DNA from: a virus
DNA length: 36,659 nucleotides
IMG/VR virus record: IMGVR_UViG_3300042923_001335
Location: 1-36,659 of that record
Reading direction: 5' to 3' (one strand)
Shown: one piece after another, positions 1 to 36,659 of the stretch
Layout: each line of letters opens with the position of its first letter
Position numbering within the stretch: position 1 is the stretch's first letter
Position numbers and translations under genes: made by a program
Notes under the pieces: model-generated
What the model was told of the DNA's origin: nothing
Database searches by the model: none
What the model saw: the letters and a program-made list of their open reading frames with translations, nothing else

Positions 1-100
1 AGCGCGAGAGGCCCGACTGCACGTCATGACCCGTTGGGTGCAAGTCCTGGGACCGACTACGGATCAGAAGGTTGGGGGTTCGAATCCCTTCGGGCGCACA
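1..100 (+). repeat. left attachment-site copy with tRNA-Arg(ACG) 3' half
   Basis: This is identical over 100 bp to 36370-36469. From about position 55 it matches the 3' half of a bacterial tRNA-Arg with anticodon loop CTACGGA (57-63, anticodon ACG), a T-loop TTCGAAT and an acceptor 3' strand CGGGCGC (91-97). No complementary GCGCCCG or normal anticodon 5' stem lies upstream, so the tRNA is not complete here. Positions 1-54 instead equal the phage arm beside the integrase at the right end. The junction therefore looks like attP (phage right arm, core, phage left arm) rather than a classical attL. Integration into tRNA 3' ends is usual for tyrosine integrases. Confidence 0.9.
55..98 (+). pseudogene. 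tRNA-Arg(ACG) 3' fragment, left copy
   Basis: The fragment carries the anticodon loop with ACG at 59-61, the anticodon 3' stem TCAGA, a five-base variable region, the T arm and the acceptor 3' strand with discriminator A98. The 5' half (acceptor 5' strand, D arm) is missing in this window, so it is not a functional tRNA as seen. CCA is not encoded. The family call rests on recall of actinobacterial tRNA-Arg(ACG). Confidence 0.75.
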
Positions 101-103
101 GCA

Positions 104-136
104 GAAGCCCCGGAACCGCAACGGTTCCGGGGCTTC
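104..136 (+). terminator. intrinsic terminator after the left tRNA fragment
   Basis: A 15-bp perfect inverted repeat (104-118 with 122-136) has a 3-nt loop and is followed by the T-rich stretch GTTGTTT. It sits six bases after the tRNA 3' end. A host terminator follows the right att copy in the same relative place. The phage left arm therefore carries its own tRNA-type terminator. Confidence 0.8.
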
Positions 137-205
137 GTTGTTTCCAGACTCGGTTGTGCTGTAGCAATCTCTGCAGCATTCCGGTCCCGCGAGGGTGGTC
201 TGCGC

Positions 206-211
206 TACCGT
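206..211 (+). promoter_or_regulatory. -10 element TACCGT, leaderless arrangement
   Basis: TACCGT matches the actinobacterial -10 pattern TANNNT and lies exactly 6 nt before the ATG at 218. This would place the transcript start at the start codon. The same TANNNT-N6-start geometry recurs before the genes at 1017, 11658 and 36569. Confidence 0.5.
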
Positions 212-217
212 CTGGGC

Positions 218-400
218 ATGTTCAGCGACTGGGACAGCATGGACTTCCTCGGGTGGGGGCTCGTCGTCCTGCTCGTGCTCCTCGTGGCCGCGCTCGTGAC
301 GTACCTCGTGCGGTCCTGGGGCACGGCGGGGCGTCGTCGTGCAGCGGAGCGTGCGGAGCTCGAGGACCTACGCCGCCGCGTCGGCCGGGACGACTCGTGA
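218..400 (+). CDS. small single-pass membrane protein
   Basis: This 60-aa protein has a short acidic N-terminus, one strongly hydrophobic segment (about residues 12-31) and a C-terminal Arg/Glu-rich cytoplasmic-type tail. It is the first plus-strand gene after the attachment site. ATG 218 is chosen because a TANNNT box ends 6 nt upstream, which fits leaderless translation; there is no good ribosome-binding site. Its stop overlaps the GTG of the next gene (GTGA), so the two are probably co-translated. No family is recognised. Small membrane proteins at prophage ends can be expressed in lysogens, but nothing in the sequence shows a function. Confidence 0.6.
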   Translation: MFSDWDSMDFLGWGLVVLLVLLVAALVTYLVRSWGTAGRRRAAERAELEDLRRRVGRDDS

Positions 401-555
401 CGCCGGCCGAGCTCGCGCGCGAGCTCCGCGTCACGGCGAAGCGCGTGCGCTCCATCCTCCGCGCGGAATACGGCACCCTGCCAGCCGCGGAGTCACGCTG
501 GCACCTCACCGATGCGCAGGTCGCGCACGTGCGCGCCGTCGTGGCCCGTGGGTGA
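397..555 (+). CDS. small helix-turn-helix-like protein (52 aa)
   Basis: The protein starts at GTG 397, four bases inside the upstream gene. Its sequence (start TPAELAREL, then AKRVRSILR) looks like a short DNA-binding helix-turn-helix, with a basic recognition-type helix at about residues 13-21 and a second helix near the C-terminus. The next gene opens with a closely related motif (TTPAELALEL...VRQWLR), so the two may come from a duplicated HTH. The stop at 553-555 overlaps the next gene's GTG at 548. The role is unknown; it may regulate or partner the HNH-like protein downstream. Confidence 0.55.
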   Translation: MTPAELARELRVTAKRVRSILRAEYGTLPAAESRWHLTDAQVAHVRAVVARG

Positions 556-976
556 GACGACGACACCCGCTGAGCTCGCGCTCGAGCTCGGCGTGACCGC
601 CTCCGCCGTCCGGCAGTGGCTGCGCGACGAAGTCGACCGCGGCGGCGAGACCGGTCTCTGGCTGCTCGACGACGACCTCGCCGCCCGGGTCCGCGCGCGC
701 TTCACCGCGACGGCCACGGCGCGCGCCGCGCGCCCGACCACGTGCGCCGTCGAGGGGTGCGACCGGCCGCTCAAGGGCCGGGGGCTGTGCGTCATGCACT
801 ACAACCGGTGGGACCGGCACGGGTCGACCGAGCGCCGCGACGGCGCGGACCACCAGCGCGCGAAGACGCACTGCCCGAACGGGCACGAGTACACGCCGGA
901 CAACACGATCGTGTTCCCCTCGGACGGGCGGCGACGGTGCCGTACGTGCAGGCGCGAGGGGCGTCGCGCGTCCTGA
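548..976 (+). CDS. HNH-type zinc protein with N-terminal HTH
   Basis: This 142-aa protein has an HTH-like segment at residues 5-25, then a zinc-binding block CxxxxC...GLCxxHYNRWxRHG and a second block CPNGHEYTPDN...RRCRTCRR. This pair of blocks is typical of small actinophage and bacterial proteins annotated as HNH endonucleases. The full His-Asn-His catalytic set is not obvious by eye, so nuclease activity is inferred. Phage HNH proteins often assist terminase or act as homing nucleases. Here the gene lies at the left end, far from the terminase genes. The start is GTG 548, overlapping the preceding gene. Confidence 0.7.
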   Translation: MGETTTPAELALELGVTASAVRQWLRDEVDRGGETGLWLLDDDLAARVRARFTATATARAARPTTCAVEGCDRPLKGRGLCVMHYNRWDRHGSTERRDGADHQRAKTHCPNGHEYTPDNTIVFPSDGRRRCRTCRREGRRAS

Positions 977-980
977 CGAT

Positions 981-996
981 TCGAACAAGTGTTCGA
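981..996 (+). promoter_or_regulatory. perfect LexA (SOS) box
   Basis: TCGAACAAGTGTTCGA is a perfect palindrome with half-sites TCGAAC and GTTCGA separated by 4 nt. This is the LexA binding consensus known in mycobacteria and other actinobacteria. It lies just upstream of a -10 box at 1005-1010 and the GTG at 1017, so LexA binding would block this promoter until DNA damage. Confidence 0.85.
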
Positions 997-1004
997 GCGC
1001 GGCG

Positions 1005-1010
1005 TACCCT
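1005..1010 (+). promoter_or_regulatory. -10 element TACCCT of the LexA-controlled promoter
   Basis: TACCCT ends 6 nt before the GTG at 1017 and follows the LexA box by 8 nt. The geometry implies a leaderless, LexA-repressed transcript. Confidence 0.6.
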
Positions 1011-1016
1011 CGTGCC

Positions 1017-1385
1017 GTGGGTGAGCAAGACGACGGACGGCGGCTGATCCGTCGCAAGCGCGACGACCGGCCCGGGATCGCCGCGTCCGCCCCTCGCCCG
1101 GACCAGCTCGAGGACCGGCCGTGGTCCGAGCGACGCCCGCTGAACTACGACGACCCTCCACGCTCGCCCGTGAAGCCGTCGGGCGACCTGCCCGTGATCG
1201 TCCGCCTGCTCTGGGAGACGCACGAGGAGCTCCTGCCGGCCCGCGCGATCCGGTGGACCGACACCCACGCCATGGTCGTCATCAAGGCGCTCACGCCGCC
1301 GTACAACCAGCACGAGCTCATCGTCTGGCTCCGCGTCGAGGACGTGTTCCGCACGATCCCGCGACGGCCGCGCCCCGTGTCGTGA
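1017..1385 (+). CDS. SOS-regulated hypothetical protein
   Basis: This 122-aa soluble protein has a charged, disordered N-terminal third (Arg/Asp-rich to about residue 55) and a compact C-terminal part with alternating hydrophobics (residues 57-115). No signal peptide, membrane segment or known catalytic motif is visible. GTG 1017 is preferred because a -10 box lies 6 nt upstream; the perfect LexA box at 981-996 strongly suggests DNA-damage induction. It is the last plus-strand gene before the convergent lysis genes. The function is unknown. A part in induction, or a damage-time effect on the host, are both possible. Confidence 0.7.
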   Translation: MGEQDDGRRLIRRKRDDRPGIAASAPRPDQLEDRPWSERRPLNYDDPPRSPVKPSGDLPVIVRLLWETHEELLPARAIRWTDTHAMVVIKALTPPYNQHELIVWLRVEDVFRTIPRRPRPVS

Positions 1386-1386
1386 G

Positions 1387-1439
1387 ACGACGAAGCGCCC
1401 CCGCTCCTCCCACGAGGAGGAGCGGGGGCGCTTCGTCGT
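1387..1439. terminator. strong bidirectional terminator
   Basis: A 23-bp perfect inverted repeat (1387-1409 with 1417-1439) has a 7-nt loop. It lies between the stop of the plus-strand gene at 1385 and the stop of the minus-strand holin gene at 1450. It would end both the left plus-strand transcript and the long minus-strand late transcript. Confidence 0.85.
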
Positions 1440-1449
1440 GCGAGACGGG

Positions 1450-1848
1450 TCAGGCGGGAGAGAGCGGGTCACGTCCCTCGATGCGGCGCAGGTCGTTCAC
1501 CATGGCGCGCTCGTCGGAGGTCAGCGACGTGATGTCGTGCACGCCGTCGTCGTCCGGCTCGACGACCTTTGGTGTCGAGGACAGGCCGAGGTTGCGCAGC
1601 CAGGCGTCGACGGCGGGGATCGCCATGATGCGGGCCAGGGCTGCGGAGACGGCGGCGAGGACCGCGCCCGCGGCGACCACCCACGCGAGCCACGCCTCGG
1701 GCAGGTAGCCGCCGAGCTCGTCGTGCAGGATCGCCGCGACGAGCGGGGCGACGACCCCGAGCACGAGCACGACGGAGACGATGGTCTGGGCCGCGGTGCG
1801 CCAGGACGCACGGGCCGGGTGGGCCTGCTGGGTGGACGTGGCGGTCAC
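1450..1848 (-). CDS. holin
   Basis: This 132-aa protein has two predicted transmembrane helices (about residues 23-42 and 53-76) with a short link between them, and a charged cytoplasmic C-terminus (about 77-132). That topology and size fit phage holins, which form inner-membrane lesions that release or trigger the endolysin. It is the last gene of the late transcript. Its GTG start overlaps the stop of the small membrane gene upstream (GTGA), and the endolysin lies two genes upstream, completing a lysis cassette. The family call is based on topology and context, not on a recognised signature. Confidence 0.75.
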   Translation of the reverse strand: MTATSTQQAHPARASWRTAAQTIVSVVLVLGVVAPLVAAILHDELGGYLPEAWLAWVVAAGAVLAAVSAALARIMAIPAVDAWLRNLGLSSTPKVVEPDDDGVHDITSLTSDERAMVNDLRRIEGRDPLSPA

Positions 1849-2018
1849 GAGGTGGCTCCGATCAGGTGGGCGAGCACCCGCAGGGGCTCGAGGACGAACA
1901 CGTGGACAGCGGCGAGCGCGAGCGCGACGCCGAGGGTGAGGGCCGCGGCCGCGACGGCGGCGGCCGCGGCGGCGCGCCGCGCGAGGCGTGCGGCGCGCCT
2001 GCGGGTGCGCGAGCTCAC
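1845..2018 (-). CDS. small membrane protein of the lysis cassette
   Basis: This 57-aa protein starts at GTG 2018, overlapping the endolysin stop by 4 nt (GTGA). It ends overlapping the holin start by 4 nt. It has an Arg-rich N-terminus (residues 1-15), an Ala-rich stretch and one transmembrane helix (about 16-42). Tight coupling between endolysin and holin suggests a lysis role such as a second holin, antiholin or spanin-like factor. No family is recognised. The Ala/Arg-rich composition at high GC calls for some caution, but the two exact 4-nt overlaps support a real gene. Confidence 0.6.
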   Translation of the reverse strand: MSSRTRRRAARLARRAAAAAAVAAAALTLGVALALAAVHVFVLEPLRVLAHLIGATS

Positions 2019-2935
2019 GCGCGGTAGTGGCGGCGCAGCGCGGCGTTCGTGGCGCCGCCGGCGGCGCCGTCGTCGCGGATGCCGAGGTAGCGCTGGACCT
2101 GGGCGACGGCGTCGCGGGTCGCGGGCCCGAAGTTCCGGTCGAGCTTGATCCCGAGCAGGTTCTGCAGGAGCTCGACCTGCGGGCCGTTGTCGCCGTAGGC
2201 GAGCGACCCGGACCGGTCCGAGACCAGGGCGCGCAGCCACGTCTTGGGCCCCACGACGCCGTCGGGCACCAGGCCCCAGCGCTTCTGCACGCGCCGCGTC
2301 GCGGCGTCCGTCCCCGGGCCGAAGTTCTCGTCGACGGCGACGTTCTCGCCCTGGGTACGCAGGATGCCCTGCCACAGCCCGACCCACCCGCCCTTGGAGC
2401 CCTTCTTGATCACGGGCGGCAGCGGCTTCGGCTTGCTCTTCGTGACCGCCGGTGGGGGCGTCGGCCCGGGCCGCGGGTTGTCGACGAGCTGCGCGTCGAG
2501 CGCCGCGGCGAACGCGGCGACAGCCGCGGGCGAGGCGTTGATCTCGAAGTGCATCTCGTCCTTGCGGCCCGCGTAGTCCCCGCCCCAGCGGATGACCGGG
2601 AAGTCCTCGAGGAGCTTGCGCAGCGCGGTCCTCTGGGCCGGGGTGAACGTGTTCACCCTGCCGAGCGGGTGACGGGTCGCGTTGAGGTCCTCCGCGGTGC
2701 CGGACGCGTGGTTCGACGCGTCGGTGCCGCCCACGATGGGCCGGTTCGCGTAGCCCCAGTCGTCGCGGCCGACGTCGATGTCCTCGACCTCGCGGTCGAA
2801 GCGCTCGTTGAACGCGGTGAACGTCTTCGCGACGTCGCCGGCGCGCACGCGGCCGATCACCCGGGGGATCGCGACGAGCCGGGCGTCGGTGCCCTTCGGG
2901 ATGACGGGCCAGCCGTTCTGGGATGTCTTGCTCAC
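2015..2935 (-). CDS. endolysin: M15-type peptidase with two peptidoglycan-binding repeats
   Basis: In this 306-aa protein the N-terminal domain carries the zinc peptidase M15 (VanY/L-alanyl-D-glutamate or D,D-carboxypeptidase-like) signature: SNHASGTAED, with predicted zinc ligands H76 and D83, and MHFE with H129. A Pro/Lys-rich linker (about 155-178) leads to two peptidoglycan-binding repeats (about 180-236 and 247-303), each with an FGPxT motif. It cuts the peptide part of the host cell wall at lysis. There is no signal peptide, so export depends on the holin. The start is GTG 2935, with a GAGGAGG ribosome-binding site about 6 nt upstream. Confidence 0.92.
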   Translation of the reverse strand: MSKTSQNGWPVIPKGTDARLVAIPRVIGRVRAGDVAKTFTAFNERFDREVEDIDVGRDDWGYANRPIVGGTDASNHASGTAEDLNATRHPLGRVNTFTPAQRTALRKLLEDFPVIRWGGDYAGRKDEMHFEINASPAAVAAFAAALDAQLVDNPRPGPTPPPAVTKSKPKPLPPVIKKGSKGGWVGLWQGILRTQGENVAVDENFGPGTDAATRRVQKRWGLVPDGVVGPKTWLRALVSDRSGSLAYGDNGPQVELLQNLLGIKLDRNFGPATRDAVAQVQRYLGIRDDGAAGGATNAALRRHYRA

Positions 2936-3004
2936 GGGGTGCCTCCTCGGGGCATGACGAAGCCCCGGGCGCCATCGGGCGGCCGGGGCCAGGGTTCGAG
3001 TGGG

Positions 3005-3448
3005 TCAGGTGTCGGGGTTGAGGTGCGCGTCGAGCCGGCGCGCGAGCGCCGTGTGCTGCAGGCGCGCCTCGGAAGCGTTGCCGTCGACGACCTCGCGCAG
3101 ATGTCCGAGGTCGTCGCGCGTCTGCCGGTGGTCGGCACGCAGACCGCCGATGTCGCGGCGCTGCTCGCGCTGCTCGTCCTTGACCTCGGAGACGGCGGTG
3201 AGGACCTCGGCGAACTTCTCGTCGAGGTCCTCGCGCAGGTTCGTGGTGTGGGTGTTCGCGGTCTGGTCGCGCGCCTCGCGTGCGTCGGCTGCGACGGCGC
3301 CGAGCTTCTTCTCCGCGGCGTCGAGCTTCCTGCGCACCGGGCGGTTGATGCGCGCCACGACGACGCCCGCAAGCGCCGCCGTGAGGGGCGGGATCACGAT
3401 GGCGAGGAGCCAGACGTAGGCGGGCGTCCCGGCGGGTGGTGGGGTCAT
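3005..3448 (-). CDS. membrane-anchored coiled-coil protein (DUF2746-like)
   Basis: This 147-aa protein has an N-terminal transmembrane helix (about residues 12-32), then a highly charged helical region (about 38-120) rich in Glu/Asp/Arg and with few prolines, typical of a coiled coil. The layout resembles the DUF2746 proteins found next to lysis genes in many actinophages; that match is recalled, not searched. ATG 3448 overlaps the stop of the tail gene upstream (ATGA), and the endolysin follows. It might tether a lysis or tail component at the membrane, but its function is unknown. Confidence 0.65.
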   Translation of the reverse strand: MTPPPAGTPAYVWLLAIVIPPLTAALAGVVVARINRPVRRKLDAAEKKLGAVAADAREARDQTANTHTTNLREDLDEKFAEVLTAVSEVKDEQREQRRDIGGLRADHRQTRDDLGHLREVVDGNASEARLQHTALARRLDAHLNPDT

Positions 3449-4047
3449 GCGGTCGTCCACCACTGGATGCCGTCGAGGCTGACCCACGTGATCGAGCGCG
3501 AGCCAGACCACATGGGGCGGATCGTGCCGTCGGTGCGGATCTCGACGCGCACGGTCGACTCGGGGGTGTCGGCCGTCGTCGCGCACGCGACCTCGACGTA
3601 GGCCGGCGGGACGTAGGGGGCCGGCAGAGTCGCGAGCACGGCGCCGTTCGCGATCGTGCCCGTCGTGATCCGGATCCCGCCGGCGCACCGCGTGAACCCG
3701 TCGTCGAATCGCTTGACCCGCGGACTCACGCCGAAGGAGTTCGCGGCCATGTTCGTGCCGAACGCCGTGATCGGGGTCCAGGGCTCGAGCAGCGCGGACC
3801 CGGTCGTGATCGCGCGCCACGCGCCGGCGACGGCGAGCCAGAGCTGGAGGTTCGTGCCGGTCCCGGTGACGCACATCTGCCCGTCGACCGGGGACGGGAA
3901 CGCGGCATCGCGGGCAGCGGTCCCGGAGAATCGCGGGACGGCGCGCCCGATCGCGGCGTACCAGACCAGAGACAGGTCGTTCGGGACGGCGGGCGGGTCG
4001 TCGAACGTCGGTAGCTGGATGCCCTGGACGGTGTCGGGTGTGGGCAT
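3445..4047 (-). CDS. tail tip or fibre protein (putative receptor-binding)
   Basis: This 200-aa protein starts at ATG 4047 behind GGAGG. It is rich in aromatic and small polar residues with a beta-strand pattern, has no membrane segment, and its end (DGIQWWTTA) is Trp-rich, as in carbohydrate-binding tips. The segment at about residues 35-80 resembles the 'supplied data/prefix' modules seen in siphovirus tail-tip proteins. It is the last structural gene before lysis, a common place for host-recognition proteins. The specific function is inferred from position and composition. Confidence 0.55.
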   Translation of the reverse strand: MPTPDTVQGIQLPTFDDPPAVPNDLSLVWYAAIGRAVPRFSGTAARDAAFPSPVDGQMCVTGTGTNLQLWLAVAGAWRAITTGSALLEPWTPITAFGTNMAANSFGVSPRVKRFDDGFTRCAGGIRITTGTIANGAVLATLPAPYVPPAYVEVACATTADTPESTVRVEIRTDGTIRPMWSGSRSITWVSLDGIQWWTTA

Positions 4048-4050
4048 TGG

Positions 4051-4224
4051 TCAGACCTCCACGTGCGGGTCGGGGTAGTCCGCCGCGACCGCGACGACCG
4101 TGGTCGGGGTGACGACGAGAGACTGGATGGCGGCAGGGTCGAACCCGAGCGCCCGGATCGCGGCGTCGGGCGACCGGTCCGGGGCGGGCTCGATGAGGAG
4201 CAGGTCGGGCGGGATCTCGGACAC
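4051..4224 (-). CDS. small hypothetical tail-region protein
   Basis: This 57-aa protein starts at GTG 4224 with GAAGGG 10-11 nt upstream. It is acidic and Pro-rich at the N-terminus, with a Val-rich beta-type C-terminal half. It lies 3 nt upstream of the tail-tip gene and 14 nt downstream of the previous tail gene in the same transcript. Short proteins at this place are common in siphoviruses and are sometimes tail-tip chaperones or small tail components. No family is recognised. Confidence 0.5.
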   Translation of the reverse strand: MSEIPPDLLLIEPAPDRSPDAAIRALGFDPAAIQSLVVTPTTVVAVAADYPDPHVEV

Positions 4225-4238
4225 AGGCGGGGTCCCTT

Positions 4239-5066
4239 CTATGCAGGCGGGATGTGGACGATCGCGAGGTCGGGCTGGCGCGAGTCCGCGTTGAACGCGT
4301 CCGCAGGAGCGTCGGACCAGATCGCGACGCCGGTGATCGCGCCGGACAGCCAGGCCGTGACGAGCGCGGATGGGAGCAGGAGCCTCGTGGTCTCGCCCAT
4401 CGCGACGGGCGGGTACCGGTAGGGGCCCATCGGGAACGACGGGGCCGCGGCCGGCGGTGGGGAGCCGGGCGTGTACGCGTGCCCGTACACGACGGGCGAG
4501 ACGAGCGGCGGCTCGGGCGCGCCCGTGCCGGCGCGGCGCCACAGCAGGGACACGCCGGTGATCGTCGAGCCGGACGGCACCAGGGACGCGAGCGGCCCGT
4601 AGTAGCCGACCGTGGCACGGTCCACCATCTGCTGCGCGACGACCTCGCCGACGGCGCCGATCGGCAGGATCTGCCGGCCCTGCGCCCAGCCCATGAGCGG
4701 GCCCGCGTTGTCGTACCGCGACCACGCGCCCGTCCCGTAGTTCACGGGCCGGTCCAGGAACCAGCCCGACGACGACCGGACCCGCAGCTCGACGTCCTCC
4801 ACCGCGGCCCCGGCCGGCGGCGCCTCGCACACCACGACCCACGACGACGACGTCGGCATGACGAGCACCTGGTCCCCGACGGTGGGCGTGTACCCGGGGT
4901 TGAGGCGCATGTCGGGGATCGGAGGCCCGTCACCGAGCGCGACCGTGACCGACCCGACCCCGACCTCGCGCACGACCCCGATCCGGGACACGGGCGCCGC
5001 GCCGTCCCCGACGGTGCGCTGGGTGGCGCGCGCGAGCTCGAGCGTCGCCCGGGTCGGGTCCGTCAC
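4239..5066 (-). CDS. minor tail protein
   Basis: This 275-aa protein starts at GTG 5066, overlapping the upstream stop (GTGA). The first 85 residues form a small beta-rich domain with an OB-like pattern (VGSVTVALGD...GDQVLVMP), as in baseplate-type tail proteins. Residues 95-275 look like a jellyroll or carbohydrate-binding domain, with many Gly/Pro turns and aromatics. Its place after two other tail-tip genes fits a baseplate or tail-tip component. The exact family is not identified. Confidence 0.65.
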   Translation of the reverse strand: MTDPTRATLELARATQRTVGDGAAPVSRIGVVREVGVGSVTVALGDGPPIPDMRLNPGYTPTVGDQVLVMPTSSSWVVVCEAPPAGAAVEDVELRVRSSSGWFLDRPVNYGTGAWSRYDNAGPLMGWAQGRQILPIGAVGEVVAQQMVDRATVGYYGPLASLVPSGSTITGVSLLWRRAGTGAPEPPLVSPVVYGHAYTPGSPPPAAAPSFPMGPYRYPPVAMGETTRLLLPSALVTAWLSGAITGVAIWSDAPADAFNADSRQPDLAIVHIPPA

Positions 5067-6226
5067 GCCGCCACCTCCCCGAGGTTCCTGGTCGACGCGC
5101 CGAAGCGTCCGCCCGCGACGAGCGGGATCGTGAGCTCGTCGACGATGTGCCGCGAGATCGACGTCACCGGGGACGTGTGGTCGGTGACGACGTCGACGAC
5201 GTCCCCACCCTCGAGCGGGAACAGCGGCACGGACGTGAGGTCGAGCGAGGTGCCGACGCCGGTGAGTTGGGCGACGTCGGCGATCGCGACCCGCTCGCAC
5301 TGCACCCGCGACGTCAGCGACGGGACCGCGCGGAAGTGAGCCTTCTTGCCCCACCCGCCGGAGTCGGGGTCGCCGTACCGCGTCAGGGACCCGGTGCGGT
5401 CGTCGACCGCGACGCCCTGCACGGGGGCGTCCGCGCCGTCCGGGGTGTCTCCGGTGACGACGGCCGCGTTGTAGACGGGGTCGCGCGACGTCGTGCCCGT
5501 CGCGTCGAGCAGGATCCCGCCCGGCCCGGCCTGGAACCGGAACACCGGGGCCGAGTTCAGGGTCGGGGCGTCGGCGATCACGAAGCGGCCCGTGGGGTCG
5601 GCGTAGACGACGCAGCCGATGGACTCGGCGAGGGCCTGTACGCCGTCGGCCCACCGGTCCCGGTCGACGACCGTCGCCGGGACGCGCCGGTCAGCGGTGG
5701 TGAGGATCGCGACGTCCGCGCCCGGCAGGGACTCCAGGATCAGGTCACGGATGATCGCGACCGCGGACGGGCCGCGCAGCATCCGCGGCGAGTGGAACCG
5801 GTCGTCCACCACCCACGACTCACGCGACACGCCCGAGACCTGGGCGCCGGTGCGGCTCAGCAGGGACCCGGCGACGTCGTCGATGCGGAACACCCCGAGC
5901 GGGACCCACTCCGTCCTGCCGCCGGAGTAGACCAGGCCGGAACGGAGCGTGATCTCCTGCCCATCCGTACCCAGCGGCTCCGCGCCGGTCCGCGTCGCTG
6001 GGTAGGCCGGCTCGTCACGGAAGAGGTCGCCGGGCAGGCGCGGGGCGATCACCAGGTCGCACGTGCGGCGCACGATCGAGCGCGACCGCACCGTCACCTG
6101 CCCGCCCGTCACCGGCAGCGAGCGGCCCCCGTACAAGGGCTGCCCGCCGCGGGCGACGGTGGCGCGGGTGATGACCTGGTGCGGGCGCGTGACCGCGTCC
6201 AGGTAGGCGTCGGACACCACCCACAC
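5063..6226 (-). CDS. minor tail protein (tail-tip, DUF5047-like)
   Basis: This 387-aa protein starts at GTG 6226, chosen because AGGGG lies about 9 nt upstream and it begins 1 nt after the preceding gene. The N-terminal part (VSDAYLDAVTRPHQVITRA...) resembles DUF5047-type actinophage tail proteins from memory. The middle carries regular beta strands (...GVFRIDDV...). The C-terminal third looks like the conserved tail-tip core seen in baseplate hub proteins. It probably forms part of the distal tail complex that joins the tube to receptor-binding proteins. Confidence 0.65.
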   Translation of the reverse strand: MWVVSDAYLDAVTRPHQVITRATVARGGQPLYGGRSLPVTGGQVTVRSRSIVRRTCDLVIAPRLPGDLFRDEPAYPATRTGAEPLGTDGQEITLRSGLVYSGGRTEWVPLGVFRIDDVAGSLLSRTGAQVSGVSRESWVVDDRFHSPRMLRGPSAVAIIRDLILESLPGADVAILTTADRRVPATVVDRDRWADGVQALAESIGCVVYADPTGRFVIADAPTLNSAPVFRFQAGPGGILLDATGTTSRDPVYNAAVVTGDTPDGADAPVQGVAVDDRTGSLTRYGDPDSGGWGKKAHFRAVPSLTSRVQCERVAIADVAQLTGVGTSLDLTSVPLFPLEGGDVVDVVTDHTSPVTSISRHIVDELTIPLVAGGRFGASTRNLGEVAA

Positions 6227-6227
6227 G

Positions 6228-7706
6228 TCAGGTCCCCTCTCCCGCGAGCACGTCGAAGTACGTCGCGTTCCCCGCGAGGAGATCGGCGTAGGTCGCGTAG
6301 GTCTGCCGCACCGTCTCGTAGGTCGTCCCGGTGAAGCCCTGCCCCTCACCCGCCGGCGCGCTGGTCGCGGTGAGCTGGAGCATGAACACGCGCCGCCCGT
6401 ACTGGTCGACCCGCACCTGGGCCGGGTTGGACCGGCCCACGCCCTCGACGAAGTAGTACCCGGGCGGCATGAGCGGCTCGGCCGGGTCGCCCGTCTGGAT
6501 CAGCAGCACCCGCTCGGCCCGCAGCAGCGCCGTCAGGCGCGCCACCTCGCCCTCGTCCCGCGGCAGCAGCGTCACCGACAGGGCATCCGTGTCCGTGCCG
6601 GACCACTGCGGGACCGACCCGCCACCCGGCACCTGGTACACCCCGCCCTGCGTCGGCGACGCGACGTCCCCGACCTGCGCGAGCGGCACCTGCACCGTGA
6701 GCTGCGGGCGCCCCGGCGCCTTGAGCCACAGGCCCCACGCGGCGCCGGACGTGTCGACCGTGACCAACGACGTGCCCACGACCCCGCCGTAGTCGTCCAG
6801 ACCCGTCACCGTGTACGTGCACGACGTGTCCATCGGCGCGGCATCGTCGTGCCCCAGGAACCAGCCGCCTGCCGCGGGCGCGTTGTTCGCCGTGCGGACC
6901 GGCTCCGTGGGCACCCCAGGCGAGGACCGCTCGATCAGTACCCGCGACACCGGACCCGCGATGAGCTCCTCCACCGAGGACGACGCGTTCGGCGCCCCCG
7001 TCCAGTACCGGATGATCGACCCCGAGGACGGCGTGTCGCCATCGAAGTACGGCTGCGCGAGCAGGACGAGCACCGCGGCTTGGGTTGTCGCCTGTGCGTC
7101 GATGGCCGCCGAGCACAGCCACACGTCGCCGTCAGCCTGACCGGAGGTGGCGTTCTGCTGCCCGATGTACGGGATCATGAACGCGGCACCGGCGGGAACG
7201 ACGTCGGCGATCGACACCTCCTGCGCGACGCCCGCGGCGGTCGTGTAGAGGGACGGGCTGCTCGTCGTGATGAAAGTGCCGGCAGCGTCGTAGAACTGCA
7301 TGAACGCGCGGAACGGGATCGCGCGCGAGGTCTCCACGACCGCCTTGTACCCCGCCCACATGCCCGGGATCACCGGAGTCCCGGCAGTCGCGGCCACAGG
7401 AGAGACGCGGAAGTACAGCGACGTGACGCCGGCAGCGTTCGTCAGGGTGATCCGGCGCGCCGTCGTCACCCCAGGCACGACGCTCTGCGCCCACCCTGTG
7501 ATGTGGTCTGCGGTGTAGTTCGCCCCGCTCGTGCCGCCGCCCTGCGACCAAGACGAGCCCGAGGCGACGGCGCGCGGGTTGAGGAAGCGGTTCGTGCGCA
7601 GCACGCCCGGCACCGGCCACATCCCACCGTCCACGACCAACCGCACCAGGTTCTGCCCCGCGTCGAACGACGCCTCAAGGATCCCGTCCGGGCTCGTCGC
7701 CATCAC
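6228..7706 (-). CDS. minor tail protein with carbohydrate-binding-like insert (distal tail)
   Basis: In this 492-aa protein, after a short N-terminal strand region, residues about 38-230 have the composition of a jellyroll carbohydrate-binding module. Residues about 330-450 resemble the distal tail protein core (YYFVEGVGRSNPAQVRVDQYGRR). The gene directly follows the tape-measure gene, the usual position of the distal tail protein. GTG 7706 overlaps the tape-measure stop by 4 nt, and an ATG follows at 7703 as an alternative start. It likely caps the tail tube and aids host attachment. Confidence 0.7.
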   Translation of the reverse strand: MMATSPDGILEASFDAGQNLVRLVVDGGMWPVPGVLRTNRFLNPRAVASGSSWSQGGGTSGANYTADHITGWAQSVVPGVTTARRITLTNAAGVTSLYFRVSPVAATAGTPVIPGMWAGYKAVVETSRAIPFRAFMQFYDAAGTFITTSSPSLYTTAAGVAQEVSIADVVPAGAAFMIPYIGQQNATSGQADGDVWLCSAAIDAQATTQAAVLVLLAQPYFDGDTPSSGSIIRYWTGAPNASSSVEELIAGPVSRVLIERSSPGVPTEPVRTANNAPAAGGWFLGHDDAAPMDTSCTYTVTGLDDYGGVVGTSLVTVDTSGAAWGLWLKAPGRPQLTVQVPLAQVGDVASPTQGGVYQVPGGGSVPQWSGTDTDALSVTLLPRDEGEVARLTALLRAERVLLIQTGDPAEPLMPPGYYFVEGVGRSNPAQVRVDQYGRRVFMLQLTATSAPAGEGQGFTGTTYETVRQTYATYADLLAGNATYFDVLAGEGT

Positions 7707-9703
7707 ACACCCCCGTATCGCAGATCACGAACCGTCCGGGCCGCCGCCACCGCCACCCGCGCATCAGCACCCGCGAGCATCCCCGCCACGATCCGGTCCG
7801 CGAACCGCTCGAGCGCCGCCTCGGACACGCCGCCTGCGACCGACACGACCGGGGCCGGGACGTTCACGACCGGGGGAGGCGCGGACACCCACCCGCCGTT
7901 CGCGTACGCGGGCAGGACGTCGTTGTTGACCGCCTCGAGCAACGCGGCATGCTTCTGGGCCGACCGCGCGTTCACGACGTACTCGCCCGACGCGACGTGC
8001 GCGATCGTGTTGTCGATGTCGGACATGGCTCCCGGGATCCATCCGCCGCGCGCGCGTCGGATCTGATACGGCGACGAGGCCGGGTTGTACGACGGGTCCG
8101 CGTCGACGCGCGCCTGGATCGTGATCGTCTTGCTGCTCGCGACCGCGATGAACGTGTCGATCGCCGCACGCGCGTCCGCCGTGTTCACGTCGACGTCCGT
8201 GGTCGACGTCTTCGGGATCGACAGGATCGACCCGACCAGCAGGTCGACCTCGTCCTTGTTGTACCCGGCCGCGACCGCGGCATCTACGAGACGCTGCCGC
8301 CCCGTCTCGAGCACGGCGTTCGCCTGCTCCTGCGACCCGGTCTGCTCGAGCGTTGCGTCCCCGAGGGCCTTGAGGTCCTCGGTCGCGTCGATGAGGACGC
8401 GCTGGTTGTCCCGGCCGAGCTGGTTCGACTTGTCGAGCGTCGCGGTCCAGCCCTCGCCCGTGCCGGTCAGCCCCGCGAGCGCGTCCTCGAAGTCCAGGTC
8501 TGCCGTGATCGACTCCCGGGTGAGGTCGTTCTTCTCCCGGATCTTCTCGTTCATGTCCGCGAGCTCCTGCGCCGACCCGCGGTACGACTCGGCCATGAGG
8601 TTCTCGAGCTCGATCGCGTCCTCGGTCAGGCCCGACGCCTTCTCGAGCTCGTCACGGATCCGCTCGAGCTCGTTGCGCTTCTCCGCCTCCGTGACGACCT
8701 GCTCGCGCGAGACCGCGTCGTACCCGATGTTCGTGTCGCGCAGGGACGCGACGACGGCCTCCTGGTCGGCGATGCGCTGGTTCAGGTCCTCGAGCGCGAC
8801 CTTCGCCATGTTCGTGTCGCCGGCCATGCCCTGGAACAGGGTGGCGTAGTCCGCGCCGGACGCCTCGGCGTAGCCCTTGATGACCTCGTAGTTGGTCTTG
8901 CTGGCGTCCTGCCAGAGCTCGAACCAGGACTTCACGTCCTTGATCTCGTTGCCGAAGTCCCGGAACTGCTCGCCCCAGTCGACCTCGGAGATCTCGCCGC
9001 CGGCGTCGCGGATCTCGTTCGCGAGATCGATCACCCGCTCCTTGAGCGCCGCGGCCTCCTCCGCGCCCTTCTGGAACAGCGCGACCGCGATACCGATCCC
9101 GGCAGCAGCGAGCGCGCCGCCGATGAGGCCGGCTGGGCCGAGATCAGCGACGACGCCGCCGAAGATGTCCTGGAAGATCTGGGGGATGTCCTCCGCGTCG
9201 CCGCGGAACGAGGAGATCGTCTCGGACAGGTTCGCCTTCGCCTCGTCCTTGAACGTCGAGATTGCCTCGGACGAGCGGCGCAGGGGCTCACGGATCGGTT
9301 CCGGGTCGACCTCGGGTGCGATCTTCGTCTCGTTGAGTCTGCGCAGCTCGTCGTATACCTTCGCGGCCTCGTCGAGTGCCTTGTCCGCGTCGAGGAGGAT
9401 CTCCGGCTCGGTGCGCGTCCGGTTCACGTCGTCGAGCTCGTTCTGCAGCCGCTCGAGGTCGGCCATCGCGTCGACGGCGCGGACGATGATCTCCGGGTCG
9501 ACGTCGGTTCGGTCGACGGACTGCAGCAGGTCCCGGACGTCCTCGAGCGCGATCGTGGCCGGTCGCGTGTCCGCGTCGACCTCAACCGTGGCCGGCGTGG
9601 ACTCGAGGGACTTCTTCTTCGTCTCGACGGTCGTCGCGCCCTGTTCGAAGCTGGCGATGTTCGCGGTGAACAGGGTCTCGAGCTCAGCGACACGGACGGT
9701 CAC
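7703..9703 (-). CDS. tape measure protein
   Basis: This 666-aa protein is long and mostly helical, rich in Glu/Ala/Asp and with repeated coiled-coil patterns (residues 1-160 and 215-440). A Gly/Ala-rich hydrophobic stretch (about 175-200) precedes them, as in phage tape measures that insert into the membrane. A C-terminal part (about 540-640) is more globular. The gene follows the frameshifted tail-assembly chaperone pair, the conserved siphovirus order. Tape measure length sets tail length; by the usual ~1.5 A per residue rule this predicts a tail near 100 nm. The start is GTG 9703. Confidence 0.92.
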   Translation of the reverse strand: MTVRVAELETLFTANIASFEQGATTVETKKKSLESTPATVEVDADTRPATIALEDVRDLLQSVDRTDVDPEIIVRAVDAMADLERLQNELDDVNRTRTEPEILLDADKALDEAAKVYDELRRLNETKIAPEVDPEPIREPLRRSSEAISTFKDEAKANLSETISSFRGDAEDIPQIFQDIFGGVVADLGPAGLIGGALAAAGIGIAVALFQKGAEEAAALKERVIDLANEIRDAGGEISEVDWGEQFRDFGNEIKDVKSWFELWQDASKTNYEVIKGYAEASGADYATLFQGMAGDTNMAKVALEDLNQRIADQEAVVASLRDTNIGYDAVSREQVVTEAEKRNELERIRDELEKASGLTEDAIELENLMAESYRGSAQELADMNEKIREKNDLTRESITADLDFEDALAGLTGTGEGWTATLDKSNQLGRDNQRVLIDATEDLKALGDATLEQTGSQEQANAVLETGRQRLVDAAVAAGYNKDEVDLLVGSILSIPKTSTTDVDVNTADARAAIDTFIAVASSKTITIQARVDADPSYNPASSPYQIRRARGGWIPGAMSDIDNTIAHVASGEYVVNARSAQKHAALLEAVNNDVLPAYANGGWVSAPPPVVNVPAPVVSVAGGVSEAALERFADRIVAGMLAGADARVAVAAARTVRDLRYGGV

Positions 9704-9706
9704 GAG

Positions 9707-10422
9707 TCACCCCCACAGGTCGTGTGCGAGGCGGGACGGCTCGTCGAGCAGCCCCACGATGAGTTCCCGCACGCCCGGCCAGGGGCGGGCGAGGACGGCC
9801 GGGTCGTGCAGGTCGATGCCGTACGTGGACGCCATGTCGCGCTGCACGAGGTGCCACCGGGTCACGACGTCGAGCCAGGACCAGGTGCGCGCCGCCGGTT
9901 CGTCGTCCGTGGTCGGTGCTGCTGGTCTCAGGTCGGCGGGGACGCGGTAGTCCGGGTAGACGCCTTCCGCGTCCGGCTCCCCGATGCCGTACTGCGCCCA
10001 CTCCTCGACCGTGACCGGGGCGCGGCGGGTGCTTTTGGGTCGGCGCCGTCCCACTCCCCGTCGTCGGCGGCCCACAGCGCCTGGGCGAGCCGGTCCGCCT
10101 TGTCCTTGCCCGACGTCCAGAAGTGCAGTCCGTAGAAGCCCATGCGCTTCACGACCTCGGCGGGCACGCCGTCGGCGACGAGCTGGTCGTACACGTCCTG
10201 CCCGAGGGTGACGACGGCGAGCGGGTCCGTGATCGCGTCGACGACGGTCTGCACGGACTCGGGCAGGTCGCGCCGCGCGAGCTGCGCGTCGGACGCGATC
10301 GAGAGGGCGAGGACCTGCCGTGCCCGGGACACGCTCGGCGGCTGCACCGTGTAGGTGCGGCCACCGAGCGTGAGGACCAGGTCCGGCACGACCCACGCCG
10401 AGAAGTCCGTCGTGGGTGCCAC
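9707..10422 (-). CDS. tail assembly chaperone, -1 frameshift fusion form
   Basis: A -1 shift at the heptamer at 10033-10039 joins the first 130 residues of the short form to a 108-residue second domain (STRRAPVTVEEWAQYGIG... to ...SRLAHDLWG), giving about 238 aa. The downstream frame ends 3 nt before the tape-measure GTG. This G/G-T arrangement is conserved in long-tailed phages: the fusion form recruits tail tube subunits to the tape measure. The second domain has no good start of its own and clear protein-like composition, which supports the shift. Confidence 0.88.
9928..10422 (-). CDS. tail assembly chaperone, short (unshifted) form
   Basis: This 164-aa product is made by normal reading from GTG 10422. 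The first ~130 residues are a normal-looking helical/beta protein (SRARQVLALSIASDAQLARRDL..., VVKRMGFYGLHFW). After the slippery site the frame-0 tail becomes an Arg/Ser/Thr-rich low-complexity string, typical of a frame not under selection. This matches lambda gpG-type chaperones, which coat the tape measure before tube assembly. It lies between the major tail protein and the tape measure, as expected. Confidence 0.85.
   Translation of the reverse strand: MAPTTDFSAWVVPDLVLTLGGRTYTVQPPSVSRARQVLALSIASDAQLARRDLPESVQTVVDAITDPLAVVTLGQDVYDQLVADGVPAEVVKRMGFYGLHFWTSGKDKADRLAQALWAADDGEWDGADPKAPAAPRSRSRSGRSTASGSRTRKASTRTTASPPT
10033..10039 (-). promoter_or_regulatory. programmed -1 frameshift slippery site CCCAAAA
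   Basis: On the minus strand the frame-0 reading is GAC CCA AAA GCA. The heptamer C CCA AAA fits X XXY YYZ, and slipping back one base gives CCC AAA AGC ACC, which enters the second chaperone frame. A GC-rich stretch follows and could stall the ribosome, though no clear hairpin was assigned. Confidence 0.88.
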
Positions 10423-10425
10423 CGG

Positions 10426-11196
10426 TCAGACCCCGCGCGTGTACGTGTACGCGGCAGACGGGCCGACGGCGTTCGTGACGACGACCGGCACGTCACCCGC
10501 GGCGCCGACGGGCAGGATCGCGACGATCGTCGCGTCACCGAGGACCTCGAAATCGACGACCGCGGTGCCACCGACGGTGACCTCGGTCGCGCCGACGAAC
10601 CCGACACCGGTGAGGGTGACGAGCTCGCCCTCACCGGCACCCGACGGGGTGACACCCTGGATGACCGGTGCAGACGCGTCCCACCCGGCGAACGGGTTCG
10701 CGATCTCCGTGTACGGGCCCTTCCCCGTGAGCGTGAAGTTCAGGGCCTCCACCGTGCCGTCGGGGCCGATGTTCGCGCGCGCCGGCGCGACCGTCGCCAG
10801 GCCCTGGCCGGCGTCGGACGGGTTCGGGGTGCCCACCTCGGGCTTGTGGTACCAACGGACCTCGATGACGGCGGCCTCGCCCTTCGCAGACGGCCGGGTG
10901 CGAGCGAGGAGCGCCTCCACCTCGGCGAGGTACAGGCCGGTCGCCAGGGACCGGTTGACCTGGATCTGGAACGCGAGCGTCCACGACCAGCCCGCGACGT
11001 CGCTGTTCTGCGCGCCGAAGTCGTCGTACGTCTGGGCGTTCTGGTTGTTCGGGGTCGGGGTGGGCTGGAAGTTGCTGATGCGGCGGCACGACTGCCACAC
11101 CTTCGACGCGAGGGTGCCGAGGTTGACGTCGAGGCCGTACTCGTACGACTTGCCGAGCGTGGTGCCGGCGGGCAGTGCGGGAGGGGTGGGGCTCAC
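10426..11196 (-). CDS. major tail tube protein with C-terminal TIG/IPT Ig-like domain
   Basis: In this 256-aa protein, residues 1-165 form the tube-protein core with alternating beta strands (WSWTLAFQIQVNRS). Residues about 176-252 match an IPT/TIG immunoglobulin-like fold (APVIQGVTPSGA...VTLTGVGF...VTVGG). Surface Ig-like domains are common on tail tube and capsid proteins and are thought to bind carbohydrate on cells. It starts at GTG 11196 behind GGAGG. The gene follows the tail terminator and precedes the chaperones, the standard order. Confidence 0.9.
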   Translation of the reverse strand: MSPTPPALPAGTTLGKSYEYGLDVNLGTLASKVWQSCRRISNFQPTPTPNNQNAQTYDDFGAQNSDVAGWSWTLAFQIQVNRSLATGLYLAEVEALLARTRPSAKGEAAVIEVRWYHKPEVGTPNPSDAGQGLATVAPARANIGPDGTVEALNFTLTGKGPYTEIANPFAGWDASAPVIQGVTPSGAGEGELVTLTGVGFVGATEVTVGGTAVVDFEVLGDATIVAILPVGAAGDVPVVVTNAVGPSAAYTYTRGV

Positions 11197-11612
11197 GGTG
11201 ATGCCTCCGTGTTGTCGAGGATGATCTGGTAGGAGTCCGCCCGCTCCTGGCGGGTGGTCTCGTCGGCGCCCAGGCGGGCCACCACGGCGCGTGTGACGAG
11301 CGCCAAGCCAGCGATTCGGGCCAGGCCATGGAGCGCGGTGAACGCTGAGCTGGCGAGGACGTCGGCGCCGTTGGGTGCACCCCGGGGGCCACGGAAACGC
11401 AGCTGGACACGGCGCGAGTGCACGCCGACAGGGTGCGGGTCGTCGGCGTAGTAGAGGGTGACGCCGACGGCCTGGTCGGGCTGGTCTCCGATCGGGCCGT
11501 AGAAGATCCCGACCTCACCGGTCGCGTAGGCGGGTCCGGCGGGTCGCCAGGACCAGCCGGTCCTCGCCGCGAGCTGCTCACAGATCGTCGTCACGAGCAC
11601 GTCGTCATCCAC
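11193..11612 (-). CDS. tail terminator / head-tail joining protein
   Basis: This 139-aa protein starts at GTG 11612 with AGGAGGTGA just upstream; its stop overlaps the major tail gene (GTGA). It has an alpha/beta pattern with an aromatic early segment (TGWSWRPAGPAYATGEVGIFYG) and the motif RRVQLRFRGPRG, consistent with small tail terminator proteins that cap the tube and dock it to the head. The position just before the major tail gene supports this. A 467-bp gap holding a plus-strand lipoprotein gene separates it from the neck genes upstream. Confidence 0.7.
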   Translation of the reverse strand: MDDDVLVTTICEQLAARTGWSWRPAGPAYATGEVGIFYGPIGDQPDQAVGVTLYYADDPHPVGVHSRRVQLRFRGPRGAPNGADVLASSAFTALHGLARIAGLALVTRAVVARLGADETTRQERADSYQIILDNTEASP

Positions 11613-11645
11613 GCGTCACCTCCTGCCGTTCGTGTCGGGCGCGGC

Positions 11646-11651
11646 TACGGT
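11646..11651 (+). promoter_or_regulatory. -10 element TACGGT for the lipoprotein gene
   Basis: TACGGT fits TANNNT and ends 6 nt before ATG 11658, predicting a leaderless transcript. It shows the lipoprotein gene has its own promoter, independent of the opposing late operon. Confidence 0.55.
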
Positions 11652-11657
11652 GTGCCC

Positions 11658-11897
11658 ATGACCAGGAAGAGGACGCTGCTCGTCGTGTTCGCAGTACTTC
11701 TCGCCGGCGCCGGCTGCTCGTCGACAGACCATGAGCCGGAGCGTTCCCCGGCCGAGCAAGTCGAGTACGACTGCACCGCGGAGGCCCTGACGAAGTTCGG
11801 GTCGATCGCGAACGAGGACACCGACCGGATTGCCTACACCGAGTTCTACGACGAGTGCGTTCAGGACGGGCTCGCGGCGCTCGACGAGTCGTCGTGA
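11658..11897 (+). CDS. small lipoprotein, probable moron
   Basis: This 79-aa protein starts with Met-Thr-Arg-Lys-Arg, a hydrophobic h-region (about residues 6-16) and a lipobox LAGAGC with the acylated Cys at about residue 20. The mature ~60 residues are acidic, with two further cysteines that could form a disulfide. It sits alone on the plus strand within the minus-strand structural operon, with its own leaderless promoter, the hallmark of a moron expressed from the lysogen. Prophage lipoproteins often exclude related phages at the surface. Here that is a hypothesis only. Confidence 0.75.
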   Translation: MTRKRTLLVVFAVLLAGAGCSSTDHEPERSPAEQVEYDCTAEALTKFGSIANEDTDRIAYTEFYDECVQDGLAALDESS

Positions 11898-12076
11898 CAC
11901 ATCGTGCGGCGCGTTTCCGCAGGTGGTGACAGGTGACAGGTGAAGTGCAGCCGCTCGCCACACGCACACACGTACACACGCGCGTTGGGGAAGAACTCAG
12001 AAGTCCTGTCACACCTGTCACATGTGTCCTGACCAGCGCAAACACCGTGACGGGTCCGGAATGTCCCTGTCACCAC
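11861..12076 (-). CDS. possible Cys-rich zinc-ribbon ORF over a repeat cluster
   Basis: This is a 71-aa open frame from GTG 12076, in the same frame as the neck gene that stops at 12080, so stop-codon readthrough would also reach it. It contains CDRCDRTSEFF, VYVCACGERLHFTCH and a late MCH, a plausible zinc-binding Cys/His set. Several Cys-His codon pairs come directly from the TGTCAC repeats, so the pattern may be a by-product of the DNA repeats. It overlaps the 3' end of the lipoprotein gene by 37 nt and has no clear ribosome-binding site. It is listed as uncertain. Confidence 0.25.
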   Translation of the reverse strand: MVTGTFRTRHGVCAGQDTCDRCDRTSEFFPNARVYVCACGERLHFTCHLSPPAETRRTMCHDDSSSAASPS

Positions 12077-12083
12077 GTGTCAC
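11894..12083. repeat. TGTCAC/GTGACA repeat cluster A
   Basis: Seven exact copies of TGTCAC or its complement occur in 190 bp, at 11894, 11926, 11933, 12007, 12016, 12068 and 12078, many extended to cctgtcac. The block at 12004-12021 (18 bp) is identical to 23938-23955 in cluster B, and gtgacacatcgtg at 11894-11906 recurs at 24179-24191. The cluster fills most of the gap between tail and neck genes. It could be an iteron-like replication or regulator binding array. Confidence 0.8.
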
Positions 12084-12421
12084 GTGCCCAGGTGCCGGCG
12101 CAGTGCACCGGCCATGATCTGTTCGATCTCGCCGACGGACTCGAGCGCGGCGGACTCGAGGTACTTCGCCTGCCCGTCGTCGTGCCGCAGCGACAGGTCT
12201 TCGTGCTGACGCACCGCGTACGGCAGGTCCGACACGACCGCGGACTCGAGGTCGCCTTCGGTCGCTGGGACGACCGTGAGCGAGGACCGCAGGTCGCCGT
12301 ACTCGAGCGGGGTGCGCGGCACCGCGACGGCGCGCACACGCTCCGCTGACAGGTTCAGGCCGTCGACGGCGGCCGCGCGCACCGCAGCGACGAGCGCGGC
12401 AGTGTCCATGCTCTCGGTCAC
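12080..12421 (-). CDS. neck protein (HK97 gp10-like minor capsid/tail completion)
   Basis: This 113-aa protein starts at GTG 12421, overlapping the upstream stop (GTGA). Residues 30-90 (AVPRTPLEYGDLRSSLTV, YAVRQHEDL, GQAKYLESA) match the pattern of gp10-type neck proteins, in which a small domain made from a split beta sheet ends in a conserved YA.xQHE and KYLE motif. These proteins seal the head-tail interface. The gene sits between the head-closure gene and the tail genes, as expected. Confidence 0.75.
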   Translation of the reverse strand: MTESMDTAALVAAVRAAAVDGLNLSAERVRAVAVPRTPLEYGDLRSSLTVVPATEGDLESAVVSDLPYAVRQHEDLSLRHDDGQAKYLESAALESVGEIEQIMAGALRRHLGT

Positions 12422-12735
12422 GTGAGAGCCACCTCCACGCCCCGCAGGTCCGGGTCGTCGGCGTGGTGCACGCTCGTCGTGATCACCGTCCGCACCGAGC
12501 CGTCCGGGAGCGTCGCCTGCGAGCCCGGGGGAGCGACCGTGCCGGGGTCGGCGTACAGGGTCGCGGACGACACGACCTCGACGGCGTCCGGGCCGCGCAC
12601 GAGCCGCGTGGACTCGTCGAGCAGGACCTGCACGGCGGCGGGCGGGCCGTAGATGTCGCCCATGCCGCCCGAGCCGAGCAGAGGCCGGATGGTGACGGTC
12701 TGGTCCTGCCAGTCGCCCCACGGGTCGGTGCTCAT
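12418..12735 (-). CDS. head closure / minor capsid connector protein
   Basis: This 105-aa protein starts at ATG 12735, overlapping the upstream stop (ATGA). It is beta-rich with a Gly-rich early loop (GSGGMGDIYGPP) and a late conserved-looking DDPDLRGVEV. Size, position and the four-base overlaps on both sides fit the head-closure (stopper) protein of siphovirus necks. No signature is certain. Confidence 0.6.
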   Translation of the reverse strand: MSTDPWGDWQDQTVTIRPLLGSGGMGDIYGPPAAVQVLLDESTRLVRGPDAVEVVSSATLYADPGTVAPPGSQATLPDGSVRTVITTSVHHADDPDLRGVEVALT

Positions 12736-13160
12736 CCGATCACCAGCACGCCGTGCCACAGGTCCAGGTCGTCGAGGATCGCGAGCGCCTCGTCCGTGAG
12801 CTGGCCGGCGATGCGCGCGCGCTCGGCGGCGACGGCGTCTGCCCCGGCGTAGCTGATGGAGCGGGGCCCAAGCGTCTTGGACGCCACGACCCCCGACGAC
12901 GACGTCGCGGACGCGGTGCTCGGGTCGACGATCCCGGCGGTGACCCAGGCGGACACCTGCGCGCACGTCGCGTCCCGGAACCCGGCGAGGACGTCGGGGC
13001 CGGTCGGCATGCCGGCGTCGTCCGTGTCGTACAGGGCGGTCTTCGTCGCGCCGCGCACCATCTGCGACGCGCGGACCAGGAGACGGTCCACGTTCGCCGG
13101 CATGGGGCTGACGTTCCAGGGGTCGGCGACAAGGTCGGCGGTGGTGGCGTAGACGAGCAC
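12732..13160 (-). CDS. head-tail adaptor (connector) protein
   Basis: This 142-aa protein starts at GTG 13160 with AGGAGGTG upstream, preferred over in-frame ATGs at 13232 and 13208 that lack a site. It is helical, with a conserved-looking N-terminal LVADPWNVSP..VDRLLVRASQMV and a central FRDATCAQVSAWV. This layout is common in gp6/gp15-type adaptors that bind the portal ring. The C-terminal LTDEALAILDDLDLW is helical. Its place right after the capsid genes supports the role. Confidence 0.65.
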   Translation of the reverse strand: MLVYATTADLVADPWNVSPMPANVDRLLVRASQMVRGATKTALYDTDDAGMPTGPDVLAGFRDATCAQVSAWVTAGIVDPSTASATSSSGVVASKTLGPRSISYAGADAVAAERARIAGQLTDEALAILDDLDLWHGVLVIG

Positions 13161-13240
13161 GGGGGCACCTCCTGGTGGAGCGTGGTGGGTGCGCAGGAGC
13201 GCGTTCATGGCAGGGCCGGAAGTACCCGGCATGACGGCCC

Positions 13241-13281
13241 CGAACGGCCTTCACGGGACGTAGCACGGTGCTGGCCGTTCG
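13241..13281. other. inverted repeat in capsid-connector gap
   Basis: A 9-bp perfect inverted repeat (13241-13249 with 13273-13281) with a 23-nt loop lies in the 201-bp gap between the adaptor gene and the gene ending at 13362. It may attenuate transcription past the abundant capsid genes. It has no T-run, and no other gene is seen in this gap. Confidence 0.3.
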
Positions 13282-13361
13282 CCGGGCCCGTGTTGACGCA
13301 CCCACCACGGGTACGAGGGGGCGCGCGGGCAGGACGGGGTCGCGTCCCGCCCGCACGCCGG

Positions 13362-13694
13362 TCACTCGGTCGGGGCGCCGTCGACCTTCTGCTCGCCGTC
13401 GGCCGGTGCGAGCGCGGCGAGGATGTCGGCCTTGAGGGTCGCCCCGCCGAGGTCGACGTCGTGCGCCTTCGCGAAGGTGCGCAGCTGCGCGACCGTCCAG
13501 GCGTCGGTCGGGGCGCCGTCGGGCACGGGCACCGCGCCGTCGCCGTCCGCCTCGTCGCCGTCGGGCTGCTCAAGCGCGGCGGCCTCCTCGGCCGTGCGCT
13601 CGATCGTGTAGCCGCGACGCTCGTAGTACGCGAGCAGGCCCACGTCCTCCGTGTCCTGCATCTGCTCGCCCGTGGGGCTGGTGATCCGGGCCAT
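13362..13694 (-). CDS. small capsid-region protein with C-terminal HeH/LEM-like motif
   Basis: In this 110-aa protein, residues 1-40 are helical, 41-62 form an acidic linker, and residues 64-95 (WTVAQLRTFAKAHDVDLGGATLKADILAAL) resemble a HeH/LEM-type two-helix motif found in many phage head proteins and thought to bind nucleic acid. It starts at ATG 13694 behind a GGAGG-like site and lies directly after the major capsid gene. It may be a head-tail or decoration component. The role is uncertain. Confidence 0.65.
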   Translation of the reverse strand: MARITSPTGEQMQDTEDVGLLAYYERRGYTIERTAEEAAALEQPDGDEADGDGAVPVPDGAPTDAWTVAQLRTFAKAHDVDLGGATLKADILAALAPADGEQKVDGAPTE

Positions 13695-13770
13695 GACGGC
13701 CCTCCTTCGTGTCGGTGAAGCGATAGGGAGCCGTCGGGCCGACCGTGGTGGCCGGCCCGACGGCGGAAGG

Positions 13771-14757
13771 TCACTGGACCTTGACGTTGCGCAGCACCGC
13801 GGCGCCGCGCGTCGACTTCAGGACGCCGGCCACCGGGCCGAGTTCCATTTCGCCCTTCTTCACCGCGCCCGGCGCCGTGTAGTCGGGGCGGAACGTCTGC
13901 ACGAGCGGACCCGTCGCGCTCACCGCGTGGAACGCGTCGAGCCCGAACCGCACCGCGTACAGGTCCGTCAGACCGGTCGTCTCGACCGTGGCGACCGTGC
14001 GCGTCTCGATCGGGATGATCGGAGCCGAGCCGTCGGTGTCCATCCCGAGGTCCTGGATCACCGCGTTGCCGAAACGTTCGACCACGCGACCCAGCGCGTC
14101 CTCGGACCGGGTGTAGTACCCGGCGCGACGGGCCAGCGACCGGACGCGCGCGGCGCCCTTGTCGTTGGTCAGGATCGCGTCGGCCCCGGCCTCGACGAGG
14201 TGCACGAGCTCGTCGAGCAGGTCGAGGGCGTCGTTCGCCTTGCCCTGGTCGGAGCCGAGGGTGGGACCCGTCCAGTTGGAGACGGCGGTCGCCCCGATCT
14301 CGGTGGTCGATCCCGCGAGGGACTTGTCCAGGCCGTCGAACCCGTCCGCGTCCACCGCGACGTCACCGAGGATCAGCTCCTCCTGGAAGCGGGTGACGAT
14401 CGACTTGTTCAGCTGCTCGAACTGGAACGACTCCTCGTTCGTCGCGGCCTGGCCGAGACGGGCGAGGGCGCGGTCGACGTTGAACGAACCACCGAGCGGC
14501 TTCAGGTCGACGGTCTTCCGCTCGCGCCGCGCCTCGCCCGGCGTGTACTCGCTGTTGAAGGCGCGGAAGTCGGCGGGCGCGGCGGAGACGAGGCGCGTGT
14601 ACCCGTAGGTCAGCGTGGAGCCGCCGCCCGACGGGTTGACGCAGTCGTCGAACTGGATCTGGTCGAAGAGCCAGGACCGGCGGCGCAGGTCGTCGATGAC
14701 GGCGAAGTCGACGTCGTCCTGCACGTTGACCTGGGCGTCGGCGAGAGTGATCGCCAT
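13771..14757 (-). CDS. major capsid protein (HK97 fold)
   Basis: This 328-aa protein starts at ATG 14757 with AGGAGG six nt upstream. The N-terminal helix (DVDFAVIDDLRRRSWLFDQIQFDD), E-loop region and the central QFEQLNKSIVTRFQEELILGD segment are typical of HK97-fold capsid proteins of actinophages, as is the GADAILTNDKGAARVRSLAR stretch in the A-domain. There is no protease gene nearby, so capsid maturation probably relies on the separate scaffold gene upstream. Order scaffold, capsid, HeH protein, adaptor is conserved. Confidence 0.9.
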   Translation of the reverse strand: MAITLADAQVNVQDDVDFAVIDDLRRRSWLFDQIQFDDCVNPSGGGSTLTYGYTRLVSAAPADFRAFNSEYTPGEARRERKTVDLKPLGGSFNVDRALARLGQAATNEESFQFEQLNKSIVTRFQEELILGDVAVDADGFDGLDKSLAGSTTEIGATAVSNWTGPTLGSDQGKANDALDLLDELVHLVEAGADAILTNDKGAARVRSLARRAGYYTRSEDALGRVVERFGNAVIQDLGMDTDGSAPIIPIETRTVATVETTGLTDLYAVRFGLDAFHAVSATGPLVQTFRPDYTAPGAVKKGEMELGPVAGVLKSTRGAAVLRNVKVQ

Positions 14758-14807
14758 GGTGTCCTCCTAGGACGTTGAGGGTTGGTCCCGCCGACGGTCG
14801 GGCGGGG

Positions 14808-15473
14808 TCAGCGCGACGCGCGCTCGAGCGCCTCGCGGATGCTGGTCGGGCGCGCCCCCTGCTCGCCGGTTCCTCCGGCGCCGGGGACGCTCGAGCGCAC
14901 TGCCGACGGTCCGGCCTTGAGCTCGGGGTGCTCGTCGATGAACGTCTTCACGGCCGCGTTGACGGCATCCGTGCTGGCGAGGTCGACGCCCTTGAGGACG
15001 TCGGCGCCCTTGATGGCGAGCGCGGCTACGGAGTTGCCTCCGGCCGCGGTGATCGCTGCCGTGAGCGCGCCCTCGGACCGCAGGGTCGCGAGCTCGGCCT
15101 GTGCGGCGTCGCGCTCGGCCTGCAGCGTCTGCAGCGCCTGCTCTGCCTGCTGCCGGGCCTCCCGGTTCGTCTTGGCCTCGGTGCGCAGCTCGCTGACGTA
15201 CTCGCGGGAGAACGTCTGTGCACTCTCCCCGGGCCGCGGGGCGGGCGGGGCGGGCTTCGGGGCCGGGGGCTGCTCGGCCGGCGCCGCAGGGACGGCGGGC
15301 GGCGTCTGGCCGCCATCACCACCGGCTCCGCCGTCGGCGGGCGCGCCCGGCGTGCCGGCGGCGCCCGCGTCGGCGCTCATGAAGCGCAGGCGCGTGAACC
15401 GCGAGTCGGTCAGGCCGGGCGTGGGCAGGATGGGCAGTCGGGCCCTCTGGCCCGACAGGTGTCGTGCGTTCAT
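14808..15473 (-). CDS. capsid scaffolding protein
   Basis: This 221-aa protein starts at ATG 15473, AGGAG about 9 nt upstream; an internal ATG at residue 32 is an alternative start. Residues 32-85 are a Gly/Pro/Ala-rich disordered stretch and residues 85-135 a coiled coil (REYVSELRTEAKTNREARQ...). The C-terminal part has a basic end (RPTSIREALERASR) of the kind that binds the capsid shell. Its position directly upstream of the major capsid gene is the usual place for scaffolds. No protease motif is visible. Confidence 0.85.
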   Translation of the reverse strand: MNARHLSGQRARLPILPTPGLTDSRFTRLRFMSADAGAAGTPGAPADGGAGGDGGQTPPAVPAAPAEQPPAPKPAPPAPRPGESAQTFSREYVSELRTEAKTNREARQQAEQALQTLQAERDAAQAELATLRSEGALTAAITAAGGNSVAALAIKGADVLKGVDLASTDAVNAAVKTFIDEHPELKAGPSAVRSSVPGAGGTGEQGARPTSIREALERASR

Positions 15474-15553
15474 CGTGGTGTGCTCCTGGTGCTGGTTGGG
15501 ATCTACCCGGGGTCCCGCCCATCGGGGCGGGGAGTCTTGTGGGTGGCCGCGTG

Positions 15554-15559
15554 TACGTT
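15554..15559 (+). promoter_or_regulatory. possible -10 TACGTT for the 55-aa gene
   Basis: TACGTT lies about 50 nt before ATG 15611 on the plus strand, in the gap between the scaffold and minor capsid genes. No clear -35 was seen. It would give a ~45-nt leader carrying the strong ribosome-binding site. Confidence 0.35.
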
Positions 15560-15610
15560 GCGGGCCAGGCCGGCGCGATGGGCGCGCGGCACGACGAAAG
15601 GTGGTCCACG

Positions 15611-15778
15611 ATGGCGGACTTCGACAAGGTGACCGAAGGCCTGCTCGACGCGATCGACGATCTCGCCAAGAAGGCGACGGCGACTACCGGTCACTCGACT
15701 GCCGAGGCGTTCTCGGCAGCGGCGAAGAACCTCGCTGAGGCGCATGCCTGGCTAGTGGCGCCCGCCCAGGAGCACTGA
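15611..15778 (+). CDS. small helical protein on the plus strand, probable moron
   Basis: This 55-aa protein starts at ATG 15611 behind AAAGGTGG at a good distance. It is amphipathic and helical throughout, with no membrane segment and no cysteines. It lies antisense to the flow of the structural operon, with its stop 2 nt from the convergent minor capsid gene, so it must have its own promoter. Its size and orientation match two other plus-strand singletons in this prophage (11658 and 26720). No family is recognised. Confidence 0.65.
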   Translation: MADFDKVTEGLLDAIDDLAKKATATTGHSTAEAFSAAAKNLAEAHAWLVAPAQEH

Positions 15779-15779
15779 C

Positions 15780-16949
15780 CTACGCGACGTTGCCGAGGTT
15801 CGGCTGCTCACGCCGCCGCTGCCGGATCAGCCCGGTCTCGGTCACGTGGTCGCGGATCTTGGCTTGCAGGGCGCGGACCTTCCGGTTCGCGCCCTGCCGC
15901 GCGTCCGGGGGCGCCGCCGCGGCTTCGAGCTTCGCCTTGCGGACCTCGCGCTCGAGCTCACGCAGCCGGGCCCGGGCCGCCTCCGCCTCAGGGTCGTACG
16001 TCGTGACGTCCTCGACGACGGACAGGCCGGGCAGGTACGCGACCGTGGCGCAGCGGCAGTTCGGGTGACGCCACCCCGCGGCCTTCGCCTCGTCGAGCGT
16101 GCCGGCGACGTTCACCGTGACCGTGCCGCCGGTCACCGCCTGCACCTCGATGCGGCCTGTCGGGCCGTCGTCGGTGCGCAGGATCTTCCCGGCCCAGCGC
16201 GCGCACTTCTCGCATGCCCTGTTCCCGACGACGACCGACACGAGATCCACGCCGTTCTCGCGCATCGTCGCGACCTTCGCGTCGTCGTACGCGCGCCGCG
16301 TCGCGGACCGCGTCGCCATCTCGACATACGACGCGAGATTCCACCGGCGCCCTGCCGTGTCCGTGAAGCCGGTCACGCCTTGGCGGACGAGCATCGTCCA
16401 CGCCTGCTGCTGCGCCGACGTCGTCGTGCCGCCGAGGCCGAGCACGACGTCCGTGGACGCCGTCGCGACCGCGCGCCGGTACACGTCGTCCGGGAACCGC
16501 AGCACCCGCGCCGTCACGTTCGCCATGGCCGACGACAGGTCCGCGCGGATCAGCGCCGCGGCCCGCGCGCCGGCCGCGCGCCGGTCCGTCGAGACGACGG
16601 CCGCGCCGGCACCGGGAGCGACCGCCGCGGCGGTCTCGGTGCCGGTCGTGCCGACGAGCGCCGTCAGCTCGGCCAGGGCCGCGTCAGCGCCCTCCCGGGC
16701 CGCGGTCGCGACGATCCGCTCGAGCACCTCGGGCGACGTCTGGCCCAGCCACCGCGCGACCCGCTCGGCCTCGGTGCGCAGCTCGCCGAGGCGCAGGGCC
16801 CGCGCGGGGCCGTCGCCGGCGTCGATGCCCGCGCGCGCCTGCGCGGCGAGGGCCGTCGTGAGCCGCCGCTCCGCGGACGCGAACAGCTCGACGAGGTCCG
16901 CGACGAGGCGGTCGAGGCCGTCGCGCGCGTCGGGCACCCAACGAGCCAT
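15780..16949 (-). CDS. minor capsid / head morphogenesis protein
   Basis: This 389-aa protein starts at ATG 16949 with AGGAGG upstream. Residues 1-200 are Ala/Arg/Glu-rich helices. The later region has the conserved block CEKCARWAGKIL...WRHPNCRC, which marks phage minor capsid proteins of the Mu gpF/SPP1 gp7 type; the Cys/His set may bind zinc. The C-terminal 60 residues are a charged coiled coil. Such proteins sit inside the head near the portal and are needed for assembly or DNA ejection. It follows the portal gene, as usual. Confidence 0.85.
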   Translation of the reverse strand: MARWVPDARDGLDRLVADLVELFASAERRLTTALAAQARAGIDAGDGPARALRLGELRTEAERVARWLGQTSPEVLERIVATAAREGADAALAELTALVGTTGTETAAAVAPGAGAAVVSTDRRAAGARAAALIRADLSSAMANVTARVLRFPDDVYRRAVATASTDVVLGLGGTTTSAQQQAWTMLVRQGVTGFTDTAGRRWNLASYVEMATRSATRRAYDDAKVATMRENGVDLVSVVVGNRACEKCARWAGKILRTDDGPTGRIEVQAVTGGTVTVNVAGTLDEAKAAGWRHPNCRCATVAYLPGLSVVEDVTTYDPEAEAARARLRELEREVRKAKLEAAAAPPDARQGANRKVRALQAKIRDHVTETGLIRQRRREQPNLGNVA

Positions 16950-16962
16950 GTCGGTCCGCCTC

Positions 16963-18672
16963 CTACGCCTGCTCGAGCGACGACGCGTCACTCTCCGGCA
17001 GCCGGAGCGACGTCGGTACCGCGCCCGTGAAGTCGACACCGGCCAGCCCGGTCCGGGCCGCCGCGTCGTCCGGCTGGACACCGGCCCGGATAAGCACGCC
17101 CATGGCATCGGCCTGCGCCTTCACCGCCGCGGGGTCGGGTGCCGCGCCGATCGTGAACGGGTCCGCGACAGCACCCTCGGCGAGGATCCGCGCCACCTCG
17201 ACGTCGATCTCCTCGTCACCCCAGTCCGCGTTCACCATCTGCACCAGGGTGCGCGTCGACGCCGCCCCAGCCGCCTTCAGCAGCTGCGCCGTACGAGCAC
17301 GGTCCTCCGCGGTCTCGTGAGCGCCGTCGGCGAACGTCACCGTCAACCCCTCCGCGCTCGCGCCCGAGCGAAACACCGCGGCGTCGACAGCGAGCAGCTT
17401 CCCGATGATCGTGCGCAACGCCGGCGTCCACACCCGGATGTTCCGCCCACGCGTCAGCGCGGTACGACCCTCCCGGGCGTCGACCTCCGTCGCCGTCATC
17501 GCGCCCTCACCGGGGCGCCCGAACGTCTGCGGGGAGTAGCCGGCCGCGCCGATGATCTGGTCCGTCCAGTGGTTCACCGTCGCCTCGTGCTCCGCGAACC
17601 GGATCGCAAACTGCGACTGCGTGATCGGGGCGTCGCCGTCCTCCTTCGCCGCCATCTTCAGCGGGGCGAACACGTCCCGGTCCAGGTCGAACGACGCCCC
17701 GCGACCGGGGCCCTGCCCGTCGAGCATGTACTGGGCGAGGAGGATGCGGGCCTTGCCGAGCCGGATGTCGCGCATCCAGGAGGAGTACGCCTCGTCGAGG
17801 TTGTCGAGGAACCCCTCGACGCCGTCGTAGTCGGACGCGCCCCACCCGTCGGCAGCGGCGATGTGCCGCCACGCCTTCGCGACACCGGACCCGCCGTTCG
17901 GGATGTACACGACGTCCAGGCCCGGGGTGATGCCGTCGACGACGTACCCCTGGTCGTTCACGGACCCGGCGAGCGGCGCCGTCTCGGGGCGGTCCTGCAG
18001 CGGGACGGGCCGTCCGAGGCGCTCGTTCGTCCCGAGGAACAACCCGTGCTGCACCAGGCCGAGCCCGGCCGGGTCGACCTCGTGGCGTTCGAGGTGCCGC
18101 CAGACCTGCTGCCCGTCGCGCGCGACGACGCGCCAGAACGTGACGGCGCGCAGCCGCCCGTACGACAGCTCGGGGACGGCACGGTCGGCGGGCTCGGCGA
18201 CGAGGAACGCGGAGTCCGCGACCTCGCGGTCCCACGCCACCTTCAGGTACGTGCCGCCGAGCGCAGAGCACTGCTCCCCGGCGGCCGTGAGCGTGGAGTA
18301 CGTGGACTCGGCGAGGAGCTCGTCGACGCGCTTCTGGGACGCGTCGTTCGTGACGGTGATGTCGAGCGGCTCGGAGAACAGCAGGTCCGCGGACGCGCGA
18401 GCGATGTCGGCCGCGAGCGGGACGTGCGTGTCGTCGCGGCGCTGCCCGACCATCTGCGCGGGCCGACCCCACCAGAAGCGGGCGAGGGCGCCGACGACGC
18501 CGCCGCGACGCTGGTTCGGGCGGTCGACCGGAGCGGGGGTCGCGGTGCCGCGGTACGCCCGCGTGAGCGCGTCCGGGCTGCCCGTCCACCACGCGTCCCA
18601 CTCGACGAGCTTCGACCGGACGGGGGCGAGCTCTCGGGGCGGCCACGCGGTGTCGCGCTCGGGCAGCGGCAT
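16963..18672 (-). CDS. portal protein
   Basis: This 569-aa protein starts at ATG 18672, overlapping the terminase stop by 1 nt. It has the length and motif run of SPP1/gp6-type portals: an N-terminal WWTGSPDALTRAYRG, a central FLDNLDEAYSSWMRDIRLGKARIL, and DQIIGAAGYSPQTFG with TATEVDAREGRT, the conserved clip/wing region. It forms the twelve-part ring through which DNA is packaged. It lies between the large terminase and minor capsid genes. Confidence 0.93.
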   Translation of the reverse strand: MPLPERDTAWPPRELAPVRSKLVEWDAWWTGSPDALTRAYRGTATPAPVDRPNQRRGGVVGALARFWWGRPAQMVGQRRDDTHVPLAADIARASADLLFSEPLDITVTNDASQKRVDELLAESTYSTLTAAGEQCSALGGTYLKVAWDREVADSAFLVAEPADRAVPELSYGRLRAVTFWRVVARDGQQVWRHLERHEVDPAGLGLVQHGLFLGTNERLGRPVPLQDRPETAPLAGSVNDQGYVVDGITPGLDVVYIPNGGSGVAKAWRHIAAADGWGASDYDGVEGFLDNLDEAYSSWMRDIRLGKARILLAQYMLDGQGPGRGASFDLDRDVFAPLKMAAKEDGDAPITQSQFAIRFAEHEATVNHWTDQIIGAAGYSPQTFGRPGEGAMTATEVDAREGRTALTRGRNIRVWTPALRTIIGKLLAVDAAVFRSGASAEGLTVTFADGAHETAEDRARTAQLLKAAGAASTRTLVQMVNADWGDEEIDVEVARILAEGAVADPFTIGAAPDPAAVKAQADAMGVLIRAGVQPDDAAARTGLAGVDFTGAVPTSLRLPESDASSLEQA

Positions 18673-20012
18673 CAGGCAGCCTCCTCGTCGTTCGCGGCGC
18701 CGGGCGCCGAATCCATGGCGGGTGCCACCGGCACCCGGTCGATCCAGTCCATGCGGGTCGTGTACACCGCGTACCGCAGGGCGTCGGCCTCGTCGTCGTC
18801 CCGCTTCACAGGGGCCGTCTCACCGCGCGCCGTCGCCTTCTCGTCCCACACGTACCCGGGCAGCCGCTCCACCAGCCGCGTGCACGACGTGGAGACGACG
18901 AGCTTGTCGACGGCGAGCAGCGCGGCCACGGTGCGGATGCCGGGGAGCACGGCCTTGTGAGCCTTGCGCACCGACGTCCACCCGTCGTGCAGCAGCTGGT
19001 GCCCGAACGTCGCCGCGGCATGGTCGTACGCGATCCACTCAGGCTCACGCCACGCGTCGACCGGCCGCGACGCGAGCCAACGCCGCAGGTCCGTCGAGTG
19101 CTCGCCCACGGTCATCGACCCGGGCGCCCACTCGTCCAGTACGTACAGCCGGTCCTCACCGACGTGGCCGTCCCGCGTGTCGGGGCCGATGCCGAGCAGG
19201 TACCCGCGGGTCGCGTGCACGTCGCCGTAGTCCGCCGCGAGCACGAGCACCCGGTCCATGGCCGGGATGGCGTCGGGGTCGATGAGGTGGCGGTCCTGGT
19301 CCCAGCCGTCGTACACGGCGCCGGCGGCCTGGACCCACTCGCCCAGGATGAAGCGCCGGTACCAGAGCCCGACGTACTCGCGGGAGATCTGCGCGACGTA
19401 CTCGGCGGCGAGGTGGATGTTGTCGACGAGCGTGAACCGGAAGACCTTGTACCCGAGCTGGGCCGCGCGGTCGATGACCTGCCGCTTGAACCAGTGCGCC
19501 GGCCCGTCGGGGTTCGTCGTCGCGAACAGGCGCGCCCCGGGCACGCTCATGCGGCCGAGGAGCTGCGTCCAGAACGCCTCCGCGACGAGGGTCGCCTCGT
19601 CGACGTACGCGCCCGCGACGGTCAGTCCACGGAGCACCATCTCGGCGCGCGCATCGGACGCGCCGAGGACGTGCACAGTGCGGCCGAGAATGACGCCCGT
19701 CGGCGCGCCGGCCGTGTACGAGACGAGGCCGGCGAAGCGGCCGAAGATCGCCCGGTCCTGCAACGGCGCGAACACGTTGCGCGCGACGGACTCCCGGGTC
19801 CGTCCGACGACGACGAGCGCGCCCGACGTCGGGGCCTTGCGCACGAACAGCAGCCAGGCCAGCAGGGACGCGATCGTCTTGCCGGACCGGATCGCGCCGA
19901 CCCACACATTGACTCGCGCGGTGGCGGCCCAGATCGACCAGACTTGCCGGGCGGAGAACCCGGCCAGGACGGCGGCGGTCACGGTGGCGGTGAGGGCGGC
20001 CGTGGTGCTCAC
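18672..20012 (-). CDS. terminase large subunit
   Basis: This 446-aa protein starts at GTG 20012, overlapping the small subunit stop (GTGA). It carries Walker A GAIRSGKT (39-46), Walker B AGAYVDEA (about 133-140) and a nuclease domain with acidic residues at D261/D264 (AADYGDVH), D293 and the late DDEADALRYA. This is the packaging motor that cuts and pumps DNA into the prohead through the portal. The domain layout fits the Terminase_3/PBSX-type family. Packaging mode (cos or pac) cannot be told from the gene. Confidence 0.95.
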   Translation of the reverse strand: MSTTAALTATVTAAVLAGFSARQVWSIWAATARVNVWVGAIRSGKTIASLLAWLLFVRKAPTSGALVVVGRTRESVARNVFAPLQDRAIFGRFAGLVSYTAGAPTGVILGRTVHVLGASDARAEMVLRGLTVAGAYVDEATLVAEAFWTQLLGRMSVPGARLFATTNPDGPAHWFKRQVIDRAAQLGYKVFRFTLVDNIHLAAEYVAQISREYVGLWYRRFILGEWVQAAGAVYDGWDQDRHLIDPDAIPAMDRVLVLAADYGDVHATRGYLLGIGPDTRDGHVGEDRLYVLDEWAPGSMTVGEHSTDLRRWLASRPVDAWREPEWIAYDHAAATFGHQLLHDGWTSVRKAHKAVLPGIRTVAALLAVDKLVVSTSCTRLVERLPGYVWDEKATARGETAPVKRDDDEADALRYAVYTTRMDWIDRVPVAPAMDSAPGAANDEEAA

Positions 20013-20521
20013 GCGTCCTCCATCGGCCCGATCGCCGCGGCGGCCGCGGCGATCGCCTGCTCGACCGCGTCAAGCGCGCCGACGGCCTCCGCGACCCCGG
20101 TGTCGGCGTCGTGAGCGGAGATCTTCAGCGACCGGTCGACGGCGATGCCTACGGCCTGCATGATCTTCAGCTTGTCCGCGTGCGGCGGCTCGTCGAGGGT
20201 GCGCTCCTCGTACGTGTTGTCCTTGCCGCCGAAGTTGAACACGACGGTGGGAGACCAGAGCTGGCCGCGCAGTCGTTCGGCGTCCTCGAGGAGCTCGTGC
20301 TCAAGCTTGGCCCGCCTGGACTTGGAGTCGATGACGACGGCGGCGGTCGCGGCGTAGGTCTGGGCGCGGTCGGACCGGATCCCGAGCTTGTGCGCCCGGG
20401 AGGCGACGGAGCCGGGGGTGCGGTCGAGCTCGCGGCCGACGGCACGCTGCGAGACGCCGGCGGCGAGTCTCTCTCTGAGGACGTCGTCCTCGTCGGATGT
20501 CCAGGGGCGGGGAGCAGGCAT
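20009..20521 (-). CDS. terminase small subunit
   Basis: This 170-aa protein starts at ATG 20521 with AGGTGAG upstream. A Myb/SANT-type helix-turn-helix (residues 7-48: WTSDEDDVLRERLAAGVSQR...) would recognise the packaging site. A central region (60-115) and an Ala-rich helical C-terminus could form the oligomer ring. It overlaps the large subunit by 4 nt. The SANT-type HTH is a known variant of small terminases in actinophages. Confidence 0.85.
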   Translation of the reverse strand: MPAPRPWTSDEDDVLRERLAAGVSQRAVGRELDRTPGSVASRAHKLGIRSDRAQTYAATAAVVIDSKSRRAKLEHELLEDAERLRGQLWSPTVVFNFGGKDNTYEERTLDEPPHADKLKIMQAVGIAVDRSLKISAHDADTGVAEAVGALDAVEQAIAAAAAAIGPMEDA

Positions 20522-20573
20522 GCGTGCTCACCTGCCCTCGCGGTCTCACCGCGCCGGGCGGCATCTCACCAGG

Positions 20574-21134
20574 TCAGCTCGGGTCGGACTCCGCCATCCC
20601 CGTGCCGAGAGGCAGGAGCCGCCCGTGCTCGTAGCGACGCCAGTGCGCTCCCGAAGCATCGCGGAACTCAACGGCGTGGGTCCATTTGCGGCCAGGAGGC
20701 GGAACCTTCGTGTACTCGGCCCACTGAGCGCCCGGTTGGATGGCAGATCGCTCTCGGCCGGTGTGCGCGTACTCGGAATCTTCATCGAGTGCCACGACCT
20801 TGACATCGAGGATCGCCATCGATGAGTAGTTCTTCACGCTGGCCTGCAGTGCCGTCGGGGGCCCCAGCGGCTCCGCCGTGATCGGGTCCACGGGGCCGTG
20901 GAAGGGCACGAGCCAGAGGACCACCTGCCGAGCTTGTGCCTCGCGCTCGCGGCGGGCCTCGGTCATCTCAGCCCGACGTTGCGCCTTGCGCGCCTCGTCG
21001 CGATCCTCCTCTGCCGCCTTGCGGTCAGCGCGCTCTCGCGACGCGAGCCAGAGCGCGACGCCCGCGGCGAACGCGGACGCGAACGCGCCAACGATCTCCC
21101 AGCCGTCGTGGAACCAGGCCCAGAACCCTGTCAT
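20574..21134 (-). CDS. membrane-anchored coiled-coil protein, candidate cargo gene
   Basis: This 186-aa protein has a short N-terminus, one transmembrane helix (about residues 12-31), a dense charged coiled coil (32-68), then a C-terminal globular beta-rich domain (69-186) with VKNYSSMAILDVKVVALDE and a Trp-rich end. ATG 21134 has no ribosome-binding site but lies 7 nt after a -10 box TACGCT (21142-21147, minus strand), suggesting a leaderless transcript of its own. It sits between terminase and replication genes, a place phages use for cargo. The function is unknown; a cytoplasm-facing receptor-like domain on a membrane anchor would suit exclusion or defence. Confidence 0.75.
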   Translation of the reverse strand: MTGFWAWFHDGWEIVGAFASAFAAGVALWLASRERADRKAAEEDRDEARKAQRRAEMTEARREREAQARQVVLWLVPFHGPVDPITAEPLGPPTALQASVKNYSSMAILDVKVVALDEDSEYAHTGRERSAIQPGAQWAEYTKVPPPGRKWTHAVEFRDASGAHWRRYEHGRLLPLGTGMAESDPS

Positions 21135-21141
21135 GGGCGGG

Positions 21142-21147
21142 AGCGTA
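21142..21147 (-). promoter_or_regulatory. -10 element TACGCT, leaderless for the gene at 21134
   Basis: On the minus strand TACGCT (TANNNT) ends 7 nt before ATG 21134, and no Shine-Dalgarno sequence is present in that stretch. This gives the membrane coiled-coil gene its own start, separate from the late promoter upstream. Confidence 0.5.
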
Positions 21148-21234
21148 CCGGTGAGGTGGGTCCCTGCCGGGTCGGGCTCACCGCGCTCGAGTGTGAGGGG
21201 GCGCGGGCTCGTCGACGAGGCAGGGGGTATACGG

Positions 21235-21275
21235 CAGGACCGCCCGGGAGCGGTGTGCTCGACCGGGCGGTCCTG
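21235..21275. terminator. GC-rich hairpin downstream of a promoter (terminator or attenuator)
   Basis: A 13-bp perfect inverted repeat (21235-21247 with 21263-21275) has a 15-nt loop. It lies between the gene ending at 21339 and the gene starting at 21134, and about 30 nt downstream of the -10 box at 21314-21319. There is no U-run. It may end the early transcript, or act as an attenuator for late genes. Confidence 0.65.
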
Positions 21276-21313
21276 GTTCGGGGCGCGTTAGATCCCCGGA
21301 AGCGTTGCACCAG

Positions 21314-21342
21314 ACTATAGCCGGAACCTATGGGCCCGTCAC
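21314..21342 (-). promoter_or_regulatory. candidate late promoter (GTGACG, 17 bp, TATAGT)
   Basis: On the minus strand a -35 GTGACG (21337-21342) and a -10 TATAGT (21314-21319) are spaced exactly 17 bp apart, close to the vegetative consensus. The start would be near 21307, just after the early gene stop, driving terminase, head, tail and lysis genes if transcription passes the hairpin at 21235-21275. Confidence 0.55.
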
Positions 21343-22253
21343 GCCGGGACCGCCGCCTCGACGCGGGCGGCCACCGCGCCCAGCTCGAACAGGGGGCGAC
21401 CGCGCCCATCCGTCCCGACAGCGGCCAGGACCCCGCGGTGCACCCACGACCGCCACGTCGCCGGGTTCAGGGCCGGGTAGATGGCGCGCGCCTGCTCGGC
21501 GGTGACGAGCGCGTCGGGCCGCTCCGCCGGCAGGGCGCGCACGTGCCACCGCTCCGTGAGCGCGAGATGCGCGCGCGAGCCCCACGTCGTCCCGCACCCC
21601 GTGCAGCGGGCCACGTCGGACAGACCCTCCCACGTCGTCCAGTCCCGCACGATGGTGCCGCCGCAGTGCACGCACGGCGCGGCCTCGCGTTCGGGGGCGA
21701 GGCCGGCGAGGCGGCGCACGACGGCGCGCGTGCGCCGCAGCTCGTCGAGGTAGTCCGGCCACGCGGGGTGGTTCTGCGCCGCCCACAGGGTGTGCGTGCG
21801 CAGGTACGCGAGCGTGTCCCACGCGCCGTCGCCGTCGCCGCACCGCTCCACCCAGTCGTCGACCCACGCCTCGAGCAGGTCCAGCGCGCCGCCCTGCGTC
21901 CGGATGCTCGACGGGCCCGACACGGGGACGTCCTCGCGGTACGCGGCGTCGAGGCCGTGCGGGAGGCGGTTCGCGTTCGCGGCGGACGCCGTGCCGGTGA
22001 GGTCGTACCGGATCGCGCGCAGCCCGACGGCGACGCGGGCGACGTCGGACATCTCGGCGAGGTACGTGCCGATGTCGTCGAGCAGGCCGCGCGCGCGGAC
22101 CAGGCAGCGTTCGCAGATCGCGAGCGCGGACTCGAGGGGGCGGGCGCAGTCGCGGCACCCGATCGCTGTCGCGCCGCAGCTTGTGCACGCGTAGCCGGCG
22201 TGGTCGTCGTTGGTCGGGGTCCAGTCGTGGGTGCAGGTGTCGGTGTGGGGCAC
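21339..22253 (-). CDS. zinc-ribbon protein with C-terminal winged-HTH
   Basis: In this 304-aa protein, five CxxC pairs (Cys 23/26, 33/36, 47/50, 194/197, 217/220) mark zinc ribbons at both ends of a helical middle (58-185). Residues 249-300 resemble a MerR/winged-HTH type DNA-binding domain (LVTAEQARAIYPALNPATWRSWVHRG...). This design is common in actinophage early regions, but no precise function is known to me. As the last early gene before the late promoter it is a good candidate for late gene control. It starts at GTG 22253 behind GAGGAG. Confidence 0.7.
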   Translation of the reverse strand: MPHTDTCTHDWTPTNDDHAGYACTSCGATAIGCRDCARPLESALAICERCLVRARGLLDDIGTYLAEMSDVARVAVGLRAIRYDLTGTASAANANRLPHGLDAAYREDVPVSGPSSIRTQGGALDLLEAWVDDWVERCGDGDGAWDTLAYLRTHTLWAAQNHPAWPDYLDELRRTRAVVRRLAGLAPEREAAPCVHCGGTIVRDWTTWEGLSDVARCTGCGTTWGSRAHLALTERWHVRALPAERPDALVTAEQARAIYPALNPATWRSWVHRGVLAAVGTDGRGRPLFELGAVAARVEAAVPA

Positions 22254-22315
22254 GGTGGGCTCCTCGCGGTCGGGCTATCGCAGGTTCGGGTGGATCTGGT
22301 CTCGCGGGATCGCCG

Positions 22316-22741
22316 TCACCGCAGCGACCCACCCGCATCAAGGCGCCCGGACGCCGCGAGCCAGCCAGCCATGAACGCCTGGTGCTCACGTGCCCGCGCG
22401 CTCTCGTCAGCGCTGACGCCGTAGTCCTTCCGGAAGTCCGACCACGCGCACGCCATCTCGACCGGCTCGTCGCCCACACACACGGGCACGGCCACCGAAG
22501 CAAGCGCTTCCGCTTCCGGCTCGGTCGTTGTGCTCGTGTCGACGTCGAGAGGGACGGCGTTGGCCTGCGCGATCGCGAACGAGGACGGGAGCGTGGAGTA
22601 CTCCGTCGTGCGCCAGATGTGCCCGCCGGAGCCCTGGGGGATGCCGACCTTGAGGGCGAGCACGACGCGTCCGTGCTTGGTGGTGCAGCGGACGGCGGCG
22701 CCGACGGGGAGGGCGTCGAGCTGGGTGGTGGTGAGGGTCAT
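22316..22741 (-). CDS. hypothetical early protein
   Basis: This 141-aa protein starts at ATG 22741, overlapping the nuclease stop (ATGA). The N-terminal half is a small beta-rich domain (LPVGAAVRCTTKHGRVVLALKVG, SH3-like in pattern). The C-terminal third has a charged helical stretch (ADESARAREHQAFMAGWLAA). There is no membrane segment. It lies in the replication block between the PD-(D/E)XK nuclease and the zinc-ribbon gene. The function is unknown. Confidence 0.6.
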   Translation of the reverse strand: MTLTTTQLDALPVGAAVRCTTKHGRVVLALKVGIPQGSGGHIWRTTEYSTLPSSFAIAQANAVPLDVDTSTTTEPEAEALASVAVPVCVGDEPVEMACAWSDFRKDYGVSADESARAREHQAFMAGWLAASGRLDAGGSLR

Positions 22742-23211
22742 GCTGCGTGCTCCTGGTCGGTGGGCTGGCCGTAGCCGGCGGTGCGGGTGATGGTGAGGGC
22801 GTCGTCGAGGAGCATGCGGACGACGAGGTTGCGGTGGATGGGCACGGTGTCGGTGGGGACGTCGGCGACGAGGGCGACGAGCCAGCCGAGGCGCCACCAG
22901 GCCCACCACCTGTGGGCGTTGGGGGCGCCGACGCCGCGGCGCTGGGTGACGAGGAACGCGACGTCGGCGCCGGCGTGGGCGCGTTCGAGTTCGGTCTCGT
23001 TGAGCCAGCGTTCGATGTCGAGGTCGGAGGCGGCGCGGGCCTTCTCGCCGCCCTTGATCTCGAGGATGACGCCAGGGGCGAGGCCGATGTCGCCGCGGTC
23101 CTTGTTGCCGGTGAGGGTGAGGCGGTCGGCGTGGGGGAAGCCGCGGGTGCGTGCGGCGCGGACGACGGCGGTTTCGGCTGCGGTGCCGATGTTCTTGGGG
23201 CGGTTGACCAT
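22738..23211 (-). CDS. PD-(D/E)XK nuclease, Holliday junction resolvase-like
   Basis: In this 157-aa protein the catalytic pattern is clear: E13 (GTAAETAV), D41 (DRGDIG) and E51-x-K53 (LEIKGG), the arrangement of Hjc/VRR-type PD-(D/E)XK nucleases. The rest is helical (DLDIERWLNETELERAHAGAD) with a conserved DVAFLVTQR strand. Phages use such enzymes to resolve branched replication and packaging intermediates. It sits in the replication module, four bases overlapping the next gene. A role as a general structure-specific nuclease cannot be excluded. Confidence 0.85.
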   Translation of the reverse strand: MVNRPKNIGTAAETAVVRAARTRGFPHADRLTLTGNKDRGDIGLAPGVILEIKGGEKARAASDLDIERWLNETELERAHAGADVAFLVTQRRGVGAPNAHRWWAWWRLGWLVALVADVPTDTVPIHRNLVVRMLLDDALTITRTAGYGQPTDQEHAA

Positions 23212-23224
23212 GCTGGGGGTCCTC

Positions 23225-23689
23225 TCAGAACGGGGCGACGTCGCCCGGGCGGGCGGGTCGGTGGGGTGCGGGCAGGGGTGCGTTGGCGAGGGGTGGTCGG
23301 TGGCAGGTGTGGGCGAGCACGACGACGACGTCGCCGGCAGGGCGCTTCGTGCCGACGGTGCGCACGCCGGGGATGTGCCGGGGGGTGAGCTCGTACCGGC
23401 CGGGTTCGCCCCACAGCTGGTAGGTGGGGGTGGCGAGGATGACGGCGGCGGCCTCGAGCTGGGGTGTGGCGGCGTAGGGGTCGACGACGGCGAGGCCGGC
23501 GATGCGGGGTGCGTCGTATCCGACGAGGACGAGGCGACCGCACGGGCAGGTGCGGGGGATCGCGCGGGTACCGACGAGGCGGGGGTCGTCCCCGGATCGG
23601 GTGGTGTAGGCCGTGAGCCATGGGGGCGTGGAAGGGTCGTGCGGGGTCGTGGTGGCGACGTCGTCGGGGAGGTCGAAGAGGACGGTCAT
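23225..23689 (-). CDS. hypothetical early protein with CPCG motif
   Basis: This 154-aa protein starts at ATG 23689, overlapping the upstream stop (ATGA). It is Pro-rich, with a CPCGRLVLVGYDAPRIAGL segment and late CH residues (AHTCHRPP) that could complete a zinc site. No enzyme motif is visible. Proteins of this look are common between primase and resolvase genes in actinophages. The function is unknown. Confidence 0.6.
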   Translation of the reverse strand: MTVLFDLPDDVATTTPHDPSTPPWLTAYTTRSGDDPRLVGTRAIPRTCPCGRLVLVGYDAPRIAGLAVVDPYAATPQLEAAAVILATPTYQLWGEPGRYELTPRHIPGVRTVGTKRPAGDVVVVLAHTCHRPPLANAPLPAPHRPARPGDVAPF

Positions 23690-24120
23690 GGGCGTCGCGC
23701 CGCTTCGATGAGGAGTGCAGCGACCTCGCGACGGCGCGCGTTCCGGCGGACCGAGGAGCTGGGCCAGCCGTGGGCGAGCGACGCGCGCAGGTAGTCGAAC
23801 GCGGCTTCCATGAGCGCGTCGTCGGTATCGACGTTCGCGAAGCGCTCGATCCAGTGCGGGTCGCGTTCGTGACGGATGAGCTCTTCGACTGGTCGGATGC
23901 TCTCGCCTGCCCGCACGTGATGTGTTGATGCGGATTCTCCTGTCACACCTGTCACGGGGGCTCCTTTGGTCGAGTCGAATTCGTCTGTCACATGTGTCAC
24001 GACCTGCGGCGACGCACGGCGGGTGGTGTCACGGCGGGGCGGTGACAGTTCCGCGCGGGCATGTGTCACGCGTGACAGGTGATGTGTCACGGGTTCTGAC
24101 GTTCGGGGCCGGTGCGTCAC
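23686..24120 (-). CDS. hypothetical protein encoded over repeat cluster B
   Basis: This 144-aa protein starts at GTG 24120, overlapping the primase TAG by one base, with GAGGG upstream. The N-terminal ~75 residues contain repeated Val-Thr-His and Val-Thr-Gly units (VTH, VTHHL, RVTH, VVTHVT, VTGVTG) because the GTGACA repeats are read in frame. This part looks disordered. The C-terminal half (residues 78-144) is a normal helical domain (IRPVEELIRHERDPHWIERFANV...). The gene may simply host a DNA array, or the repeats may matter to the protein. The role is likely in replication, by position. Confidence 0.65.
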   Translation of the reverse strand: MTHRPRTSEPVTHHLSRVTHARAELSPPRRDTTRRASPQVVTHVTDEFDSTKGAPVTGVTGESASTHHVRAGESIRPVEELIRHERDPHWIERFANVDTDDALMEAAFDYLRASLAHGWPSSSVRRNARRREVAALLIEAARRP

Positions 24121-24184
24121 TACCAGCCCTCGCGGTCGTCGAGGGCGCCCTGCTCGGTGACGGATGCGTCGTCGTCGGGTGACA
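23941..24184. repeat. TGTCAC/GTGACA repeat cluster B
   Basis: Ten copies occur in 244 bp, at 23941, 23950, 23986, 23995, 24027, 24042, 24064, 24072, 24085 and 24179. The 18-bp block at 23938-23955 is identical to 12004-12021, and TGTCACATGTGTC (23986-23998) also occurs at 12016-12028. Several copies form head-to-head pairs around CATG or GCG. The array lies just after the primase gene, a usual spot for a phage replication origin. An iteron role is inferred, not shown. Confidence 0.8.
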
Positions 24185-26657
24185 CATCGTGGAGGCGGAT
24201 GCCGGCGTAGTAGCGGGCGGTGTTGGACCTCGTGGAGCGGACGCCGAACTTCGCGGCGAGCTGCTGCGTGAACGTCTTCGCGGTGACGGGCGTCTCGTCC
24301 TCGACGCGGCACCAGGTCTCGTATGCGGCGCGGACGGCGGCGACCTTGGCCTGCAGGTGCTGGGCGTTGACGTCCCCGGTCTCGCACCGGTCTTCGACGA
24401 ACCGTGCGACGGTGTCGGTGTCGCGCTCGTACGCGTCGGTGGCGGCGAGGACGGACGCCGGGGTGTCGAGGCCGTGCGCGAAGTAGCCGGCGGCGCCGCG
24501 CACGAGCCACGCGAGGATCGCGGGGCCCTCTTCGTCGACGAGGCGGTCCTCGAGGTCGGGGACGCGCTGCTCCGGGGGGACGGTGTGCTCGAACCCGAGC
24601 ATGCGGACGCGGCGCCAGAACGCGGGGCCGCCGGAGCGGACGGCGGGCTGGTGGTTCGCGAGGAGCCACAGCGAGTGGGTCGGGGTGAAGGAGAACCAGT
24701 CCTTGCCCATGAACCGGCCGCTGATCGTGTCCTTGCCGGTGAGCATCTTGACCTTGGCCTCGGCGAACGCCTGCCCGTCCTCGAGCTCCGAGGTGAACAC
24801 GAGGCGGGCGCCGGCGAGGCGTGCGATCTCGGTGGGGTGCGCGGCGTTGCGGGTCGCGAGGAGCAGCTCGGCGGGGGCGTTGAGGGAGTACCCGTCGTCG
24901 CCGACGCCGACGATGCGCTGCACGGTCCCGGCGAGGGTCGTCTTGCCGTTCGCGCCGACGCCGTGCGCGAACGGGAGCAGCTGCTCGAGGATGACGCCGA
25001 CGAGGGAGACGCCGAAGAGGCGCTGCACGTACGTCGTCATGGCGGGGTCGCCGGCGAACGTGTCGGCGAGGAACTTGTCCCACCTCGGGTGGGGGGCGTT
25101 CATGTCGGGGGCGACGGTGGTGGTGCGGGTGTGCAGGGCTGCGGGGTCGGGTGCGGTGAGGGTGCCGGTGCGGAGGTTGATGACGCCGGCGGGGGTGTTG
25201 AGCTCGTAGGGGCGGGCGTCGAGGTCGCGCAGGTGGGTGACGGTGCGGCGGTCGGAGCGGGCGAGGGCGACCATGGATTCGATGCCGCGCTTGGACAGGG
25301 AGGCGCGCTTGTGCCGGTCGGCCTGCTTGTCGTCGTCGGGCAGGTCGCGGGCGATCGATCGGGCGAGTTCGGTGACGTGCCCGGCGTCGTCCCAGCGCCA
25401 GCGTGCGCCGTCCCACGTGACCCAGGCGGAGCGCTGCGGGACGTACCGGACGGTGTCGTGGTGGGCGTCGACGAGGCGCAGGGCGTTGCCGTCGTCGGTC
25501 TCGGTGTAGCTGGTGGGTTCGACGACGTGCAGGTGGGGACGCGGCGTGGGCTGGGGCGCGGGGGCGAGGGCGGTGGCGCCGTCGGTGGGCGGGATGAGCC
25601 CGTGGAGGTCGCCGCCGGGGGGTGGGCCGTCGGGGAGGGCGCGTTCGCGGGGTGCGGTGGCGCGCTGCCCGAACCCGCGGTCGTGCAGGGCCTTGGCGGC
25701 GGCGGCGTGGTCCCCGCTGTGCTCGAGGACGGCGAGGGCGCCGAGCTTCGTGTACGGCACCTCCTGCTCGAACTCGGTGCTCGAGGTGAAGACGTAGAGG
25801 CGGTCGCGGTCGTCGGCGTGCCCGGTGGACGCGGAGAAGCCGTGCGTCTTGCCCGGGCGGGTCCACAGCCGCGTGCGCCCGCGCGTGGTGGCGAGCGTCC
25901 ACCCGTGCGGGGTGAGGATCTCGGCCCAGTCGGTGCGGTTCTCGTAGTCGTCGCCGGGGGTGATGCCGGCGGTCGGGTCGTGCGGGGTGACGGGCGCGCT
26001 CGCCGTGGTCTCCGCCGCGGGATCCTGGGCGTCGAGGGTGCGCAGGAGGGCGTGGAACGCGTCGCGCTCGTCGCGGGTGAGCACCGGGGCGGTGGTGGGT
26101 CCGCCGACGAGCCGCACCCAGGGCTGCCCGCTGGGGTGGTGGGTGCCGGGGGTGGGGGAGACGACGACGTACCCGCCTTCGCCGCGGGTCTCGGCGAGCA
26201 CCTGGACGCGCGCGCCGGGGGCCGCCTCGAGCTCCTCGGGGGTGGACGGGCGGCGCGCGAGCTTCGTGTTCCCCGGCACGGTGTCGTCGTCGGTGAGGCG
26301 GTAGTGCCAGTGGAACCCGCCGGAGGGGGAGCGTTCGACCCACCCGTTGCCGAGCCGGGCCCAGAGGTCGCCGAGGCCGGTGTCGTTCGCGAGCTGGGCG
26401 AGGTCGGGCAGGTGGTCGACGGCGCGGCCTTCGAGCTCGACGAGCTCGGCGCGCCCGGAGACGGCGCCCTGGACGACGGCGATCCCGTGGTGGAGGCCGC
26501 CGCCGAACCAGGTGCGCACCTGCGCCTCGTCCGCGCGCTGCGTGATGTAGGGCTTCCACATGACCGCCGGGGCCTTGGAGCCGTCGGGACGGATGGGGAG
26601 GACGGAGTAGCCGGCGGCGTGGAGCTCGAGCGCGGCGGCGAGGATCTCGGCGGTCAC
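24120..26657 (-). CDS. bifunctional prim-pol / D5-type SF3 helicase
   Basis: This 845-aa protein starts at GTG 26657 with GAAGGGCGG upstream. The N-terminal third has the prim-pol layout: GYSVLPIRPDGSKAP (residues ~16-30), GIAVVQGAVSG and the metal site region AELVELEGRAVD (~70-81), which reads E-x-E where many relatives have D-x-D. The centre has the D5_N region. The C-terminal third has an SF3-type Walker A GVGANGKTTL (about residue 565) and later Walker B-like VFTSELEDGQ. It combines primer synthesis and origin helicase work, as in P4-type replicases. It is the core of phage replication. Confidence 0.88.
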   Translation of the reverse strand: MTAEILAAALELHAAGYSVLPIRPDGSKAPAVMWKPYITQRADEAQVRTWFGGGLHHGIAVVQGAVSGRAELVELEGRAVDHLPDLAQLANDTGLGDLWARLGNGWVERSPSGGFHWHYRLTDDDTVPGNTKLARRPSTPEELEAAPGARVQVLAETRGEGGYVVVSPTPGTHHPSGQPWVRLVGGPTTAPVLTRDERDAFHALLRTLDAQDPAAETTASAPVTPHDPTAGITPGDDYENRTDWAEILTPHGWTLATTRGRTRLWTRPGKTHGFSASTGHADDRDRLYVFTSSTEFEQEVPYTKLGALAVLEHSGDHAAAAKALHDRGFGQRATAPRERALPDGPPPGGDLHGLIPPTDGATALAPAPQPTPRPHLHVVEPTSYTETDDGNALRLVDAHHDTVRYVPQRSAWVTWDGARWRWDDAGHVTELARSIARDLPDDDKQADRHKRASLSKRGIESMVALARSDRRTVTHLRDLDARPYELNTPAGVINLRTGTLTAPDPAALHTRTTTVAPDMNAPHPRWDKFLADTFAGDPAMTTYVQRLFGVSLVGVILEQLLPFAHGVGANGKTTLAGTVQRIVGVGDDGYSLNAPAELLLATRNAAHPTEIARLAGARLVFTSELEDGQAFAEAKVKMLTGKDTISGRFMGKDWFSFTPTHSLWLLANHQPAVRSGGPAFWRRVRMLGFEHTVPPEQRVPDLEDRLVDEEGPAILAWLVRGAAGYFAHGLDTPASVLAATDAYERDTDTVARFVEDRCETGDVNAQHLQAKVAAVRAAYETWCRVEDETPVTAKTFTQQLAAKFGVRSTRSNTARYYAGIRLHDVSPDDDASVTEQGALDDREGW

Positions 26658-26680
26658 GCGGCGACCGCCCTTCGGGCCGC

Positions 26681-26686
26681 TACTGT
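26681..26686 (+). promoter_or_regulatory. -10 element TACTGT for the 65-aa gene
   Basis: TACTGT (TANNNT) lies 33 nt before ATG 26720 on the plus strand, allowing a leader of about 27 nt that contains GGGAG. The -35 is not clear. Confidence 0.45.
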
Positions 26687-26719
26687 TGCCACTCCGACCA
26701 CGACAGACGGGAGTTCGAG

Positions 26720-26917
26720 ATGTCCCTCGACGCACAGGCGGCGGCCCTGAGGAAGATGGACGCCGCGTTCGCTCGGCAGACCGCGCTCATCGATCAGATC
26801 GGCGTGGACGCAGGCCCAACGAACGAGGGCAACCTCGCGATCCTCCAGGAGCTGTTCGTTGCTCAGCAGGAGTTCCGGGCTGCGGCCGCCGAGTACCGGG
26901 CGGCCGGCGGGGAGTAG
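26720..26917 (+). CDS. small helical protein on the plus strand, probable moron
   Basis: This 65-aa protein starts at ATG 26720 with GGGAG 7 nt upstream. It is an amphipathic helix pair (residues 2-28 and 36-60, with a GVDAGPTN turn), with no cysteines and no membrane segment. It lies on the plus strand between two minus-strand replication genes. With its own -10 box it should be expressible in the lysogen. It resembles the 55-aa gene at 15611 in size and style, but no family is known to me. Confidence 0.6.
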   Translation: MSLDAQAAALRKMDAAFARQTALIDQIGVDAGPTNEGNLAILQELFVAQQEFRAAAAEYRAAGGE

Positions 26918-26971
26918 CTGCGTGCTCACGTGGTGGTGCTCCTGACGTCGTCGTGGTGGTGCTCGATGGGT

Positions 26972-27038
26972 TGGTCCCCGCGGCCCGACTCGAACGGGCC
27001 CGCCCAGAGAGGGCGTCGTGCGCCTGGCGCGCGCGGGG
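26972..27038 (-). other. tRNA-like element with encoded CCA (67 nt)
   Basis: On the minus strand a 7-bp perfect acceptor stem CCCCGCG/CGCGGGG is followed at the 3' end by discriminator A and CCA (26974-26972). The T arm is perfect: GCCCG, loop TTCGAGT, CGGGC. An anticodon-like arm has four pairs and loop CTCTCTG (CUC would decode Glu). The D arm is reduced to 4 bp with a 3-nt loop, and there is no variable loop. Total length is 67 nt instead of about 76. It lies between the 65-aa gene and the putative ssDNA-binding gene. It may be a degenerate tRNA, a tRNA mimic or an old attachment remnant. Confidence 0.5.
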
Positions 27039-27045
27039 TGCCGCG

Positions 27046-27732
27046 TCAGGCGGCGTTGCGGAGCGCGCTGACGACCGCGGGGTCGAGGCCCGTCGCCGCG
27101 GCGACCTGCGCGTCATCGAGCCCGACGGCGAACAGCTGCCGTGCGAGGTCGGCGGGCTGCTGCTGCGTCGCCGGTGCGGCGTCCGGGGCCGGGGTGGGCG
27201 ACGGCGCGGAGGCCGGCTGCGCCGCGGGAGCGGACGGCGGGGGCGTGACCGGGGCGGTGGGCTGCCCGCCGACCTCCGGCGCCATGAGCGCGGCGTTCCC
27301 GGCGGGCACGTACTTCGCCTGCCAGAACTTCCGGCTGCGCTTGTCGTCGGGGTCCTCGCGGTGCGTGAACGTCAGCTCGAGCGTGCCGCCGACCTCGAGC
27401 CCGGACGCCCCGGCGGCGCGGACGGCGTTGCGCACGTCGGCCTTGAGGTAGCGGCCCTCGATGTAGACGCGGCGGGTGCCGTCGTCGTCCTCGATGGACG
27501 GGTCGTGCAGGTCGGTCTGCACGTCGACGTAGACGGACATGATCGGGTCGCCGGACGGGTAGAACTTGAGGTCGCCGCCGCCCGGCTTGTCCTTGACGTA
27601 GTCGCGCTCCTGGTAGGCCTGCGGCGGGGCGACGATGCGGCCGCGGATGCTGTCGCCGGGGTTGGCGAACTTCGCGGACGGCGCACCGCCGCCGCCCATG
27701 AGGACGTCGTTGGCGCTGGGGGTCGTGGTCAT
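27046..27732 (-). CDS. putative single-stranded DNA-binding protein
   Basis: In this 228-aa protein, residues 10-150 form a beta-rich domain with an OB-fold look (GDSIRGRIVAPPQAYQERDY..., IMSVYVDVQTDLHD, RRVYIEGRYLKADVRNAVRAAG). Then comes a long Pro/Ala-rich linker (155-195) and a small C-terminal helical domain (196-228, a UBA-like or HTH-like LARQLFAVGLDDAQVAAATGL). This is typical of actinophage proteins placed next to Cas4-like nuclease and primase genes. ssDNA binding is inferred from fold pattern and neighbours. It starts at ATG 27732 with GGAG upstream. Confidence 0.65.
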   Translation of the reverse strand: MTTTPSANDVLMGGGGAPSAKFANPGDSIRGRIVAPPQAYQERDYVKDKPGGGDLKFYPSGDPIMSVYVDVQTDLHDPSIEDDDGTRRVYIEGRYLKADVRNAVRAAGASGLEVGGTLELTFTHREDPDDKRSRKFWQAKYVPAGNAALMAPEVGGQPTAPVTPPPSAPAAQPASAPSPTPAPDAAPATQQQPADLARQLFAVGLDDAQVAAATGLDPAVVSALRNAA

Positions 27733-27773
27733 CTTCTTCTCCGGGTGTGTCGTGCCGTGATGGCGTGGGTGGT

Positions 27774-28649
27774 TCAGGGGATGAGGCCGGCAAGGGTGTC
27801 CGCCGGGGGCCGGTGCCCGGGCTTCGTGAGCCCGTGCCCGTCGGGGTAGCGCGAGCAGTCCCAGCAGCCGGTGGCGCGGGGCAGCTTCGTGATCCACGCG
27901 TCCCGGGCCGCGGTCGAGATCGACTCCAGCGCGGCGAGGTTCGCGTGCAGGCGGTTGGCGCGGTCGAGGGCGTCGAGCGCGATCTGGCCGTCGTACGGCT
28001 CGGACCACAGGTGCCCGCGGTCGATGCCGTTCGCGTCGTTCCGCGGCAGGTACCAGATCGCGACCGTGCGCACCTCGTGCCCGGCGGCGACCCAGCCGCG
28101 CCCGTACAGGTGCGCCTGCACCCGGTACGTCTGCGAGGGGCCGTGCGTGCGGGCCTTGCGGAGCGTGGACTCGCCGACGACCTTCCAGTCGAAGGTCGCG
28201 CCGGCGGCGGTGTCGAACAGGTCCGTGGACCCGGTGATGTCGACGCCGCCGATCTGCCCGACGGTGACGCGGTGCTCGCACAGCCACCGGGTGCCCGTCG
28301 TGTGGAGGGCGTTGCGCGAGATCTCGTGGTCGGTGATGAGCCGCTCGAGCTCGGCGTGCACCGCTGTGCCGACGAACGGCAGCCACGCGACCCCGTCGTC
28401 CGTCTGGTCCCAGCCGGCGAGCTTCGCGGCGAGGCAGTGGTCGCAGGGGGTGCCGATCTCGGACGGCCCGATGCGCTTCTGCAGGGACCGGGGCGAGTGG
28501 GTGATGGCGTGCTCGATGACGCCGCGCAGCTGCCCGGCCGCGACGTCGAGCGGCGTGCCGTCGAACGCCTGCGTGCGGGGCGGGAGCGTGGAGTACTCGA
28601 ACGCGGCCGGGTCGTGCGGGGCGGGCGCGATCGGGGCCGGGGCGGTCAC
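27774..28649 (-). CDS. Cas4/RecB-like PD-(D/E)XK exonuclease
   Basis: In this 291-aa protein the catalytic core shows E100 region TAVHAELE, D143 (GSTDLFD), D154-x-K156 (FDWKV) and the QxxxY motif Q178-Y182. Four cysteines (C69, C72 and C262, C265) match the Fe-S cluster pattern of Cas4/AddB-type RecB nucleases. Phages use such enzymes for recombination or end processing. It starts at GTG 28649, overlapping the upstream stop (GTGA), and precedes the putative ssDNA-binding gene. No CRISPR locus is present, so this is a phage recombination enzyme rather than an adaptation Cas4. Confidence 0.88.
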   Translation of the reverse strand: MTAPAPIAPAPHDPAAFEYSTLPPRTQAFDGTPLDVAAGQLRGVIEHAITHSPRSLQKRIGPSEIGTPCDHCLAAKLAGWDQTDDGVAWLPFVGTAVHAELERLITDHEISRNALHTTGTRWLCEHRVTVGQIGGVDITGSTDLFDTAAGATFDWKVVGESTLRKARTHGPSQTYRVQAHLYGRGWVAAGHEVRTVAIWYLPRNDANGIDRGHLWSEPYDGQIALDALDRANRLHANLAALESISTAARDAWITKLPRATGCWDCSRYPDGHGLTKPGHRPPADTLAGLIP

Positions 28650-29122
28650 GCGCTCGCCCGGTCTCGTGCGACGTCGGCGGCCTCGACGCGCATCCAGGCG
28701 GCGCTGTGCTTGACGCCGCTGGGCCACGTGGTCGGGAGGTCCTCGATGGCCGTGGCGATCCGCACTCGCTCTTCGGCGTCGTGCTTCGCGATCACCCGGT
28801 CGAACTCCTCCAGGATCTCGTCCGGGTCGTCGACGTCATGCCGGACGAGGAAGCGTCCGAACGCCTCGCGCCACCCGGCCAGGGTCGGGGTGAGCAGGGC
28901 CAGGGCATCGGCCTCGCCGGGGTCGTCGTGCTCGGCCGTGCGCTCGTCGCTCACGTGCGTCTCCTCGCGATCGGTGGGGGTGGGCATGGGGCCCGGGGCG
29001 CCGCCGGGCTCCGGGGCGTCCGGCTCGACGTCGCGCTCGTCGGGGTCGGCGTGCTCGGCCCGGGCCGCGGCGACGAGCGTCTGGAACGCGTGGGCGTGCT
29101 CGAGCTCGACGAGCGCCGTCAC
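28646..29122 (-). CDS. acidic hypothetical early protein
   Basis: This 158-aa protein starts at GTG 29122, overlapping the zinc-ribbon gene (GTGA). It is acidic and Pro-rich in residues 25-70 (PDAPEPGGAPGPMPTP). A C-terminal helical domain (75-150) carries the pattern LAGWREAFGRFLVRHDVDDPDEILEEFDRVIAKHDAEE. No enzyme or binding motif is recognised. It is co-transcribed with the Cas4-like nuclease and may assist it. An internal ATG at residue 46 is an alternative start. Confidence 0.6.
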   Translation of the reverse strand: MTALVELEHAHAFQTLVAAARAEHADPDERDVEPDAPEPGGAPGPMPTPTDREETHVSDERTAEHDDPGEADALALLTPTLAGWREAFGRFLVRHDVDDPDEILEEFDRVIAKHDAEERVRIATAIEDLPTTWPSGVKHSAAWMRVEAADVARDRASA

Positions 29123-29655
29123 GACGCCTCCCGGAGCAGCGCGGGCACGTCTAGCAGGCCCAGCTGCGTCAGCAGGTCGCGCGCGTCGTCGACGCCGGAC
29201 GCGCGCCCGCACACCTGCAGGGCCGCGCTGCGGCGGGTCGGGCCGTCGAGCGGGAGGAGCGCGAGGGACTCCGCGGTGCGCTGCGCCTGGTCCATGCCGG
29301 CGAGCACACCGTCGACCGGGAAGGTCGCGAGCGTCCCGTTCGCCCCGGCGCGCTGGTAGCACGTCCCGCACATCCCGCGGGCGCCCGCCTGCACCGCGCC
29401 GGCCGGCCGATCCGCGGGCGCGGTGCCGCGCGGGTAGGTGGCCTTCCCGCACGACCGGCACGACCCCGCCGTGACGGTGGGGGCGGCGGACCTCATGCGC
29501 GGGAGCGCGCTGAGCGTGCCCGCCTTCTTCCGCTGGAAGTAGCAGACCGTGCACAGCCCGCGGGCCATGTGGGTGCGCTTCCCGTCCGGCAGCACCTGCC
29601 CGGGGCGGCGCGGGACCATGCCGACCCCGCAGTCACCGCACGTCGTCGGCGTCAT
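29119..29655 (-). CDS. two-zinc-ribbon early protein
   Basis: In this 178-aa protein, two repeated zinc modules are plain: CGDCGVG...RGLCTVCYFQRKKAG (residues 6-46) and CRSCGKA...GMCGTCYQRAGANG (66-107), each CxxC...CxxCY. The C-terminal 60 residues are helical (DQAQRTAESLALLPLDGPTRRS...). The module is common in actinophage and WhiB-neighbour proteins and probably binds DNA or RNA. Both ends overlap neighbours by 4 nt. Confidence 0.65.
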   Translation of the reverse strand: MTPTTCGDCGVGMVPRRPGQVLPDGKRTHMARGLCTVCYFQRKKAGTLSALPRMRSAAPTVTAGSCRSCGKATYPRGTAPADRPAGAVQAGARGMCGTCYQRAGANGTLATFPVDGVLAGMDQAQRTAESLALLPLDGPTRRSAALQVCGRASGVDDARDLLTQLGLLDVPALLREAS

Positions 29656-30002
29656 CGGATCGTGACCGTCGTCGACCCGGCCCGCGTGTACTGCTCGAGC
29701 ACCGCGGGGGACAGGTGGTGCCGCACCGCCGTCGTGTCGAGCGCCGGCTTGTACAGCTCCGGGTGCTGGGCGACCGGGAACGCCTCGCCGAGCGCCTTCG
29801 CGTCCAGGCGCGACGGCGTGCTCACGATGACCTTGTGGTCGGCGAGGTCGGTCGTCCCGGCGTCGAGCTGGCGGGCGAGGACGGACCGGATCGTGGCGCG
29901 GCGCGCCTTGATGCGCTCCTCGTCCTCAGCGAGCTTCGTGTCCTCGAGCACGAGCTGCTCCAGCTGGACGACGTCGAGGTCGTCGGTGGGGTTGGTGCTC
30001 AC
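29652..30002 (-). CDS. hypothetical early protein
   Basis: This 116-aa protein starts at GTG 30002, overlapping the upstream stop (GTGA). Residues 10-50 form a charged helix (VVQLEQLVLEDTKLAEDEERIKARRATIRSVLARQ), and 55-115 a mixed domain with VIVSTPSRLDAKALGEAFPV. The design recalls helper proteins of phage recombinases (helix plus small domain), but no family is certain. Confidence 0.55.
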   Translation of the reverse strand: MSTNPTDDLDVVQLEQLVLEDTKLAEDEERIKARRATIRSVLARQLDAGTTDLADHKVIVSTPSRLDAKALGEAFPVAQHPELYKPALDTTAVRHHLSPAVLEQYTRAGSTTVTIR

Positions 30003-30193
30003 TGGGGCCTCCGGTTGGAGTTGGTCTTGAGGCGGGTCACGAGGTCGTACCGGCCCGCGCGGGCGAGGGTGCGTTCGAGCGTGCGGGGCGTGTATCCGAG
30101 GCGGGTGGCGGCGTGGTCGAACCGCTCGCCGACGGTCGCGAGGAACTCGGCGTCCTCGACGACGTCGCAGACGCGGCGCTTGGTCGCGGCCAT
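29999..30193 (-). CDS. small basic helical protein
   Basis: This 64-aa protein starts at ATG 30193 and overlaps the next gene by 4 nt. It is basic and helical, with LGYTPRTLERTLARAGRYDLVTRL resembling a helix-turn-helix of the sigma region or HTH type (residues 28-55). It lies in a ladder of tiny overlapping genes. The probable role is nucleic acid binding. Confidence 0.6.
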   Translation of the reverse strand: MAATKRRVCDVVEDAEFLATVGERFDHAATRLGYTPRTLERTLARAGRYDLVTRLKTNSNRRPQ

Positions 30194-30357
30194 CAGGCGG
30201 CCCGCCTCGGGGTCGCGCGCAGTTCGGCCGCCGTCGTGCCGACCGGCGGGCGCGGCGCGCGCGGGGCGTGCTCGGCGCACAGGTGCGCGTTCATGTACCG
30301 GCGCGTCGGGGTGCGCCCGCACGGCGGCCACCCGTGGGTGCAGGGGCGGTCAGCCAC
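30193..30357 (-). CDS. tiny Cys/His protein (54 aa)
   Basis: This frame starts at GTG 30357, overlapping the upstream gene's stop by 8 nt, and its TGA overlaps the ATG of the next gene by 1 nt (TGATG). The sequence CTHGWPPCGR...NAHLCAEHAP has a possible zinc set of Cys6, His8, Cys13, Cys27 and His30. The C-terminus is Pro/Arg/Ala-rich. It is easily missed because of its length, yet the tight junctions on both sides and the Cys/His pattern support it as a gene. The function is unknown. Confidence 0.55.
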   Translation of the reverse strand: MADRPCTHGWPPCGRTPTRRYMNAHLCAEHAPRAPRPPVGTTAAELRATPRRAA

Positions 30358-30706
30358 GGCGCACCTCCTGCCGGTGGTGCTGCACCCACACGAACCGGGC
30401 CAGCAGGCCGGCCCCGGCGAGGATCAGCCCGGGCGCGAGGATCAGGTGGGCGCCGTCGAACGGGGACGCCTGCCACGCGACGAGGACGCCGGCGACCAGG
30501 AGGGCGACGACGGTGGCGAGCACGACGGCGACTCCCGCGGGGGCGGGCGCGCCGTCGGTGGGCTCGTGCTCGAGCTCCTCCTCGCACCCGTCGCAGAAGC
30601 CGCGCGAGGAGAGGTAGTCGACGGTGTCGCCGCACCGTTCGCAGACGCGCTCGTCGTGGCGGTCCTGCGCGAGCCCGAGCGAGTAGTCGCCCATCCCGCC
30701 GCGCAT
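30350..30706 (-). CDS. zinc-ribbon membrane protein
   Basis: In this 118-aa protein an N-terminal zinc ribbon RVCERCGDTVDYLSSRGFCDGC (residues 20-41) is followed by two hydrophobic helices (about 57-77 and 84-104). It starts at ATG 30706, with GTG at 30709 as an alternative; both overlap the upstream stop. A ribbon joined to two membrane helices is unusual in a replication region. It may be expressed early to act at the membrane, such as on host entry or division, but this is unproven. Confidence 0.6.
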   Translation of the reverse strand: MRGGMGDYSLGLAQDRHDERVCERCGDTVDYLSSRGFCDGCEEELEHEPTDGAPAPAGVAVVLATVVALLVAGVLVAWQASPFDGAHLILAPGLILAGAGLLARFVWVQHHRQEVRRG

Positions 30707-31071
30707 CACGACTCGCCCCCGAGGACCTCGGCCCGCACGGCGTGGGCGACGTGGCCGGAGTACGCGGACACCACCTCGATCCGGCCGAGCTCGTGCCCGC
30801 ACGTGCACTTCCACCCGCTCGGCCGGTCGCGGCCGTCCGGGCCCACCTCGACCCCGACGACGTTGAACCCGAGGTGCCGGCGGAGCAGTCGACCGAGCGT
30901 GTCCGGGTCGTCGGGGTCGGTCAGGGCAGCCGTGAGCACGGCGAGCGCGTCGTCGTGCGCGGCCAGCTGGTCGTCCGGCTCGAGGTCGTCCAGGCGCGTC
31001 GCGACCCCGTCCAGGCGCGCGGCCTGCGCGCGCACGAGCGCGTCGGCACCACGGGTCACGGCGGCGGTCAC
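30706..31071 (-). CDS. hypothetical early protein with CTCG motif
   Basis: This 121-aa protein starts at GTG 31071, overlapping the upstream stop (GTGA). It has an N-terminal helical half (TRGADALVRAQAARLDGVATRLDDLEP) and a C-terminal beta part with WKCTCGHELGRIEVVSAYSGHV. Only two cysteines are present, so a zinc site would need His residues. The Pfam-level identity is unknown. It is a ladder member next to the zinc-ribbon membrane gene. Confidence 0.55.
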   Translation of the reverse strand: MTAAVTRGADALVRAQAARLDGVATRLDDLEPDDQLAAHDDALAVLTAALTDPDDPDTLGRLLRRHLGFNVVGVEVGPDGRDRPSGWKCTCGHELGRIEVVSAYSGHVAHAVRAEVLGGES

Positions 31072-31367
31072 TGGGCGACCTCCGTCCAAGCGTGCGCGGC
31101 GGCGACCGCGGCCTCGTAGTGGGAGTTGATGTCCTGGCCGAGCTCGACGGCGCGGACGTACGCGGCGAGCGCCCGGGCCGCGTGCTCGGCGGTGTGGGCG
31201 CGGTGCAGCCCGGCGGCGACGTCCGGCTGGACGACGGACATGAGCCCGGCCTGGGAGAAGCCGCGCCGGGCCTGCGGCGGCGGGGCGATCGCGGTCGCGC
31301 CGTTCTCCGCGAACACGATGTCCGGCACGGGGGCGACGGCGGGGCGGTGGGTCGGCGGGGTCGTCAT
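31068..31367 (-). CDS. hypothetical early protein
   Basis: In this 99-aa protein a Pro-rich start (residues 1-35) leads into an amphipathic helical half (50-98: HRAHTAEHAARALAAYVRAVELG...). It has no Cys. Its ATG overlaps the upstream stop (TGATG) and its own stop overlaps the next gene's GTG by 4 nt. The function is unknown. Confidence 0.55.
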   Translation of the reverse strand: MTTPPTHRPAVAPVPDIVFAENGATAIAPPPQARRGFSQAGLMSVVQPDVAAGLHRAHTAEHAARALAAYVRAVELGQDINSHYEAAVAAAHAWTEVAQ

Positions 31368-31525
31368 CAGGCGATCGCCAGCTCGATCGCGTACCAGGCG
31401 TCGAGGTCGACGTAGTACTGGGCCAGGTCGACGACACCGGCGCGGTCGTAGTCCGCTAGACGCGGGCGACCGGTCGGGCGCGGCGTGACGACGGCCAGGT
31501 GCGGGTGGTGGATGGAGGTCTTCAT
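31367..31525 (-). CDS. small early protein (52 aa)
   Basis: This protein starts at ATG 31525 with AGGAGC upstream. A conserved-looking RPTGRPRLADYDRAGVVDLAQYY, then an acidic aromatic C-terminus (DLDAWYAIELAIA), form a small helical protein. It is too short to place in a family. A hairpin lies just upstream at 31550-31588. Confidence 0.5.
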   Translation of the reverse strand: MKTSIHHPHLAVVTPRPTGRPRLADYDRAGVVDLAQYYVDLDAWYAIELAIA

Positions 31526-31549
31526 GGGACACTGCTCCTGTCGTTGAAG

Positions 31550-31588
31550 GCGAAGGCCGGTACTCGTTGGCGCGGGGCTGGCCTTCGC
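31550..31588. other. inverted repeat in early operon gap
   Basis: A 9-bp perfect inverted repeat (31550-31558 with 31580-31588) with a 21-nt loop lies in the only sizeable gap between the excisionase-like gene and the next early gene. It could work as an attenuator or partial terminator for the early transcript. There is no U-run. Confidence 0.35.
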
Positions 31589-31599
31589 TGTTGGTGGGG

Positions 31600-31785
31600 T
31601 CAGTACGACGGCTGCGCGTCGAGCCAGGCGTCGAGGTCCTTCGCGAGGACGAGCACGCGGCGCCCGACCTTCTTGGCCGGCAGGTCGCCACGGTTGATGG
31701 CCCGGCGCACGGTCTCGAACGAGAGCGACGTGAGCTCGGCGACCTCGCGACGGGAGTACGCGACCTGCTCCAGCCCGGCCGTCAT
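31600..31785 (-). CDS. excisionase-like HTH protein
   Basis: This 61-aa protein is almost all one winged-HTH of the HTH_17/excisionase type: YSRREVAELTSLSFETVRRAI (about 10-30) followed by the wing GDLPAKKVGRRVLV and an aromatic end. Such proteins bend DNA at att sites to direct the tyrosine integrase towards excision, or act as small repressors. Its stop is followed by a 74-bp gap. The start overlaps the antirepressor stop (ATGA), so the two are made together at induction. Confidence 0.8.
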   Translation of the reverse strand: MTAGLEQVAYSRREVAELTSLSFETVRRAINRGDLPAKKVGRRVLVLAKDLDAWLDAQPSY

Positions 31786-32561
31786 CGCGCCGGGACACCG
31801 TTCAGGTCGGCGCGCATGATCGCGTACACGCGGTCGAAGAGGTTCCGGTCCCGGGCCGTGTACCCGTAGACCTGCTGGAAGGTGCCGTTGATCATCCGGT
31901 CGACCTTCTTCGGCTCGTGCCCGTGCTCGGCGACGTAGAGCGCCTTGAGCCGCTTGCCGAAGTTCCCGGCGTGCCGCGCGAGCGGGGCGCCGTGCACGCC
32001 GTGGTCGCGCAGGTACGACGTGACGTCGAGGGGGAGCGTCGTCGGGTCGAGCTCGGGCTCCTCGCCCATGGCCTGCGCGAGAACGAGCCGGGCCTTGGCC
32101 TCGAGGTAGTGGTCGTCGATGATGCCGCGCGCGGCGGCGACGACCTCCATCTGGGCCCGGGCTCGCAGGACGAGCGTGTCGATCTGGTCCTCGGTGGCGC
32201 GCGGGTTGATCGCGCCGCCCTTCGTCCAGTACGCCTCGATGACGTCGGCGACCTCGGACTGGTACGCGACGAGCAGGGGGCGGGCTGCCTCCTTGACGCG
32301 CCGCTCGTCGATCGTCGCGAGCAGCATGAGCGCCGTGCGGACGTCCGCAACGACGACCTGTCGCACCTGCTGGTCGCCGGGAAGCTGCACCTCCTTCAAG
32401 GAGGTGCAGGCCCAGGACTTCGCGGCAAGCTTCTTGCGCTGCGGCTCGAAGTCCAGGCCGAGCGCCTCGATGAAGGGCTTGAGCACGACGTGCGGCTTGC
32501 CGTCGACGTCGACCGCGAGCACCTCGGTGTCGCGGAACGGGATGTGGATCAGGTCGGTCAT
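31782..32561 (-). CDS. phage antirepressor (P22_AR_N type)
   Basis: In this 259-aa protein, residues 5-115 match the P22 antirepressor/BRO N-terminal domain (IPFRDTEVLAVDVDGKPHVVLKPF, DVRTALMLLATIDERRV). The C-terminal part (120-259) holds a helical region and a segment with KRLKALYVAEHGHEPKKV, of the C-terminal type seen in actinophage antirepressors. It would bind and switch off a repressor and so favour lytic growth. It starts at ATG 32561 after a GGA-type site. Its own coding sequence carries a perfect palindrome at 32385-32409. Confidence 0.82.
   Translation of the reverse strand: MTDLIHIPFRDTEVLAVDVDGKPHVVLKPFIEALGLDFEPQRKKLAAKSWACTSLKEVQLPGDQQVRQVVVADVRTALMLLATIDERRVKEAARPLLVAYQSEVADVIEAYWTKGGAINPRATEDQIDTLVLRARAQMEVVAAARGIIDDHYLEAKARLVLAQAMGEEPELDPTTLPLDVTSYLRDHGVHGAPLARHAGNFGKRLKALYVAEHGHEPKKVDRMINGTFQQVYGYTARDRNLFDRVYAIMRADLNGVPAR
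32385..32409. other. perfect 12-bp-arm palindrome pairing an SD with an anti-SD
   Basis: The arms at 32385-32396 and 32398-32409 are perfectly complementary around one base. One arm reads CTGCACCTCCTT, which contains CACCTCCTT, the conserved 3' end of 16S rRNA. The other contains AAGGAGGTG, a perfect Shine-Dalgarno sequence. In the antirepressor mRNA they would fold back to hide the SD. It lies within the coding region, about 50 codons in. Confidence 0.7.
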
Positions 32562-32637
32562 GGCATCCTGCTTCCTGTAGTGAGTTGCCCTCGCGTGGTG
32601 TCCTGCCCGGACCGCGGGGGCTTCTTGCTGTCTGGCG

Positions 32638-32907
32638 TCAGGCGATCGCCAGTTGCGCAGCGGGTGAGGCACCGCTTGTCACAGCGGGCATCGAGACATG
32701 CTCGCGAGCCTCGAAGAGGTCCTCCCACGGGACGTCGAGGCGGGCCGCGATCGCGAGGGCGAAGTCCTCCTCGATGTTGCGGAGCTTGCCGTTTTCGATC
32801 TGCCAGATCGCCGCCTGCGAGCGGCGCGTGAGGAACGCGAGGTCGCGCTGCGAGAAGTGGCGCTGCACACGCCAGCGCTTGATCTTCGCGGGGTCCCGGA
32901 CGTGCAT
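32638..32907 (-). CDS. Cro-like XRE helix-turn-helix protein
   Basis: This 89-aa protein starts at ATG 32907 because AAGGAGGT lies 4 nt upstream; longer frames to 32991 lack such a site. Residues 10-60 are a typical XRE/lambda-Cro HTH (KIKRWRVQRHFSQRDLAFLTRRSQAAIWQIENGK). It is the first gene of the minus-strand early operon, right below the promoter and operators at 32965-33020. It most likely represses the plus-strand repressor gene and so sets the lytic switch. Confidence 0.85.
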   Translation of the reverse strand: MHVRDPAKIKRWRVQRHFSQRDLAFLTRRSQAAIWQIENGKLRNIEEDFALAIAARLDVPWEDLFEAREHVSMPAVTSGASPAAQLAIA

Positions 32908-32964
32908 CCAGACCTCCTTGCGGGTGCGGGGTGGGCGCTTACGAGTCCTCATCATGCTCTCCAA

Positions 32965-32979
32965 TCGTCGTGCTGACAA
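32965..32979 (-). promoter_or_regulatory. operator copy 1
   Basis: Read on the minus strand this is TTGTCAGCACGACGA, matching operator 2 in 13 of 15 positions. It is a near palindrome (TTGTC, five bases, GAC-AA like). It sits just downstream of the early promoter -10 at 32984-32989, so a bound repressor would block transcription. The two operator centres are 41 bp apart, close to four helical turns. Confidence 0.6.
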
Positions 32980-32983
32980 GTAG

Positions 32984-33012
32984 ATGATCACCCACTATCC
33001 AGAGGTTGTCAA
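32984..33012 (-). promoter_or_regulatory. early (lytic) promoter TTGACA, 17 bp, GATCAT
   Basis: On the minus strand a perfect -35 TTGACA (33007-33012) and a -10-like GATCAT (32984-32989) are 17 bp apart. It faces the Cro-like gene. Operator 2 overlaps the -35 and operator 1 lies at the start region, as expected for the main lytic promoter. Confidence 0.65.
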
Positions 33013-33020
33013 CACGACAA
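33006..33020 (+). promoter_or_regulatory. operator copy 2 (perfect palindrome)
   Basis: TTGTCAACACGACAA has perfect half-sites TTGTC and GACAA around five bases and overlaps the -35 of the minus-strand early promoter. Its sequence match to operator 1 and the flanking HTH genes support repressor binding. Partial matches continue at 33064 (CTTGTCAC), in the leader of the repressor gene. Confidence 0.65.
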
Positions 33021-33125
33021 GCGGCGTTTCAGTGCCAGGAACTGGCAAGATGTACCGCGACGCTTGTCACGCCTCGGCGTGTCGGCCCTTCCACCAGTGA
33101 CGACGAGATCGGGAGCCTCGGCGGC

Positions 33126-33635
33126 GTGAACGAACCTCAGACGCTCCGTGACCTGGTCCAGCACGCCCTCGCGACCCGTGGGGGATCCGGCCGGAGCCTC
33201 GCTGCCGCAGCCGAGCGCGCCGGCCACAAGGTCACCCACACGACGGTCAACCAGCTCGCTGCCGGCACCTACCGCTTCAAGCCATCCGCCGAGACGATCC
33301 GAGCGATCGCGTGGCTCGCAGGCGTCCCCGAGGACGCCGCATTCGCGGCCGCCGGCGTCCCTGTGCCCGGACCGCCGTTCGCCGACGAGCTCCCACCTGG
33401 TGTGGACAATCTGTCCCCGCGCTCGCGCAGGGCCGCGATCGAGATCCTGCGGGCGCTGGTCGACGCCGAAGAGAGAGCCGCCGACGACCGGGCCGAAGTG
33501 GTCCCGACGGAGCCTTCGCGCTCGGGTCGCCGCCCGTCGGCCGATGACCTCGTAGACCAGCTCGACGACATGGACCACGTCGTCGAGGGAGAAGCCGCAC
33601 CGTTGGCCCATCAGGGGAGGCCTCGTCGAACATGA
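33126..33635 (+). CDS. HTH repressor (phage immunity type)
   Basis: This 169-aa protein starts at GTG 33126. Residues 5-75 form an XRE-like helix-turn-helix (LRDLVQHALATRGGSGRSLAAAAERAGHKVTHTTVNQLAAG), the rest a helical dimerisation region ending in a charged tail. There is no protease domain, so induction would not be by self-cleavage; the antirepressor may remove it instead. It lies next to the operators and diverges from the Cro-like gene, the standard immunity position. It also opens a three-gene operon, as its stop overlaps the next ATG (ATGA), so it may regulate those genes too. Confidence 0.75.
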   Translation: MNEPQTLRDLVQHALATRGGSGRSLAAAAERAGHKVTHTTVNQLAAGTYRFKPSAETIRAIAWLAGVPEDAAFAAAGVPVPGPPFADELPPGVDNLSPRSRRAAIEILRALVDAEERAADDRAEVVPTEPSRSGRRPSADDLVDQLDDMDHVVEGEAAPLAHQGRPRRT

Positions 33636-34141
33636 CCCTCGAGTACACGCCCGAGGGCCTGCTCACTCCTCGCATCCACCACGCCGACGACCTCGCTGAG
33701 CTCTACGAACCGCTCGTGCGCGACGCTCCCCACCGAGGCCAGCGCGAGATCATCTACCGCGGTATCGAGATCTTCCGCTCCACGATGGTCGATATCGCGG
33801 GCCCCGCGCCCTTGTGGGTCGGTGGAGCCTTCGCGCAGAAGGTTGCCGATGTCGAACCTCCACATGCCGAGCTCGTGTACCTGTGCGAGGACGCTGGGCA
33901 GGCGAAGGCGGCTCTGGGTGACGATCGGTTGTTCGGCCTCCTCACGCTCACAGGTGTGTCGATCTGGCGCCCGGTCGCGACGGGTCTGCAGCACATGCGC
34001 GGCGTGGGTGGCACGGTGCACGCTTACCTGGCCACGCCGCGACGGTTCGCGTACTGGCAGAAGATGCTCATGCAGACCAAGGATGCCGATGGGACCAGTG
34101 CCTACGGTGTAGAGCACGGGATTGTGGAGGTGGGCAAGTGA
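33632..34141 (+). CDS. unknown protein, possible degenerate nucleotidyltransferase (DUF6932-like)
   Basis: This 169-aa protein starts at ATG 33632, overlapping the repressor stop by 4 nt. The N-terminal pattern (TPEGLLTPRIHHADDLAELY), a regular helix (36-52) and then PLWVGGAFAQKVADVEPPHAELVYL (60-84) recall the DUF6932 nucleotidyltransferase-like family, in which a GSF..K segment precedes two catalytic Asp. Here the serine is replaced by glycine and no D-x-D is seen, so it may lack activity. The C-terminal third is aromatic and basic. The match is from memory and uncertain. Its coupling to the HTH and the 306-aa gene suggests a shared function. Confidence 0.45.
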   Translation: MTLEYTPEGLLTPRIHHADDLAELYEPLVRDAPHRGQREIIYRGIEIFRSTMVDIAGPAPLWVGGAFAQKVADVEPPHAELVYLCEDAGQAKAALGDDRLFGLLTLTGVSIWRPVATGLQHMRGVGGTVHAYLATPRRFAYWQKMLMQTKDADGTSAYGVEHGIVEVGK

Positions 34142-35058
34142 CTTCGAGCCATGACGCCTTCGCAGAACTGCGCGCGCTGAGGGATCACGCATTGGCCATT
34201 TCGTCGGGTGACGATTCGGTCGACGAATACGAACGCCGGGCAATCGAAACTTCGTTCGATATTGCAACGGGTGCGGATGATCTTGTTGCGCCCGACTTGT
34301 TGCGCGTCGAACTGTTGCAGACTCGACCTTCCGCAAGTGCTTTTGCCGCAGTGTCTGAACAGATGCACCGGGCCGCTGCGCGTCTTGCGAAATGGCAGGC
34401 TGACCCATCTACGGCGGGCGGGCCGATCCGTGAGATTGATCTAGAGCGTGCAGAGCTAATTCAAGAGGCGCAGGTGGGGAACGTCGTGTTCTTCCGTGTG
34501 CCACGCGCCCAGGACGCTCCACGCGACTTCGTTGAGGGCGATGTGCCCACCGCCGCGCGATCGGCCGTGCGTGAGCTCGTCGAGACCCTTCCGCGGGCTG
34601 CGGACGACGATCGATCCGTCGATGGGATCCTCGCGGCGCCCCTTCCGGTCCGCATGGCTGTCAGTGAGATCAGCCAGGCAGCCGCGAAGACTGGGGGGCT
34701 CTCCCTGGTCCTTGACGCTGCAGGAACTGGCGACCTTTCATCGGTCCTAAGTAAGGATCGCGCCGATGCACTAGTGGAGGAGCTCGCGAAGCCAGTTGAA
34801 GAAACCGGACGTCGTACCTTCGAAGGTGAGATGGACGGTCTTCGTGGTACGCGACACGTCTTTTATCTTGTCGAGCGAGATGGCCGTGAGCGATCTGGAT
34901 ATGTGAGCGACGAGTTGCTCCCGCATGTCATTGCGAACCTTCAGCAGCACGTGCGGATTGACGTGGCAACGAAGCGCACGAGTACGGTCGGGGGCCGAAA
35001 GGGCAAGGAGCGGTATACGCTGATCGCGGTGCATCCCGTGCTCGATCTCGACGCCTGA
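34138..35058 (+). CDS. unknown protein of the repressor-integrase interval
   Basis: This 306-aa protein starts at GTG 34138, overlapping the previous stop by 4 nt. Residues 1-115 are helical and acidic, 116-215 a mixed region (VVFFRVPRAQDAPRDF...) and 216-306 a basic beta-rich domain (FEGEMDGLRGTRHVFYLVERDGRERSGYVSDELL...). That C-terminal domain could be an OB- or SH3-like nucleic acid or ligand binding part. There is no membrane segment. The start region is clearly lower in GC and uses A/T-ending codons much more than neighbouring genes, a sign of recent transfer. No family is recognised. It lies where phages often keep defence genes. Confidence 0.6.
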   Translation: MTSSHDAFAELRALRDHALAISSGDDSVDEYERRAIETSFDIATGADDLVAPDLLRVELLQTRPSASAFAAVSEQMHRAAARLAKWQADPSTAGGPIREIDLERAELIQEAQVGNVVFFRVPRAQDAPRDFVEGDVPTAARSAVRELVETLPRAADDDRSVDGILAAPLPVRMAVSEISQAAAKTGGLSLVLDAAGTGDLSSVLSKDRADALVEELAKPVEETGRRTFEGEMDGLRGTRHVFYLVERDGRERSGYVSDELLPHVIANLQQHVRIDVATKRTSTVGGRKGKERYTLIAVHPVLDLDA

Positions 35059-35087
35059 GTGTTGTGTTGAGTGTGCAGAGTTGACAG

Positions 35088-36308
35088 TCACCCTGCGGTG
35101 AGGCCGAGCCGGGTCGCGACGTCTTCCATAGCGCGCCGCGCGAGCGCGCCCGAGACGTGCTGGTAGCCGCGGGTCGTCACGATCGACGAGTGCCCCATGA
35201 TCGCCGTGATCACGTGCTCGGACACGCCGGCTTCCAGTAGCAGGGTCGCGGTCGTGTGCCGGGCCTCGTGCAGCAGGTACCGACGCCCGCGCCCGTCCTC
35301 GTCGACGCATGCGACGCGCGCAGAGTCCAGCAGCTCGTACCAGGCGGCCCGGTCGACGTCGTCGGAGACCGGGCCGCCGTCCGTCGTGGGCCACACCAGG
35401 TCGAACGGGGACGTCGGCGCGACCTCGCGCCACGCTGTCAGCGCGGCGGCCATCCACGGCACGAGCGGGATCACGCGCCGACCCGTCGCCGACTTCGGGC
35501 GCACCAGGTGCATGGCCCCTACGAGCCGTCGTGCCTCGTACCCGCGCGGCACCCGGAACGTCCCCGCGGCCCGGTCTGCGTAAGGCAGCGCCTGCAGCTG
35601 CCACGACACGTCGAGCGTGCCAGCCTGAAGGTCCACGCACGACCACGTAAGCCCGAGGCACTCGCCCTGCCGCATCCCCTGCAGCAGCGCCGCGACCCAC
35701 CGCGACGCATCGGGCCGGGACGACGCGACCTTGAGCACGGCGACCGCGTCGTCGTACGTCAGCGCATCCCGGTCGTGCACGGCCTTCGCCGGGGCCGGGA
35801 CCAGGAGCACGCGCTCGGGGACGCGGTGTCCCTCGAGCATGGCCGCGCGCAGAGCTCGCATGAGCACGCCCTGCGCGTATCGCGCCGTCGTGGACGACCG
35901 CCCGGCCGCCTCGACCGCCGCGGTCACGCGGCGGACGTCGGCCGGGGTCAGCTGGTCCAGGCGGCGCTTCCCGATCGCGGGGATCACCCACCGCGTCATC
36001 GAGGACCGATCGGTCGCGTACGTCTTCGGCCGGACGCGCTTCTCGTGCTCGGTGAGCCAGGTCTGCGCCCACGCGTTGACCGTCGTGCCGGCGCGCACCG
36101 ACTGGTCGGGCACGCCGTCGCGCTCGATCTCGCGCCGCTTCGCGTCCAGGCGCCGCTTCGCCTCCGTCTCCGTCGTCGCGGACACCGTGATCCGGCGGGG
36201 CGCACCGGTCTCCGTGTGGCCGGCGACGAGCGACCCGATCCACCGCCCGTCGGACGCGCGCTGGTACAGCGACCCGGACCCGTACTGGCGACGCTTCGCC
36301 TTGCTCAT
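35088..36308 (-). CDS. tyrosine integrase
   Basis: In this 406-aa protein the N-terminal part (residues 5-60) resembles an arm-binding domain, 75-160 a SAM-like core-binding domain, and the C-terminal catalytic domain has R213 (LLQGMRQGECLGL), the H347-x-x-R350 pair (LLHEARHTT), H373 (MGHSS) and nucleophile Y382 (TTRGYQHVS). It integrates the phage at the tRNA-Arg site by recombining the 3' tRNA half repeat. ATG 36308 is chosen because a -10 box lies 8 nt upstream; an ATG at 36332 is an alternative. It lies against the right att copy, as usual. Confidence 0.95.
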   Translation of the reverse strand: MSKAKRRQYGSGSLYQRASDGRWIGSLVAGHTETGAPRRITVSATTETEAKRRLDAKRREIERDGVPDQSVRAGTTVNAWAQTWLTEHEKRVRPKTYATDRSSMTRWVIPAIGKRRLDQLTPADVRRVTAAVEAAGRSSTTARYAQGVLMRALRAAMLEGHRVPERVLLVPAPAKAVHDRDALTYDDAVAVLKVASSRPDASRWVAALLQGMRQGECLGLTWSCVDLQAGTLDVSWQLQALPYADRAAGTFRVPRGYEARRLVGAMHLVRPKSATGRRVIPLVPWMAAALTAWREVAPTSPFDLVWPTTDGGPVSDDVDRAAWYELLDSARVACVDEDGRGRRYLLHEARHTTATLLLEAGVSEHVITAIMGHSSIVTTRGYQHVSGALARRAMEDVATRLGLTAG

Positions 36309-36316
36309 GAACGCTG

Positions 36317-36322
36317 ACTGTA
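36317..36322 (-). promoter_or_regulatory. -10 element TACAGT for integrase
   Basis: On the minus strand TACAGT ends 8 nt before ATG 36308, with no Shine-Dalgarno sequence between. This fits the leaderless pattern seen at other genes in the window. The stretch upstream is only 47 nt from the att repeat, so integrase binding at the site could block its own promoter. Confidence 0.5.
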
Positions 36323-36369
36323 GCGAAGTCATGTAGCAATCTGGCGACCCGTCGAGACCCGTTCTGACC

Positions 36370-36469
36370 AGCGCGAGAGGCCCGACTGCACGTCATGACC
36401 CGTTGGGTGCAAGTCCTGGGACCGACTACGGATCAGAAGGTTGGGGGTTCGAATCCCTTCGGGCGCACA
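36370..36469 (+). repeat. right attachment-site copy
   Basis: This copy is identical to 1-100. The segment 36370-36423 is the phage arm between the integrase and the core; 36424-36469 is the tRNA-Arg(ACG) 3' half. After it the sequence leaves the phage and enters host DNA. This is the expected form of attR. Positions 36370-36423 have no tRNA pairing partner, so no complete tRNA is formed here either. Confidence 0.9.
36424..36467 (+). pseudogene. tRNA-Arg(ACG) 3' fragment, right copy
   Basis: Same content as 55-98: anticodon loop CTACGGA, T arm with TTCGAAT and acceptor 3' strand CGGGCGC, then discriminator A. It would have been the 3' end of the host tRNA before integration. The 5' half is not in this window. 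Confidence 0.75.
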
Positions 36470-36473
36470 TCAT

Positions 36474-36511
36474 GACGAACGGCCTCACCCGCACGGGTGG
36501 GGCCGTTCGTC
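36474..36511 (+). terminator. host tRNA terminator
   Basis: A 17-bp inverted repeat (36474-36490 with 36495-36511, one mismatch or wobble pair at most) has a 4-nt loop and is followed by GTTTCTCTC. It is the normal terminator of the host tRNA gene, matched in function by the phage-borne hairpin at 104-136. Confidence 0.8.
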
Positions 36512-36556
36512 GTTTCTCTCGGCCCGGTGCGCGGCGGGTGTCGGGCGCTGCGCCCG

Positions 36557-36562
36557 TAGACT
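36557..36562 (+). promoter_or_regulatory. -10 element TAGACT of the host gene
   Basis: TAGACT ends exactly 6 nt before GTG 36569, predicting a leaderless transcript. The same geometry in this host gene and in three phage genes suggests the phage uses the host's standard leaderless promoters. Confidence 0.5.
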
Positions 36563-36568
36563 GCGCCG

Positions 36569-36659
36569 GTGCGACGTTCCGACCGTGACGTGCGGGTGTG
36601 CTTCGTGGGTGACTCGTTCGTCGCGGGGGTGGGGGACGACTCGGCGCTGGGCTGGGTCG
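36569..36659 (+). CDS. SGNH/GDSL-type hydrolase, N-terminal part (host)
   Basis: The frame starts at GTG 36569 and runs off the window end. The first 30 residues include VCFVGDSFVAGVGD, the block I motif (GDS) of SGNH/GDSL esterases and lipases, with the catalytic Ser at about residue 16. It is chromosomal DNA beyond the prophage, so it marks the host side of the insertion. The rest of the protein is not visible. Confidence 0.75.
   Translation, partial: MRRSDRDVRVCFVGDSFVAGVGDDSALGWV

Follow-up and report, generated by a model that had tools for sequence, protein, structure and literature searches.

The two dense TGTCAC clusters of this virus genome, array A and array B, are read here as iteron arrays whose strongly predicted reader is a single protein, the primase-polymerase (prim-pol) with an SF3 helicase, and we consider it likely that they jointly form a split replication origin of the P4 type. 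Array B starts within the prim-pol gene, at its last codons, and runs on 3′ of it. With slightly less assurance, we also think it probable that a one-residue rule governs the sites: wing residue 838 of the protein would set the last base of the iteron (Asn, Lys, Arg or Gly going with C; Met, Pro or Ala with T), residue 827 would be tied to the base before GTCA, a residue change would rewrite whole arrays, including one 12 kb off, and origins as well as phage incompatibility would be predictable from the protein.

Two clusters of TGTCAC and their setting

The window, that is the whole stretch of DNA analysed, is a virus record of 36.7 kb and 72% GC, with nearly all genes on the minus strand. 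TGTCAC occurs 20 times on both strands together, where 18.1 copies are expected, and 17 of the 20, in mixed orientation, form two dense clusters, with 7 in array A and 10 in array B; the remaining 3 are scattered. Among 300 genomes simulated by a first-order Markov model with the window's composition, the count within 190 bp never exceeded 3. Moreover, the −log10 p corrected over all hexamers was 12.7 for array A and 14.5 for array B; the same score stayed at or below 9.9 across 40 simulated genomes and, outside the two arrays, reached at most 6.2 in the real window. An earlier note made from the letters of this DNA had counted seven exact hexamers in 190 bp, where about 0.1 was expected by chance, and had noticed two blocks common to both clusters, all of which was borne out: the seven copies are all within array A, the calculated expectation is about 0.09, the 18-bp block TCCTGTCACACCTGTCAC has identical copies at 12004-12021 and 23938-23955 and no third one in the record, and the second block is an exact 13-mer, GTGACACATCGTG, at 11894-11906 and 24179-24191.

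Array A lies about 12 kb from array B among head-tail connector genes and is almost entirely intergenic, with the lipoprotein-like ORF and the neck/minor head-like gene as its neighbours (Table 1). A promoter and terminator scan around it found none, and an Rfam search gave no match. Searching the DNA against known phages returned no match for positions 1-25000, and short matches of 74-83% only for 11660-36659.

Table 1. Positions of the arrays, their parts and the genes discussed
Feature	Position	Strand	Remarks
Head-tail connector gene	11193-11612		adjoins array A neighbourhood
Lipoprotein-like ORF, 79 aa	11658-11897	+	stop codon inside first array A iteron; no PHROG match
Array A	11894-12083		7 TGTCAC iterons, three minus followed by four plus; sequence count and simulation
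Array A iteron starts	11894, 11926, 11933	-	
Array A iteron starts	12007, 12016, 12068, 12078	+	
Array A spacer	11939-12006		separates the two iteron sets; GC 62%, as against 72% for the genome; also in relatives' complete B arrays
Alternating purine-pyrimidine tract	11959-11984		in array A spacer
TTCTGAGTTC	11993-12002	-	in array A spacer
Neck/minor head-like gene	12080-12430	-	PHROG 556 and 5; overlaps last array A iteron
ORF, 76 aa	23686-23916	-	no PHROG match; in the place of the right half of relatives' B module
Array B	23941-24184		10 TGTCAC iterons, mixed orientation; prim-pol last codons and region 3′ of the gene
Primase-polymerase / D5-type SF3 helicase with C-terminal winged helix	24120-26735	-	871 aa; D5_N 2.3e-34; PHROG DNA polymerase/primase; structure model
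Asn838 codon	24222-24224	-	tracks iteron last base (N: GTCAC; M: GTCAT)
Ala827 codon	24255-24257	-	in presumed recognition helix; associated with base before GTCA
Repressor-like gene	32638-32991		
Integrase	35088-36332		

Residue 838 and the last base of the iteron

The prim-pol of G044, the nearest of the relatives with Met838, is 91% identical to that of the window, and 9 of the 10 aligned B sites read TGTCAT in place of TGTCAC, with the other core positions unchanged at 49 of 50; the background rate of that change is 47/337. Its array A holds five TGTCAT and no TGTCAC. Within the helix-turn-helix segment, the replacement of Asn838 by Met is the sole change unseen in TGTCAC relatives, and Met838 also occurs in two further TGTCAT phages, which a DNA scan had picked out without reference to the protein. 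Since both arrays of this Met838 relative are TGTCAT, one protein probably reads A and B, and the C-terminal winged helix of the prim-pol is most likely the part that would read the iterons, as far as sequence can indicate.

The same correspondence was found in a wider sample of 83 distinct homologues, 40 of which had a clear GTCA-core array and were used for the residue-base test. Residue 838 was N (17), G (5), R (3), K (3) or S (1) where the arrays were GTCAC, and M (6), P (3), A (1) or T (1) where they were GTCAT, so that under the main setting this column split the two kinds completely among the 40 (z 10.1, and 4.6 for the runner-up column). It kept its first rank in five alternative settings, in which a few homologues carrying Ser, Thr, Lys or Asn were mixed or exceptional. 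In a tree from which the C-terminal domain was left out, the iteron base switches 8 times, and all 7 independent contrasts conform to the residue class (p 0.016), the classes having been grouped post hoc except for Asn and Met, whose contrast consists of 3 independent pairs. In the column test on the homologues, the base preceding GTCA was associated with residues 773 and 827.

An AlphaFold2 model places residue 827 in a helix at 819-830 and residue 838 in the hairpin after it, which fits a winged helix; a single-sequence model of the C-terminal domain was discarded for poor quality. From these positions in the modelled winged helix, both residues may contact the DNA. No description of TGTCAC arrays or of the residue-base rule was found in the openly searchable literature, subscription papers being outside the search, and the rule, like the second array in a tailed phage, appears to be new.

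The putative origin module in relatives and in known replicons

We scanned end to end 15 prim-pol phage genomes, the window plus 14 relatives, a number of which are fragments, with their pieces joined. In all 15 the prim-pol gene has a GTCA-type array at its 3′ end, and five (the window, G044, G050, G047 and G104) have a second one; scanned lengthwise, the other 10 of the 15 showed no second array. In G044 and G050 it lies within the same gene neighbourhood as array A, making three phages altogether, although by an eye reading of the sequence that of G044 is on the opposite side of the neck gene relative to the window. In G047 (L008:1918-2206) TGTCAC and CGTCAC sites stand beside a serine integrase gene, in the same module as A. 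The kind of array agrees between A and B in the window, G044 and G047, while the second arrays of G050 and G104 are mixed: the former has 5 TGTCAT and 3 TGTCAC though its protein has Asn838, and is not a clean match to its B, and the latter has no clean match to its own B array either.

The module common to the aligned A and complete B arrays runs from minus iterons through TTCTGAGTTC and the alternating purine-pyrimidine tract to plus iterons. Array B of the window is without the right half, spacer and right-hand iterons together, and the 76-aa ORF is found there instead. Judged by this alignment, array A is a second copy of the putative origin module and the only complete copy in the window.

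Initiator iterons and a two-site origin are of an already known kind. In P4 (X51522) the initiator alpha is an SF3 helicase with D5_N and a C-terminal winged helix, as is the window prim-pol, and hhalign relates the prim-pol family to alpha with a probability of 96.9 spanning the helicase and the C-terminal domain. Type-1 repeats in mixed orientation lie at crr directly 3′ of alpha and again at ori about 5 kb off, which is the arrangement of B and A in the window. Nevertheless, the arrays of the window are 12 kb apart, its repeat is TGTCAC rather than TGTTCACC, and it has the head and tail genes of a tailed phage, whereas P4 is a satellite. Alpha also has a zinc-ribbon/Toprim primase, unlike the AEP-type prim-pol of the window: Toprim matched alpha and gave no match in the window protein, and AEP Prim-Pol was found in the homologues L137 and L424.

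For SaPIs and other PICIs it is established that the iteron origin adjoins the 3′ end of the primase-helicase gene (PMC6092414), a placement that array B shares, and the SaPI5 helicase structure (PDB 7ola/7om0) superposes on our model with Z 29.8 over 388 residues (rmsd 4.0) across the helicase and C-terminal domain. The PICI origin is, however, a single site at which two sets of iterons enclose an AT-rich stretch, whereas the window has two sites 12 kb apart, of which B is without the right-hand set and A has the two-set layout around a spacer of 62% GC. The D5-type helicase Cch2 of SCCmec binds, through its C-terminal domain, direct repeats just downstream of its own gene, a putative origin (PMC7581432), yet it differs from the window in having three AAGTG iterons at one site and a separate primase-polymerase. 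In the archaeal plasmid pRN1, ORF904 joins a primase-polymerase, an SF3 helicase and a winged helix. The pRN1 origin likewise lies just beyond the 3′ end of the gene, but it is a 100-nt stem-loop without iterons, and stem-loops have been proposed for prim-pol replicons (PMC4234260); in the window, iterons would carry the specificity.

A mechanism drawn from P4 alpha, SaPI Rep and Cch2 probably applies. The C-terminal domain of prim-pol would bind the TGTCAC sites, helicase rings would assemble on the inverted iteron sets, and the spacer would be melted open, with priming by the same protein. Array B would stand in the place of the P4 crr, and array A would be the likelier opening site because it is the only complete module in the window, B having lost half. 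We infer all of this, that is the binding, the ring assembly, the opening, the array that fires and the need for both arrays. That array A serves as an origin in its own right, or as an element which replication requires, seems to us only a little more probable than the opposite, and caution on its role is called for since 10 of the 15 genomes are without a second array and those of G050 and G104 are mixed; in general, a second array missing from so many genomes would be dispensable.

Among the alternatives, the one most to be reckoned with, although we hold it to be unlikely, is that array B alone is the origin, as in SaPIs and PICIs, and that A is a secondary initiator array, perhaps a decoy or handcuffing site limiting initiation, a remnant left by module exchange or a place from which bound initiator affects transcription in the head-tail region. 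The gene-end array being the sole one in 10 of the 15 genomes speaks for it, as do the differing places of the second arrays (connector genes, or a serine integrase in G047), their mismatches in G050 and G104, and the origins directly 3′ of the initiator gene in SaPIs and PICIs (PMC6092414, PMC7581432). What speaks against it is that A retains both the spacer and the right-hand iterons which complete B arrays have and the window B does not, that A keeps its neighbourhood in three phages, and that it switched along with B in G044.

The earlier note had inferred that both arrays bind the same protein, which the joint change of both G044 arrays with residue 838 supports at the level of sequence, and had offered initiator iterons, stoperators and partition sites as options; covariation and the established families argue for the first of these. 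Stoperators or operators, at which a phage repressor would silence transcription at several places, are very improbable here. Stoperators typically consist of short sites repeated at several places, and a repressor-like gene is present, but 17 of the 20 sites are packed into two clusters with both orientations mixed rather than being dispersed in one orientation relative to transcription, one array is constantly 3′ of the helicase gene, and the site sequence covaries with a helicase residue. We give no more credit to centromere-like partition sites, for which no positive evidence came up: such sites typically have repeat arrays, yet the integrase suggests an integrating phage, a partition protein was not found among the subset of genes scanned, and the covarying partner is the helicase. 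As for chance or coding-sequence bias, the probability is practically negligible. Some TGTCAC runs in high-GC phage loci (L022, L061) do resemble coding for VTP/VTG protein repeats, but the simulated genomes refute chance statistically, and the almost wholly intergenic position of A and sites that are conserved in place and change in concert also speak against this reading.

The split P4-like origin read by prim-pol, if correct, has wider use. As far as the literature found goes, the origin is unmapped in most phages with this common replication module, and a position conserved on the 3′ side of the helicase gene, together with an iteron-predicting residue, would allow origins to be called from sequence. 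Moreover, a second full origin module amid head-tail genes raises the question of P4-like two-site control in ordinary tailed phages.

Hexamer arrays in other loci

A scan with TGTCACACCTGTCAC gave at least 118 usable loci, at least 43 of which have dense TGTCAC arrays, at a GC content of 0.42-0.72. Among the matches listed, arrays were formed by TGTCAC in 43 of 118, by TGTCAT in 18 of 120, by the control GTCTAC in 10 of 120 and by the reversed CACTGT in 2 of 51. Thus TGTCAC is a frequent iteron choice and not a unique one; the idea that it is the sole iteron word was rejected, GTCTAC and TGTCAT forming arrays too. When ten large proteins beside TGTCAC arrays were compared with PHROGs, nine had matches among several primase and helicase families, and the tenth matched a DNA polymerase. 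The sequences compared in this analysis suggest that it is common in phages for iterons to lie 3′ of the helicase gene. D5_N as the common partner of TGTCAC clusters was likewise rejected (2 of 43 cluster records vs 0 of 50 without a cluster): in other cluster records a VapE-like, DUF5906, DUF927, AAA_25 plus Toprim or DUF3987 protein lies beside the array, or in one case a gene for DNA polymerase A.

The loci L021, L024, L026, L035, L045, L052, L080, L083, L094 and L107, at 42-72% GC, each have a dense TGTCAC array on the 3′ side of a replicative helicase or primase, the proteins belonging to different Pfam families. Dense GTCTAC arrays of mixed orientation occur in L209, L220, L226, L237, L308 and L313, several of them directly 3′ of large ORFs, and hexamer arrays of such a kind seem to be common with many different words. 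Six homologues (L477, L484, L496, L139, L140 and L149) have other top gene-end hexamers (GGGTAC, AGTGCC, TGCCAC, TGTGCC, ATGTCC and TTGGGA) and would be useful for widening a recognition code.

In Bordetella phage BPP-1 (L441:1500-2400), TGTCAC was not found 3′ of the primase; the 900 bp there contain six copies of GAGGCA, which may form an iteron array in the place for which a stem-loop origin had been proposed. In Luteimicrobium album (L449, L450 and L451) apparently the same prim-pol region is present three times in one 4.2-Mb contig, perhaps through repeated prophages or an assembly effect. Finally, Lactobacillus phage phiadh has its annotated replication origin (L143:4343-4728) directly 3′ of the primase gene ORF771, which fits the rule of placement.
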